Below the pieces are notes generated by a model. The model was not told the origin of the DNA. It saw only the letters and a program-made list of their open reading frames with translations, and searched no databases. The position numbers and the translations under genes were made by a program. From positions 1-39,646 of the IMG/VR virus record IMGVR_UViG_3300034121_002068: a stretch of DNA of 39,646 bases. One strand, given 5' to 3'. Origin of the DNA: a virus. Position 1 is the first letter of the stretch. Each line of letters starts with the position of its first letter. This document shows, piece after piece, positions 1 through 39,646 of this stretch.

Positions 1-7
1 GGCGACA

Positions 8-256
8 ATGTCAACGAAACCGAAAACACTGAGGGAACGAAGTCAGCGGGTGCGGGGGAAACTCAACGCGGAAAAGGCGTGCGCGATCATTCAGCGGGCA
101 TTTGATGGGGCGTCGCGGAAATTGCTGGCAATCGAATATGGGGTGTCACTCGACGTCGTCAACAAAGTCATCAAGGGCCGTTCTTGGGTCGCCGAGACGG
201 TCGAGCTGCGGCGGGAGCTGATTCGGCAGATGAATCGGATCGCGTCTTCGCGCTGA
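8..256 (+). CDS. Small helix-turn-helix protein
   Basis: This 82-residue basic protein starts at the first ATG. Its centre (about residues 25-58) reads as a helix-turn-helix: an alpha-helical stretch, then AIEYGVSLDVVNKVIKGRSW, like the resolvase/HNH-associated HTH modules common in phage proteins. The ends are rich in Arg and Lys. It probably binds DNA, as a regulator or packaging accessory factor. It is shorter than usual small terminase subunits and has no visible oligomerisation domain, so I do not call it TerS, although it lies upstream of the large terminase. Its 3' end overlaps a convergent leftward gene. Upstream signals lie outside the window, so the start is not independently supported. 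Confidence 0.6.
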   Translation: MSTKPKTLRERSQRVRGKLNAEKACAIIQRAFDGASRKLLAIEYGVSLDVVNKVIKGRSWVAETVELRRELIRQMNRIASSR

Positions 257-479
257 ATGGGCTTTGTTTTGTCGTATAGCCTCGTTTCTTTGGGCCGGGG
301 GAATCGTCGTCTGGTTCCTCGGGCAGTTGTAGCGCGTCGATCCAGTTGCATAGTCGCGCGCGTAATACCTCTCGGATTGTCTGGCCGGTTCGGCGGGCGA
401 AGGTTGTTAATTTGGTGTGCCGGGCTTGCTCAAGCTCGCAACTGGTTGATACGAAAATGCCGTTGGAATTCATGCGCAT
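171..479 (-). CDS. Ribbon-helix-helix-like DNA-binding protein
   Basis: A leftward gene of about 102 residues. I chose the ATG at 479 because AAGGA lies 8-9 nt before it; the GTG at 515 has no ribosome site. The N-terminal half (STSCELEQARHTKLTTFARRTG then QTIREVLRARL) has the pattern of a ribbon-helix-helix protein. The rest is a charged, Pro/Arg-rich tail. Its start region overlaps the rightward promoter at 498-526 (divergent arrangement), so it may repress that promoter; this is inference. Its tail overlaps the convergent HTH gene by 86 bp. A leftward gene at 29697-30002 has the same RHH-plus-Pro/Ala-tail layout. Confidence 0.6.
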   Translation of the reverse strand: MRMNSNGIFVSTSCELEQARHTKLTTFARRTGQTIREVLRARLCNWIDALQLPEEPDDDSPGPKKRGYTTKQSPFSAKTRSDSSAESAPAAARPSRRPKNGP

Positions 480-497
480 TGGGTTCGTTCCTTGAAT

Positions 498-526
498 TTG
501 ACAAAATTCGTTCACGGAGGTTTATT
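498..526 (+). promoter_or_regulatory. Rightward sigma70-type promoter before gam
   Basis: A perfect -35 TTGACA (498-503), a 17-bp spacer and a -10 of TTTATT (521-526; 4 of 6 matches) predict a start near 533. The transcript would cover the leader hairpin at 551-578, gam and probably the packaging genes. The promoter lies at the head of the divergent RHH gene, a common arrangement for control by that protein. Confidence 0.6.
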
Positions 527-550
527 CCGTGTGTCGCGACGAATAGGTGG

Positions 551-578
551 TTGCCGTACTCAGGGACGAGTGCGGCAA
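551..578 (+). promoter_or_regulatory. Leader hairpin in the gam transcript
   Basis: TTGCCGTACTC, a 6-nt loop AGGGAC, then GAGTGCGGCAA form an 11-bp stem with one G-U pair. It lies about 20 nt after the predicted start at 533 and 50 nt before gam. No run of T follows, so it is not a standard terminator. It could be an attenuator, an RNA-stability element or an antitermination site. Confidence 0.5.
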
Positions 579-627
579 TTATCGTTTGTGTTCTGTGAAA
601 AGCTAGGTCAATTTCAGGGATGATATC

Positions 628-1257
628 ATGGCTCGGCCTGGTGCGTTGGGTAAAGATTTCACGGTCAAATCGATTGAGGACTGCGATTTAGTACTGGCCG
701 AAATGGGCTGGTTGCGGTCGCAATCCGATGCGATTAACGCTCGGTTGGATCAACGGATTGTCGAAGTGAAAACTTTGGCCGGGGCGGCGTCCGTGTTGGA
801 AATTGATGATTTCAAAATTCTGATTTGCGATCGGTTCGAAGTGCTGGAAAATGCGCTTTTGAAGTGGGTCATCAAACACGGTGACAAACATTTGGTCGGC
901 AGCAAGGATCGGTCGGTAAAGCTGGCTCATGGTACGATCGGGTTTCGGCAAGTGCCGCTCAGTGTGACCGTGCCGAAGAAAACCGATGCGGCTGTCGTCG
1001 AATCGATTGATACGCTGTTGGGCGGGGTGCTGAAAAAATTGCGAGGCGGAATTCAGCGGTTGTCGAAGGCCTTCGGCTTGATGATTTGCGAGCTGGTGTC
1101 GATCGAATTCACGGTCAATACGTCGGCGATCAAGTCGGCGATCAAGGAAAAACGTTACACGGCGGACGCGGCGCGAGACCTGGGCCTCGACGTCGTTGAA
1201 CCATGGGACCGGGCGGTTTACACGTTGCCGGAAGTCGATCTGTCCAAAATTTCGTGA
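628..1257 (+). CDS. gam: Host-nuclease inhibitor Gam-like protein
   Basis: This 209-residue protein matches the Mu Gam family (Phage_Mu_Gam): an N-terminal helix with IEDCDLVLAEMGWLRSQ, a long helical region, then the family's HGTIGFRQVP strand. Mu Gam is a Ku-like protein that binds linear double-stranded DNA ends and blocks host exonucleases such as RecBCD. Here it probably protects linear phage DNA during infection or replication. The ATG at 628 follows AGGGAT. About 145 bp separate it from the terminase gene. The C-terminal part (IKSAIKEKRYTADAARDLGLDVVEPWD) is also as expected for the family. Length is normal. Confidence 0.85.
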   Translation: MARPGALGKDFTVKSIEDCDLVLAEMGWLRSQSDAINARLDQRIVEVKTLAGAASVLEIDDFKILICDRFEVLENALLKWVIKHGDKHLVGSKDRSVKLAHGTIGFRQVPLSVTVPKKTDAAVVESIDTLLGGVLKKLRGGIQRLSKAFGLMICELVSIEFTVNTSAIKSAIKEKRYTADAARDLGLDVVEPWDRAVYTLPEVDLSKIS

Positions 1258-1265
1258 GAAATCAG

Positions 1266-1343
1266 CGCGAGGCGGAACGGGAACTGAGCCGGGGTTTTAA
1301 ACACGTCAATAATCGGGCCCACACTCAACCTTTCCGCTTCGCG
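1266..1343 (+). repeat. Long inverted repeat between gam and terL
   Basis: CGCGAGGCGGAA (1266-1277) and TTCCGCTTCGCG (1332-1343) are 12-bp inverted arms with one G-U pair and a 54-bp loop, followed by a T-rich stretch (TTGTTTTGTTTG). It could end the gam transcript or mark a packaging-site region just upstream of the large terminase. Neither role is proven. Confidence 0.4.
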
Positions 1344-1403
1344 TTGTTTTGTTTGTCAGAATTTGATTAAGTTTCTCGATCGGTTTTCCTGGGGGCGTTA
1401 TCT

Positions 1404-3599
1404 ATGGTCGATGCGGCCTCGGAAAACGACGATCGACATCGGGACGCGGCCAAACGACATCGCGATGCGATGGCGAAAAAATCTCGAGACGATTTCAAAT
1501 CTGTCGCCGAAATTGGCGAAATTCCGCCAGTCGGCAATCCGGAACGGCGTGAATCGTGTCGGTTGGATTTGCACAATTTTCTACAAATCTATTTTCCGGG
1601 GACTACCGGGAAAAGTCCGTTTTCACGCGATCATTTGCGCGTGATTGCGCGGCTGCAGGAAGCGGCGACTCAGGGGGGGCGATATTTTAACCTGGTCTAT
1701 CGTGGGTTCGCAAAAACCACAATCAGCGTCAACACGTGCCTGTGGGCGTTGGCCTATGGGCATCGGCACCTGGTGGTGCTGATTGGGGCCAATCGCGATG
1801 CGGCGAAGGACCTGTTGGACCAGTTCAAGGCGGAACTCGAAACCAACGATCTGTTGTTGGAAGATTTTCCGGAGATTTGCGTCGCTGTCAAAGCTCTCGA
1901 AGGGAAAAACCAACGTTGCAAAAGTCAGTGCCAAAGCGGGGAACTGACTCGGATTGAGTGGACGAAAGATCGGGTCGTTCTGCCGACGATTGCCGGGTCG
2001 GTGGCCAGTGGCGGCGCGGTGGTGACTCGGGGGATTACCTCGTCCATCCGGGGGATTGGTCATCGTCGGGCGGATGGGACGCAACAACGGCCGGATTTGG
2101 TCATCAATGACGATCTGCAGACGGATGCCTCGGCTGATTCGCCGCGGCAAGTGTCGAAGCGGCTGAATACGCTTTCGAAAACGATTATTAAACTGGCGGG
2201 GCATGACTCGACGATCGCTTGCGTGGTCAATGGTACGATCATTCAACGGGATGATCTCATGGACCGGCTGCGGGATCCGCTGCAGTATCCGGGGTGGCAA
2301 GGTGAGACGGTTCAGATGGTATCCGCCTGGTCGGATGCTCACGAGACGCATTGGTTGGGTGAATACGCTCGCCTGAGAAAGTCGTTCGATCCGGCGATGC
2401 CTGGCGATCAAGACCGCGCGAAAGCCGAAGCGAACGCGTATTACCTGGCTCATCGGGTCGCCATGGATACGGGCTGCGTGGTGTCGTGGGAACACTGCTA
2501 CGATCATGACCTTGAAGTGTCTGCGATTCAACACGCGTACAATTTTTTGATCGACGATGGCGAAGACGTGTTCGCTTCGGAATGTCAACAAAATCCGCTG
2601 CGGTCGGACGAAGATCAAGAGAAGCTGACTCAGAAGGATATCATCCACAAATTAAGCGGGTTGGCGCGGCGCGAAGTTCCGGGGAACGCTGAAAAGCTCG
2701 TGTGCTTCATCGATACTCAGGACGAATCGTTCTGGTTTGTGGTGGTCGCCTGGACTGCGGATTTCGCTGGGTTTGTCGTCGATTACGGGGCTTGGCCGGA
2801 TCAGCATTCGCTGGATGCGAGCAAAAAAAAACTGCGTCAAAGTCTGTCGCAAAAATACAAATCGTTGAAAACTCGTGAAGCGCGTTGGCGGGCGGGGCTG
2901 TCCGATCTCTGCGACGAAGTACTCGCTCGGGAATGGCTCGATTGTGAGGGCCGCGGCCATACGATCGCGGCGGCGTTTGTGGACGTTGCCGACGGTGACT
3001 CGTCCCTCGAAGTGAGGAGCTGGGTGAAGGCCTCGACCAAGTGGAACAAGATTTTACGGCCGTCGATGGGGGCGAAGATGCGGCCGGGGCAAACGAGTTT
3101 TGCTTCGGCTAAAAAGGGGAAGGACGAACTCCGCCGTGGTCTCAATTGGGTCGAGAATCGAGACAAAAAAATTCGGGGCGGTTCGATCACGACAATTGAC
3201 GTCAATTGGTGGAAGTCATTTTTGGTCAATCGGTGGAAAACGTCTTCGCCTCGACCGAAGGGAGATCCGGGGTATCGACCGTGCGAGCCGGGCGGGCTTT
3301 ATTTGTGGGGGCTGGATCCGATTGTTCATTCGACGTTCGGAAGTCATCAGACTGCCGAATATGCCAAACGACTGACCGATGCCAAAACGGGTATCGCGGT
3401 CGATTTTTGGGATCTAAAACCGAATCGACCGGATAACGAGTACTTCGACGGCCTGGTCGGTTGCTGCGTGCTGGCCAACATGGTTGGCGGAATCGAGCTG
3501 CGGGACAGCGGGTTAAATCTGGCCTCTTCGAAGGGCCGGAAACGGTTGACGGCGGCGGAACTCAAGGAATTGAGGGAGCGGAAAAAGAATGGCAACTGA
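1404..3599 (+). CDS. terL: Terminase large subunit
   Basis: This 731-residue protein is the ATP-powered DNA-packaging motor. The N-terminal ATPase domain has FSRDHLRVIARLQEA, a Walker A-like VYRGFAKTT (about residues 98-107, a terminase-type variant P-loop), and a Walker B PDLVINDDLQTD (about 229-240). The C-terminal RNase H-like nuclease domain starts near residue 433 with CFIDTQDE (acidic metal-binding residue), continues with VDVADGD, and ends with WDLKPN. It is at the long end for TerL proteins. ATG 1404 follows a GGGGG ribosome site. The 3' end overlaps the zinc-ribbon gene by 11 nt. No clear small terminase was found next to it. Confidence 0.9.
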   Translation: MVDAASENDDRHRDAAKRHRDAMAKKSRDDFKSVAEIGEIPPVGNPERRESCRLDLHNFLQIYFPGTTGKSPFSRDHLRVIARLQEAATQGGRYFNLVYRGFAKTTISVNTCLWALAYGHRHLVVLIGANRDAAKDLLDQFKAELETNDLLLEDFPEICVAVKALEGKNQRCKSQCQSGELTRIEWTKDRVVLPTIAGSVASGGAVVTRGITSSIRGIGHRRADGTQQRPDLVINDDLQTDASADSPRQVSKRLNTLSKTIIKLAGHDSTIACVVNGTIIQRDDLMDRLRDPLQYPGWQGETVQMVSAWSDAHETHWLGEYARLRKSFDPAMPGDQDRAKAEANAYYLAHRVAMDTGCVVSWEHCYDHDLEVSAIQHAYNFLIDDGEDVFASECQQNPLRSDEDQEKLTQKDIIHKLSGLARREVPGNAEKLVCFIDTQDESFWFVVVAWTADFAGFVVDYGAWPDQHSLDASKKKLRQSLSQKYKSLKTREARWRAGLSDLCDEVLAREWLDCEGRGHTIAAAFVDVADGDSSLEVRSWVKASTKWNKILRPSMGAKMRPGQTSFASAKKGKDELRRGLNWVENRDKKIRGGSITTIDVNWWKSFLVNRWKTSSPRPKGDPGYRPCEPGGLYLWGLDPIVHSTFGSHQTAEYAKRLTDAKTGIAVDFWDLKPNRPDNEYFDGLVGCCVLANMVGGIELRDSGLNLASSKGRKRLTAAELKELRERKKNGN

Positions 3600-3762
3600 A
3601 TCCTCCCAGCGGGCCGGGGTGCGGTGTCCGAAGTGCAATTGCGGGGTCTCGCGGGTGTATTACACGCGTGGGCGGAACGGGGTGGAAAAGCGGGTCCGAA
3701 TTTGTGGCTCTCCGATTTGCGGGGCGAAGTTTGCGACGACGGAAAAGGTGACCGGTTCGTAA
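3589..3762 (+). CDS. Small zinc-ribbon protein (Ogr/Delta- or Com-like)
   Basis: A 57-residue basic protein whose ATG lies inside the end of terL, after a purine-rich GGGAGCGG. It has RCPKCNC near the N-terminus and CGSPICGAKFATTE near the C-terminus, so four cysteines could bind one zinc. The layout CPxC, then a basic arm, then CxxxxCGxxFxTxE resembles Ogr/Delta late-gene activators of P2-like phages and the Com zinc finger of Mu. It may be a transcription or translation regulator, or bind the packaging complex. It is too short to classify with certainty. Confidence 0.65.
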   Translation: MATESSQRAGVRCPKCNCGVSRVYYTRGRNGVEKRVRICGSPICGAKFATTEKVTGS

Positions 3763-3763
3763 A

Positions 3764-3781
3764 AGTTCCATAGGTGGAACT
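3764..3781. repeat. 18-bp inverted repeat after the zinc-ribbon gene
   Basis: AGTTCCA-TAGG-TGGAACT: 7-bp perfect arms starting two bases after the zinc-ribbon stop codon. No T-run follows. It could be a weak RNA hairpin or a protein-binding dyad. Confidence 0.4.
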
Positions 3782-3853
3782 GGTTTCGAAATTTTGCTGC
3801 GATAGGTCGATCGAGTGGGGCACCACTGACAAAATTTCGGTCATAATTTGTGC

Positions 3854-4060
3854 ATGAACGAAAAAACCCCCCTCGAACAGACGATTACGGACCTGGCGGC
3901 GATACCTGCGTCGGCCACTGTTGACGGGACTTCTACGACGGAGCGGTCAGCCAGTGACCTAATCGCTATGGATCAGCATTTGGCCGGGAATCAGGCGATG
4001 CGGAAGCCGGGGTTCGGCCTGGTGAACCGAAAGATTCGACGCGGCGGGGCTTTGGGATAG
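3854..4060 (+). CDS. gpW-like small head-tail connector / pre-portal protein
   Basis: A 68-residue protein between terminase and portal. It resembles the small proteins in this place in lambda-type head modules: SATVDGTSTTERSASDLIAMDQHLAG followed by GFGLVNRKIRRGGALG. In the lambda order this slot holds gpW, a head-completion protein at the portal vertex. I chose ATG 3854 over an upstream TTG. No Shine-Dalgarno sequence precedes it, but CATAAT ends 7 nt before the ATG, as in the repressor gene, although no good -35 is present. The portal gene follows after 9 nt. Confidence 0.65.
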   Translation: MNEKTPLEQTITDLAAIPASATVDGTSTTERSASDLIAMDQHLAGNQAMRKPGFGLVNRKIRRGGALG

Positions 4061-4069
4061 GGTTAAATC

Positions 4070-5626
4070 ATGGCCTTTGTTATTCCTTTGCTGTCGCGGT
4101 TGTGGGGTCGAGCTCGCCCAACGATGCAAGCTCGCCGATCTCAACTGGTTGCTCAGGCGGCCATGAATCGCGTTGCCAAAATGCGTGCGCGTTACGATGC
4201 GGCGCAAACGACTTCTGAAAATTCTGAACACTGGCGGCAAGCGGATGAACTGAGTGGCCGGGCGGCGAATTCGTGGTCAACGCGTCGCACACTGCGGACG
4301 CGGGCGCGCTACGAAGTCGGCTCAAATTGTTACGCGTCGGGGATGCTGTTGACGGTTGCAAACGATGTGGTCGGGACTGGTCCGCGTTTGCAAATGGCTT
4401 TGCAAGAAACCGAAAATAACCAAGTCATCGAACGTGAGTTTATGGCGTGGGCTCGGTCAATCAATTTGCCGTCAAAACTGCGGACGGCGGTTTTGACGAA
4501 AAAACGAGACGGCGAAATCTTCATAAAGATGATTACCAATCCGGGGCATGGCTCGCCGGTCTGGTTGGATCTTGAGTTGCTGGAAGGTGATCAGTGTTGG
4601 ACTCCGGCCTTTGTGCCGGACAAAGCGCACGTCGACGGAATCGCCTTTGATCAATGGGGCAATCCGGAATCCTATGATCTGCTCGATTGTCATCCTGGCG
4701 ACGATTTTCCCCTGAACAATTGGACTCCCAAAAAAGTCGCGGCGGCGGATGTGTGCCATTGGTTCCGAACGGATCGGCCTGGGGCTCGCCGGGGTATACC
4801 GGAAATCACTCCGGCGCTGCCGCTATACGCTCAACTGCGCCGGTTTACTCTGGCGGTAATCACGGCGGCGGAGACTGCTGCCGATCATGCCGGTATTCTG
4901 GAATCGACGGCCAGTTCCTCGGGGGACACGGACGGCGATCTGTCCGCGGCCTCTCCATTTGACGAAGTGCCTTACAGTCGGGGAATGCTGACTGCGGTGC
5001 CGTTCGGCTGGAAACTGTCTCAATTGCGGGCTGAACATCCGACAACTACGTATGCCATGTTTAAGGCCGAAATATTGAACGAGATTGCGCGGTGCCTCAA
5101 CATGCCGTTCAACGTCGCCGCAGGAAATTCGCAAGGCTACAACTATTCTTCGGGTCGGCTGGATCATCAAATTTATTTTCGCTCGATCGGCATTGAACAA
5201 GCTGATTGCGAAACCGTGATTCTTGATAAGGTGTTCCGGGCCTGGTACCGGGAAGCGCGTTTGATAAGGCGCGCTGATGGGTCGCCATTGGTGCCGGAAG
5301 TCGATCTGAGTTATCGGCCGTTCTCGTGGGCGTGGGATCCGGCGGAAGATTTGGATCCGGTGAAAACGGCAAACGCCAACATGATAAAATTGTCCAGCGG
5401 TCAAACGTCGATTCAACGAATGTTTTCTCAGCAAGGTCTGGATTGGGAAGTTGAGCAACAACAACAGGCCGAATCGCTCGGGATTACTTTGGTGGAATTC
5501 CGGAAATTGTTGGTGCAAAAATTCTTCGGCGCGTTGGCCGAAAAAGATCCGCGTCTGGACAAGCTCGAAGCGCGGCGACGGAAACAGAAGCGGGCGGGGT
5601 TGTGGCCAAAATGGTTGGGGGTTTGA
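4070..5626 (+). CDS. Portal protein, lambda gpB family
   Basis: This 518-residue protein is a lambda-family portal (Phage_portal_2), the dodecameric ring through which DNA enters and leaves the head. Typical features: an N-terminal Arg-rich region, TRARYEVGSNCYASGMLLTVANDVVGTGPRLQ, the stem region RRGIPEITPALPLYAQLRRFT, and EILNEIARCLNMPFNVAAGNSQGYNYSSGRLDHQ. The C-terminus has the family motif QQGLDWEVEQQQQ near residue 454; 51 bp coding for it recur at 39528-39578. The C-terminal RRRKQKRAGLWP tail is basic. Length matches the family. Confidence 0.92.
   Translation: MAFVIPLLSRLWGRARPTMQARRSQLVAQAAMNRVAKMRARYDAAQTTSENSEHWRQADELSGRAANSWSTRRTLRTRARYEVGSNCYASGMLLTVANDVVGTGPRLQMALQETENNQVIEREFMAWARSINLPSKLRTAVLTKKRDGEIFIKMITNPGHGSPVWLDLELLEGDQCWTPAFVPDKAHVDGIAFDQWGNPESYDLLDCHPGDDFPLNNWTPKKVAAADVCHWFRTDRPGARRGIPEITPALPLYAQLRRFTLAVITAAETAADHAGILESTASSSGDTDGDLSAASPFDEVPYSRGMLTAVPFGWKLSQLRAEHPTTTYAMFKAEILNEIARCLNMPFNVAAGNSQGYNYSSGRLDHQIYFRSIGIEQADCETVILDKVFRAWYREARLIRRADGSPLVPEVDLSYRPFSWAWDPAEDLDPVKTANANMIKLSSGQTSIQRMFSQQGLDWEVEQQQQAESLGITLVEFRKLLVQKFFGALAEKDPRLDKLEARRRKQKRAGLWPKWLGV
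5429..5479 (+). repeat. 51-bp repeat, portal copy
   Basis: These 51 bp code for the 17-residue peptide QQGLDWEVEQQQQAESL in the portal gene. Positions 39528-39578 match at 50 of 51 bases, in the same reading frame; the one difference is the synonymous Leu codon CTG/CTT. The peptide belongs to the portal family's C-terminus, so this is probably the source copy. Confidence 0.9.
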
Positions 5627-5629
5627 TCT

Positions 5630-7105
5630 ATGGTTGTCCGATCTCTCGACATCGCGCGGCGCTCGTTGCTGCGATCGGCTGCGGTGGCGTCCTCGTTGAC
5701 GCGGATGCGGGCTGGGTGGATCACGATAGGCAAGAATGATTTGCATGTGGAAGTCATTTCTGCCGGGGACATTGAAAAGGGTCCCGCTTCCATGAAGGGG
5801 GATCCGATCAGTTCGTTGAGCGATAAGTCGCGGCGGACGGAAAGACAAGCTCGGTCGGCTCACGCGTTGGCGGAAGGGCGTACCGGCCGTGACTACACGT
5901 ACAAACGCAAAACGCGGCGGGCTACGGATCTGGGTTCGAAGTCGCGGATTGAACAATATGAATCCGCAAAATCGGCGGCGAAGGGGTCCGGGGTAAAAAT
6001 TCATGAAGTGCTGGCAAGGATGCGCGATGCTCATCAATTGGCGTTGGAAGATTACGAACGTTCTGAAGGGTTGAGACGCGAAGCGCGCAAGTTGACGGGG
6101 CTAAATTCGTCAAATATTGAGCGCATAGAAAACGCGTACAAGGATTTTTCAAACCGAAAAGGCTTTGACGATGCTGTCAAAACCTTTATTGCCGAAAATC
6201 CTCATTCCAACATTGAGGAAGATATTGGCGCCTCTCAAAAAGTGTGGGACATGATTAAAGAGGGCAAGCAAGAACGGCCAAAATTGCACGATAAGGCCGT
6301 TGCGCAAACGGCGGTGGATATGCTGCGTAATTTGGCGAGAAAAGATCGAATGAGCGGAAAGACAAAAATCAATCTGACTGATGAGGACTTGCGGGAGGGT
6401 TGGGCGCCTCCCTCCCAACAATCCAAGCAAAGTCGGGAAGACGATTACGTTCCGTTCGGCCGTTCGCCTGGGCGATCTCGCCTGGTGTCGGCGTTGGCGG
6501 CGGGGCGCTCGGTGATGCTGCCAGCGGTCAAGGTGGATCCGTCGAAAATGCGGTTCATGGATGGAATGGTCCGGCTGCGGGCCAGTGCTGGCAAGGGACG
6601 GACGTTTCGCGAATTTTCGGGGTGCGCGTACAACGGCGGCGTGATGTATCCGTCCATCACGGCGGGCGGGGTTACGTCGACGATGGCGATCGTGCTCGAT
6701 CTCGATTCTCTGACAATTCCCAACGAAAATAGACCGGTGTTGGACGATCACGACGAAACGACTGACGGCGTGATTGGTCAAACGACAATGTTGGCAGTCC
6801 GGAAATCGGATTACACGTTGCCGGTTGCCGGTGTGCTGTACACGCGTAAAGCGAGGTCGCAAAAAATTTTGTCGGCGTCGGACGGCGGGCATCGATGGCA
6901 ATTGTCGGTCGGGACTGACAATTTTCAAATCGAGGAAATTCCGGCGGGGCAATCCGTCCGGGTCAATCAACGGACGTTTCAGGGTCCGGTGTGTGTGGCG
7001 CGGAATGCGTATCTTACGGACCTGAGTTTCGTGGCGGTCGGGGGCGATGACACTACGTTTGCTGTCATTGCGGCGGGTCGGTCGACGGGTAAGTCGATCA
7101 GGTGA
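5630..7105 (+). CDS. Prohead protease with a long N-terminal helical extension
   Basis: A 491-residue protein. From about residue 325 to the end it looks like a herpesvirus/HK97-type prohead serine protease: RPVLDDHDET with candidate catalytic His374, a Ser in WQLSVG (Ser426), then AGQSVRVN and LTDLSFVAVGGDDT. It would mature the capsid and its scaffold. Residues 55-265 are unusual: very charged, helical and without protease features (for example MRDAHQLALEDYERSEGLRR cut short here at about 145). This part may be an internal scaffold or virion domain removed at maturation. The start follows GGTTGGGGG; the portal ends 4 nt before. Confidence 0.75.
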   Translation: MVVRSLDIARRSLLRSAAVASSLTRMRAGWITIGKNDLHVEVISAGDIEKGPASMKGDPISSLSDKSRRTERQARSAHALAEGRTGRDYTYKRKTRRATDLGSKSRIEQYESAKSAAKGSGVKIHEVLARMRDAHQLALEDYERSEGLRREARKLTGLNSSNIERIENAYKDFSNRKGFDDAVKTFIAENPHSNIEEDIGASQKVWDMIKEGKQERPKLHDKAVAQTAVDMLRNLARKDRMSGKTKINLTDEDLREGWAPPSQQSKQSREDDYVPFGRSPGRSRLVSALAAGRSVMLPAVKVDPSKMRFMDGMVRLRASAGKGRTFREFSGCAYNGGVMYPSITAGGVTSTMAIVLDLDSLTIPNENRPVLDDHDETTDGVIGQTTMLAVRKSDYTLPVAGVLYTRKARSQKILSASDGGHRWQLSVGTDNFQIEEIPAGQSVRVNQRTFQGPVCVARNAYLTDLSFVAVGGDDTTFAVIAAGRSTGKSIR

Positions 7106-7162
7106 TTTCTGCCGAAATATTTTTTGCGGCTGGGTTAAAACTTTTTTTTGAGGATGGTCAAA

Positions 7163-8815
7163 ATGGAATTTGACAAATGGTTGAACGAGACTTTCAGCCT
7201 GAAGACGGCGGATTTGTCGGGGGTTCAACTGAAGAAATTTACCGCGATTTATGACGCGGAAATGGAATCGAGTCGCGCGACTGAAGACGACGAAGAGGAA
7301 ACTCCGGAAGGGGACGCGATGGCTCACTCGAAGGCGAAAGCCTCGGGGACATACGTCAAGGCTTCGCGCGGGGAAACTCGCATGGCGGCCGGTGGCGACG
7401 GGGCCTCGACCGATGGCTCGATCGAAGAACGAGCTGCGGCGGCTGCGGTCAAGGCATCTCGGGCGGAAGCGGCTCGTGTGGCTCAAATTCGTCGCCTGGC
7501 GAACGGTGCTGACGATCTGGCCGAACGAGCGATCAATGAAGGCATGGACGCTGACACGTTCGAGCTAAACCAATTGCGAGCTGGTCGGGCATCGCGGTCG
7601 GGCGAAACGGTCGACAATTCCGGAGACTCGTTGACACCTCAGGTGTACGAAGCGGCGTTGCTGCTGCATACGTCGATGGCGGCGAATCGCGTGGCGAAAT
7701 TTTTTTCCGATGACGTGATGAATCGGGCGATGTCGAAGGAAATGCGGGGCTTTAGCCTGGTCGAATGTGCTGACCGGATTATCCGAAAGGCCGGGGAAGG
7801 GTACAGGGGTTCGCGGAATCAAGAATCTCACATGACGGCGACGCGGTCCGCCGGAAACAAATTGCGAGCGGCGGGTTATTCGTCATTCTCGCTCAGTTCC
7901 ATTTTGGAAAATGCGGCGGACAAGGTCCTGTTGTCCATGTACCAAGAAGTGGTGACGATGTGGAAAACGTTCTGCGCCGTGCGGCCTTTGAACGATTTCA
8001 AGGTTCATTCGACGTATGCTTTAGACCCAACAAACACTTTTCAAAAGGTGGGTCCTACCGGGGATTTTGATCAACTGAAATTTTCGGACCGGAAATACAG
8101 TCTGCAGGCTGAAAGTTACGGACTGCGTTTCAAAATCGATTACCAGACTTGGCGCAACGACGATCTCGCCTCGATCACGAATCGGATTGGGGCCGTGGGC
8201 CAGTTGGGCGCGGCAACGATCGAACAGATTGTTTTCTTTCTGTTGATGAGTGGCATCAATAACACGGCGATGTTTCATACCTCGAATGCAAATTATTTGG
8301 CCAATTCGGCAAATTATGCGATGAGTTTGCTCGGTCTGACCAATGCCGAAGCGGCGATCATGAATCAGGTGAGACCGAACGGGACTCCTCTTGGGGTCGA
8401 GTTCACCACGTTGCTCGTCACTCCGCAACTAAAGCCGGTTGCCGGTTCGTTGTATACTTCGTCCAAAGTCAACGAAACGACTGCGACCGGGTCGGGACAA
8501 GGGAAAGCAACGGACAATCCGTTCGTGAACAAATATATTCCGAATCCCTCTCCGTACCTCTCGAACGCATTGCTCAAAAGCAATGACGGTTCCACCATAC
8601 CTCATCAAGATCCGGGGCTGTGGATGTTGTTCGGAACGAGCGGCAACGCGGCTGCAATCAACGTCGGATTTCTGGACGGTCAACAGACTCCTGCAGTGTC
8701 CGCGATGGACAATCAAACGGAAATGATTGGATTCGAGTTGGCGACGTCCATGCATTTCGGGGTCGGTTATGGCGACACGAAATTGGCCCTGTGCTGCAAC
8801 CCGAACAATGCGTAA
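7163..8815 (+). CDS. Major capsid protein, Mu gpT-like
   Basis: A 550-residue protein. ATG 7163 was chosen because GAGG lies 9 nt upstream; the ATG at 7154 touches it. The first 150 residues are Glu/Ala/Arg-rich and helical, like a cleavable scaffold (delta) domain. From about 155, SGDSLTPQVYEAALLLH... and then FSDRKYSLQAESYGLRFKIDYQ and NNTAMFHTSNANY match the Mu-like major head subunit gpT (HK97 fold). The context between protease and decoration protein agrees. The linked protease probably removes the N-terminal region. No transmembrane or extra domain is visible. Confidence 0.85.
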   Translation: MEFDKWLNETFSLKTADLSGVQLKKFTAIYDAEMESSRATEDDEEETPEGDAMAHSKAKASGTYVKASRGETRMAAGGDGASTDGSIEERAAAAAVKASRAEAARVAQIRRLANGADDLAERAINEGMDADTFELNQLRAGRASRSGETVDNSGDSLTPQVYEAALLLHTSMAANRVAKFFSDDVMNRAMSKEMRGFSLVECADRIIRKAGEGYRGSRNQESHMTATRSAGNKLRAAGYSSFSLSSILENAADKVLLSMYQEVVTMWKTFCAVRPLNDFKVHSTYALDPTNTFQKVGPTGDFDQLKFSDRKYSLQAESYGLRFKIDYQTWRNDDLASITNRIGAVGQLGAATIEQIVFFLLMSGINNTAMFHTSNANYLANSANYAMSLLGLTNAEAAIMNQVRPNGTPLGVEFTTLLVTPQLKPVAGSLYTSSKVNETTATGSGQGKATDNPFVNKYIPNPSPYLSNALLKSNDGSTIPHQDPGLWMLFGTSGNAAAINVGFLDGQQTPAVSAMDNQTEMIGFELATSMHFGVGYGDTKLALCCNPNNA

Positions 8816-8905
8816 TCATTGTTGACATTGCCACGCGGGGCCGGTTGGCCTCGCCTGGCTGTTTTAGTTTTATTCGAACAACGTTTGTTTTTAAGGGTTG
8901 AAAAA

Positions 8906-9577
8906 ATGCCGGATACCGTGTTTCAGAAGGGCGATGTTGATTACGTTGATTACACTCCGACGGCCGACATTGCCAATGGCCAAGTGATTGTGATTGGGAA
9001 CGTGCCTCATATTTGCGTGCTGCCTCAGTTTGTGTTCAATGCGGCTTTGCCTGGGCGGCGAATCGGGATTTCGCGGCGCGGCGGGGTGTACCTGGTGGCG
9101 GCTGCCGGGGCGATTGGGGCGGGTGTGCGGGTCTGGTGGGACAATACAGCCAAACAAGTGACACTGGTTGAAGCCGGGAACAAATCGTTCGGGGTTACCG
9201 TGACGGCGTCGACGACGGCGGGGGATTTGATTTCCGTCGAACACGCGCCGACGGCCTCGATTGGGTCCGTTGCCTATGCAGTGACTGCTGCGGGATCGGT
9301 GCAAGCTGACGGAGCCCAATTGCAAATTGGCCTCAATGTGGTGACCGGTGCCGATGGAACGAAGGGGGTCAGACTGCCTGCCGCGTCGGCCAGTTTCGAG
9401 CCGATCATTGTTAGCAACAGTTCGGCCTCGGCGTTAAAAGTCTGGCCGGCGACTGGTGGGTATATCAACGTGGCGGCGATCAATACCGCGCTTTCGATGG
9501 CGGCCAATTCGGCGGCAACGTTTTACGCGGCTGCTGATGGTTTGACGTGGTGGACGTCTCCGCGCGTGCCAAGTTAA
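8906..9577 (+). CDS. Capsid decoration protein (DUF2190-like) with C-terminal extension
   Basis: A 223-residue protein starting at ATG 8906 after AAGGG. Residues 1-110 match DUF2190-type capsid cement proteins: an N-terminal VFQKGDVDYVDYTPTADIANGQVIVIG and a beta-rich core. Such proteins trimerise on the outside of heads and stabilise them, like lambda gpD. Residues 115-223 form a second beta-rich, Ala/Ser-rich domain (SNSSASALKVWPATGGYIN) that looks like a surface-exposed add-on. An older upstream in-frame TTG would add 29 residues without a ribosome site, so it was not used. Confidence 0.75.
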   Translation: MPDTVFQKGDVDYVDYTPTADIANGQVIVIGNVPHICVLPQFVFNAALPGRRIGISRRGGVYLVAAAGAIGAGVRVWWDNTAKQVTLVEAGNKSFGVTVTASTTAGDLISVEHAPTASIGSVAYAVTAAGSVQADGAQLQIGLNVVTGADGTKGVRLPAASASFEPIIVSNSSASALKVWPATGGYINVAAINTALSMAANSAATFYAAADGLTWWTSPRVPS

Positions 9578-9662
9578 TTGGGGTGGGTTGACGGATGATT
9601 GGGCCGTCGGCGGTGCCGATCGGTCCGGGGTGATTTTGTTGCTACGTTTTTTGGGGGTGGTG

Positions 9663-10001
9663 ATGAAATTTTCGGAACTTACGTCGGCTCAACAGGCGTC
9701 ACTCATCAATTTTGACAAATTGATGCGGCGGGCGTTGTTGTCCAGTCGCGCCACAATTGCGGCGATGCGGATTGTGGCGTTGGACGCGGCCGCGATCTCG
9801 GGGCCGGTGCTGGGGTTGCTTGATGCTGACGCGTCAATCCCTACAGAATGCGGATTACCGGGGGTTGGCGACGCGTCCAAAACGCAATTGGAAGATTTGC
9901 TGGCGGCGTTTGCCTCGATTACGGCGGTTTGGAATACCGATTCGGTCCGGTTGCTGCATGCGGGTATGGTGGGTGCGGTTAACATTGATGGGAGCCGATG
10001 A
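9663..10001 (+). CDS. Hypothetical virion-region protein
   Basis: A 112-residue, mostly helical protein of unknown function. ATG 9663 follows a GGGGG run. It begins MKFSELTSAQQASLINFDKLMRR and has no membrane segment or cysteine cluster. It lies between the decoration protein and two beta-rich virion genes and overlaps the next gene by ATGA, so the two are probably translationally coupled. It may be a head-completion or structural accessory protein. Confidence 0.6.
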   Translation: MKFSELTSAQQASLINFDKLMRRALLSSRATIAAMRIVALDAAAISGPVLGLLDADASIPTECGLPGVGDASKTQLEDLLAAFASITAVWNTDSVRLLHAGMVGAVNIDGSR

Positions 10002-11143
10002 TGCCTGCTGCGCTGTTGTCTCGCTGCAGCGACATCGACGGGACGATGTGGCATGTCGGGCAGAGTACGGTGGCGGCGTCCGCCACAACGTTTGCTCTGA
10101 GTTCGGCGTTTTCGTGGGTCGCGCCGGGCAGTGCATCAAATGCCGGTCGGGCGGTGGCGACTCCGTTGATTGTGGATGATACAAGCGACCGAACGTTGTC
10201 GGCGGTGTGGGTGAATGTTGCGTCGTTTACGGGTACTTGGGGCAATACGGACGGGTCGATTCAGATTGCTTTACACAATGGCAGTAGTACGGGGCGGCTG
10301 CCGGGGGCTCAGATTTACTCGCAAAGTTTGACACTCACGGCGGGGCAGGTCGGTTGGTACAAATTGACGCTGTCCACTGTTCAAGTTTTGTCCGCTTACA
10401 CTCCCTATTATATCGTTGTCTCGGACAGTGATGGGGGGGCGAATTTCGTTACCCTAAACATTGCGTTTGGCTCGATTTCGTATTCGGAAGGGTTGCAAAA
10501 CACGTCGACCGTAGGCTGGGCCAGTTCGGCGACGGGTACCGCGGTTGGCCCTCCTCCGCTCGTGATTTGTCGCGTGGGCGGGGTGATGTATGGTGGTTTG
10601 CCGTTAACGTCCATCGCGACGACTACCAGTGATACGTTGCCAATCGGGCTGACGCTGCAATTTGAATCCGATACCGATTTGCTGGGGGTGGCGACTCAAA
10701 CGTCGGCATCAATCTGGAACAACGCGACAGTCAAATTGTACCGATCAACCGTGCTTCCGAGTGGGTCACCCGATGCGACCTGGGGTCCGTTCAACGGCTC
10801 GAACCTATTTCAAACGGATCAACGCGTCGTTCATTTATCACCTTTTACGATGCTGGCCGGAACGCTCTATTACTTGATTGTCCAACGTGGTGCGGCTTCG
10901 GTGGCTCCGCGAATTTTGACGTCGAATAGTAGTATTGATTCCGATCTGCGGAAGTTGTTTCCGCTGCAAGGGAATTGCAGGCGGGTCTACAAAACGAGTG
11001 CCGGGTCGGATACTTGGACGGAAGACGCTGAAGCGCTCTACAACATTGCGGCGTTGGTGCGACCAAGTGCGCAAACGGGCGGCGGCGGTGGCGGTTCGGT
11101 GTTGGGTTCCTCGATCATTCATTCTTCCGGGGGGCGCTGCTGA
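9998..11143 (+). CDS. Beta-rich virion surface protein with two related modules
   Basis: A 381-residue protein, start coupled to the previous gene. It has two jelly-roll-like modules: GSIQIALHNGSSTGRLPGAQ...YTPYYIVVSDSDGG (about 80-150) and ASIWNNATVKLYRSTVLPSGSPD...AGTLYYLIVQRG (about 225-310). Each has the pattern of modules describing partial stimuli such as 'VTLYGxxxGxPG...YYxVV', found in carbohydrate-binding or decorative domains. The C-terminus is Gly-rich (GGGGGGSVLGSSIIHSSGGR). No signal peptide. It is probably a head-fibre or tail-associated surface protein; the ligand is unknown. Confidence 0.6.
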   Translation: MMPAALLSRCSDIDGTMWHVGQSTVAASATTFALSSAFSWVAPGSASNAGRAVATPLIVDDTSDRTLSAVWVNVASFTGTWGNTDGSIQIALHNGSSTGRLPGAQIYSQSLTLTAGQVGWYKLTLSTVQVLSAYTPYYIVVSDSDGGANFVTLNIAFGSISYSEGLQNTSTVGWASSATGTAVGPPPLVICRVGGVMYGGLPLTSIATTTSDTLPIGLTLQFESDTDLLGVATQTSASIWNNATVKLYRSTVLPSGSPDATWGPFNGSNLFQTDQRVVHLSPFTMLAGTLYYLIVQRGAASVAPRILTSNSSIDSDLRKLFPLQGNCRRVYKTSAGSDTWTEDAEALYNIAALVRPSAQTGGGGGGSVLGSSIIHSSGGRC

Positions 11144-12447
11144 TGCCTGGCTATAAACCTGGGGATTCTGTCACCGTTGTTTTTACAACACGGGTCTTTT
11201 CAACCGGTGTTGGGACGAATGCCGATTCGACTCCTACGGCGACGCTGAACCGAAACGGGACTGATGACGGCGCGGTAACTCCGGTCGTGACCAATTTGGA
11301 TACGGGCCGATACAAGTCGGTCTTCACAATTCCGGCGACGTATTTGCCGGGCGACGTTTTAAATCTGTCGGTGGCGGCTACGGTCTCGACGATTGCAGAT
11401 AAAGGGGTGGTTTGGCATTGCAAACTAGACGTTGGATTTGTGGCAACGGGTAAGGCGCTAACCGGAAGTACTTCAACAACGATTGTCTTGCAAACGGCGT
11501 TGGGTGCGGACGGTCTGGCCGTGCGGTCGTTGATTGCGATTGTCTCGGGTACCGGTGCGGGGCAAACGCGGAACGTTTTCGCGTATGTAGACTCAACAAA
11601 AACCTTGACGGTGGATAATGCGTGGACGGTGACTCCCGATACTACCAGTGTGTACGCGATCATTTACGGGGCTTGGCTGCCGTCGGATCTGGCAACTGAG
11701 GCGAACGCGACAAGTAATAAGAACGCGGTGATTACGGCAATCGGATCTCCCGCGCAGGCCTCGTCGTTGTCGGTGTTGGCGACTGAGGCGAACGCGACAA
11801 GCAATAAGAACGCGGTCATTACGGCAATTGGATCTCCCGCGCAGGCCTCGGCGGTGTCGACTAATCAAACGGCGTTGTTGTCGGCCATTGGTACTCCGGC
11901 GCAGGCCTCGGCGTTGTCGGTGTTGGCGACTGAGGCGAACGCGACAAGCAATAAGAACGCGGTCATTACGGCGATTGGATCGGGCGGCGGTGGTGGCGGC
12001 GGCGGGGGATCGGTTACCGGGTTCACGGATGGGGCGTTGTTGGCGTTGCGCACTTCGCTTACGGGTGTTGTGTTGACGCGACGCGGGCCAGTGTTCAGCG
12101 ATGGGGGCCAGTTGTCGATTACGTTGGTGTGTGGCGACGATTATTTGTTGTCCGACGGTCGGCAAATTGATATCGATTTGGACGGGACAAGCCTTCCGGA
12201 TTTAACGGGGGCTGGCGTCTGGTTGCGGCTGGCTTCGGGTGGCAAAGTGTCGGTGGCCGGGTCGGTGGTGGTGGCGACTGGCTCAACGCGGACGGTGCGG
12301 TTTCAACCGACGGCGGCGATCACGTCGACGCTGATGGCGGGGGAAAACGGAATGTTTGCGGTCAAAATTAATTTGGCCTCCGGTCATGTGTTGAGTCCGA
12401 ACGAGGGGCGGGGCGTGTTGACGGTGTTGTCTCGGGTGGTCATTTAA
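11143..12447 (+). CDS. Virion protein with Ig-like N-terminus and 29-residue repeats
   Basis: A 434-residue protein starting at TGATG overlap with the previous stop. Residues 1-105 look like a BppU-type/Ig-like beta-sandwich (GDSVTVVFTTRVFSTG...GRYKSVFTIPATYLPGDVLNLSV). Then come three copies of a helical repeat beginning ATEANATSNKNAVITAIGS, a 9-Gly linker and a C-terminal beta domain. Such a rod between two beta domains suits a fibre or baseplate-attached protein. The 29-residue repeat count could vary between relatives. It shares the Gly-linker style with the preceding gene, so the two may assemble together. Confidence 0.6.
   Translation: MPGYKPGDSVTVVFTTRVFSTGVGTNADSTPTATLNRNGTDDGAVTPVVTNLDTGRYKSVFTIPATYLPGDVLNLSVAATVSTIADKGVVWHCKLDVGFVATGKALTGSTSTTIVLQTALGADGLAVRSLIAIVSGTGAGQTRNVFAYVDSTKTLTVDNAWTVTPDTTSVYAIIYGAWLPSDLATEANATSNKNAVITAIGSPAQASSLSVLATEANATSNKNAVITAIGSPAQASAVSTNQTALLSAIGTPAQASALSVLATEANATSNKNAVITAIGSGGGGGGGGGSVTGFTDGALLALRTSLTGVVLTRRGPVFSDGGQLSITLVCGDDYLLSDGRQIDIDLDGTSLPDLTGAGVWLRLASGGKVSVAGSVVVATGSTRTVRFQPTAAITSTLMAGENGMFAVKINLASGHVLSPNEGRGVLTVLSRVVI
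11691..11984 (+). repeat. 87-bp in-gene tandem repeats
   Basis: Near-identical copies start at 11691, 11778 and 11925 (spacing 87 and 147 bp; the third is preceded by a 60-bp partial unit). They code for the ATEANATSNKNAVITAIGS-type repeat of the fibre-like protein and keep the frame. Such repeats change copy number easily by slippage or recombination. Confidence 0.85.
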
Positions 12448-12460
12448 TTTGGGGGTGACG

Positions 12461-13312
12461 ATGGAAACTTTGCTCGCGATTTACAAGGGTTTCAAGGTCC
12501 ATGCGGCCTTGGCTGCGGCTGTGTTGGTGTGTGTGGCAACGGGTTTGGGGGCGTTTCCCTCGGCTCAGGGGCAGGCGATAGCGGTGGCGCTTTTGGCGGT
12601 GGCGACGTCGTTACGTCAATTTGCGACGACAAACATCAATTCGCATTTGGAGGAGCTGCTGCGGCAGAACGCTCAGGCGGCCGGCGATCCGCCTGAAGCA
12701 CGTCCGCCTGAAGAACGTCCGGACGTGGTGAAATTTCCTGGGATACCGGTAGCGTTGTTTTTTGTGCTGGGGTTGTGTTCGGCTGCGTCTGCTCAGGATG
12801 TACGGTTGCCAGTGCAAACGATGGATCTGCAGGCCTCCACGCGCGGCCTTTACACGAATCCGGATGGATCGTGCGTCCAGTGTTCGATCGGAATGGCGGG
12901 GGCTCATTGCAACGATCTCAACGCGGCGTGTCTGCTCTGGGATACCGAATACGGTCCCGCTGTGCGGGGTGGTTCGTGGCCGTCGCGAGTGGAATCGTAT
13001 TGTCGGCAACGGGGAATCCGGTGTTGGTCGGTGACCGGTGCTACTGTGGAAGATACTTGGCCTTGGCTGGAATGGGCTGCGCGCACGGGTCGGTTTGCGG
13101 CGATCGGTGCCGGGGAAGCTCACTTCCAGACTTTGTACGGCTACGATCCGGGCTCGCGCGAATGGCTCGTGTGCAACAACAATTCGACGGATCGGATCGA
13201 CCGATATTCCGAGGGGGCTTTCCGCGATCTTCATCAACGCTCGGGGCCTTGGGTGGTGATTCTCGAACGGCCTTCGAGTCCCGCGCCGGAATTACGGCGC
13301 TGGTGGAAATAA
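12461..13312 (+). CDS. Two-TM segment fused to a secreted C39-like cysteine peptidase
   Basis: A 283-residue protein. ATG 12461 follows GGGGGTG. Residues 1-75 have two hydrophobic helices (AALAAAVLVCVATGLGAF and GQAIAVALLAVATSL), holin-like. A Pro/Glu-rich linker follows, then a third hydrophobic stretch ending in a signal-peptide-like ALFFVLGLCSAASAQ. The rest resembles a C39/papain-like peptidase: SCVQC (Cys138/Cys141), EAHFQTLYGYDP (His221), and CNNNS (Asn 239-241). A Cys-His-Asn triad is plausible. It could cleave peptidoglycan cross-links or host surface protein during lysis, but the substrate is unknown. It sits beside membrane proteins, as lysis genes do. Confidence 0.65.
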   Translation: METLLAIYKGFKVHAALAAAVLVCVATGLGAFPSAQGQAIAVALLAVATSLRQFATTNINSHLEELLRQNAQAAGDPPEARPPEERPDVVKFPGIPVALFFVLGLCSAASAQDVRLPVQTMDLQASTRGLYTNPDGSCVQCSIGMAGAHCNDLNAACLLWDTEYGPAVRGGSWPSRVESYCRQRGIRCWSVTGATVEDTWPWLEWAARTGRFAAIGAGEAHFQTLYGYDPGSREWLVCNNNSTDRIDRYSEGAFRDLHQRSGPWVVILERPSSPAPELRRWWK

Positions 13313-13371
13313 TTTCCGGGTGGTATGTCCTACCTGGTGACAGTGTTGTTTGTTGCGATTGGGGGGTTGTC

Positions 13372-14535
13372 ATGCGATGGCGTTTGCTGATTTTTGCGGT
13401 GTGTGTGTCGTGTTGCGAATGCGTGGTCGGTGTGAAGGCCTTCGCGCAAAACTCCGACGTGCCGGAAGTGGCTGCCTGGGAAATACAACGGCGCGGGGCT
13501 CACGTCGAAATGACGGGTCAACGTCGCGGCGGGATTATGGCGGCGGCGTTTGCGCCTCCGGAAAACGATGACGAAAAATGGTTTGTTACGTTGATCATCA
13601 AGTCCGGGTCGGTCGAGTCTGAAAAGATGCGGTCGATGTTGGCGTCTGATCCGGATATCCGGGCGTGGGTCGATGCGGGGGATAGCCAGCGGTCGACGAC
13701 TCATTATCAAGTGCGAAACGTCGACGATGTGACTCAGGCGGATTGGCTGGCGGGGTTGCGTCCGGCGATTGCTCGGTCGGGTCTTCCGTTGGTAGTGCTA
13801 CAGCCTCCGCGGTGCGGAAAATTTGGCGACGCGAAAACAATTGTCAAACTGTTGCCGGGGGTGTGCTCGGGGCGGGAATTATCGGTCAAATTTCGCGACG
13901 CGGTGATAGCCTACGTTCAAAGTTTGGAAGGGGCTGATAGTCGCCTGGCGGGTGTGCGGTCGGATGTGATTGGGGTTCCTCCTCCGTTCAATGTGCGGCC
14001 TGCGCCTCAGGCTCCATTGGCTCCATTGTCTCCGTCGGCTCCTGCGGTGCCGTTTGAGTTTCCGCCGGCCGTGGTGCCTGCGCTCTCGATTGAGCAAGTT
14101 GAAGCGGCCTGTCCGGGGGCTCCTGCTGACTTTGTTTATGGGGTCGTGAAATCGCGTGAAACGTCGGCGGATATGGTGCGGCTGTTGTGGCGTGTTTACC
14201 AAGCTGAACATCCGGCGTTGGTGCCTGCGCCGGGGGCCGTGGTGTCGTTTCCTGGTGTGGTGGCTCCGTCGGGGTCGGATCGTGTGGAGGTCGATCAATC
14301 AAACCCGCTGAAGCCGGGTCCGCTGTCTCCTCTGGTGGGCCTGGCGTTTGCGTGTGGGGGGATTGTTCTTGGTTGGATCGGTTGCAAACTCAAAACGTTA
14401 TTGGCTCAAAAAATCGCCGACGTCCGCGAAACCCTCGATTTGCTGAAGAACCCGAAACCACAAACGATATCGAAACCAACGGGGATACAGTTGTCCCAAT
14501 TGATGCCGGGGCAGAGCGACGAACGGAACATCTGA
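13372..14535 (+). CDS. Secreted, C-terminally membrane-anchored protein
   Basis: A 387-residue protein. The N-terminus is a signal peptide (MRWRLLIFAVCVSCCECVVG...AFAQ). Residues 28-190 form a globular alpha/beta region (KWFVTLIIKSG...SGLPLVVLQPPRCGK) that could be thioredoxin-like but has no CxxC. A Pro/Ala-rich linker follows (RPAPQAPLAPLSPSAP), then a small helical segment and one membrane helix (PLVGLAFACGGIVLGWIGC). The last 180 nt overlap another frame that codes for a membrane protein. It stands between the C39-like peptidase and the thioredoxin, so it may take part in lysis or envelope change. Function not recognised. Confidence 0.55.
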   Translation: MRWRLLIFAVCVSCCECVVGVKAFAQNSDVPEVAAWEIQRRGAHVEMTGQRRGGIMAAAFAPPENDDEKWFVTLIIKSGSVESEKMRSMLASDPDIRAWVDAGDSQRSTTHYQVRNVDDVTQADWLAGLRPAIARSGLPLVVLQPPRCGKFGDAKTIVKLLPGVCSGRELSVKFRDAVIAYVQSLEGADSRLAGVRSDVIGVPPPFNVRPAPQAPLAPLSPSAPAVPFEFPPAVVPALSIEQVEAACPGAPADFVYGVVKSRETSADMVRLLWRVYQAEHPALVPAPGAVVSFPGVVAPSGSDRVEVDQSNPLKPGPLSPLVGLAFACGGIVLGWIGCKLKTLLAQKIADVRETLDLLKNPKPQTISKPTGIQLSQLMPGQSDERNI

Positions 14536-14771
14536 AAAAGCTCGAGGCTCGGCGCGCTGAACGAAAACAACGGGCAAGCGAGCGGGCAAAACGGCCGGGG
14601 CCGATAGGCTCGTTTTTCGGAACGTTGTTTGGTCCGGTGTTCGCCTGGTGGTCGTTTGTCGGGATGGTGCCAAAGCTGGTCTATGTTGGGGTTGGCCTGG
14701 TGGCGGCGCTGGTGTTGCTGGGATTTGCGTGGTTCGGTTTGTCGGTCCTGCGGTTGTTTGTCGGTCGGTGA
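14352..14771 (+). CDS. Small two-TM membrane protein overlapping the previous gene
   Basis: Up to 139 residues, starting at GTG 14352 or a nearby TTG (14373 or 14382). No clear ribosome site supports any of these, and the frame runs 184 nt inside the preceding gene in the -1 frame. Past the overlap it has a highly charged helix (KKLEARRAERKQRASERAKRP) and two hydrophobic helices (FFGTLFGPVFAWWSFVGMV and YVGVGLVAALVLLGFAWFG). It could be a holin or a membrane partner of the next protein. Ribosomal frameshifting from the previous gene is possible but no strong slippery heptamer was found. Confidence 0.5.
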   Translation: MWGDCSWLDRLQTQNVIGSKNRRRPRNPRFAEEPETTNDIETNGDTVVPIDAGAERRTEHLKKLEARRAERKQRASERAKRPGPIGSFFGTLFGPVFAWWSFVGMVPKLVYVGVGLVAALVLLGFAWFGLSVLRLFVGR

Positions 14772-14783
14772 ACGGGGGGCGAT

Positions 14784-15245
14784 ATGAGCGTGGTTCAGAC
14801 GGCTAATCGGACAATGGGCGACCTGATTATTGCGTCGGTGTTGCTGACGGTGCTGGGGCTGCTGGGGCTCAACGGTCGGCCACAATCGCCGGTGGTGTCC
14901 GCGATGCCTCCGGTGCAAGTGACGGTAATTGGTGCGGGTGCGGTGCCGGTGGTGCAAGCGACGATTTATTCTGCGGATTGGTGCGGGCCGTGTGTCCAAT
15001 ATTTGAAAAACGTCAAAGCGAAATTGCCTCCAGACGGTTGGCTGGTGGCTGACTCGACTGAGGCAAACGCGGCGGGGGCTCATGTGATCATTGAGAAAAA
15101 CGAGGCAGTACGCAAGGGGGTTGTCCCTCCGATCGATGCGTTGCCGTGTACGGTCATCCGGCGGAATGGGCGGGAAGTCAGTCGGTTTTTTGGCGGTGTG
15201 ACTCCTGATGAGTTGTGCAATCGGATCAACAAAGCGGCGGAGTGA
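14784..15245 (+). CDS. Membrane-anchored thioredoxin-like protein
   Basis: A 153-residue protein. One N-terminal membrane helix (DLIIASVLLTVLGLLGL, about residues 13-29) is followed by a thioredoxin domain with the complete active site WCGPC (Cys67-Gly-Pro-Cys70) and the cis-Pro loop DALPCTVI. It would face the periplasm or outer face and reduce or rearrange disulfides, perhaps in the Cys-rich virion or lysis proteins nearby. Many tail genes here are unusually Cys-rich. The coding strand flows from the C39/membrane cluster with short gaps. Thioredoxins occur in other phages, where T7 uses the host's one as a polymerase factor, but the membrane anchor makes that role unlikely. Confidence 0.8.
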   Translation: MSVVQTANRTMGDLIIASVLLTVLGLLGLNGRPQSPVVSAMPPVQVTVIGAGAVPVVQATIYSADWCGPCVQYLKNVKAKLPPDGWLVADSTEANAAGAHVIIEKNEAVRKGVVPPIDALPCTVIRRNGREVSRFFGGVTPDELCNRINKAAE

Positions 15246-15248
15246 TTA

Positions 15249-15401
15249 TTGCGGTTTGTGAATCGATTGGGTCGGTTTGTGGCTGGATTGTTGCGGTTTG
15301 TGAATCGATTGGGTCGGTTTGTGGCTGGATTGTTGCGGTTTGTGAATCGATTGGTTCGGTTTGTGGCTGGATTGTTGCGGTTTGTGAATCGATTGGTTCG
15401 G
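15249..15401 (+). repeat. 42-bp tandem repeat made of 21-bp half-units
   Basis: Three full 42-bp units start at 15249, 15291 and 15333, and a 27-bp partial unit at 15375. Units 3 and 4 share a G-to-T change at the same place (GATTGG[G/T]TCGG). Each unit is two diverged 21-bp halves, both with CGGTTTGTG and GATTG, so the ancestral repeat is 21 bp (two helical turns). All three forward frames stay open; the frame continuous with the downstream methyltransferase codes for RFVNRLGRFVAGLL repeats, two 7-residue units. Confidence 0.95.
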
Positions 15402-15413
15402 GAAGGATTGGGA

Positions 15414-16202
15414 ATGTCTGCGATTGTGCGAGAAGTGACGGTGGGGCCTTGCCGATTGATTTTGGGCGATTCGCTGGGGGTTATTTCGTGTCTTGATGCG
15501 GATAGCGTCGACGCGTTGATTACGGATCCTCCTTACAGTTCGGGCGGCATGGTGCGAAGCGACCGTACACAACAAACGCGGACGAAATACCAGACAACAA
15601 AAGTCTTGAACGAAAAACCGTTGTTTTCCGGCGACAATCGTGATCAACGCGGTTTTTTTGCGTGGTGTTCGGTTTGGCTGATGATGTGCGAAACGGTGGT
15701 TCGGCCAGGGGGCGCTGTGGCGTTGTTTTCCGACTGGCGGCAATTGCCGACTACAACGGATGCGATTCAGTCGGGCGGGTTTGTTTGGCGTGGGATTGTT
15801 GTCTGGGACAAGGTCAACGCGCGGCCGATGCCGAATCGGTTCAATTGTCGGTGTGAATACGCTGTGTGGGGAACGCGGGGCCCTCGGAAGTTTTTAACGA
15901 ATTCGAAGTCACGATATCTGAAAGGTTTAGTTCGTTGTTCGGCTCCTACCGGAATCGCGCGGGAACATAGTACGCAGAAACCGGTCGAGACAATGTCTCA
16001 CTTAGTGGCAATTGCGGACGTGGGGGAAACGGTGTTGGATCCGTTTATGGGCTCGGGAACTACGGGGGTAGCGTGCATTGAATCGGGTCGCCAGTTCATC
16101 GGCATTGAAAAAGATTCGACCTATTTTGAAATTGCGGTTCGGCGTTGTACGGAAGCGTGGGAACGGAAGAATTCAAGTCAAGTTGTGGGGGCTCTGACGT
16201 GA
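15414..16202 (+). CDS. DNA methyltransferase, beta-class (N4-cytosine/N6-adenine type)
   Basis: A 262-residue protein from ATG 15414, which follows AAGGA at 7 nt. Motif IV TDPPYSS (Asp38-Tyr41) comes before motif I DPFMGSGTTGVA (from Asp209), the permuted order of N4/N6 beta-class enzymes, and the C-terminus keeps FIGIEKDSTYFEIA. It transfers methyl groups from S-adenosylmethionine to DNA, probably protecting phage DNA from host restriction or marking packaging. No restriction gene is adjacent. An alternative start, TTG 15249 with GGAG 6 nt upstream, would add 55 residues coded by the tandem repeat in the same frame. Both starts may be used. Confidence 0.9.
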   Translation: MSAIVREVTVGPCRLILGDSLGVISCLDADSVDALITDPPYSSGGMVRSDRTQQTRTKYQTTKVLNEKPLFSGDNRDQRGFFAWCSVWLMMCETVVRPGGAVALFSDWRQLPTTTDAIQSGGFVWRGIVVWDKVNARPMPNRFNCRCEYAVWGTRGPRKFLTNSKSRYLKGLVRCSAPTGIAREHSTQKPVETMSHLVAIADVGETVLDPFMGSGTTGVACIESGRQFIGIEKDSTYFEIAVRRCTEAWERKNSSQVVGALT

Positions 16203-16588
16203 TACGACGGAACGCGGCTTATATCGTGCGTAGTCGGCTGCGGTCCTCTCAGGGGTCGCAAGCGACGATTACGCGCGGTCAAGATTCCTGCGGGGGTGTC
16301 ACTGCTGTATTGGGTGGTGTCGAGTCAATTGCCGATTCTCCGGGGACGGTGCGGTTCGAAGCCGAAACTCAAGAAATTTTGATTTTGGCGGCGGAGTACT
16401 CGCCGACGGGTCCGGCGACTGATCCGGAGACGGGGGACATTATTACCGTGATAATCGAGGGGAAGTCGGTGCGGTTCGAAGCGCGGATTCCCAGCGGTTC
16501 CCAAAAGTGTTTTCAGCGGGCCAATTCGGAATGGTCCGAATTGCGAGTCCATTGTCGGCGAGTGGATGCGGTCAACGCGGATTTATGA
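16199..16588 (+). CDS. Probable head-tail connector protein
   Basis: A 129-residue protein starting at GTG 16199, overlapping the methyltransferase stop as GTGA. Its core is beta-rich (VTAVLGGVESI...TVRFEAETQEILILAAEY, then IVTVIIEGKSVRFEARIPSGSQK) and it ends with WSELRVHCRRVDAV. It resembles the small head-tail or stopper proteins that lie just before tail-completion genes, which is what follows here. No family motif allows a firm name. Confidence 0.5.
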   Translation: MIRRNAAYIVRSRLRSSQGSQATITRGQDSCGGVTAVLGGVESIADSPGTVRFEAETQEILILAAEYSPTGPATDPETGDIITVIIEGKSVRFEARIPSGSQKCFQRANSEWSELRVHCRRVDAVNADL

Positions 16589-16597
16589 GGGCTGACG

Positions 16598-17056
16598 ATG
16601 GCGGACGCGTTTCTCGTTGCGATTGCTGACGGGGTGCTGCTGGATTACCTGGCGGCTTTCAATTTGGGCCGATTGCCTCAGGCAATTCGGGGCCGGCGGG
16701 GGAAGGTCCCGATATTTTTGCCTGGCAAACAAGATTTCGGGGTTAACGAAATTTTTGTTTCGCCGAACACGGAATCGAGTGCTCGAGTATCGCGAAATTC
16801 GATCGAGGTGGATTACTCGATAGAAGTGGGGCTGTGTGTCCGGTTGCGGGACAAATCGAATGAGGCGGTCGACTCGTGTTTGTTGATGGCTCAACTGATG
16901 GCCGATTATTTTTTTGACTACGGGTTGTCTAATGGGCTGGCGACGTGGATGAAAAACGAAGTGTTGTTCTGGGGCGATGCTGAACGGATTAAATCAGACG
17001 GGACGTTTTTCGCGCTGTGGGATATGACGTTTGCGGGTCAACGGTCGAGGGTGTGA
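16598..17056 (+). CDS. Probable tail terminator / tail-completion protein
   Basis: A 152-residue protein, ATG 16598 after GAGGGC. It has the look of tail-terminator proteins: an N-terminal helix (FLVAIADGVLLDYLAAFN), a central beta-sheet (RNSIEVDYSIEVGLCVRLRD), a helix (CLLMAQLMADYFFDYGL) and a final strand pair (FFALWDMTFAGQRSRV). Tail terminators cap the tail tube and set its length with the tape measure. The assignment depends on position and predicted fold. Its stop codon is shared with the next start (GTGA). Confidence 0.5.
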   Translation: MADAFLVAIADGVLLDYLAAFNLGRLPQAIRGRRGKVPIFLPGKQDFGVNEIFVSPNTESSARVSRNSIEVDYSIEVGLCVRLRDKSNEAVDSCLLMAQLMADYFFDYGLSNGLATWMKNEVLFWGDAERIKSDGTFFALWDMTFAGQRSRV

Positions 17057-17610
17057 TTTTGGGAAACGCGGCGTTTGAAATCGATATCCGGATGGCTCGC
17101 GGGGCGTTTTTTAATCGTCGCGCTGTGACCGGTGCGGTGTCGTTGGCGAAACGCAAAGTGTTGTCGAAATTCGGGGCGTTTGTACGGACGCGGGCTCGAT
17201 CGTTGATGCGGCCGGCGCGGATGAAATCGCGTGCGGAAATGTCCTCGGCGGAAATCATTGTGTATGAGGAAAAAAAACGATACGCGCTGCGGGTGCATGG
17301 TCCTACGCCTCGTCGTCCGATGGCGAGTAGTAAGCCGGGGGATCCTCCTCGGGTGATTTTGGGGCTGCTCAAGCAACATTTGTATTTTTCGTATGACGCT
17401 GATAAGGGCTCGGTGGTGATTGGTCCGGCGAAGCTCAACGGGACAAATTCTAACGCGCCGGAAGTTCTGGAACATGGCGGCTGGGTGCGGATGCCCAACG
17501 GGCGAAATGTATGGATCGAGGCGCGGCCGTTTATGTCTCCGAGTTTCGAGGCGGAGATGCCTGGCGTGCCGATGCTGTGGGCCGGGGCTCTTGACGGAAA
17601 CGGGCTTTGA
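17053..17610 (+). CDS. Minor tail / HK97 gp10-like tail-completion protein
   Basis: A 185-residue basic protein with GTG 17053 in a GTGA overlap. The N-terminal half is Arg-rich and helical (MARGAFFNRRAVTGAVSLAKRKVLSKFG...RARSLMRPARM). The C-terminus has VWIEARPFMSPSFEAEMP, the ARPFM.PA-type ending typical of HK97 gp10 / minor tail Z-like proteins. These proteins join head and tail. It belongs to the same coupled set as the two preceding genes. Confidence 0.65.
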   Translation: MILGNAAFEIDIRMARGAFFNRRAVTGAVSLAKRKVLSKFGAFVRTRARSLMRPARMKSRAEMSSAEIIVYEEKKRYALRVHGPTPRRPMASSKPGDPPRVILGLLKQHLYFSYDADKGSVVIGPAKLNGTNSNAPEVLEHGGWVRMPNGRNVWIEARPFMSPSFEAEMPGVPMLWAGALDGNGL

Positions 17611-17645
17611 TTTTTGGTGGTTTTTCGTTTTATCGGATTGCGATA

Positions 17646-19118
17646 ATGGCAAAACAGGCTTGGCGAGTTATTGAAAAAACAAGTTCCATTGGGTCGGGGG
17701 CGTTGTCGCTGCTTGGTGCTGATGTCGGTTTTCAGCGGTTTCGCGATCGCCTGGCGGATGGCTCGGTGGTGTCGGTGGTGGTTGTCAATCCGGGAAAAAA
17801 CGAGTCTGAAGAGTTTTTGGCAACGTTGGCCTATGGCTCGCCGGATACGATTACGCGTTTGAAAACAATCAGTTCGACGAATTCGGACGCGGCGGTTTCG
17901 TGGACGTCCGGCAGTAAACTGGTGATGCTGACGTTGCCTTCTTACGCGTGTTTGGCGATGGCGGCCATGAAGCCAGCGGTTCGGGCGGCGTTGAAAACCA
18001 ATGTGTCGTTGTCGTCTCTCGTGGCCGGGTACGTCATGGATGGCGTGACGTTGGCTACTGGGGACCGGGTGTTGTTGGCCGGGCAAACAACGGCGACGCA
18101 AAACGGGATTTATGTTGTGGCGGCAACGGGGTCACCTGGGCGGGCTCTCGATTTTTCAGCCGGCGATACCGTGGCGGGGGCGAGTGTCCCTGTGTTGCTC
18201 GGGTCGACGCTGACGGGTCAAGTGTTTGTTTGCACTTCTTCACCTGGTGCCGATGTGTGCGGGACGAATTCCCTGACGTTTGTCTCTCCTCAGGGGCCGA
18301 CGGGTGCGACCGGTCCGGCGAACACGCTGTCGATTGGATCGGTGACGACGTTGTCGGCGGGGGCGGCGGCGACGGCGACGATATCCGGGACGGCGCCGAC
18401 TCAAACGTTGTCGTTGGGGATTCCTCGAGGAACGGATGGAACTACGGGGTTGGGGTCGGTTACGTTGGTGAATGCGTCCGGAATGAGTGGGATCACTGTG
18501 ACCGGGGGGCCAATTACGACGGCCGGTTCGCTGGCGCTGGGGCTGACGTTTGCCGGTGATGGGGTAGTCGACTCCGTCGGCAATTTGACGATTACGAAAA
18601 CCAACGGGGTTTCGTTTGCTGCGTCGGCGACAACTGACGCGACGAACGCGGGCAACATTACCGCCGGTGTGTTGGCGGCGGCTCGTGGTGGAGCTGGGGC
18701 CAACAATGGGATTTTGAAAGCCAATGGAACTGGGACGGTGACGACTGCAACGGCGGGAGCGGATTACTGCGCGCCGGGGACGGTGACGTTGTTTACGCGT
18801 CAACAGAATTTTGGGGCGGTGGCGCTGACTGATGGGGCGTCAATTGCGTGGGACCTGTCGTTGGCGCAAGTGGCAAAAGTGACTTTGGCAGGGAATCGGA
18901 CGCTGGCGGCGCCGTCCAATCTGGTCGACGGTGGGACCTATATTTTGCGGGTCAAACAGGATGCGACCGGGTCGCGGACGCTGGCGTATAACGCGGTGTT
19001 CAAGTGGGTTGGCGGCACGGCTCCGGTGTTGTCGACGGCGGCGAATTCGCTGGATGTTTTGACGTTCGTTTGCGATGGGACCAATCTTTACGGGGTGATT
19101 CAAAAGGCGTTTTCCTGA
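17646..19118 (+). CDS. Tail-fibre-like protein with a collagen-like segment
   Basis: A 490-residue protein from ATG 17646 (an upstream TTG would add 13). Residues 1-100 are a unique head. Then comes a typical fibre module (VMDGVTLATGDRVLLAGQTTATQNGIYVVAA...), then GPTGATGP and GTDGTTG collagen-like turns, beta-repeat segments (AARGGAGANNGILKANGTG) and a C-terminal beta domain (VKQDATGSRTLAYNAVFKWVGG). Such proteins trimerise and bind host surface receptors. The position between tail-completion genes and another adhesin fits a tail or head fibre. Confidence 0.7.
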   Translation: MAKQAWRVIEKTSSIGSGALSLLGADVGFQRFRDRLADGSVVSVVVVNPGKNESEEFLATLAYGSPDTITRLKTISSTNSDAAVSWTSGSKLVMLTLPSYACLAMAAMKPAVRAALKTNVSLSSLVAGYVMDGVTLATGDRVLLAGQTTATQNGIYVVAATGSPGRALDFSAGDTVAGASVPVLLGSTLTGQVFVCTSSPGADVCGTNSLTFVSPQGPTGATGPANTLSIGSVTTLSAGAAATATISGTAPTQTLSLGIPRGTDGTTGLGSVTLVNASGMSGITVTGGPITTAGSLALGLTFAGDGVVDSVGNLTITKTNGVSFAASATTDATNAGNITAGVLAAARGGAGANNGILKANGTGTVTTATAGADYCAPGTVTLFTRQQNFGAVALTDGASIAWDLSLAQVAKVTLAGNRTLAAPSNLVDGGTYILRVKQDATGSRTLAYNAVFKWVGGTAPVLSTAANSLDVLTFVCDGTNLYGVIQKAFS

Positions 19119-19759
19119 TGTTTACTTTTCCCGCTACATTTTTTGCTTCGGGTACCGGCGGCGGTTATTCGCCGGGGTCGACGTCGTTTACCTCGGGGTC
19201 GGGTTCGTTCACGGTGCCGTCTGGTGTCACGTCGCTAACGATCGAGGGATGGGGCGGCGGCGGCGGTGGTGGGGCTGGTGACTCAGGGGGACCTTTTGCC
19301 TTGGATCAAGGCGGAAACGGCGGAAGCGGCGGCGGGTATTTCTCGAAAACATTGAGCGTTACGGCAGCGCAAACAATCCCTTGGTTTGTGACTGGCGGAG
19401 TGGCTGCAGGGGATACGGTAGGTGGATCGGGTCAAGGGGCCTCGGGTGCTTCGGTGAATGTTGGGGGCGGTGCGTATCAAGCCAGCGGCGGAACTGGTGG
19501 CTTTTCGAACGGCTCGGCGTCGGCGGTGTCGGGCGGGGTCGCCTCCGGTGGCGACACGAACACAAGCGGCGCGAACGGTGGGGTGCATTCCGGAAATGAC
19601 GGGGCGGCCGGTGGCAATTCTGGCGCGGGATCCGGTGGGGGCGCGTCGAGTACTGCGGCGGCGAACAATGCGACCGGGCCGGGTGGTGGTGGTGGTGGAG
19701 GGGGGAAGAATTTTGCGGGCGGGTCGGGTGGAATTGCTCAGATAACTTTCACTTGGTAA
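19118..19759 (+). CDS. Glycine-rich adhesin-like protein
   Basis: A 213-residue protein whose ATG overlaps the previous stop (TGATG). After FTSGSGSFTVPSGVTSLTIE, the protein becomes extremely glycine-rich (GGGGGGGAG, GGNGGSGGG, GPGGGGGGGG) and ends GGIAQITFTW. This matches the glycine-rich domain of many phage tail proteins and the polyglycine-II receptor-binding tips known from T-even gp38 adhesins. It probably recognises the host surface. Gly-rich loops suggest a hypervariable tip. Confidence 0.7.
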   Translation: MFTFPATFFASGTGGGYSPGSTSFTSGSGSFTVPSGVTSLTIEGWGGGGGGGAGDSGGPFALDQGGNGGSGGGYFSKTLSVTAAQTIPWFVTGGVAAGDTVGGSGQGASGASVNVGGGAYQASGGTGGFSNGSASAVSGGVASGGDTNTSGANGGVHSGNDGAAGGNSGAGSGGGASSTAAANNATGPGGGGGGGGKNFAGGSGGIAQITFTW

Positions 19760-19770
19760 GGGTGTGAATT

Positions 19771-19938
19771 GTGATTAGCGGTTGCCAAGCGTGCGGTCAG
19801 TTTCCGAATCAGTCTCTCGGTTTGCCGGTGCGAACGGGGGCGAAGACGGCGGCCGTGAGCGTGAAGCCGAAATATATGGTCAAAGTCCGGTCGTTTGCCA
19901 AGTATCAACCACGAACGAAACGTTTGCCAAAAGTTTGA
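19771..19938 (+). CDS. Small basic protein
   Basis: A 55-residue protein starting at GTG 19771 with AAGGG 8 nt upstream. It has CQAC near the start and then a strongly basic tail (KPKYMVKVRSFAKYQPRTKR). The charge suggests nucleic-acid binding. The two cysteines alone are not enough for zinc binding. Unknown function; lies in the tail gene cluster. Confidence 0.5.
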   Translation: MISGCQACGQFPNQSLGLPVRTGAKTAAVSVKPKYMVKVRSFAKYQPRTKRLPKV

Positions 19939-19973
19939 TTTTGTATACGTTTTCAAAACGATAGGTTTTCCAA

Positions 19974-20507
19974 ATGCCTGTTACCGATTGGCTAATTGGC
20001 AACGCAAACGATGTGTTGCTTGATTCGTTCCACGATGAATATACCGGAGCGGTGGAAAATGACGTGACGGCGTTTGTGTCGTTGTGCGCTGCGGTGCCGG
20101 TGGCAATTGTTGGGGCGACGAATGCGTCTCCGATCGTGATTACGACGGCGGGGCCTCATGGTCGATCGACTGGGGACATTGTCACAATCGTCAACGTGGG
20201 GGGAAACGGGGCCGCAAAGGGGACGTTTGCGATAACCGTACTATCGTCGACGACGTTTAACTTGGGTTCCGGATCGGCGGGGGATGGTGCCTATACCGGC
20301 GGTGGCGAGGTTTACCAGTGCATCGCGAATGCGTCGGCGCTGCCGATGGTGTCGGTCGGTGCGGGTTCGTACTTGGTCAGCAAGGATGGTTCGTTGCCGT
20401 TGACGGATGGTCAACAATTGGCGTTGGTCATTTATTGCTTGGGGACGTATCGCGATTTTTTCAACGCAATTTTGCCAGTGTTTGCGCGGCGGCGAACGCT
20501 GAGTTAA
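19974..20507 (+). CDS. Tail-associated protein with an FCCH-like beta module
   Basis: A 177-residue protein. Residues 45-115 match the ubiquitin-activating-enzyme FCCH-like module common in phage tail proteins: ATNASPIVITTAGPHGRSTGDIVTIVNVGGN...GTFAITVLSSTTFNLGSGSAGDGAYTGGG. The flanks are unique. Probably a structural tail or baseplate component. It lies just before the tail tube gene. Confidence 0.6.
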   Translation: MPVTDWLIGNANDVLLDSFHDEYTGAVENDVTAFVSLCAAVPVAIVGATNASPIVITTAGPHGRSTGDIVTIVNVGGNGAAKGTFAITVLSSTTFNLGSGSAGDGAYTGGGEVYQCIANASALPMVSVGAGSYLVSKDGSLPLTDGQQLALVIYCLGTYRDFFNAILPVFARRRTLS

Positions 20508-20563
20508 TGTGAGTTTGTTTTGAATTAGGGTGTGGGAATCGGGTCATTTTTGGAGGATTGAGA

Positions 20564-20983
20564 ATGCCTACTTCGGCGAAGCTGGTCGGTATTAACGGGA
20601 AAATGTTTGTGGGCGCTGCGGGTACGACTCCGACGGTGGCAATAAATGACGAACAAGAGGTTGGTCTGAAAATCGATAACGACACGGTCACCTGGGCGAC
20701 TCGTGGCGGGCCTCGGGCTGATAGCGGATATGGCAAACAATCGTTGTCTGCCAGTGCAAAAATCGTGAAGGATTCAACGAACGCTTCTTATGTTTTGTTG
20801 GCCGCTGCCTGTGTTGGCCGAACGGCCATAGCGCTGAAATTTCTCGACAAAACTTCGGGCGTGGGGTGGGATGCCGATTGGATCGTGGCCATGTCCGACG
20901 AAAAACAGGGGATGGACGGGGTGATAACCGTCGATTTTGAGTTTAAGCAATCGCTGGCGTTGCGCGACGCGACGATTACCTAA
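20564..20983 (+). CDS. Major tail tube protein
   Basis: A 139-residue protein from ATG 20564 after a strong TTGGAGG. It has the beta-rich profile and size of siphovirus tail tube proteins: KLVGINGKMFVGAAG, then VGLKIDNDTVTWATRG, KQSLSASAKIV, and a C-terminal VITVDFEFKQSLALRDATIT. It is followed by a small gene and then the chaperone and tape-measure genes, the usual order tube - chaperones - tape measure. Many copies would stack into the tail tube. Confidence 0.7.
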   Translation: MPTSAKLVGINGKMFVGAAGTTPTVAINDEQEVGLKIDNDTVTWATRGGPRADSGYGKQSLSASAKIVKDSTNASYVLLAAACVGRTAIALKFLDKTSGVGWDADWIVAMSDEKQGMDGVITVDFEFKQSLALRDATIT

Positions 20984-21096
20984 GCCGGTGGGTTTTGACG
21001 ATTTGGCTTCGGGCATGTATAGCGTATTTTTTGGCGGGGCTGGCGGCTGCCGGTCCCGTTTTTTTTAGGGTGGGTTCAAAAACTTGGGAGTGCGGG

Positions 21097-21297
21097 ATGA
21101 GCGGTCAAATTCAGTTTGTGGACGAATGCCATATTAACGGGGTCAAGTTTCCAAAGGGTTCGATTGTCAACGAGGCGGACGTTCCGGCCGATTGGTTGGT
21201 TGGGGCGATGCGGCATGGGTTTGTTTTTCGTCCTTCGGTGCCTGCGGTGAATTCTGATTTGGTGGAAACCGTTCCGGAAACCGTCATTCCGTATTAG
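21097..21297 (+). CDS. Small hypothetical protein in tail cluster
   Basis: A 66-residue protein starting at ATG 21097 after GGGAG. It has short beta strands (IQFVDECHINGVKFPKGSIV) and an acidic C-terminus (SDLVETVPETVIPY). Function unknown. It follows the tail tube gene, where some phages have small assembly factors. The frame opens upstream at 20995 with a hydrophobic extension, but no ribosome site supports that start. Confidence 0.55.
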   Translation: MSGQIQFVDECHINGVKFPKGSIVNEADVPADWLVGAMRHGFVFRPSVPAVNSDLVETVPETVIPY

Positions 21298-21310
21298 GTT
21301 TTTTGGTTGT

Positions 21311-21342
21311 GTCCCCTGTTAGGGTGACTCCTAATAGGGGGC
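21311..21342 (+). promoter_or_regulatory. Strong intergenic hairpin before the tail chaperones
   Basis: GTCCCCTGTTAGG, loop GTGACT, and CCTAATAGGGGGC form a 13-bp stem with two G-U pairs. No T-run follows, so it is a weak candidate as a terminator. It may set the ratio of tail-tube to chaperone mRNA by processing or stalling. Confidence 0.5.
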
Positions 21343-21393
21343 AATATTTCGGACGAAATAATTCTTTGACGATGGTTCATGGAAGGGCGAAAC

Positions 21394-21903
21394 GTGAAAA
21401 GTTTTGACGATTCAAAGGGTTTTACCTGGGTGATTAATCTGACGGTCGATAGTATGCGGCGTATCAAAGCGCTGACCGGTCATGATTTGACGGCGCCTCT
21501 TGCGTTGAACGCTGACAAAACCACGTTGTCGGAACGGATCGCTTCGGATGTCATGTTGCGGTGTGACATTTTGTTTGCTGCGGTGTCGACGCAAGCGGCT
21601 GAGGCGATGGTTACTGACGAGGAATTTGGCCGTCGGTTGTCGCCTGGGGTCATGCGGCTGGCGACCGAAGCGTTTTGGGGAGAGTTGACTGATTTTTTCC
21701 TCGAGCTCGGTCAAGCCGAAGTGGCGGAAGCAATTCAGGGAATTTTAAAACTCAACGAAACGATTCGAACGCGGTCGATGGAAAAAATGGGGGAAATCCA
21801 CCTGGCGATCACGGCGAACGTGACGGCGGAAATGGATCTGGAGACAGCAAAAATTCTCGATCATCTCAAACCGATGACGAGGGAACTTCCAACTGGGACT
21901 TGA
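21394..21903 (+). CDS. Tail assembly chaperone (lambda G-like)
   Basis: A 169-residue protein. I chose GTG 21394 because GGAAGGG lies 6 nt upstream; ATG 21379 has none. It is helical and acidic (SERIASDVMLRCDILFAAVSTQAAEAM...), a good match to the chaperones that wrap the tape measure before tail assembly. Its position between tail tube and tape measure also fits. In lambda a programmed -1 frameshift makes a G-T fusion; the -1 frame here is open over the 3' end of the gene and continues into the next ORF. Confidence 0.65.
   Translation: MKSFDDSKGFTWVINLTVDSMRRIKALTGHDLTAPLALNADKTTLSERIASDVMLRCDILFAAVSTQAAEAMVTDEEFGRRLSPGVMRLATEAFWGELTDFFLELGQAEVAEAIQGILKLNETIRTRSMEKMGEIHLAITANVTAEMDLETAKILDHLKPMTRELPTGT
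21782..21853 (+). promoter_or_regulatory. Candidate -1 frameshift region
   Basis: Two A-runs, AAAAAA (21782-21787) and AAAAA (21849-21853), could allow a lysine tRNA in the P site to slip one base back. The -1 frame is open from well upstream through the following ORF, and its peptide (TDDEGTSNWDLIDEFAG) looks like real coding sequence. Neither site is a classical X-XXY-YYZ heptamer. Confidence 0.4.
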
Positions 21904-22184
21904 TTGACGAGTTTGCCGGAATCCTGGGCATGGATCCGGGGCCGTTTACGCTGCGTCGTCTTGATGTGATGGTGCGGGCGCGGCTGCAGGTGCAATGGGT
22001 CCAGACGGCGCATTTGCTGGCGGCGTTGGCTCGGTGTGCGACGATCGATTTGGAATTTGACGCGGCCGCGTGGATGCCGGAAGCGTATCGGGAAAAACCT
22101 CAAGTACCGCGCGGCGATCCGGTGGAAATCAAGCGGGCTGAAATTGCGGCGTTTAACGCGGAGTTACGGCGGGGTCAACGATAG
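21900..22184 (+). CDS. Tail chaperone extension (lambda T-like), possibly translated by frameshift
   Basis: 94 residues if started at TTG 21900, which overlaps the G-like stop by TTGA but has no ribosome site at a good distance. The sequence (FAGILGMDPGPFTLRRLDVMVRARL) contains a phage T-type chaperone pattern, and it ends just before the tape measure gene. I favour a -1 ribosomal frameshift from the previous gene giving a longer G-T fusion; separate initiation cannot be excluded. Confidence 0.5.
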   Translation: MIDEFAGILGMDPGPFTLRRLDVMVRARLQVQWVQTAHLLAALARCATIDLEFDAAAWMPEAYREKPQVPRGDPVEIKRAEIAAFNAELRRGQR

Positions 22185-22193
22185 GGGGGTGCC

Positions 22194-24671
22194 ATGGGTG
22201 ACGCTGGGGGAATTCGCGCCGGTCGCGCTTATGTCGAGTTGTACGGCGACGACTCGACGCTGAACGAGACGTTGGACAAATCGGAACAAAAGGTCACTGG
22301 CTGGGGATCTCGCATTGCCGGATCTGGTCGGGCGGTGGCCTCGACGTTTGGCGCGGCGATTATGGCCGTGGGATCGACGGCGGCCGTGGCGGCGTCGGCG
22401 ACGGTGGCGTTGGGTTCGGCGGGAATCGCGGCGCTGGGGTTTGGCGGGTCTTCGGTGGTGGCGGCGGCGGGGACGCTGCAGATTGTCGCGGCGTTGCAGT
22501 CGTTGCAGTCGGTTGGGTCGCGTGCGTGGGATTTTTTGTCTGCCGGTGTGGGCCGGGGGAATATTGTTTTTCGGGGCGTGCTGGGCCTGGTGTCGGTGTT
22601 GACGGCTCAGTTGGCTCCATTGGGGGCCAAATTTGCGACGGTAGCGGCGAACATTCAGGCGATTGCTGACGCGGCGAATAATGCGAACGGGGCCGCGGTC
22701 AAGATGTCGGCGGTGGCGGTTCCAAAAAAATCGGCCTTTGGCGATACAATTGGGGCTTTGAAGGCCGAAGCGGGTCGGGCGGCAAGCTCGATCCATGGGG
22801 AGTTGTCCGAACGGTTCCCGAAAATCATGTCGGGGGTGGATGCAATCGCGGGCGGGGCGGTGTCGGCGGTGCGCGTTGTGGTTGGTCGCCTGGTGACGGA
22901 GATGAAAGGCGTCTCCGCTCAAATGCGGGATCAAGGTTCGGTGGCCAGTCAACTTGCTGCGTCCGCACAAAAGGGGGCTCGGCGGGGTCAATACGCGTCG
23001 TTTTTGACTGGCGACAAACAGGCTCATTCTTTTTATACAGAGGCGCGTTCGGTGGCCGATGGCGCAACGGTGGCGGCCGCGTTTTCAAAGTCGTTTCAAT
23101 CGGGGGTTGAAACGCGGTTACGCATTGCGGCGCGGCGGGGTGTCACTTCGGGCTTGTCGGGATTTGCCGGCCTGCTCAACACGGCGACGTTGGGCGCCGG
23201 TTCGGCGGTCATGAATGTTGGTCGGGGGATTGCTCGATCGATGGGGGTAATTCCGGCGAAACTGCAGGAGGTGGGGGGCGAGGCCGTGAAGGCTCGCGGG
23301 GCTCTGTCCCTGATGGCCGATGGGTTGCGTTCTGCGACCGGGGCGGCCGGGTCGTTTTTCCGAATGCTTTCGGGCAAGGCGGCGGTGGTTTCGGGGATTG
23401 CGGCAGGGATTGTCGGAATGGGTTCAGTCGCGGCCGGGTTTGATATGCGGACGGTTGGGGCTCGTATCATGAATTCCAAGTCGTTTGCCGAAGGTGCTGA
23501 AGGGCTGAACAAGCGGGGAAACGCGATGGTTTCGCAAGCGGACGTTCAAAAGGCGGCGGCGCTGAAAACCGCGATGGAAGGGCTTTTTCAGGCGGCGGAA
23601 ATGGCATGGGCTCAAATTGGGGCGGCGGTGGCTCCGGTGATTACTCAGTCGCTCACGGCGACGACTCAGTTGGTGGCCGGGTTGGCGCGCTGGATCGCGA
23701 AAAACCGTGAATTGGTGGGTAGCGTGTTTGCGATCGCTATGCCGATTTTTAAAGTGTCGGCGGGCGTCGCATTGTTTTTGCGTTACGCGGCGATGCTGGC
23801 GCCGGCGGTGGGGTTGATTCTGTCGCCAATCGGATTGATTGCGGCGGCGTTGGCCGGGGGCGTGGCGCTGTGGTTGTGGTGGTCCGATTCGGGGAACGCG
23901 GCGGTCACCTGGCTGGCCGGTCGGTTTTCGGCGTTGACAGAAATTTTTGGTCAATCGTGGGGCGGGATTGTTGATGCGGTGTCGGCGGGGGATTTGGCAT
24001 TGGCCGGTCAGATTGCTTGGACCGGTTTGAAGCTCGGGTTGTTTACTGCGATCCGAGAAATGGGCGGTTCGTGGTCTGCGTTTTCAAAATTCGCGTTGCA
24101 GGCGTTTGCGGCGATCGGGGACGCGTGGGACGTTGTGTTGGCTGGGTTCTCCTCTGCTTGGCGGCGAACTCAACAGTTTATTTCGCATGGCATCGTTGAC
24201 GTGTTGGGCTTTATTGAAGGTCGGGATACGACTGAGGATCATAAAAACGTTGACGAAGATGCGAACCGGGACGTGCAAAAAATTGCGGCGAATCGCGAAC
24301 GGTCGATGGTGGCTCGGGTGGCCAAGCTGCAACAGGACTTGGCGTCGTTGCCGGAATCGGACGAAGCGGAAATTGATCGACTGAAAGAACAGTTGGCCGG
24401 ACTGGTCAAAACCGCCCGTGAAAACAAAGCTGATCCGTTTGCGGCGGTGATGACTGCGCCAGAGAAGCCGGGTAAAGGGGCGGAAACCGATGCCGGGAAA
24501 ATTCGCGAACATGCCATAACGGGGACATTCAACGCGGCGGCTGTACAGGGTATGGCGGTCGGTTCGAGTATGGATCAAGTGGCCGAAAACACGAAGGCGG
24601 CGTTGATTTATCTGAAGGCGATGGCGGCGGTCAAAAAACAGAACGGCGTGTTTGCCGGGGGCGGGTTTTAG
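22194..24671 (+). CDS. Tape measure protein
   Basis: This 825-residue protein is the longest in the window. It is alanine/glycine-rich and helical, with hydrophobic stretches (AAIMAVGSTAAVAASATVA; GSVFAIAMPIFKVSAGVALF; VGLILSPIGLIAAALAGGVA) typical of tape measure proteins that later form a membrane channel for DNA entry. The N-terminus (RAYVELYGDDSTLNETLDKSEQKVTGWG) is also typical. By the usual 0.15 nm per residue, the tail would be about 120 nm, which suits a siphovirus. ATG 22194 follows a long G-run. Confidence 0.85.
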   Translation: MGDAGGIRAGRAYVELYGDDSTLNETLDKSEQKVTGWGSRIAGSGRAVASTFGAAIMAVGSTAAVAASATVALGSAGIAALGFGGSSVVAAAGTLQIVAALQSLQSVGSRAWDFLSAGVGRGNIVFRGVLGLVSVLTAQLAPLGAKFATVAANIQAIADAANNANGAAVKMSAVAVPKKSAFGDTIGALKAEAGRAASSIHGELSERFPKIMSGVDAIAGGAVSAVRVVVGRLVTEMKGVSAQMRDQGSVASQLAASAQKGARRGQYASFLTGDKQAHSFYTEARSVADGATVAAAFSKSFQSGVETRLRIAARRGVTSGLSGFAGLLNTATLGAGSAVMNVGRGIARSMGVIPAKLQEVGGEAVKARGALSLMADGLRSATGAAGSFFRMLSGKAAVVSGIAAGIVGMGSVAAGFDMRTVGARIMNSKSFAEGAEGLNKRGNAMVSQADVQKAAALKTAMEGLFQAAEMAWAQIGAAVAPVITQSLTATTQLVAGLARWIAKNRELVGSVFAIAMPIFKVSAGVALFLRYAAMLAPAVGLILSPIGLIAAALAGGVALWLWWSDSGNAAVTWLAGRFSALTEIFGQSWGGIVDAVSAGDLALAGQIAWTGLKLGLFTAIREMGGSWSAFSKFALQAFAAIGDAWDVVLAGFSSAWRRTQQFISHGIVDVLGFIEGRDTTEDHKNVDEDANRDVQKIAANRERSMVARVAKLQQDLASLPESDEAEIDRLKEQLAGLVKTARENKADPFAAVMTAPEKPGKGAETDAGKIREHAITGTFNAAAVQGMAVGSSMDQVAENTKAALIYLKAMAAVKKQNGVFAGGGF

Positions 24672-24703
24672 GTCGATCGAGTTTTGTTGACAAGGTTTGA
24701 ATC

Positions 24704-25510
24704 ATGGTTACCGTCACGCAACAGTTTTCGCCGGTGTCAAAATCGTTGGGCGATAGCAACGTTTTGACGCTGAAATATTGGGTGGATGGGACGTTCAGCG
24801 AGGACGAGGCGTTGCAGGCGTTGATTGCGCAAACTCCGCCAGTGGTGACCTATTTCAAGCGCATTGGTGCGCGGGTTGATTCGACGGATTGTCCTACGCA
24901 TTGGGATTGTTCGGTTTCCTACGGTCCGGCAGCAAAACAATCAGAGGGGGCGGACGCGACGTTCGCAATGGAAATTGGTACGTCCATGTCGCGGGTCACC
25001 CAAAGCCTCGGAACGGTCGGAATGTGGACTACGGCCGGTCCCTCAGCGCCAAACAATCATGGGGTGATTGGGGGAAAGGCTGACGGATCGGTCGACGGCG
25101 TGGAAAAGATGATTGCACAATGTTCGTGGACGGAAACTCATTATCTGCCGAAAAACCGGGTCAATCGCGCTTATTTTGCGCTCGTTTATAATGCCGTGGC
25201 GACGATGAACGCGGCGAGTTTTCGGGGGTTCGAGCGCGGGGAAGTCATGTTTATCGGCGGGAACTTGCAAACTCGAATGAGTGCCGACGATTTCGAGTGC
25301 CAGTTCAAATTTTTGCCATTGCCAAATGCAATCAGTTTGAACGTAGGGGACATTGGCGGGATTTCCAAATTAGGTCACGATTATCTGTGGGTCCAGTATA
25401 CGTCCGAGGTGGAAGCCAATAACCTGCGACCGATACCGTATCGGGTGTTTGTCGAACGGATTTATCAGTTCACCGATTACGATTCGCTGCGGTTGCCGGA
25501 TCCGTTTTAA
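24704..25510 (+). CDS. Tail protein downstream of the tape measure (distal tail/hub region)
   Basis: A 268-residue protein. No named family recognised with certainty. It is beta-rich, Cys-containing, with KYWVDGTFSEDEALQALIAQTPPVV near the N-terminus and YLWVQYTSEVEANNLRPIPYRVFVERIYQFTDYD near the C-terminus. Being the first gene after the tape measure, it is placed where distal tail or hub proteins are coded in siphoviruses. ATG 24704 follows AAGG. Confidence 0.5.
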   Translation: MVTVTQQFSPVSKSLGDSNVLTLKYWVDGTFSEDEALQALIAQTPPVVTYFKRIGARVDSTDCPTHWDCSVSYGPAAKQSEGADATFAMEIGTSMSRVTQSLGTVGMWTTAGPSAPNNHGVIGGKADGSVDGVEKMIAQCSWTETHYLPKNRVNRAYFALVYNAVATMNAASFRGFERGEVMFIGGNLQTRMSADDFECQFKFLPLPNAISLNVGDIGGISKLGHDYLWVQYTSEVEANNLRPIPYRVFVERIYQFTDYDSLRLPDPF

Positions 25511-25524
25511 TAGGAGTACTCCTC

Positions 25525-26037
25525 ATGCCTGGGCATGTCATACCTGGTCAAGATTTTGCGATCTCGGCGCAGTTCTACAATGAAACCTACGATCTGCTGC
25601 GACGGAAACCGCGGCTGACAAACGGCGGGGCAATTGTCGGCGGGGAAGATGCAACGGTCTGTCGTGTCAGGAATTTGCTTGGTGTGGATTTGCCGTTGTT
25701 TGGTGTGATTGGCCTGGGCGATCCGTTGATTGATCCGTCGGTCGAAATTAAGGGATATCTGGAAACCTTTGCCTTCGACGGTGTGTCCGCGCCTCAAACA
25801 ACTATGGGCTACAAATGGGGCCTGACGTTGGAACCGATCGCAAAAAATGCATTGGGTTGGGTCCGAGTGTCTGGCCTGTGTCATTGCTGGATTGATTTGT
25901 CGCCGGATCAGCCGATTCAGTTCGCCGGGCCTGATTCAGGCGGCGGCTTAGCGAATTTGGTCCAAGCCAATTGCGGGGCGCGGGTGATCTATCGAGCGGC
26001 TGGTTCGGGTCCTCAACGCGGGGTTATCATTCTATGA
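25525..26037 (+). CDS. Small tail protein, hypothetical
   Basis: A 170-residue protein starting ATG 25525 after TAGGAGT. Beta-rich, with VCRVRNLLGVDLPLFGVIGLGDPLIDPSVE and two adjacent cysteines in LCHCWIDL. It overlaps the next gene by ATGA, so they are coupled. Probably a tail-tip or baseplate component. Confidence 0.5.
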   Translation: MPGHVIPGQDFAISAQFYNETYDLLRRKPRLTNGGAIVGGEDATVCRVRNLLGVDLPLFGVIGLGDPLIDPSVEIKGYLETFAFDGVSAPQTTMGYKWGLTLEPIAKNALGWVRVSGLCHCWIDLSPDQPIQFAGPDSGGGLANLVQANCGARVIYRAAGSGPQRGVIIL

Positions 26038-28187
26038 CAATGTGGTCGAGCTGCTGCTGTGAATCCGGGGAATGCCAGATTTCAAAAACGGATTGGGACG
26101 GCAATTTAGAGAATACCTTCGAAGTTACAAACATGGTGGCGCGTGCCTCGACTGTGTTGACGAAAAATACGGCGGACGGCTCGACGCTGGCGTTTCAAGA
26201 CTACGATGAAAAGCCGTGGGGTAGTTACCCAACGTTGACAACGGTGCCGCAACAACCTTGTTTGGAAGTTGCTACGTCCATCGAATGGCGGCCTTCACCT
26301 GGGGACGATATCGCGTCGGCCTATATGTTTGGCCAAACGTATGACGATTTGAAGTTTCAACCAACGGGTCAAAATTTGCGTTGGGGCGGGTCGATCGATT
26401 TTTCTTTGCGGTACCTGGAATCAAGGGCCAATTTGTCGCCGACGAATACGAACGTGTTGCAGCAATTTGCGGCCGCGTCAACGACTCCGCCAGTTGGGCC
26501 GGCCAATGCGTTTCGGTCGGTGACGATTTGGTTAGCGGCGAGGCAGAATGGGGTGAATTACGTCAAACTGTGGCAAGGGGACGTGTTCAACCTGTTTGGG
26601 GCGAACGGCGGTTTTTTTGTGGAAGGTTTGGCGGGGGTTGGTTATGCGGCGTCTGGCGGTGTCGAGTCTCAAGCCAATCCTATTCCGACGTTACAGACTG
26701 GGACCTGGATTCGGGTTGGTGCCGGGTTGTCTGCGCCAACAAAGTTTTTGAGCAATTTGGATCCGTTTGCCTATGAATACGATCGAAGGTGGGTAAAGGC
26801 TGTTGCGGAAGACGTTCCGGGTAGAGCGGGAATTTTTGGGGGCGCTGGTGACACGTTTCCGCAGGCGACGTTAGATTGGTGTGCCGGCGCTGCGCCGATT
26901 TATTTCGGCTGGGCGGTGTCAGTGCTTGGTCGGTTGCGGTCGACTGAATCGTCGTTGACTTCCACGACTCATCCTTATCAGGTCGACACGATTTGGAACC
27001 AAACAATCCGAATCGATCGGATTTGCCTAAACATTCAGGAAGATCCGAGTCCCGCCTGTCCGTGTTTCGATACGTGTTTTAAGTTTGAATGGCCTGGTGG
27101 ATCATTCACGCGAACAACCGAAACATTTACGACGAATGCAGGGGAGTATTTTTTGCCAAGATATGTTTCTACAGGTTTGAAACAATACTGGTGGGATTTG
27201 TATGGTGTTGTTCGAACTCCGGATTGGTGTGTTTTTGGCCATGATTTTCAAGTCTTGAATTCAACGACTCAAATGTCGTCAATTTTGTTTATTAACAAAT
27301 CCAATCGACACGCGTTAATTGGTGTGAGTTGCGAACAAACGGTTTATTGGAATTCGACGAAGCCGAACCAAATTGTATTTTACGCGTGCAATCAGTTTTC
27401 GTCTTCCGGGGGCGAGTTTGTTCGGGTCCCGTTGTCAGTGCTGGGGGGTGTTCAGGCGATCAATTACGATTGGTTACAATTGGCCGATTTGTTCAATGCG
27501 GATTTGTATCGGCAGGATTCTTCAGTGGGTCTCATTTTAGATTCGTTTCCGAACTCGTTGACTGTCAGTTATGTGCGGTGTGATGGGTCGCCTGCTTTTC
27601 CTGTGGTTGCGGCCGGTTCGTGCATTGGCGCCTGTGTTTATGGCGCGGAAGCTGTTGCCGGTGGCGGTGGCGGATGGCGATGGAAATACGTCGGGGATCC
27701 TTCGGTCAATCCGTGTGAACCGGAATGTCGTTGTTATGCGAAAACGTATCCGGACGTGACGAAATATGGGTTCCCCTCTTCCTCCACTGATCGGTTGTTT
27801 GTCAAATGTGCGCCTAGGTCGAACCATGCTCCTGGGGGTACTCAAGCCGTGGTGTCGTTGGGGCGAAACAATGATTGGGTGTTTTCGCAAACCGATTTTG
27901 GATTTGTGGATTTGAACGACACTCCGCCGGATCAAATGTTGGCGGTAAAAATCACGACGTTGTCGCCTCGGGGGTCAATGCGGTTGTTGGGCGCGTTGAT
28001 TGTGCCTGGTCAAATTATTCCCGTGCATGATCTGGACGCGGGGAATTTTGTGTTCCGGCCGGCGACGGATGCGTTTGGGGTCGGCTATGGCGTGTTTTCG
28101 TTTCAAGTCATCGACAACGGCGGGACGGATCGAGGCGGGATCGATACCGAATTGGTGCCGAAAAGTTTTGTCATCAACGTCACCTGA
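26034..28187 (+). CDS. Large Cys-rich tail protein with a C-terminal cadherin-like domain
   Basis: A 717-residue protein with ATG 26034 coupled to the previous gene. The N-terminus is Cys-rich (MTMWSSCCCESGEC), and two more Cys clusters appear (CPCFDTCFKFEW; CEPECRCYAK). The middle is beta-rich, with LamG/lectin-like features (GGSIDFSLRYLESR). The last 110 residues match bacterial cadherin-like/tandem-95-type beta sandwiches (DFGFVDLNDTPPDQMLAVKITTLSP...GNFVFRPATDAFG, ending FVINVT), common in planctomycete and other surface adhesins. Probably the tail-tip protein that binds the host; disulfides may be made with the phage's thioredoxin. Confidence 0.6.
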   Translation: MTMWSSCCCESGECQISKTDWDGNLENTFEVTNMVARASTVLTKNTADGSTLAFQDYDEKPWGSYPTLTTVPQQPCLEVATSIEWRPSPGDDIASAYMFGQTYDDLKFQPTGQNLRWGGSIDFSLRYLESRANLSPTNTNVLQQFAAASTTPPVGPANAFRSVTIWLAARQNGVNYVKLWQGDVFNLFGANGGFFVEGLAGVGYAASGGVESQANPIPTLQTGTWIRVGAGLSAPTKFLSNLDPFAYEYDRRWVKAVAEDVPGRAGIFGGAGDTFPQATLDWCAGAAPIYFGWAVSVLGRLRSTESSLTSTTHPYQVDTIWNQTIRIDRICLNIQEDPSPACPCFDTCFKFEWPGGSFTRTTETFTTNAGEYFLPRYVSTGLKQYWWDLYGVVRTPDWCVFGHDFQVLNSTTQMSSILFINKSNRHALIGVSCEQTVYWNSTKPNQIVFYACNQFSSSGGEFVRVPLSVLGGVQAINYDWLQLADLFNADLYRQDSSVGLILDSFPNSLTVSYVRCDGSPAFPVVAAGSCIGACVYGAEAVAGGGGGWRWKYVGDPSVNPCEPECRCYAKTYPDVTKYGFPSSSTDRLFVKCAPRSNHAPGGTQAVVSLGRNNDWVFSQTDFGFVDLNDTPPDQMLAVKITTLSPRGSMRLLGALIVPGQIIPVHDLDAGNFVFRPATDAFGVGYGVFSFQVIDNGGTDRGGIDTELVPKSFVINVT

Positions 28188-28203
28188 ATGATTGGGGCGG
28201 GCC

Positions 28204-28623
28204 GTGGTATCAATGCGAGATTGCGCACACTTTGACCGAGTTTTGGCGACTCGATCATCGGACGGGGCGGGCGAGGTGGTCATCGGTTGTTGCGCGAAAT
28301 TTGCGGCGTGTGTTGCGGATGCATCTCAGGCGATGCGGGTGCCTGGGGCAACGTTAGGGGTTTGCGAGGGTTGCCAGTTGTTCGCGCCGATTATCGGCGT
28401 TGATTATTTGGTTTGTCCGTTCCGCGGCGCTGCGACCGGGGCGGAGATGGTCGCCAGTCACTGCGGATGCGATCGCAAAATCTACCATTGCGACAAAAAA
28501 GGAAAGTGCCTGAAACGGCTACCAGTCGGCAAAAGTGCGTCGGCGTTTGGTGCCGATCTGGACGGCGTGACGATTTGTAAAAGTTGCAACGTTCCGCCAA
28601 GCCTGAAAACGCGGGTGGATTGA
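28204..28623 (+). CDS. Cys-rich small protein
   Basis: About 139 residues from GTG 28204 (ATG 28213 is an alternative, TTG 28192 less likely). It has about 13 cysteines in pairs and clusters (GCCAKFAAC, CEGCQ, HCGCDRKIYHCDKKGKC, CKSC), indicating zinc binding or several disulfides. It is the last gene of the tail cluster. Function unknown; a tail-tip or processing role fits the position. Confidence 0.55.
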   Translation: MVSMRDCAHFDRVLATRSSDGAGEVVIGCCAKFAACVADASQAMRVPGATLGVCEGCQLFAPIIGVDYLVCPFRGAATGAEMVASHCGCDRKIYHCDKKGKCLKRLPVGKSASAFGADLDGVTICKSCNVPPSLKTRVD

Positions 28624-28644
28624 ATACCGAAAGTGAGTTATAGG

Positions 28645-28670
28645 CTACCGCTACTAGACAATAGCGGTAG
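28645..28670. promoter_or_regulatory. 26-bp inverted repeat with recombination-site geometry
   Basis: CTACCGCTA, an 8-bp centre CTAGACAA, then TAGCGGTAG: perfect 9-bp arms around an 8-bp spacer. This is the geometry of a tyrosine recombinase core site and it lies 140 bp upstream of the recombinase gene at 28811. No T-run follows. An mRNA hairpin is the other reading. Confidence 0.45.
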
Positions 28671-28695
28671 TCGATTCAAAACGGAGGGTTATTTC

Positions 28696-28809
28696 GTGAG
28701 AAATCAGGATTGGTTGAACGGTTTTTGGGAGGGTGTTTCCGAGTTTTTTGTTGGGGTTTGGCTTGGAATGTTGTTGATGTTGTTGATTTGTTTTTTTTGC
28801 GGAAAATGA
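28696..28809 (+). CDS. Small single-span membrane protein
   Basis: A 37-residue protein starting at GTG 28696 with a strong GGAGGG 7 nt upstream. The C-terminal two-thirds is one hydrophobic helix (FFVGVWLGMLLMLLICFFC) ended by GK. Its stop is one base before the recombinase ATG, so the two are cotranscribed. Function unknown; small membrane proteins next to lysogeny genes often block superinfection. Confidence 0.6.
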   Translation: MRNQDWLNGFWEGVSEFFVGVWLGMLLMLLICFFCGK

Positions 28810-28810
28810 A

Positions 28811-29722
28811 ATGACGAAAAGTCACACTCCGTCGACCGTTGTTTGTTGGGGAGATGTTGCTCAACCGTTGTCTGCCTGGGCCGACGGCCTGGGCTGTCCG
28901 GTGCAAACGTTACTCGGTCGACTCGATCGAGGGTGGACGATTCAAAAAACAGTGACGTTGCCAGTCGGTTTGACTGGGGGATCCAATCGCGGTCAAACGT
29001 TGGCGCCGGAAGTGCTGACTCCGGTTGAGCTGCTGGCGGTGCTCAACGCCAATAATAAAGGGCTGACCGGGGTGCGAAACAAGGCGCTGATTGTCGTTGG
29101 TTGGCGGGCGGGTTTGCGGATTTCCGAGGCTTTGTCGTTAAAGCTGGGGGACCTGAACCGAGAACAGCAAACGGTTAGAATCCTTCACGGTAAAGGCGAC
29201 AAGGCGCGGACGGTCGGGTTGGATGCGTCCGCCTGGGCGATGGTTGACCAATGGATCGTCGCGCGGCAATCAGCGGGGATCGTGCCGACGGCGCCATTGT
29301 TTTGTACGACGGACGGCGGCAAGCTGGCCGATCGATACGTGCGGGAGCTGCTGCCGCGGCTGGCTCGCGATGCGGGCATAAACAAACGGTGTCATTTTCA
29401 CGGCCTTCGGCACACCATGGCCTTCGAGCTGGCATCAGAAGGCGTGCCGATGCATATAATCCAACAACAGTTGGGGCACTCCAATTTGGCCGTGACGTCG
29501 CGGTATATCAGTCACTTGAATCCGGCGGAAACGATTCACCGAATGAAGTCTCGCCAGTGGGGCGGCGATGGTGCATCAACCGGCGGGACGATGGGCCATG
29601 TTACCTTGGCGGTTCCGGATTGGCTTGAACGGCTCCGCGCCGACATCGGCGACCGATTGATCAGTTTCACCGATGCGAGGCGCGACGCGGTTGAATTCAA
29701 GGTTGTGGTGACCGTGTTTTAA
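28811..29722 (+). CDS. Xer-like tyrosine recombinase with an atypical N-terminus
   Basis: A 303-residue protein. The catalytic domain (about residues 68-240) has all tyrosine recombinase residues: Arg in GWRAGLRISE, Lys in LHGKGDKAR, His-x-x-Arg in FHGLRHTMA, His in LGHSNLAV and the nucleophile Tyr in TSRYISH. The usual helical core-binding domain is missing. Instead residues 10-55 look like a small helix-turn-helix module of the type W-A-x-x-L-G ... R-L-x-R-G-W (LSAWADGLGCPVQTLLGRLDRGWTI). A 60-residue C-terminal tail follows the Tyr domain. It could integrate the phage or resolve dimers. Its end overlaps the leftward RHH gene by 26 bp. Confidence 0.85.
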   Translation: MTKSHTPSTVVCWGDVAQPLSAWADGLGCPVQTLLGRLDRGWTIQKTVTLPVGLTGGSNRGQTLAPEVLTPVELLAVLNANNKGLTGVRNKALIVVGWRAGLRISEALSLKLGDLNREQQTVRILHGKGDKARTVGLDASAWAMVDQWIVARQSAGIVPTAPLFCTTDGGKLADRYVRELLPRLARDAGINKRCHFHGLRHTMAFELASEGVPMHIIQQQLGHSNLAVTSRYISHLNPAETIHRMKSRQWGGDGASTGGTMGHVTLAVPDWLERLRADIGDRLISFTDARRDAVEFKVVVTVF

Positions 29723-30002
29723 CGGCGGCCGTGCGTTTCGCCTTGGTCGCCGGTGCTGCGGTTGCAGGAATGGCCGGGGGTTGTTTCGGTGGTTGCAATC
29801 GCGATTTCGGTCTTCCCATGGGTATCGGGGCTGCCAGTTCAATTCCCAATTGTTGGCGGCACGATTCTATCGAAGGATGCGAGCTCAACAGGGTTCGGAT
29901 AGTTTGACCGACGTTGCCTCGGTGTTCGTCGGCGACTCTCTGGACAAGCTCAAACAAATCAATTGGCATGGTCATATTGAATTTACGCGTTGTCATCGTC
30001 AT
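29697..30002 (-). CDS. Ribbon-helix-helix-like protein with a Pro/Ala tail
   Basis: A 101-residue leftward protein. ATG 30002 overlaps the upstream stop by ATGA, with AAGGAG 11 nt upstream. The N-terminus has a beta strand (KFNMTMPIDLFELVQRV) and two helices (VGQTIRTLLSSH), as in RHH proteins. A basic Pro/Ala/Lys tail follows (PPAIPATAAPATKAKRTAAVK). It is the last gene of the leftward operon and may autoregulate it. The layout matches the RHH protein at 171-479. Confidence 0.6.
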   Translation of the reverse strand: MTMTTRKFNMTMPIDLFELVQRVADEHRGNVGQTIRTLLSSHPSIESCRQQLGIELAAPIPMGRPKSRLQPPKQPPAIPATAAPATKAKRTAAVKTRSPQP

Positions 30003-30253
30003 TGCGATTTCCACTCCTTAATTTTGGCGTTTGCTCGTCTGATCGCTTTGCGTGATTCGGAAGCCATTTCGCGAGCCCAATCGCGTCGTTCGCTTTTATC
30101 AGCAGTTTGACCTGCCGTATCGACTCGTGCGCTCAGCCACCCGTCAATCGTCGTGTAAGTATATCCATCCATATCACAGGGTATGGAATATTGGTAAGCG
30201 CCAAAGTTGCTGATATGAACCGATTCTGATTTGCTTGTTTTGACGTTATTCAT
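29999..30253 (-). CDS. Hypothetical protein of the leftward operon
   Basis: An 84-residue protein. The N-terminal half is beta-rich and aromatic (YQYSIPCDMDGYTYTTIDGWLSARV); the C-terminal half is a charged helix (RRDWAREMASESRKAIRRANAKIKEWKSQ). No family recognised. It is coupled to the RHH gene by ATGA. Similar small proteins of phage early operons are often host-takeover or defence-related, but nothing here shows this. Confidence 0.6.
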   Translation of the reverse strand: MNNVKTSKSESVHISNFGAYQYSIPCDMDGYTYTTIDGWLSARVDTAGQTADKSERRDWAREMASESRKAIRRANAKIKEWKSQ

Positions 30254-30328
30254 GGTTTCATTCTTTTTTTGGGTTGGTCCGACGGGCTGTGGGGATTAAT
30301 CACCGTGCCGATGCTGCTTCGGTTTGGC

Positions 30329-30544
30329 TCATGGTCCAGCAAATTCGATTCGCTTGCCATTGCGGCCCAAACGAATCTCCACATCGTGGTAGTTCATGTC
30401 TTTTCGGTTTGCGTTAAATTTTTTGCAAAACGCTCGGGCTTCGGCGACATTGTCAAACTCTCCCACGACTGTGTGAGTTGCGCCGGGTGTCCGTGGTGCG
30501 TGTACTGACACTTTGCATTCGTTGACGGTTTCCATGGTTTCCAT
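30329..30544 (-). CDS. Hypothetical protein of the leftward operon
   Basis: A 71-residue protein. ATG 30544 has AAGGA 9 nt upstream (a second ATG, 12 nt further in, also fits). It has a beta-alpha-beta pattern (CKVSVHAPRTPG, then VVGEFDNVAEARAFCKKFNANR, then HDVEIRLGRNGKRIEF), similar to small DUF-type domains that bind nucleic acid or metabolites, but no family is recognised. Unknown function. Confidence 0.55.
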   Translation of the reverse strand: METMETVNECKVSVHAPRTPGATHTVVGEFDNVAEARAFCKKFNANRKDMNYHDVEIRLGRNGKRIEFAGP

Positions 30545-30629
30545 GGTCTCAATTCCTTTAGTTCAGATTGTTTCCCGAAACACATGTGACGGGCTTGGGG
30601 GGGCTTGGGGAAGGGGTTCTGTTTAATGC

Positions 30630-30794
30630 TTACTTCCAGTAATTCCAGCTTTTCTGCAGCGCTACGTCGGGCGAGAAACCCTCGTCCAAAAATAGTTGGA
30701 CGTCGAACAGAATGTCCGTTTTGTATTTAGAGTTCTTGATTTTGGCGATCAATTCAGCACATTGTTTTTCTTCCCAACATTCAGTCGTCTTCAT
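30630..30794 (-). CDS. Small hypothetical protein, first gene of the leftward operon
   Basis: A 54-residue protein starting at ATG 30794 with AGGA 8 nt upstream. Helical (CWEEKQCAELIAKIKNSK, then ILFDVQLFLDEGFSPDVALQKSWNYW). It is the first gene after the leftward promoter at 30847-30875. An upstream in-frame extension exists, but the promoter lies inside it, so it is not used. Function unknown. Confidence 0.6.
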   Translation of the reverse strand: MKTTECWEEKQCAELIAKIKNSKYKTDILFDVQLFLDEGFSPDVALQKSWNYWK

Positions 30795-30846
30795 AGTGTC
30801 AATCCTGTTTTGGTTTGTTTGTGTCAGTCGTTTGAGTGACACGAAT

Positions 30847-30875
30847 ATCATTACAGCTTATCGACCGATAGTCAA
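30847..30875 (-). promoter_or_regulatory. Leftward promoter for the four-gene operon
   Basis: Read on the minus strand: -35 TTGACT (30875-30870), a 17-bp spacer and -10 AATGAT (30852-30847; 4 of 6). The predicted start lies near 30840, and the first gene starts at 30794. The 20-bp dyad at 30874-30893 overlaps the first bases of the -35, so a bound protein would block or control polymerase. Confidence 0.6.
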
Positions 30876-30893
30876 TTATGTACGCACATAATT
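30874..30893. promoter_or_regulatory. Operator-like dyad overlapping the leftward promoter
   Basis: AATTATGTACGCACATAATT: 8-bp perfect arms (AATTATGT / ACATAATT) around ACGC. It covers two bases of the -35. It is unlike the CAAGCA-type palindromes near the repressor gene, so a different protein would bind it. The RHH protein of the operon it controls is a candidate. Confidence 0.6.
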
Positions 30894-31099
30894 TCTGAAA
30901 ATTACTGAAATACTTTGGGCAAAAAACGTCGCGTGCATGCCCGCGGGTCCTTCCCGAACAATTCCATTGATACCCCCTGCGGGAACAATCACTGAGCGCG
31001 ACTCCCTTTCTTTCTGCCGTTTCCGGGCTGTTTTTCGCTGAAAAATTTTTGCGGTAGATCCCCAATTAAGTTCGAGCCCTAGTGGGGGCAAATTAAGAT

Positions 31100-31121
31100 T
31101 GGCTCATGAATTCATGGGCCA
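31100..31121. promoter_or_regulatory. 22-bp near-palindrome before the secreted-protein gene
   Basis: The palindrome has the centre CATGAATTCATG, flanked by GGC/GCC half-arms with one mismatch, then T-A. It ends 43 bp before the ATG of the secreted protein. Probably a protein-binding site or an RNA hairpin in that gene's leader. It has no sequence in common with the other operators here. Confidence 0.45.
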
Positions 31122-31164
31122 GTCTGCTAACTTTCCTCCGTCGACGTTAGAAAAAGGTGGGGAA

Positions 31165-31641
31165 ATGAGAATCGCTCGCTGGTGTGCTGCGGTGTTTCTC
31201 CTGGTGGCCTCGGTTGCCAGTGCTGAGGAATTCTCGATCGACTCGTTTCGATTTGAATGGAAATTGGCAACGGTTGGGGAATCAACGCTGACGATTGAAA
31301 AAACTCAGGATGCTACGCGGGTTGTGATTTTTACCTCGGGTGGCTCGCTCTCGATGACTGCGGCGGAAGCTGCCGCAGTTGGAATTGCCCTGGGCAAAAC
31401 TGGTGAATTTTCTAAGTCGCTGAAGGGGTCGATCGACAAGTCGGAAACGGGCAAAGCTGGGGAACTGGCGGTCAAGTTTTTGACGTCGAAGGATGGGGCG
31501 TTTGGTGTTTATTTGTCGCGGCCTGGGCGGGCGTTTTCTCGGGGCGTCCTGTTGGATCGTGAGGCGGCGGTTGCGTTTTGTCCTGGGCTCAGGCGCGCGG
31601 TTGAGATGCAAAAATACTTGGACAGCAAACTCAAATTGTGA
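31165..31641 (+). CDS. Secreted protein of the lysogeny region
   Basis: A 158-residue protein from ATG 31165 after GGTGGGG. The first 20 residues are a signal peptide (RWCAAVFLLVASVASA, cut before EEFS). The mature part is beta-rich, Lys/Glu/Ser-rich (FEWKLATVGESTLTIEKTQDATRV, SLSMTAAEAAAVGIALGK). It sits between the leftward operon and the repressor, where phages carry lysogenic-conversion genes. A superinfection-exclusion or host-modifying role in the periplasm is possible. No family recognised. Confidence 0.6.
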   Translation: MRIARWCAAVFLLVASVASAEEFSIDSFRFEWKLATVGESTLTIEKTQDATRVVIFTSGGSLSMTAAEAAAVGIALGKTGEFSKSLKGSIDKSETGKAGELAVKFLTSKDGAFGVYLSRPGRAFSRGVLLDREAAVAFCPGLRRAVEMQKYLDSKLKL

Positions 31642-31674
31642 ATGAGTGCTCTTTGCTCGGGAAAAAACGGTCTA

Positions 31675-31702
31675 TTGAAACTTGTGCAGTGGCTCGCATA
31701 AT
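31675..31702 (+). promoter_or_regulatory. Promoter giving a leaderless repressor mRNA
   Basis: -35 TTGAAA (31675-31680), 16-bp spacer, -10 CATAAT (31697-31702). The start expected 7 nt after the -10 is position 31709, the A of the repressor ATG itself. The only purine-rich sequence (AGAAGG) touches the ATG and cannot act as a Shine-Dalgarno. Confidence 0.6.
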
Positions 31703-31708
31703 AGAAGG

Positions 31709-31951
31709 ATGGAAACCTTGACTCTGCATAATCGATTTCAGAAAAAACTACGCGAAGCGCTGGAGGTGAACGGCTGGTCCCAAACGGATCTGGCAAAATC
31801 CCTCGATTGTGCTCCGCAGATGGTTTCCCAATATCTTTCCGGAAAAAGGATGCCGGGGTTGGATGTTGTTGAAAAATTCGCGATCGCCTTGGGTTTGCCC
31901 GATGCTGCCTCGCTGATCGATAATTCTGAAATCCTACAAGCAGTTGCTTGA
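31709..31951 (+). CDS. Cro/CI-type XRE repressor
   Basis: An 80-residue HTH protein (METLTLHNRFQKK...). The HTH covers about residues 20-58: LREALEVNGWSQTDLAKSLD, CAPQMVSQYLSGKRMPG, then LDVVEKFAIAL. It lacks the C-terminal protease domain of CI, so it would not be cleaved by RecA; it is like Cro or short repressors. It is probably the lysogeny/lysis regulator. Two matched palindromes follow at 31937-31950 (inside its own last codons) and 31956-31969. An upstream TTG would add 9 residues but the promoter at 31675-31702 excludes this start. Confidence 0.8.
   Translation: METLTLHNRFQKKLREALEVNGWSQTDLAKSLDCAPQMVSQYLSGKRMPGLDVVEKFAIALGLPDAASLIDNSEILQAVA
31937..31950. promoter_or_regulatory. Operator O1
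   Basis: CAAGCAGTTGCTTG, a palindrome with one mismatched pair. It overlaps the last codons of the repressor gene and three bases of the -35 of the rightward promoter. Its centre is 19 bp from that of O2, about two helical turns, allowing side-by-side binding. Confidence 0.65.
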
Positions 31952-31976
31952 CTCGCAAGCAATTGCTTGTAACAAT
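31948..31976 (+). promoter_or_regulatory. Rightward early promoter with built-in operator
   Basis: -35 TTGACT (31948-31953), which begins in the repressor's last codons, then a 17-bp spacer and -10 AACAAT (31971-31976; with a 16-bp spacer, TAACAA). The spacer is filled by operator O2. The start would be near 31983. It would drive the integrase and replication genes. A repressor on O2 would block it directly. Confidence 0.6.
31956..31969. promoter_or_regulatory. Operator O2 in the promoter spacer
   Basis: CAAGCAATTGCTTG is a perfect 14-bp palindrome placed between the -35 and -10 of the rightward promoter. It shares 13 of 14 bases with O1. This is the strongest evidence that the adjacent XRE gene codes for their repressor. 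Confidence 0.7.
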
Positions 31977-31998
31977 CCTGCCGTCGAATGACGTGCAG

Positions 31999-32050
31999 TT
32001 GAGATTTGACTCAAAGCTCGCCTTCGATAGGCGGGCTTTTTTCGTTTTTT
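31999..32050 (+). terminator. Intrinsic terminator preceded by a small hairpin
   Basis: A perfect small hairpin (TTGAG, loop, CTCAA; 31999-32014) is followed by a strong one: AAGCTCGCCT, loop TCGAT, AGGCGGGCTT (10 bp, one G-U), then TTTTTTCGTTTTTT. It would end the repressor mRNA, and also a transcript started at 31983 after about 60 nt. Confidence 0.8.
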
Positions 32051-32432
32051 GCGATTGAACTCCCTGCCGATTGTCGGGCCTCGCCGTTTGTGGTGGGGCT
32101 CTTGATCCATCTTTCTTGTCTGGGGGAATTCTCATGCGTCGCTTCTACAGAATCCTGCGCGTTGTCTGCTGGAAGTATGGGCGGACGATGTGCCGTCCGC
32201 AAAATCCGCTTCATTTCTACGATCATTTTCATGATGCGCTGTTTTGATTTGCGAGGAATGTTTTTTTCAAAAACTGTGCCTCAATTCTGGTTTTTCAATC
32301 TATTGCTTCTTGCTCATGATGGGGATTTTCGGATGCTATTCGCCGAAATTATTGATCGCCAATTGGTTTTGGTGGTCTTCCGGGCGAGTTGCGGCTCGCC
32401 TGTGGATTTTGCTCTCAGGGGAGTGGGTGGTT
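32051..32432 (+). other. Leader between early terminator and integrase
   Basis: This 382-bp stretch holds the 37-codon ORF at 32134-32247 and otherwise no convincing gene. An in-frame extension of the integrase runs through it (hydrophobic, with no ribosome site), and other long frames here have no gene-like product. It is the likeliest place for an attP, but no clear core or arm sites can be picked without the host junctions. Confidence 0.45.
32134..32247 (+). CDS. Possible small basic peptide before integrase
   Basis: A 37-residue ORF with ATG 32134 and GGGGGA 7 nt upstream. The product (MRRFYRILRVVCWKYGRTM..., then PLHFYDHFHDAL) is basic and aromatic. It might be an excisionase-like factor because it lies before the integrase, but no such motif is visible. 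Weakly supported. Confidence 0.4.
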   Translation: MRRFYRILRVVCWKYGRTMCRPQNPLHFYDHFHDALF

Positions 32433-33413
32433 GTGTTACTCAACGAATGGTTAACCGTGTATTGCGAACGGCGGCGGACGTTGCGGCCGTCGACGGTGGC
32501 GGTGTATCGGTCGCATATCGGGTCGCTTTGCCGGTGGTATTTGGCGACGCGGGGCGCGAGTCTCGAGACTTGCTCCTTGTCGCTGGATGTGGTGGAAGAT
32601 TTCCTGGCGGCGATGCGAACGGCGGAGAATTGGGCGCCTCGGACGCAAAATACGTGCAGGTCGTCTATCAACGCGGTTTGGAATGGGGCGATTCGGGCGC
32701 GTTTGGCGCCGGAAACCAACAATCGGTTGGTGGCCTCGTCTGCGGTGCCTCAACGGATGCCGATTGCTTGGTCGATCGACGATCTAAAGCGGTTGGTCGA
32801 GTTCGCCGGGGCTCTGCGTGGGCGTCGAAAAAATCGGTTTGCGACGCGTCGTCGCGAGTTTTGGCAATCGTTGTATCTGTTTCTGTACGAAACGGCTTGC
32901 CGTTTTTCGGCGGCGTTACTGGTCCGGCCTGGGGATATCGATTTTGCTCGCAACGTGGTCAAGTTGCGGGCCGAAAATTCCAAAACGGGAACCGATCATT
33001 TGGTTTCGATTTCGAAAAATACGGCGGGCATTTTGAAAACCATGATTGCCGATCATTGCGAGCGCGGGGTGTTTGGCGTGGGGTCGGAACTCGTTTGGCC
33101 AAGCGGGGCGCATGGAAAAAACGAGTTGTATCGTCAACACAAGGAATTCTTGCGGCAGTGCGGGCTGACCTGCGACCGTTATCACATGTTTCATTGTTTC
33201 CGTCGGACGTGCGCGACGCAACTAACGATTGTGAGTGGCATCGAACAGGCTTCGAAGGTTTTGAACCATTCCTCGGTTGCGATGACGCGGCGGTCGTATG
33301 TCGACGCAAGCCAGTTGGCTCACGTCGACGCAACGGCGTTGCTTCCGAGTCCGTTTGCCGACGATCCGGTCGACGATTTCCCGGCGACGATCAAGTTTTC
33401 TCGGTTTGCCTGA
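32433..33413 (+). CDS. int: Phage integrase (tyrosine recombinase)
   Basis: A 326-residue protein from GTG 32433 with GGGGAG 8 nt upstream. The N-terminal SAM-like core-binding domain is present (WLTVYCERRRTLRPSTVAVYRSHIGSL). The catalytic domain has the Arg in YETACRFSAAL, Lys in ENSKTGTDH, the HxxR motif in FHCFRRTCAT, the final His in LNHSSVAMT and the Tyr in RSYVD. It is probably the site-specific integrase for lysogeny. An in-frame upstream extension would be hydrophobic and has no ribosome site. A second recombinase lies at 28811-29722. Confidence 0.88.
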   Translation: MLLNEWLTVYCERRRTLRPSTVAVYRSHIGSLCRWYLATRGASLETCSLSLDVVEDFLAAMRTAENWAPRTQNTCRSSINAVWNGAIRARLAPETNNRLVASSAVPQRMPIAWSIDDLKRLVEFAGALRGRRKNRFATRRREFWQSLYLFLYETACRFSAALLVRPGDIDFARNVVKLRAENSKTGTDHLVSISKNTAGILKTMIADHCERGVFGVGSELVWPSGAHGKNELYRQHKEFLRQCGLTCDRYHMFHCFRRTCATQLTIVSGIEQASKVLNHSSVAMTRRSYVDASQLAHVDATALLPSPFADDPVDDFPATIKFSRFA

Positions 33414-33512
33414 TTCTGATCGTTTGTTATTTGCGGTCTTGTTAATTCGCGTTGTTCGAATGGATCGCGGTACGTAGTTTCCGAACTTCTGTTTTTTTTT
33501 GGGGGGGGGATT

Positions 33513-33785
33513 GTGGCTGCAAAAAAACCGGCTGACGTCATGGCTAAAAACATTGCCGAAGCAATTTGGCTACGAACGGTTCGCCGTTTGACCTGCGCGC
33601 AAATTGCGGAAAAATTGAAGGTTTCAAAGGACGACGTGGGGTTGTGGTTGCGAGAGGCAAAGGTCATGAAGCCTGAAGCAGTAGAGAAACCGAAATTTAT
33701 CGATCGGGAATGGGCTCTCGATCGATACCTGGCGAGTAAACCGGGGACAAAAGAGGCGGTCGATCTGCTGGGGGCGTTGCTGTGA
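33513..33785 (+). CDS. Small HTH protein
   Basis: A 90-residue protein starting GTG 33513 after a run of G. Residues 18-50 form an HTH (TVRRLTCAQIAEKLKVSKDDVGLWLREAKV) similar to those in phage regulators. The basic N-terminus and short C-terminal helix are otherwise unremarkable. Its stop overlaps the next gene as GTGA, so it is co-translated with the 5'-nuclease gene. Probably a DNA-binding regulator of the replication operon. Confidence 0.6.
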   Translation: MAAKKPADVMAKNIAEAIWLRTVRRLTCAQIAEKLKVSKDDVGLWLREAKVMKPEAVEKPKFIDREWALDRYLASKPGTKEAVDLLGALL

Positions 33786-35647
33786 CTTCCTTGATTCAGC
33801 CTCTGGTTTTTATTGAACACGATGCCGGGAAGGAATTTCATAAAACATTTCCGGCGGGGTCTGTGCTGCATGAATGCCTGGGCTGGGGATCTACTTGGGG
33901 TGAGGAAGAACGGGTTTGCGAGGGGATCGTTCGGACCTGGGCAAAGCGTTACAAGATCGAGGGCCGGGTCTTTATGCTGGGTGGTCGGCCTCGGGCGATT
34001 GAGCGGCGGTTTTTCGATCCCTCCTATGCGGGGCGGTCGGATGTGGTTCCGACGGTCATCCCGACGGGCGAGTTGGCGCGTGTGGTATCGGATGCCTCAT
34101 GTGTCATGGTCGACGACGGTCGACTCGCCGGTCGGGATGGCGGTCGGACGTCCGGCGGCAGATATGTTGACTGGTCTGACTCGCCTGACGAGTTGCCTAG
34201 TAAGTCCTTGCCGGACGTGCGCGCCGTTGTGGCGGCGGTGCCGGAGACACGGCAGGAAGTTAGCGTTCCTGCCGTGTCTCCGGTGCCTCGTCCTACTGTT
34301 GTGGCGTCGTATGGGATTGTGGTGGTGGTCGACCTGCTGAACGTGTTGGTGCGGGCCTATCATGCGGGTCCGCCTAATCCGGTGGCGGCGGTCCGGTCGT
34401 TTTTGCAAACGGTTGCAAACATTTTGGAACGGCTGTCTCCGGAGTATTTGCTCTTTGCCGACGACGGGGGGCATGTCGAGCGGTCGGGATTGTATCCGGA
34501 TTACAAGGCGAATCGATCTCCGAAACCTGCTGAGCTCGTTGACGCGATCGAGTTGGCTCGCCGGGCCGTGGTGGGCGTGGGGTGGCCGCTGATCCGGTGC
34601 GAAGGCTGGGAAGCCGACGATGTGATTGCCAGTCTGGCCGAATCGGTGGCGACGCGGGCCAGTGGGTTTTTCGTCGCGAGCTGCGATAAGGATTTGCTGC
34701 AGTTGTGCGTCTCTGGATCCGGGGTCAAGGTGTACCATCCTTGGGACGGGGGAAAAATCCTCGGTTCCAAACACGTTGAAGAAAAATACGAGATTGCGGC
34801 CGGCCAGTTCGGGGATTACTTGGCTTTGTGCGGTGATGCCTCGGACGGCGTTCCGGGTGTGCGTGGGATTGGTCCGAAAAAAGCGGTTGATCTGTTGTCG
34901 AAGTATCCGGATTTTGAAGCCGTGCTGGAAGCGGGGCGGTGTCTGCTGGTACTTGGTGCCGTGGGCAAGGCATTGCGTGACGATGCGGACGCGGCGCGGA
35001 TGTCGCGGCGGCTGGTGACGCTACAGCGTCAATTGCCGGTGCCGGAAGCCTGGCATGATTTGCCGGCGACGTCTCCGTCGGCGGGATGGCGGGACACTCT
35101 AAGCCAATTGGATTTGTTCAAGTCGGTCAATCGGTTGGCTGACTTGTTACCGGTCGATGGTCGGGTGCGGCAAGGTTCGTCACTGATTGAAGTCCCGTTT
35201 GATCCGCGGTCGGTCCGTTGGGCTGCGACAGTTCCGGGGGTGGCTGAGGTGGTCGACGTGGTCGACGCGGTCGAGGTGGTCGAGGTGGTCGAGCTGCAGG
35301 AGCTCGCCTCCGTCGCGGTGGCGGTGCCTGCCGTCGATGATTTTCTCTGGGTGGATGAGATGCCGGTCTTGGCTCGGGTGTCTCCGTCGGCCTCGTTGGA
35401 AGAAAAATGTCGGTCGGTTTTCGCGAACGTATACCGCCGGTGGAAAAAAGGTCAGTCTCGACCGTTGCCAGAAGCCGAAAACGGCTGGCGAAGAGATACC
35501 GCGTTTTTTTATGTGGAACAATTGGCTTGGGCGGGGTTGCCGTTTTCGATGGGGCCGTTTGCTGAGTCTGTTCAGAATCAAAAGTCTGTCATGTCTTCAC
35601 CTGGGCCGGTTGAGCCGGTCCGGGTTCCTGCTGGTTCGTTGTTTTAG
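33782..35647 (+). CDS. 5'-3' exonuclease (FEN/PolA-type) with extra N- and C-terminal regions
   Basis: A 621-residue protein. Residues 180-450 are a 5'-nuclease domain with its metal-binding acids: VVVVDLLNVLVRAYH, FADDGGHVERSGLYPDYKANR, CEGWEADDVIA, SCDKDLLQL and the H3TH motif ALCGDASDGVPGVRGIGPKKAVDLL. It removes 5' flaps and RNA primers during replication. Residues 1-175 are a unique region (HECLGWGSTWGEEERVCEGIV...). A Val-rich repeat (VVDVVDAVEVVEVVELQ, coded by GTCGAGGTG repeats near 35254-35295) leads to a last small domain (YRRWKKGQSRPLPEAENGW). It is much longer than a typical phage 5'-nuclease. Confidence 0.8.
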   Translation: MTSLIQPLVFIEHDAGKEFHKTFPAGSVLHECLGWGSTWGEEERVCEGIVRTWAKRYKIEGRVFMLGGRPRAIERRFFDPSYAGRSDVVPTVIPTGELARVVSDASCVMVDDGRLAGRDGGRTSGGRYVDWSDSPDELPSKSLPDVRAVVAAVPETRQEVSVPAVSPVPRPTVVASYGIVVVVDLLNVLVRAYHAGPPNPVAAVRSFLQTVANILERLSPEYLLFADDGGHVERSGLYPDYKANRSPKPAELVDAIELARRAVVGVGWPLIRCEGWEADDVIASLAESVATRASGFFVASCDKDLLQLCVSGSGVKVYHPWDGGKILGSKHVEEKYEIAAGQFGDYLALCGDASDGVPGVRGIGPKKAVDLLSKYPDFEAVLEAGRCLLVLGAVGKALRDDADAARMSRRLVTLQRQLPVPEAWHDLPATSPSAGWRDTLSQLDLFKSVNRLADLLPVDGRVRQGSSLIEVPFDPRSVRWAATVPGVAEVVDVVDAVEVVEVVELQELASVAVAVPAVDDFLWVDEMPVLARVSPSASLEEKCRSVFANVYRRWKKGQSRPLPEAENGWRRDTAFFYVEQLAWAGLPFSMGPFAESVQNQKSVMSSPGPVEPVRVPAGSLF

Positions 35648-35688
35648 CCTGCGAGAATTGCGGGCGTTTGCAATCGAAAGGATTTCGA

Positions 35689-35823
35689 ATGGGATTTTGC
35701 GTTTTGACTCGCTGCGAGGGCGAACGGATCGTGATGACGGTCGAGGGGGAATCGGGGCCGGTTGAAATTGTGATTTCGTTTCAAGTGGCGTTTTTGGGGC
35801 TTCCTGAAGGGGTCTCACCGTGA
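35689..35823 (+). CDS. Short CsrA-like protein
   Basis: A 44-residue protein with ATG 35689 and AAAGGA 7 nt upstream. It begins like CsrA (MGFCVLTRCEGERIVMTVEG; conserved L-T-R and G-E-R-I) and continues with a beta strand and the family's end of the core (VEIVISFQVAFLGLPEGVSP). It stops there, before the C-terminal helix and the arginine (Arg44 in E. coli) used for RNA binding. CsrA dimers bind GGA motifs in mRNA leaders. This short form may bind RNA poorly, or act on a host CsrA by forming mixed dimers. Its stop overlaps the next gene (GTGA). Confidence 0.65.
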   Translation: MGFCVLTRCEGERIVMTVEGESGPVEIVISFQVAFLGLPEGVSP

Positions 35824-36899
35824 GTTCGAAGCCGCTGAGCGGCTCGCGGCTGGCGTTTGGTGAGGATTACCCGAAGGATCGAACAAATCGATATTTGTTT
35901 CAAATGCTCGATCTGTTGTTGGTGCCGGTGGTGGCTCGTGCGTTGGGCAAGTCGGGGCTTAATTTGGTCCGGGTTATTGTCTCGATGGAAAATCAGATGT
36001 TTTTTCGTCAAGCGGTATTGATTACCGATGACGATTTGCGGCCTCGTGTTGACTGCTCGGAAAAAACTCTGGTCGAGGCTCGGCGGCGGTGCATTGCAGC
36101 CGGATGGATTCATTACGAACCTGCGACGATGGGGCAAAGTTCGCGGATTTGGACGAAGGTCCCTCAGTGGGTCGATGTGAAGTTTTCCGACGGAACGCGG
36201 TGGAGAAATTCCACTGAAACCTCCACCAGTAACTCCCCTGAAAAGTTCACTGAAACCTCCACCAGTAACTCCCCTTCTTTATCTTCTGCTACGTCTTCGA
36301 AATTCATCCTTTCCGACGTGACGGAGGAATGGACGGAGGTAGAAAAGCTATTGAAAACGGCGGGGGTGGAAACGATTGTCGAAACTGTTGCGGCGTGTTG
36401 CAGGAATGGCTTGAAATCGGTTGAAGCGGTCGAGTTAATCGACTGGTGGCAAAAACATTCCAGCGGCTTTGACAGTCCGTCCGGGGCATTGGTGACCGGG
36501 TTGAAGAATTTTCGGCCTGGCGTTGCTGGGTCTCGGTTTCCTCGGGATTTGGCGGGCTGTTTTCCAAAATTGCGTGAAGGGTATTTGGACGCGTTGGCGG
36601 CGACGCGGCGAACGGCGGCGGATGCGGCGGCGGCGGCGACGCGTGCTCGCGAAGAATCGAATTTGGTCGAGCGCAAGCGGGAAGAAAAACAATTGTTGCT
36701 CGCCTGGGAAAGCCAGTTCGGCGAGGTGCTCAACGAAATGGAAGATTCCGAATTGGCTTCTGTTATTGAACACGGTTGGTTGCTGGAACATGCGAAAAAA
36801 CTCGGTCGAAATTCGGATTTGGTTCGGCCGCTGTTGCTTGCTGAATTGGCGAGGTTTTTCGGGGGATCGTCGGAAACTGTGGTCTCAATGAAGAGCTGA
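35820..36899 (+). CDS. Replication initiator-like protein (DnaD / lambda O type)
   Basis: A 359-residue protein, GTG 35820 coupled to the CsrA-like gene. The N-terminal 115 residues contain a winged-helix pattern (VLITDDDLRPRVDCSEKTLVEARRRCIAAGWI). A Ser/Thr-rich linker coded by two 28-bp direct repeats follows (36212-36275). The C-terminal half is helical (WWQKHSSGFDSPSGALVTGLKN) like DnaD or replication-initiator C-domains that recruit helicase, and ends in a coiled coil (RAREESNLVERKREEKQ). It probably opens the phage origin and loads host helicase. It lies next to the ParB-like gene in the replication cluster. Confidence 0.6.
   Translation: MSSKPLSGSRLAFGEDYPKDRTNRYLFQMLDLLLVPVVARALGKSGLNLVRVIVSMENQMFFRQAVLITDDDLRPRVDCSEKTLVEARRRCIAAGWIHYEPATMGQSSRIWTKVPQWVDVKFSDGTRWRNSTETSTSNSPEKFTETSTSNSPSLSSATSSKFILSDVTEEWTEVEKLLKTAGVETIVETVAACCRNGLKSVEAVELIDWWQKHSSGFDSPSGALVTGLKNFRPGVAGSRFPRDLAGCFPKLREGYLDALAATRRTAADAAAAATRAREESNLVERKREEKQLLLAWESQFGEVLNEMEDSELASVIEHGWLLEHAKKLGRNSDLVRPLLLAELARFFGGSSETVVSMKS
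36212..36275 (+). repeat. 28-bp direct repeats inside the initiator gene (candidate origin)
   Basis: Two identical 28-bp copies beginning CACTGAAACCTCCACCAG start at 36212 and 36248, a 36-bp period. They are C-rich on the coding strand, opposite to the G-rich genes around them, and are followed by T-rich sequence. In lambda the origin iterons lie inside the O initiator gene, in the same place. Confidence 0.55.
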
Positions 36900-36969
36900 G
36901 ATTCGTTCCGGGAAGACGTTTCTAGTTGGTTTTGTGTTTTTCTTGTTGTTTTTTTGGGGGAGGTTTTTC

Positions 36970-38613
36970 ATGGTTGAAGGGTTAAAGACGTTGGCGGCGG
37001 AACGGAAAAGCCGGGCGAAAGCGGCGAAGGTTGCGAAACCGTCTAAACCTGCTGTCAATATTTTCGAATCGCTGGAAATTATCATGACGGCGTATATTCC
37101 GGTGGCCAATATCGTGCCATCACGGCACAATCCGCGCAAGGTTTTCGATGAACGGTTAATCACTCGATTGTCGCAAAACATTGCAGATATTTGCGAACTG
37201 AATCCGATTACGATTCGTCAAGAAACGAACGAGTTGATCGACGGTGAAACTCGGTTGCGTGCGGCGATTGAATCGGGGGTGCCCGCGCTGCGGTGTATCA
37301 TTGTCAAATGTACGGACGAACAAGCGGCGATTGCGCGGCTTCAGTCGTCTATGGATCGAGCGGAACTGAATGCGATTGATAAGGGCAGGGCATTTCAGGC
37401 AATGTTGGAACAACAGGACCTGACACAACGTGAGTTGGCGGAAATGTTGGGGATTGATCAAAGTACCATCGCCAATTTAACTCGGCTGTTAAAGCTGCCT
37501 GGGGAGTGGCAAGACAAGGTGATTGCGGGCGAAATCACGGGGTCGGCTGCGCGAGATTTGGTCCCGTGGGCGAATGAACCAGCGGTGTTGGATAATTTGT
37601 TAAAACGCATGATTTCCATGAATCCGGATAAGTTTGCCAGCGAATTTCGTTGGGAGTTGCAAAACGCGATTGAGTTGGGATCGAGACCTATGAAAGGGAG
37701 TTATCTGAAAAAAGATGGTTCGCGTTGGTGTTCTGTCGTTTTCACGAAGTTGTCTGATGCTGATCGCGAATTGTTGCGGATTAGAAAAATTAAATTTCAC
37801 GACGATGGTCCCGAACCTGAAGAGGAACGCGCTTTCAACGTGGAATTGTGGCAACAATTGCAAGACGGGGAAGAAGACCTGCGGGTCGCAAAACTTGAAA
37901 AACGCGAAGCCATTTATGCGAAAAACGGAACTGCAGCAAAAAACGTTGATGCTAAAAAAGCGGAAGAACTGAGTTCAAAATCTGCGTTGAAGTTTTCGAA
38001 GGATTTGTTTGAACATAAAATCTGGTGGTTGCAATCGCGCTTAGTGGATTGGGTGCAACGACTGGCGAACGAACAAGAATTAGCTGCGTTGGCTATGTGG
38101 TTTGCCATGTCGAGCGGCGCGGGCCTCCGGGGAAGAACGTTCCGAAACATTTTACGAGATGATGTTCGAAGCGTGAACAACGAAGATTTAATGTTTTTAA
38201 TGAAGTGTTCCGGAAAAATTACGACTGATCCGGATGATTATTGGAAAAAAATTCGGCAGCTATTAGCGGTTTGGATTTCTGAAAACGATTATCGGTTGAA
38301 TGATTCCGCGTTCCCCTCCGATGCGATTTTGAAGCTGGCAAACGAATACGAGATTCATATCGCCGAACAGTGGACATTTACTCTGTCAATTAAGGAAGAA
38401 TCCGGTGGGTTTGGCGGTGCGTCGACTGTGTTACCTCAATTTTTAAAGATTTTCACGGTTGAAGGGTTAAAGTCGTTGGCGGCGGAATGGAAAATTCTGC
38501 TTTCTTCGAATTCGTTAAATCGGCAAGCGTTAATTGCGGAAATTGAATCGAGCACGCAAAAAAAACCTGCGCCAAAGTGCCTTGTGAACGTGAAGCCGTG
38601 TTCGTTGGTTTGA
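36970..38613 (+). CDS. ParB/Spo0J-type protein with a long C-terminal region
   Basis: A 547-residue protein from ATG 36970 after GGGGGAGG. Residues 45-210 form a ParB N-terminal/KorB-HTH unit: IVPSRHNPRKVFDERLI, LIDGETRLRAAIESG (the GxxR CTP-binding box; usually GERR), and TQRELAEMLGIDQSTIANLTRLLKLP. The C-terminal 330 residues are unlike normal ParB dimer domains. No ParA partner is visible, so the role may be DNA organisation or transcription control rather than partition. Its first codons (VEGLKTLAAE) recur near the C-terminus (VEGLKSLAAE). Confidence 0.75.
   Translation: MVEGLKTLAAERKSRAKAAKVAKPSKPAVNIFESLEIIMTAYIPVANIVPSRHNPRKVFDERLITRLSQNIADICELNPITIRQETNELIDGETRLRAAIESGVPALRCIIVKCTDEQAAIARLQSSMDRAELNAIDKGRAFQAMLEQQDLTQRELAEMLGIDQSTIANLTRLLKLPGEWQDKVIAGEITGSAARDLVPWANEPAVLDNLLKRMISMNPDKFASEFRWELQNAIELGSRPMKGSYLKKDGSRWCSVVFTKLSDADRELLRIRKIKFHDDGPEPEEERAFNVELWQQLQDGEEDLRVAKLEKREAIYAKNGTAAKNVDAKKAEELSSKSALKFSKDLFEHKIWWLQSRLVDWVQRLANEQELAALAMWFAMSSGAGLRGRTFRNILRDDVRSVNNEDLMFLMKCSGKITTDPDDYWKKIRQLLAVWISENDYRLNDSAFPSDAILKLANEYEIHIAEQWTFTLSIKEESGGFGGASTVLPQFLKIFTVEGLKSLAAEWKILLSSNSLNRQALIAEIESSTQKKPAPKCLVNVKPCSLV
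38457..38494 (+). repeat. Internal copy of the ParB-like gene's start
   Basis: 36 of 38 bases match 36972-37009, which is the segment just after the ATG. The copied ATG is now ACG. The two segments keep the same reading frame within one gene and code for VEGLK(T/S)LAAE. This suggests a past tandem duplication in which a downstream copy's start fused into the upstream gene. Confidence 0.8.
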
Positions 38614-38668
38614 TGATGATGAGTGCAAGTTCTGGCTTGAAATGAACCTGGGGCTGGGGGGCGTGGTC

Positions 38669-38866
38669 GTGCGGGAAATTGCGTTGGTGGTGGCGACGAT
38701 GGTTTTTGGCTGGTCAATCGGTTTGGCGGTTGATGCGGTGTCGTTGGCGCGTGCGGTGGCGGCCGAAGATCGCGCTGACGCGGTGTTTATGCTTGGGATT
38801 GTGGATCCAGTTGTTCTAACTACCAAGGCGGATGGTCAGGGATTGGCTGCGGTGGAAGTGCGTTGA
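38669..38866 (+). CDS. Small membrane protein
   Basis: A 65-residue protein. I chose GTG 38669 because a GGGGGG run lies 7 nt upstream; the ATG at 38642 has no good site. One N-terminal membrane helix (IALVVATMVFGWSIGLAV) is followed by a short, charged C-terminus (SLARAVAAEDRADAVFMLG, and later ADGQGLAAVEVR). Function unknown. It opens the accessory set before the sponge protein. Confidence 0.5.
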   Translation: MREIALVVATMVFGWSIGLAVDAVSLARAVAAEDRADAVFMLGIVDPVVLTTKADGQGLAAVEVR

Positions 38867-38892
38867 GTGTCTTAAACGAAATGGGGTGCTAA

Positions 38893-39273
38893 ATGGTGCG
38901 AGAAATTGTGAGTCATCGGGTCAACGGGCTGAATGAATTGCTTCGAGTGGTTGCGGTCGATGAGCCGGGGGCCGGTGGGGCCAATCACGAATATATGATT
39001 CGGCTGGATACGACTGTGCCGACAAGTGGTTCGTTTGCCTGGAATACGATCAAATTTCAGCACGGGCCGATTTTGGAAGTTGGCGTCAACGGGATTTCGA
39101 ACGAAGCGTTGCTGGCCATAGTTGAAGACCGTTTGGCGTCTTTTCAAGAGGGGCCGTTTGCGTGCCGCGAAAACGCGGTGGCGTTGACCAAAATTCAAGA
39201 GGCGATGATGTGGTTGCAGTGTCGGACGCGCGGCCGGATCATGCGGGGTGTGGAAGGGACGTCCGAAACTTAA
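38893..39273 (+). CDS. Acb2/Tad1-family cyclic-nucleotide sponge (anti-CBASS/Thoeris candidate)
   Basis: A 126-residue protein from ATG 38893 after GGGGTG. The N-terminus REIVSHRVNGLNELLRVV...DEPGAGGANHEYMI and the core FQHGPILEVGVNGISNEALLA, then FQEGPFACRENAVALTKIQE and MMWLQCRTR...RGVEGT, match the Acb2/Tad1 hairpin family. Acb2 and Tad1 sequester cyclic oligonucleotides and gcADPR, blocking CBASS and Thoeris immune signalling. The ALTKIQEAMMW segment is the best-known signature of Acb2. The family call is firm; which signals this member binds is not visible. It is a single-domain protein. Confidence 0.8.
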   Translation: MVREIVSHRVNGLNELLRVVAVDEPGAGGANHEYMIRLDTTVPTSGSFAWNTIKFQHGPILEVGVNGISNEALLAIVEDRLASFQEGPFACRENAVALTKIQEAMMWLQCRTRGRIMRGVEGTSET

Positions 39274-39275
39274 AA

Positions 39276-39587
39276 ATGAAACCGGAATCAAATGGTTATT
39301 ATTGGTATTTGCCAAGCGAAGAGTGCGCCAAAAAACTGAGTCTATTACCTGATCGATCAATTGTGTGTCGTGTTTACAACGTGGAATTGATCTGGTGTGT
39401 CGAATTGCCGTTGGGGCCGGTTGACGTTTCAAAAATAGATGGCGATTGGGAGCCGATTATCGAACCCAACAGAATGGTTCGCGAAAGTGCGAATCGAATT
39501 GTGAAGAGAATTAAAAATCGTTTTGCCCAGCAAGGTCTTGATTGGGAAGTTGAGCAACAACAACAGGCCGAATCGCTCAGGGGTTGA
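39276..39587 (+). CDS. Accessory protein ending in a copied portal segment
   Basis: A 103-residue protein from ATG 39276, two bases after the sponge stop. The first 80 residues are unique (MKPESNGYYWYLPSEECAKK, DRSIVCRVYNVELIWCVELPLG). It ends with QQGLDWEVEQQQQAESL-RG, whose DNA (39528-39578) matches the portal gene at 5429-5479 by 50 of 51 bases in the same frame. The segment seems to have been added at the 3' end, changing the C-terminus. Unknown function. Confidence 0.6.
   Translation: MKPESNGYYWYLPSEECAKKLSLLPDRSIVCRVYNVELIWCVELPLGPVDVSKIDGDWEPIIEPNRMVRESANRIVKRIKNRFAQQGLDWEVEQQQQAESLRG
39528..39578 (+). repeat. 51-bp repeat, accessory-gene copy
   Basis: The second copy of the portal segment (see 5429-5479). 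It is in frame and has one synonymous change. It ends six bases before the TGA stop of the accessory gene. Confidence 0.9.
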
Positions 39588-39601
39588 ATCGGGAGGATGG
39601 G

Positions 39602-39646
39602 ATGCAATCGAGTTGGCGGAATCGTGCGAAACCAATTATAGCGGCG
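39602..39646 (+). CDS. Start of a gene cut off by the window end
   Basis: ATG 39602 follows GGGAGG. The first 15 residues (MQSSWRNRAKPIIAA) open a frame that runs off the end. The SWRxRAKPII pattern resembles the N-terminus of small conserved phage proteins, but more sequence is needed. If the molecule were circular, the frame would continue to about base 123 with a product that does not look like that family, so the continuation probably lies outside the window. Confidence 0.45.
   Translation, partial: MQSSWRNRAKPIIAA

Follow-up and report, generated by a model that had tools for sequence, protein, structure and literature searches.

The question raised by this locus is what a small regulator gene controls when it is followed by two palindromes, a promoter-like site and an intrinsic terminator. 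We analysed the locus in its window, the whole IMG/VR virus record of 39,646 b. A contig that is ~100% identical to the window over their overlap (L008) bridges position 39646 to position 1 with 6 extra bases, so the genome closes at 39,652 bp, as a circle or a permuted map, and is complete. Nearly all large genes of the window are on the plus strand, and the following were recognised outside the locus itself:

Start 1404, plus strand: terminase, gpA-type
Start 4070, plus strand: portal
Start 7148, plus strand: capsid
Start 15249, plus strand: methyltransferase
28811-29722, plus strand: tyrosine recombinase, the first of two
Start 33782, plus strand: 5'-3' exonuclease
36934-38613, plus strand: ParB with an HTH_ParB domain
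38893-39273, plus strand: Acb2/Tad1 hairpin domain protein (PF24729)

The best relative of the portal in the genome collection was from a planctomycete MAG (52% identity), and the host is probably a planctomycete. Portal-related viral contigs were mostly too short to cover the regulator region. Two different tyrosine recombinases occur in this one phage (28811-29722 and 32433-33413), and the PF24729 family comprises phage anti-defence sponges (CBASS/Thoeris). Four small ORFs, the last of them weakly Arc-like (E 0.036), are found on the minus strand at 29697-30851, so that the genome is not co-directional throughout. A 20-bp inverted repeat at 30874-30893, AATTATGT-ACGC-ACATAATT, abuts the -35 of a minus-strand promoter-like site, and the minus strand of 29697-30893 is a possible second regulatory region.

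The locus under study, with its flanks, contains the following features:

31071-31091, plus strand: candidate attP core like a tRNA 3' end, GTTCGAGCCCTAGTGGGGGCA, recognised by eye from a T-loop/acceptor pattern and positioned as in a related locus, L161
31165-31641, plus strand: gene for a small exported protein, with a signal-peptide-like N-terminus in its translation; L161 has an exported protein in the matching slot
31675-31702, plus strand: candidate promoter of the regulator gene, TTGAAA-16-CATAAT, 10/12, ending 6 nt before the ATG at 31709
31709-31951, plus strand: XRE/Cro-CI-type HTH regulator (XRE), 80 aa (P0001); PF01381 E=1e-11, PHROG transcriptional regulators
31937-31950, no strand assigned: operator-like palindrome O1, CAAGCAGTTGCTTG
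31956-31969, no strand assigned: operator-like palindrome O2, CAAGCAATTGCTTG, perfect
31948-31976, plus strand: candidate promoter TTGACT-17-AACAAT with TGT before the -10, 9/12
31978-31998, plus strand: dyad CTGCCGTC-GAAT-GACG-T-GCAG
31999-32014: small hairpin
32013-32039, plus strand: intrinsic terminator, an 11-bp stem and then TTTCGTTTTTT; the same slot is occupied in the related loci L158, L159 and L163
32134-32247, plus strand: possible 37-aa ORF with a GGGGGAA ribosome site, taken from translation; coding status uncertain
32433-33413, plus strand: tyrosine recombinase/integrase; PF00589 E=8.5e-15, phrog_1 integrase E=1.2e-36

The gene beside the palindromes had been taken for a repressor gene, and both the PF01381 and the PHROG matches assign its product to the HTH_3/XRE regulators, with a domain score of 45.1 bits against a curated cut-off of 23. 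A 434-like reading of its recognition helix, with a CAA half-site and two shared Gln residues, was considered but was not counted as evidence. All our promoter scans presuppose a sigma-70 consensus, and promoters in a planctomycete host may not conform to it; on that scale the 10/12 site at 31675-31702 is the best plus-strand match in the window, and an XRE mRNA made from this candidate promoter would be leaderless or nearly so. Further upstream, the tRNA-like stretch at 31071-31091 had no counterpart with <=1 mismatch in any of 392 planctomycete genomes, and viral contigs contained no exact copy of it; its identity as an att core matching the tRNA ends of relatives is a weak lead. A 22-bp near-perfect palindrome, TGGCTCATGAATTCATGGGCCA, lies beside it at 31100-31121.

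O1 and O2 were found as the original prediction had described them, as two palindromes of 14 bp each that differ by a single base and lie 19 bp apart from start to start, with a gap of 5 bp. O1 spans the last four codons of the XRE gene and the two first bases of its stop codon (CAA GCA GTT GCT TGA), and the arms of both sites together make up a 16-5-16 inverted repeat. The window has two perfect 14-bp palindromes, of which a single one would be unsurprising, and O2 alone was unremarkable on a single-palindrome score (28/300 shuffles). A pair of near-palindromes with <=2 bases different and <=100 bp apart, a criterion looser than the actual pair, was seen once in the window and once in total among 100 dinucleotide-preserving shuffles of the whole window. 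No further copies of O1 or O2 were present elsewhere in the window at <=2 mismatches. A dimeric repressor would be expected to bind two sites of this kind, each symmetric in itself, and XRE is the putative binder.

Comparison with other genomes did not recover these sites. The same palindromes were found neither beside the XRE relatives nor in the 392 planctomycete genomes, and the exact pattern of the operator pair had no match in viral contigs. Binding of XRE to O1 and O2 is thus without comparative support; identical sites are not expected, since the recognition helices differ among the XRE relatives. A looser pattern matched 63 viral contigs (L063-L125), in many of which the variant CAAGCCCCAGCTTG recurs at intervals of 24, 33 or 34 bp. 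These spacings are close to codon-step multiples, and we therefore read the matches as coding tandem repeats; such CAAGCCCCAGCTTG repeats imitate palindromic operator pairs in pattern scans. Six loose-pattern contigs that departed from these spacings or from this sequence were inspected, and none had an evident XRE relative next to the sites.

The promoter-like site at 31948-31976 is interwoven with the palindromes, its -35 (TTGACT, 31948-31953) overlapping O1 and O2 filling the spacer before the -10 (AACAAT, 31971-31976). A promoter lying over the palindromes and beginning in the last codons of XRE had been proposed, and the site has exactly this placement, but its 9/12 match is not above chance, as ~2 hits of this quality are expected per 3 kb on both strands (shuffles of the 3-kb region). 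By the match alone it is no more than chance would give, and it is a candidate. Three of the seven plus-strand promoter hits of the window fall within 31675-31976. Palindromic sites overlapping a promoter-like site next to an XRE gene are the arrangement of a phage repressor-operator switch.

The strong terminator expected after the promoter-like site is present at 32013-32039 and ranks among the top two terminators of the window. Beyond it, no clear gene precedes the recombinase at 32433-33413, after which come the exonuclease and ParB genes, all three co-directional with XRE. The intervening 37-aa ORF (32134-32247) had no family match, and the sigma-70 scan found no promoter of at least 9/12 between the terminator and the integrase.

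Profile and protein searches placed the closest relatives of XRE in Planctomycetota genomes and on one 52-kb viral contig; by the XRE protein alone, no close relatives were found in viral contigs or phages. The recombinase used as query returned only two large-ORF recombinases, both without an XRE gene. A tRNA gene lies just upstream of XRE, and co-directional with it, in 7 of the 8 close-family loci with flanks examined (L157-L163, with tRNAs for Phe, Met, Ser, Gly, Phe, Lys and Met); the eighth, L164, shows no tRNA within the <500 bp available upstream. All six loci with enough sequence have a tyrosine recombinase downstream of XRE and in its direction. In L161 the tRNA is followed by an exported protein, XRE and the integrase in turn; the phage keeps this order from 31165 on, where the exported protein gene is followed by XRE, the terminator and the tyrosine recombinase. 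A -10-like TAGACT or TACACT stands 6-7 nt before the XRE ATG in L157, L158, L159 and L162, as in the phage. Small XRE genes directly after tRNA genes form a recurring family in planctomycete elements (L157-L163, L126), often as tandem pairs in one genome (G221).

The phage thus resembles the planctomycete elements with the order tRNA, XRE and tyrosine integrase (L126, L157-L161) in XRE family, gene order and direction, with a terminator in several of them; its recombinase is co-directional, and its terminator stands between XRE and the integrase. It differs from them in that the operators are not conserved and its own tRNA end is a candidate. Palindromes downstream of XRE exceeded shuffles only in L159 and, weakly, in L157, and these single sites are only loosely comparable to O1 and O2. 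The hit downstream of XRE in L163 is the terminator of that locus. The parts of the phage region, their order, the layout of the family and the terminators of the relatives were observed directly. In L158, L159 and L163 the XRE unit is likewise separated from the integrase by a strong intrinsic terminator, and we therefore read 32013-32039 as closing the XRE unit and insulating what lies beyond; the proposal that it forms a special barrier on the early operon is not borne out.

We give roughly an even chance to the view that this region governs lysogeny from the attachment side of a temperate tailed phage genome, with XRE on O1 and O2 keeping the integrase and early genes off. XRE would be made from its own promoter directly upstream (31675-31702), on a transcript that would end at the terminator (32013-32039), and XRE dimers would bind O1 and O2, which, at 19 bp centre to centre, would present roughly the same face of the DNA. 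Once bound, XRE would shut the co-directional promoter lying across O1 and O2 and would halt any polymerase that continues out of the XRE gene; in the lysogen, the integrase and the early genes that follow would stay off as a result. The terminator may also serve as an insulator, keeping out transcription that arrives from the XRE unit or the host side. We infer that XRE binds the operators, that the promoter is active and that the integrase is under this control. RNA from the promoter at 31948-31976 would mostly stop at the terminator, and its repression alone therefore does not explain control of the integrase. The main phage repressor could also be another protein, and the minus-strand operon at 29697-30893 has a palindrome of its own.

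The original prediction gave the promoter a different role, in which a repressed early promoter yields a 60-nt RNA that stops at the terminator, and either the early genes are reached only when hairpins before the terminator cause antitermination, as at the put sites of HK022, or the short RNA itself acts. The promoter-like site and the strong terminator do lie 60 nt apart, and the RNA of 31983-32042 (60 nt) folds better than its shuffles (z = -4.0), mostly owing to the terminator. The dyad (31978-31998) and the small hairpin (31999-32014) also exist as sequence. However, with the presumed start at 31983, the first 5 nt of the dyad would precede the transcript, and the RNA would lack most of the 5' arm that the dyad needs (31978-31985); this dyad could form only in read-through RNA from upstream, and the 60-nt RNA is predicted to fold into another hairpin. 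The put RNAs of HK022 are ~70 nt long with two long stem-loops (PMC9378689), whereas only 30 nt are available here ahead of the terminator. The likeness to them is that of hairpins near an early promoter; the required stems are not within the phage RNA, and neither sequence nor covariance evidence links the two. No Rfam family matched, and the terminator has counterparts in the relatives as the end of the XRE unit. Antitermination of the put type as stated was rejected, as the two stem-loops are not contained in the nascent RNA before the terminator, and we consider a functional 60-nt RNA of either kind to be very unlikely. The inverted repeat could instead act within the XRE mRNA, as a 16-bp hairpin at its end (31935-31971), either a stabilising element or an RNase III cleavage site, the further hairpins and the terminator then forming an ordinary 3' UTR. 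The RNA of 31930-31978 folds at -23.7 kcal/mol (z = -7.9), and L126 has a 16-nt hairpin across its XRE stop codon (3236-3276). A hairpin does not need arms that are nearly identical and individually palindromic, features which two protein dimer sites explain; as each arm is itself palindromic, we favour two dimers over an action in RNA only, which appears improbable.

Other readings keep O1 and O2 as protein sites. They may serve another protein, either a recombinase or excisionase within attP or the phage ParB acting on parS-like sites: a tyrosine recombinase lies next door, ParB with its HTH_ParB domain is 5 kb off, and a 16-5-16 inverted repeat has the general shape of a recombination site. 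Palindromic arms would be unexpected for a recombinase, however, the comparison with L161 puts the att site upstream of the exported protein and XRE, the genes scanned included no recognised ParA, and parB does not lie near the site; we regard this reading as unlikely. XRE or another regulator on O1 and O2 might also act as a DNA-bound antiterminator or roadblock on transcripts from the XRE promoter, in the manner of AimR. XRE is a small HTH protein unrelated to AimR and is not known to have antitermination activity. The arbitrium aimR-aimP-aimX system does share with the phage a regulator gene, palindromic sites, an intrinsic terminator and a target that are co-directional, and no clear promoter was found between the terminator and the integrase, as reported for aimX (PMC10769878). 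In phi3T and SPbeta, however, the terminator is upstream of the AimR site and AimR acts on the aimP transcript (PMC10769878), the reverse of the order here, where O1 and O2 are ~43 bp upstream of the terminator; AimR is moreover a peptide-sensing regulator of another family. An AimR-like action seems distinctly unlikely. Identity with arbitrium was rejected, as the region has only the 80-aa HTH_3 protein, with no AimR-type regulator and no AimP peptide gene seen. A broader version strikes us as a long shot: from paired operators inside the end of its own gene, a DNA-bound regulator would decide whether co-directional transcripts, begun at the gene's own promoter or at the tRNA beside the prophage, pass the terminator into the integrase, with no divergent promoter involved, and this switch would serve the whole family of planctomycete tRNA-integrated elements.

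Taken as lysogeny control by XRE on O1 and O2, the region resembles those of the lambda, 434 and P22 type, in which XRE/HTH_3 phage repressors act at paired operators. It shares with these a small HTH_3 protein and two near-identical palindromes over promoter elements, about two helical turns apart. It differs in that its XRE has no C-terminal oligomerisation/cleavage domain, and in that the sites, only two of which were found, are at the 3' end of the repressor gene and not in a divergent promoter region. The promoter of mycobacteriophage L5 lies at one end of the genome, well away from the repressor gene, and L5 has many stoperators; the phage has one operator pair, in the repressor's own tail. 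The L5 repressor gene is co-transcribed with the leftward early genes of the right arm (PMC5712189). In L5 (gp71/Pleft), as in the phage, the repressor gene runs in the same sense as the repressed early arm, so that co-orientation, put forward as a novelty relative to lambda, was already known. Terminator T1 of Tn916, near the end of that element, blocks transcription from outside (PMC11658703); it resembles the phage terminator as an intrinsic terminator that serves as an insulator, although Tn916 is an ICE and the role in the phage is suggested by layout.

The control region is real and tidy, and mostly ordinary for its mobile-element family. With its repressor-operator region at the end of the regulator gene and inside a layout that recurs in planctomycete elements, it is a variant of known control regions. 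In the literature searched, we found no description of the recurring tRNA-XRE-terminator-integrase layout of planctomycete elements and no dedicated study of lysogeny control in planctomycete phages, which appears to be little studied. This layout provides a testable model for how such elements remain integrated. The phage itself is a compact case with two operators, its regulator and target sharing one direction.
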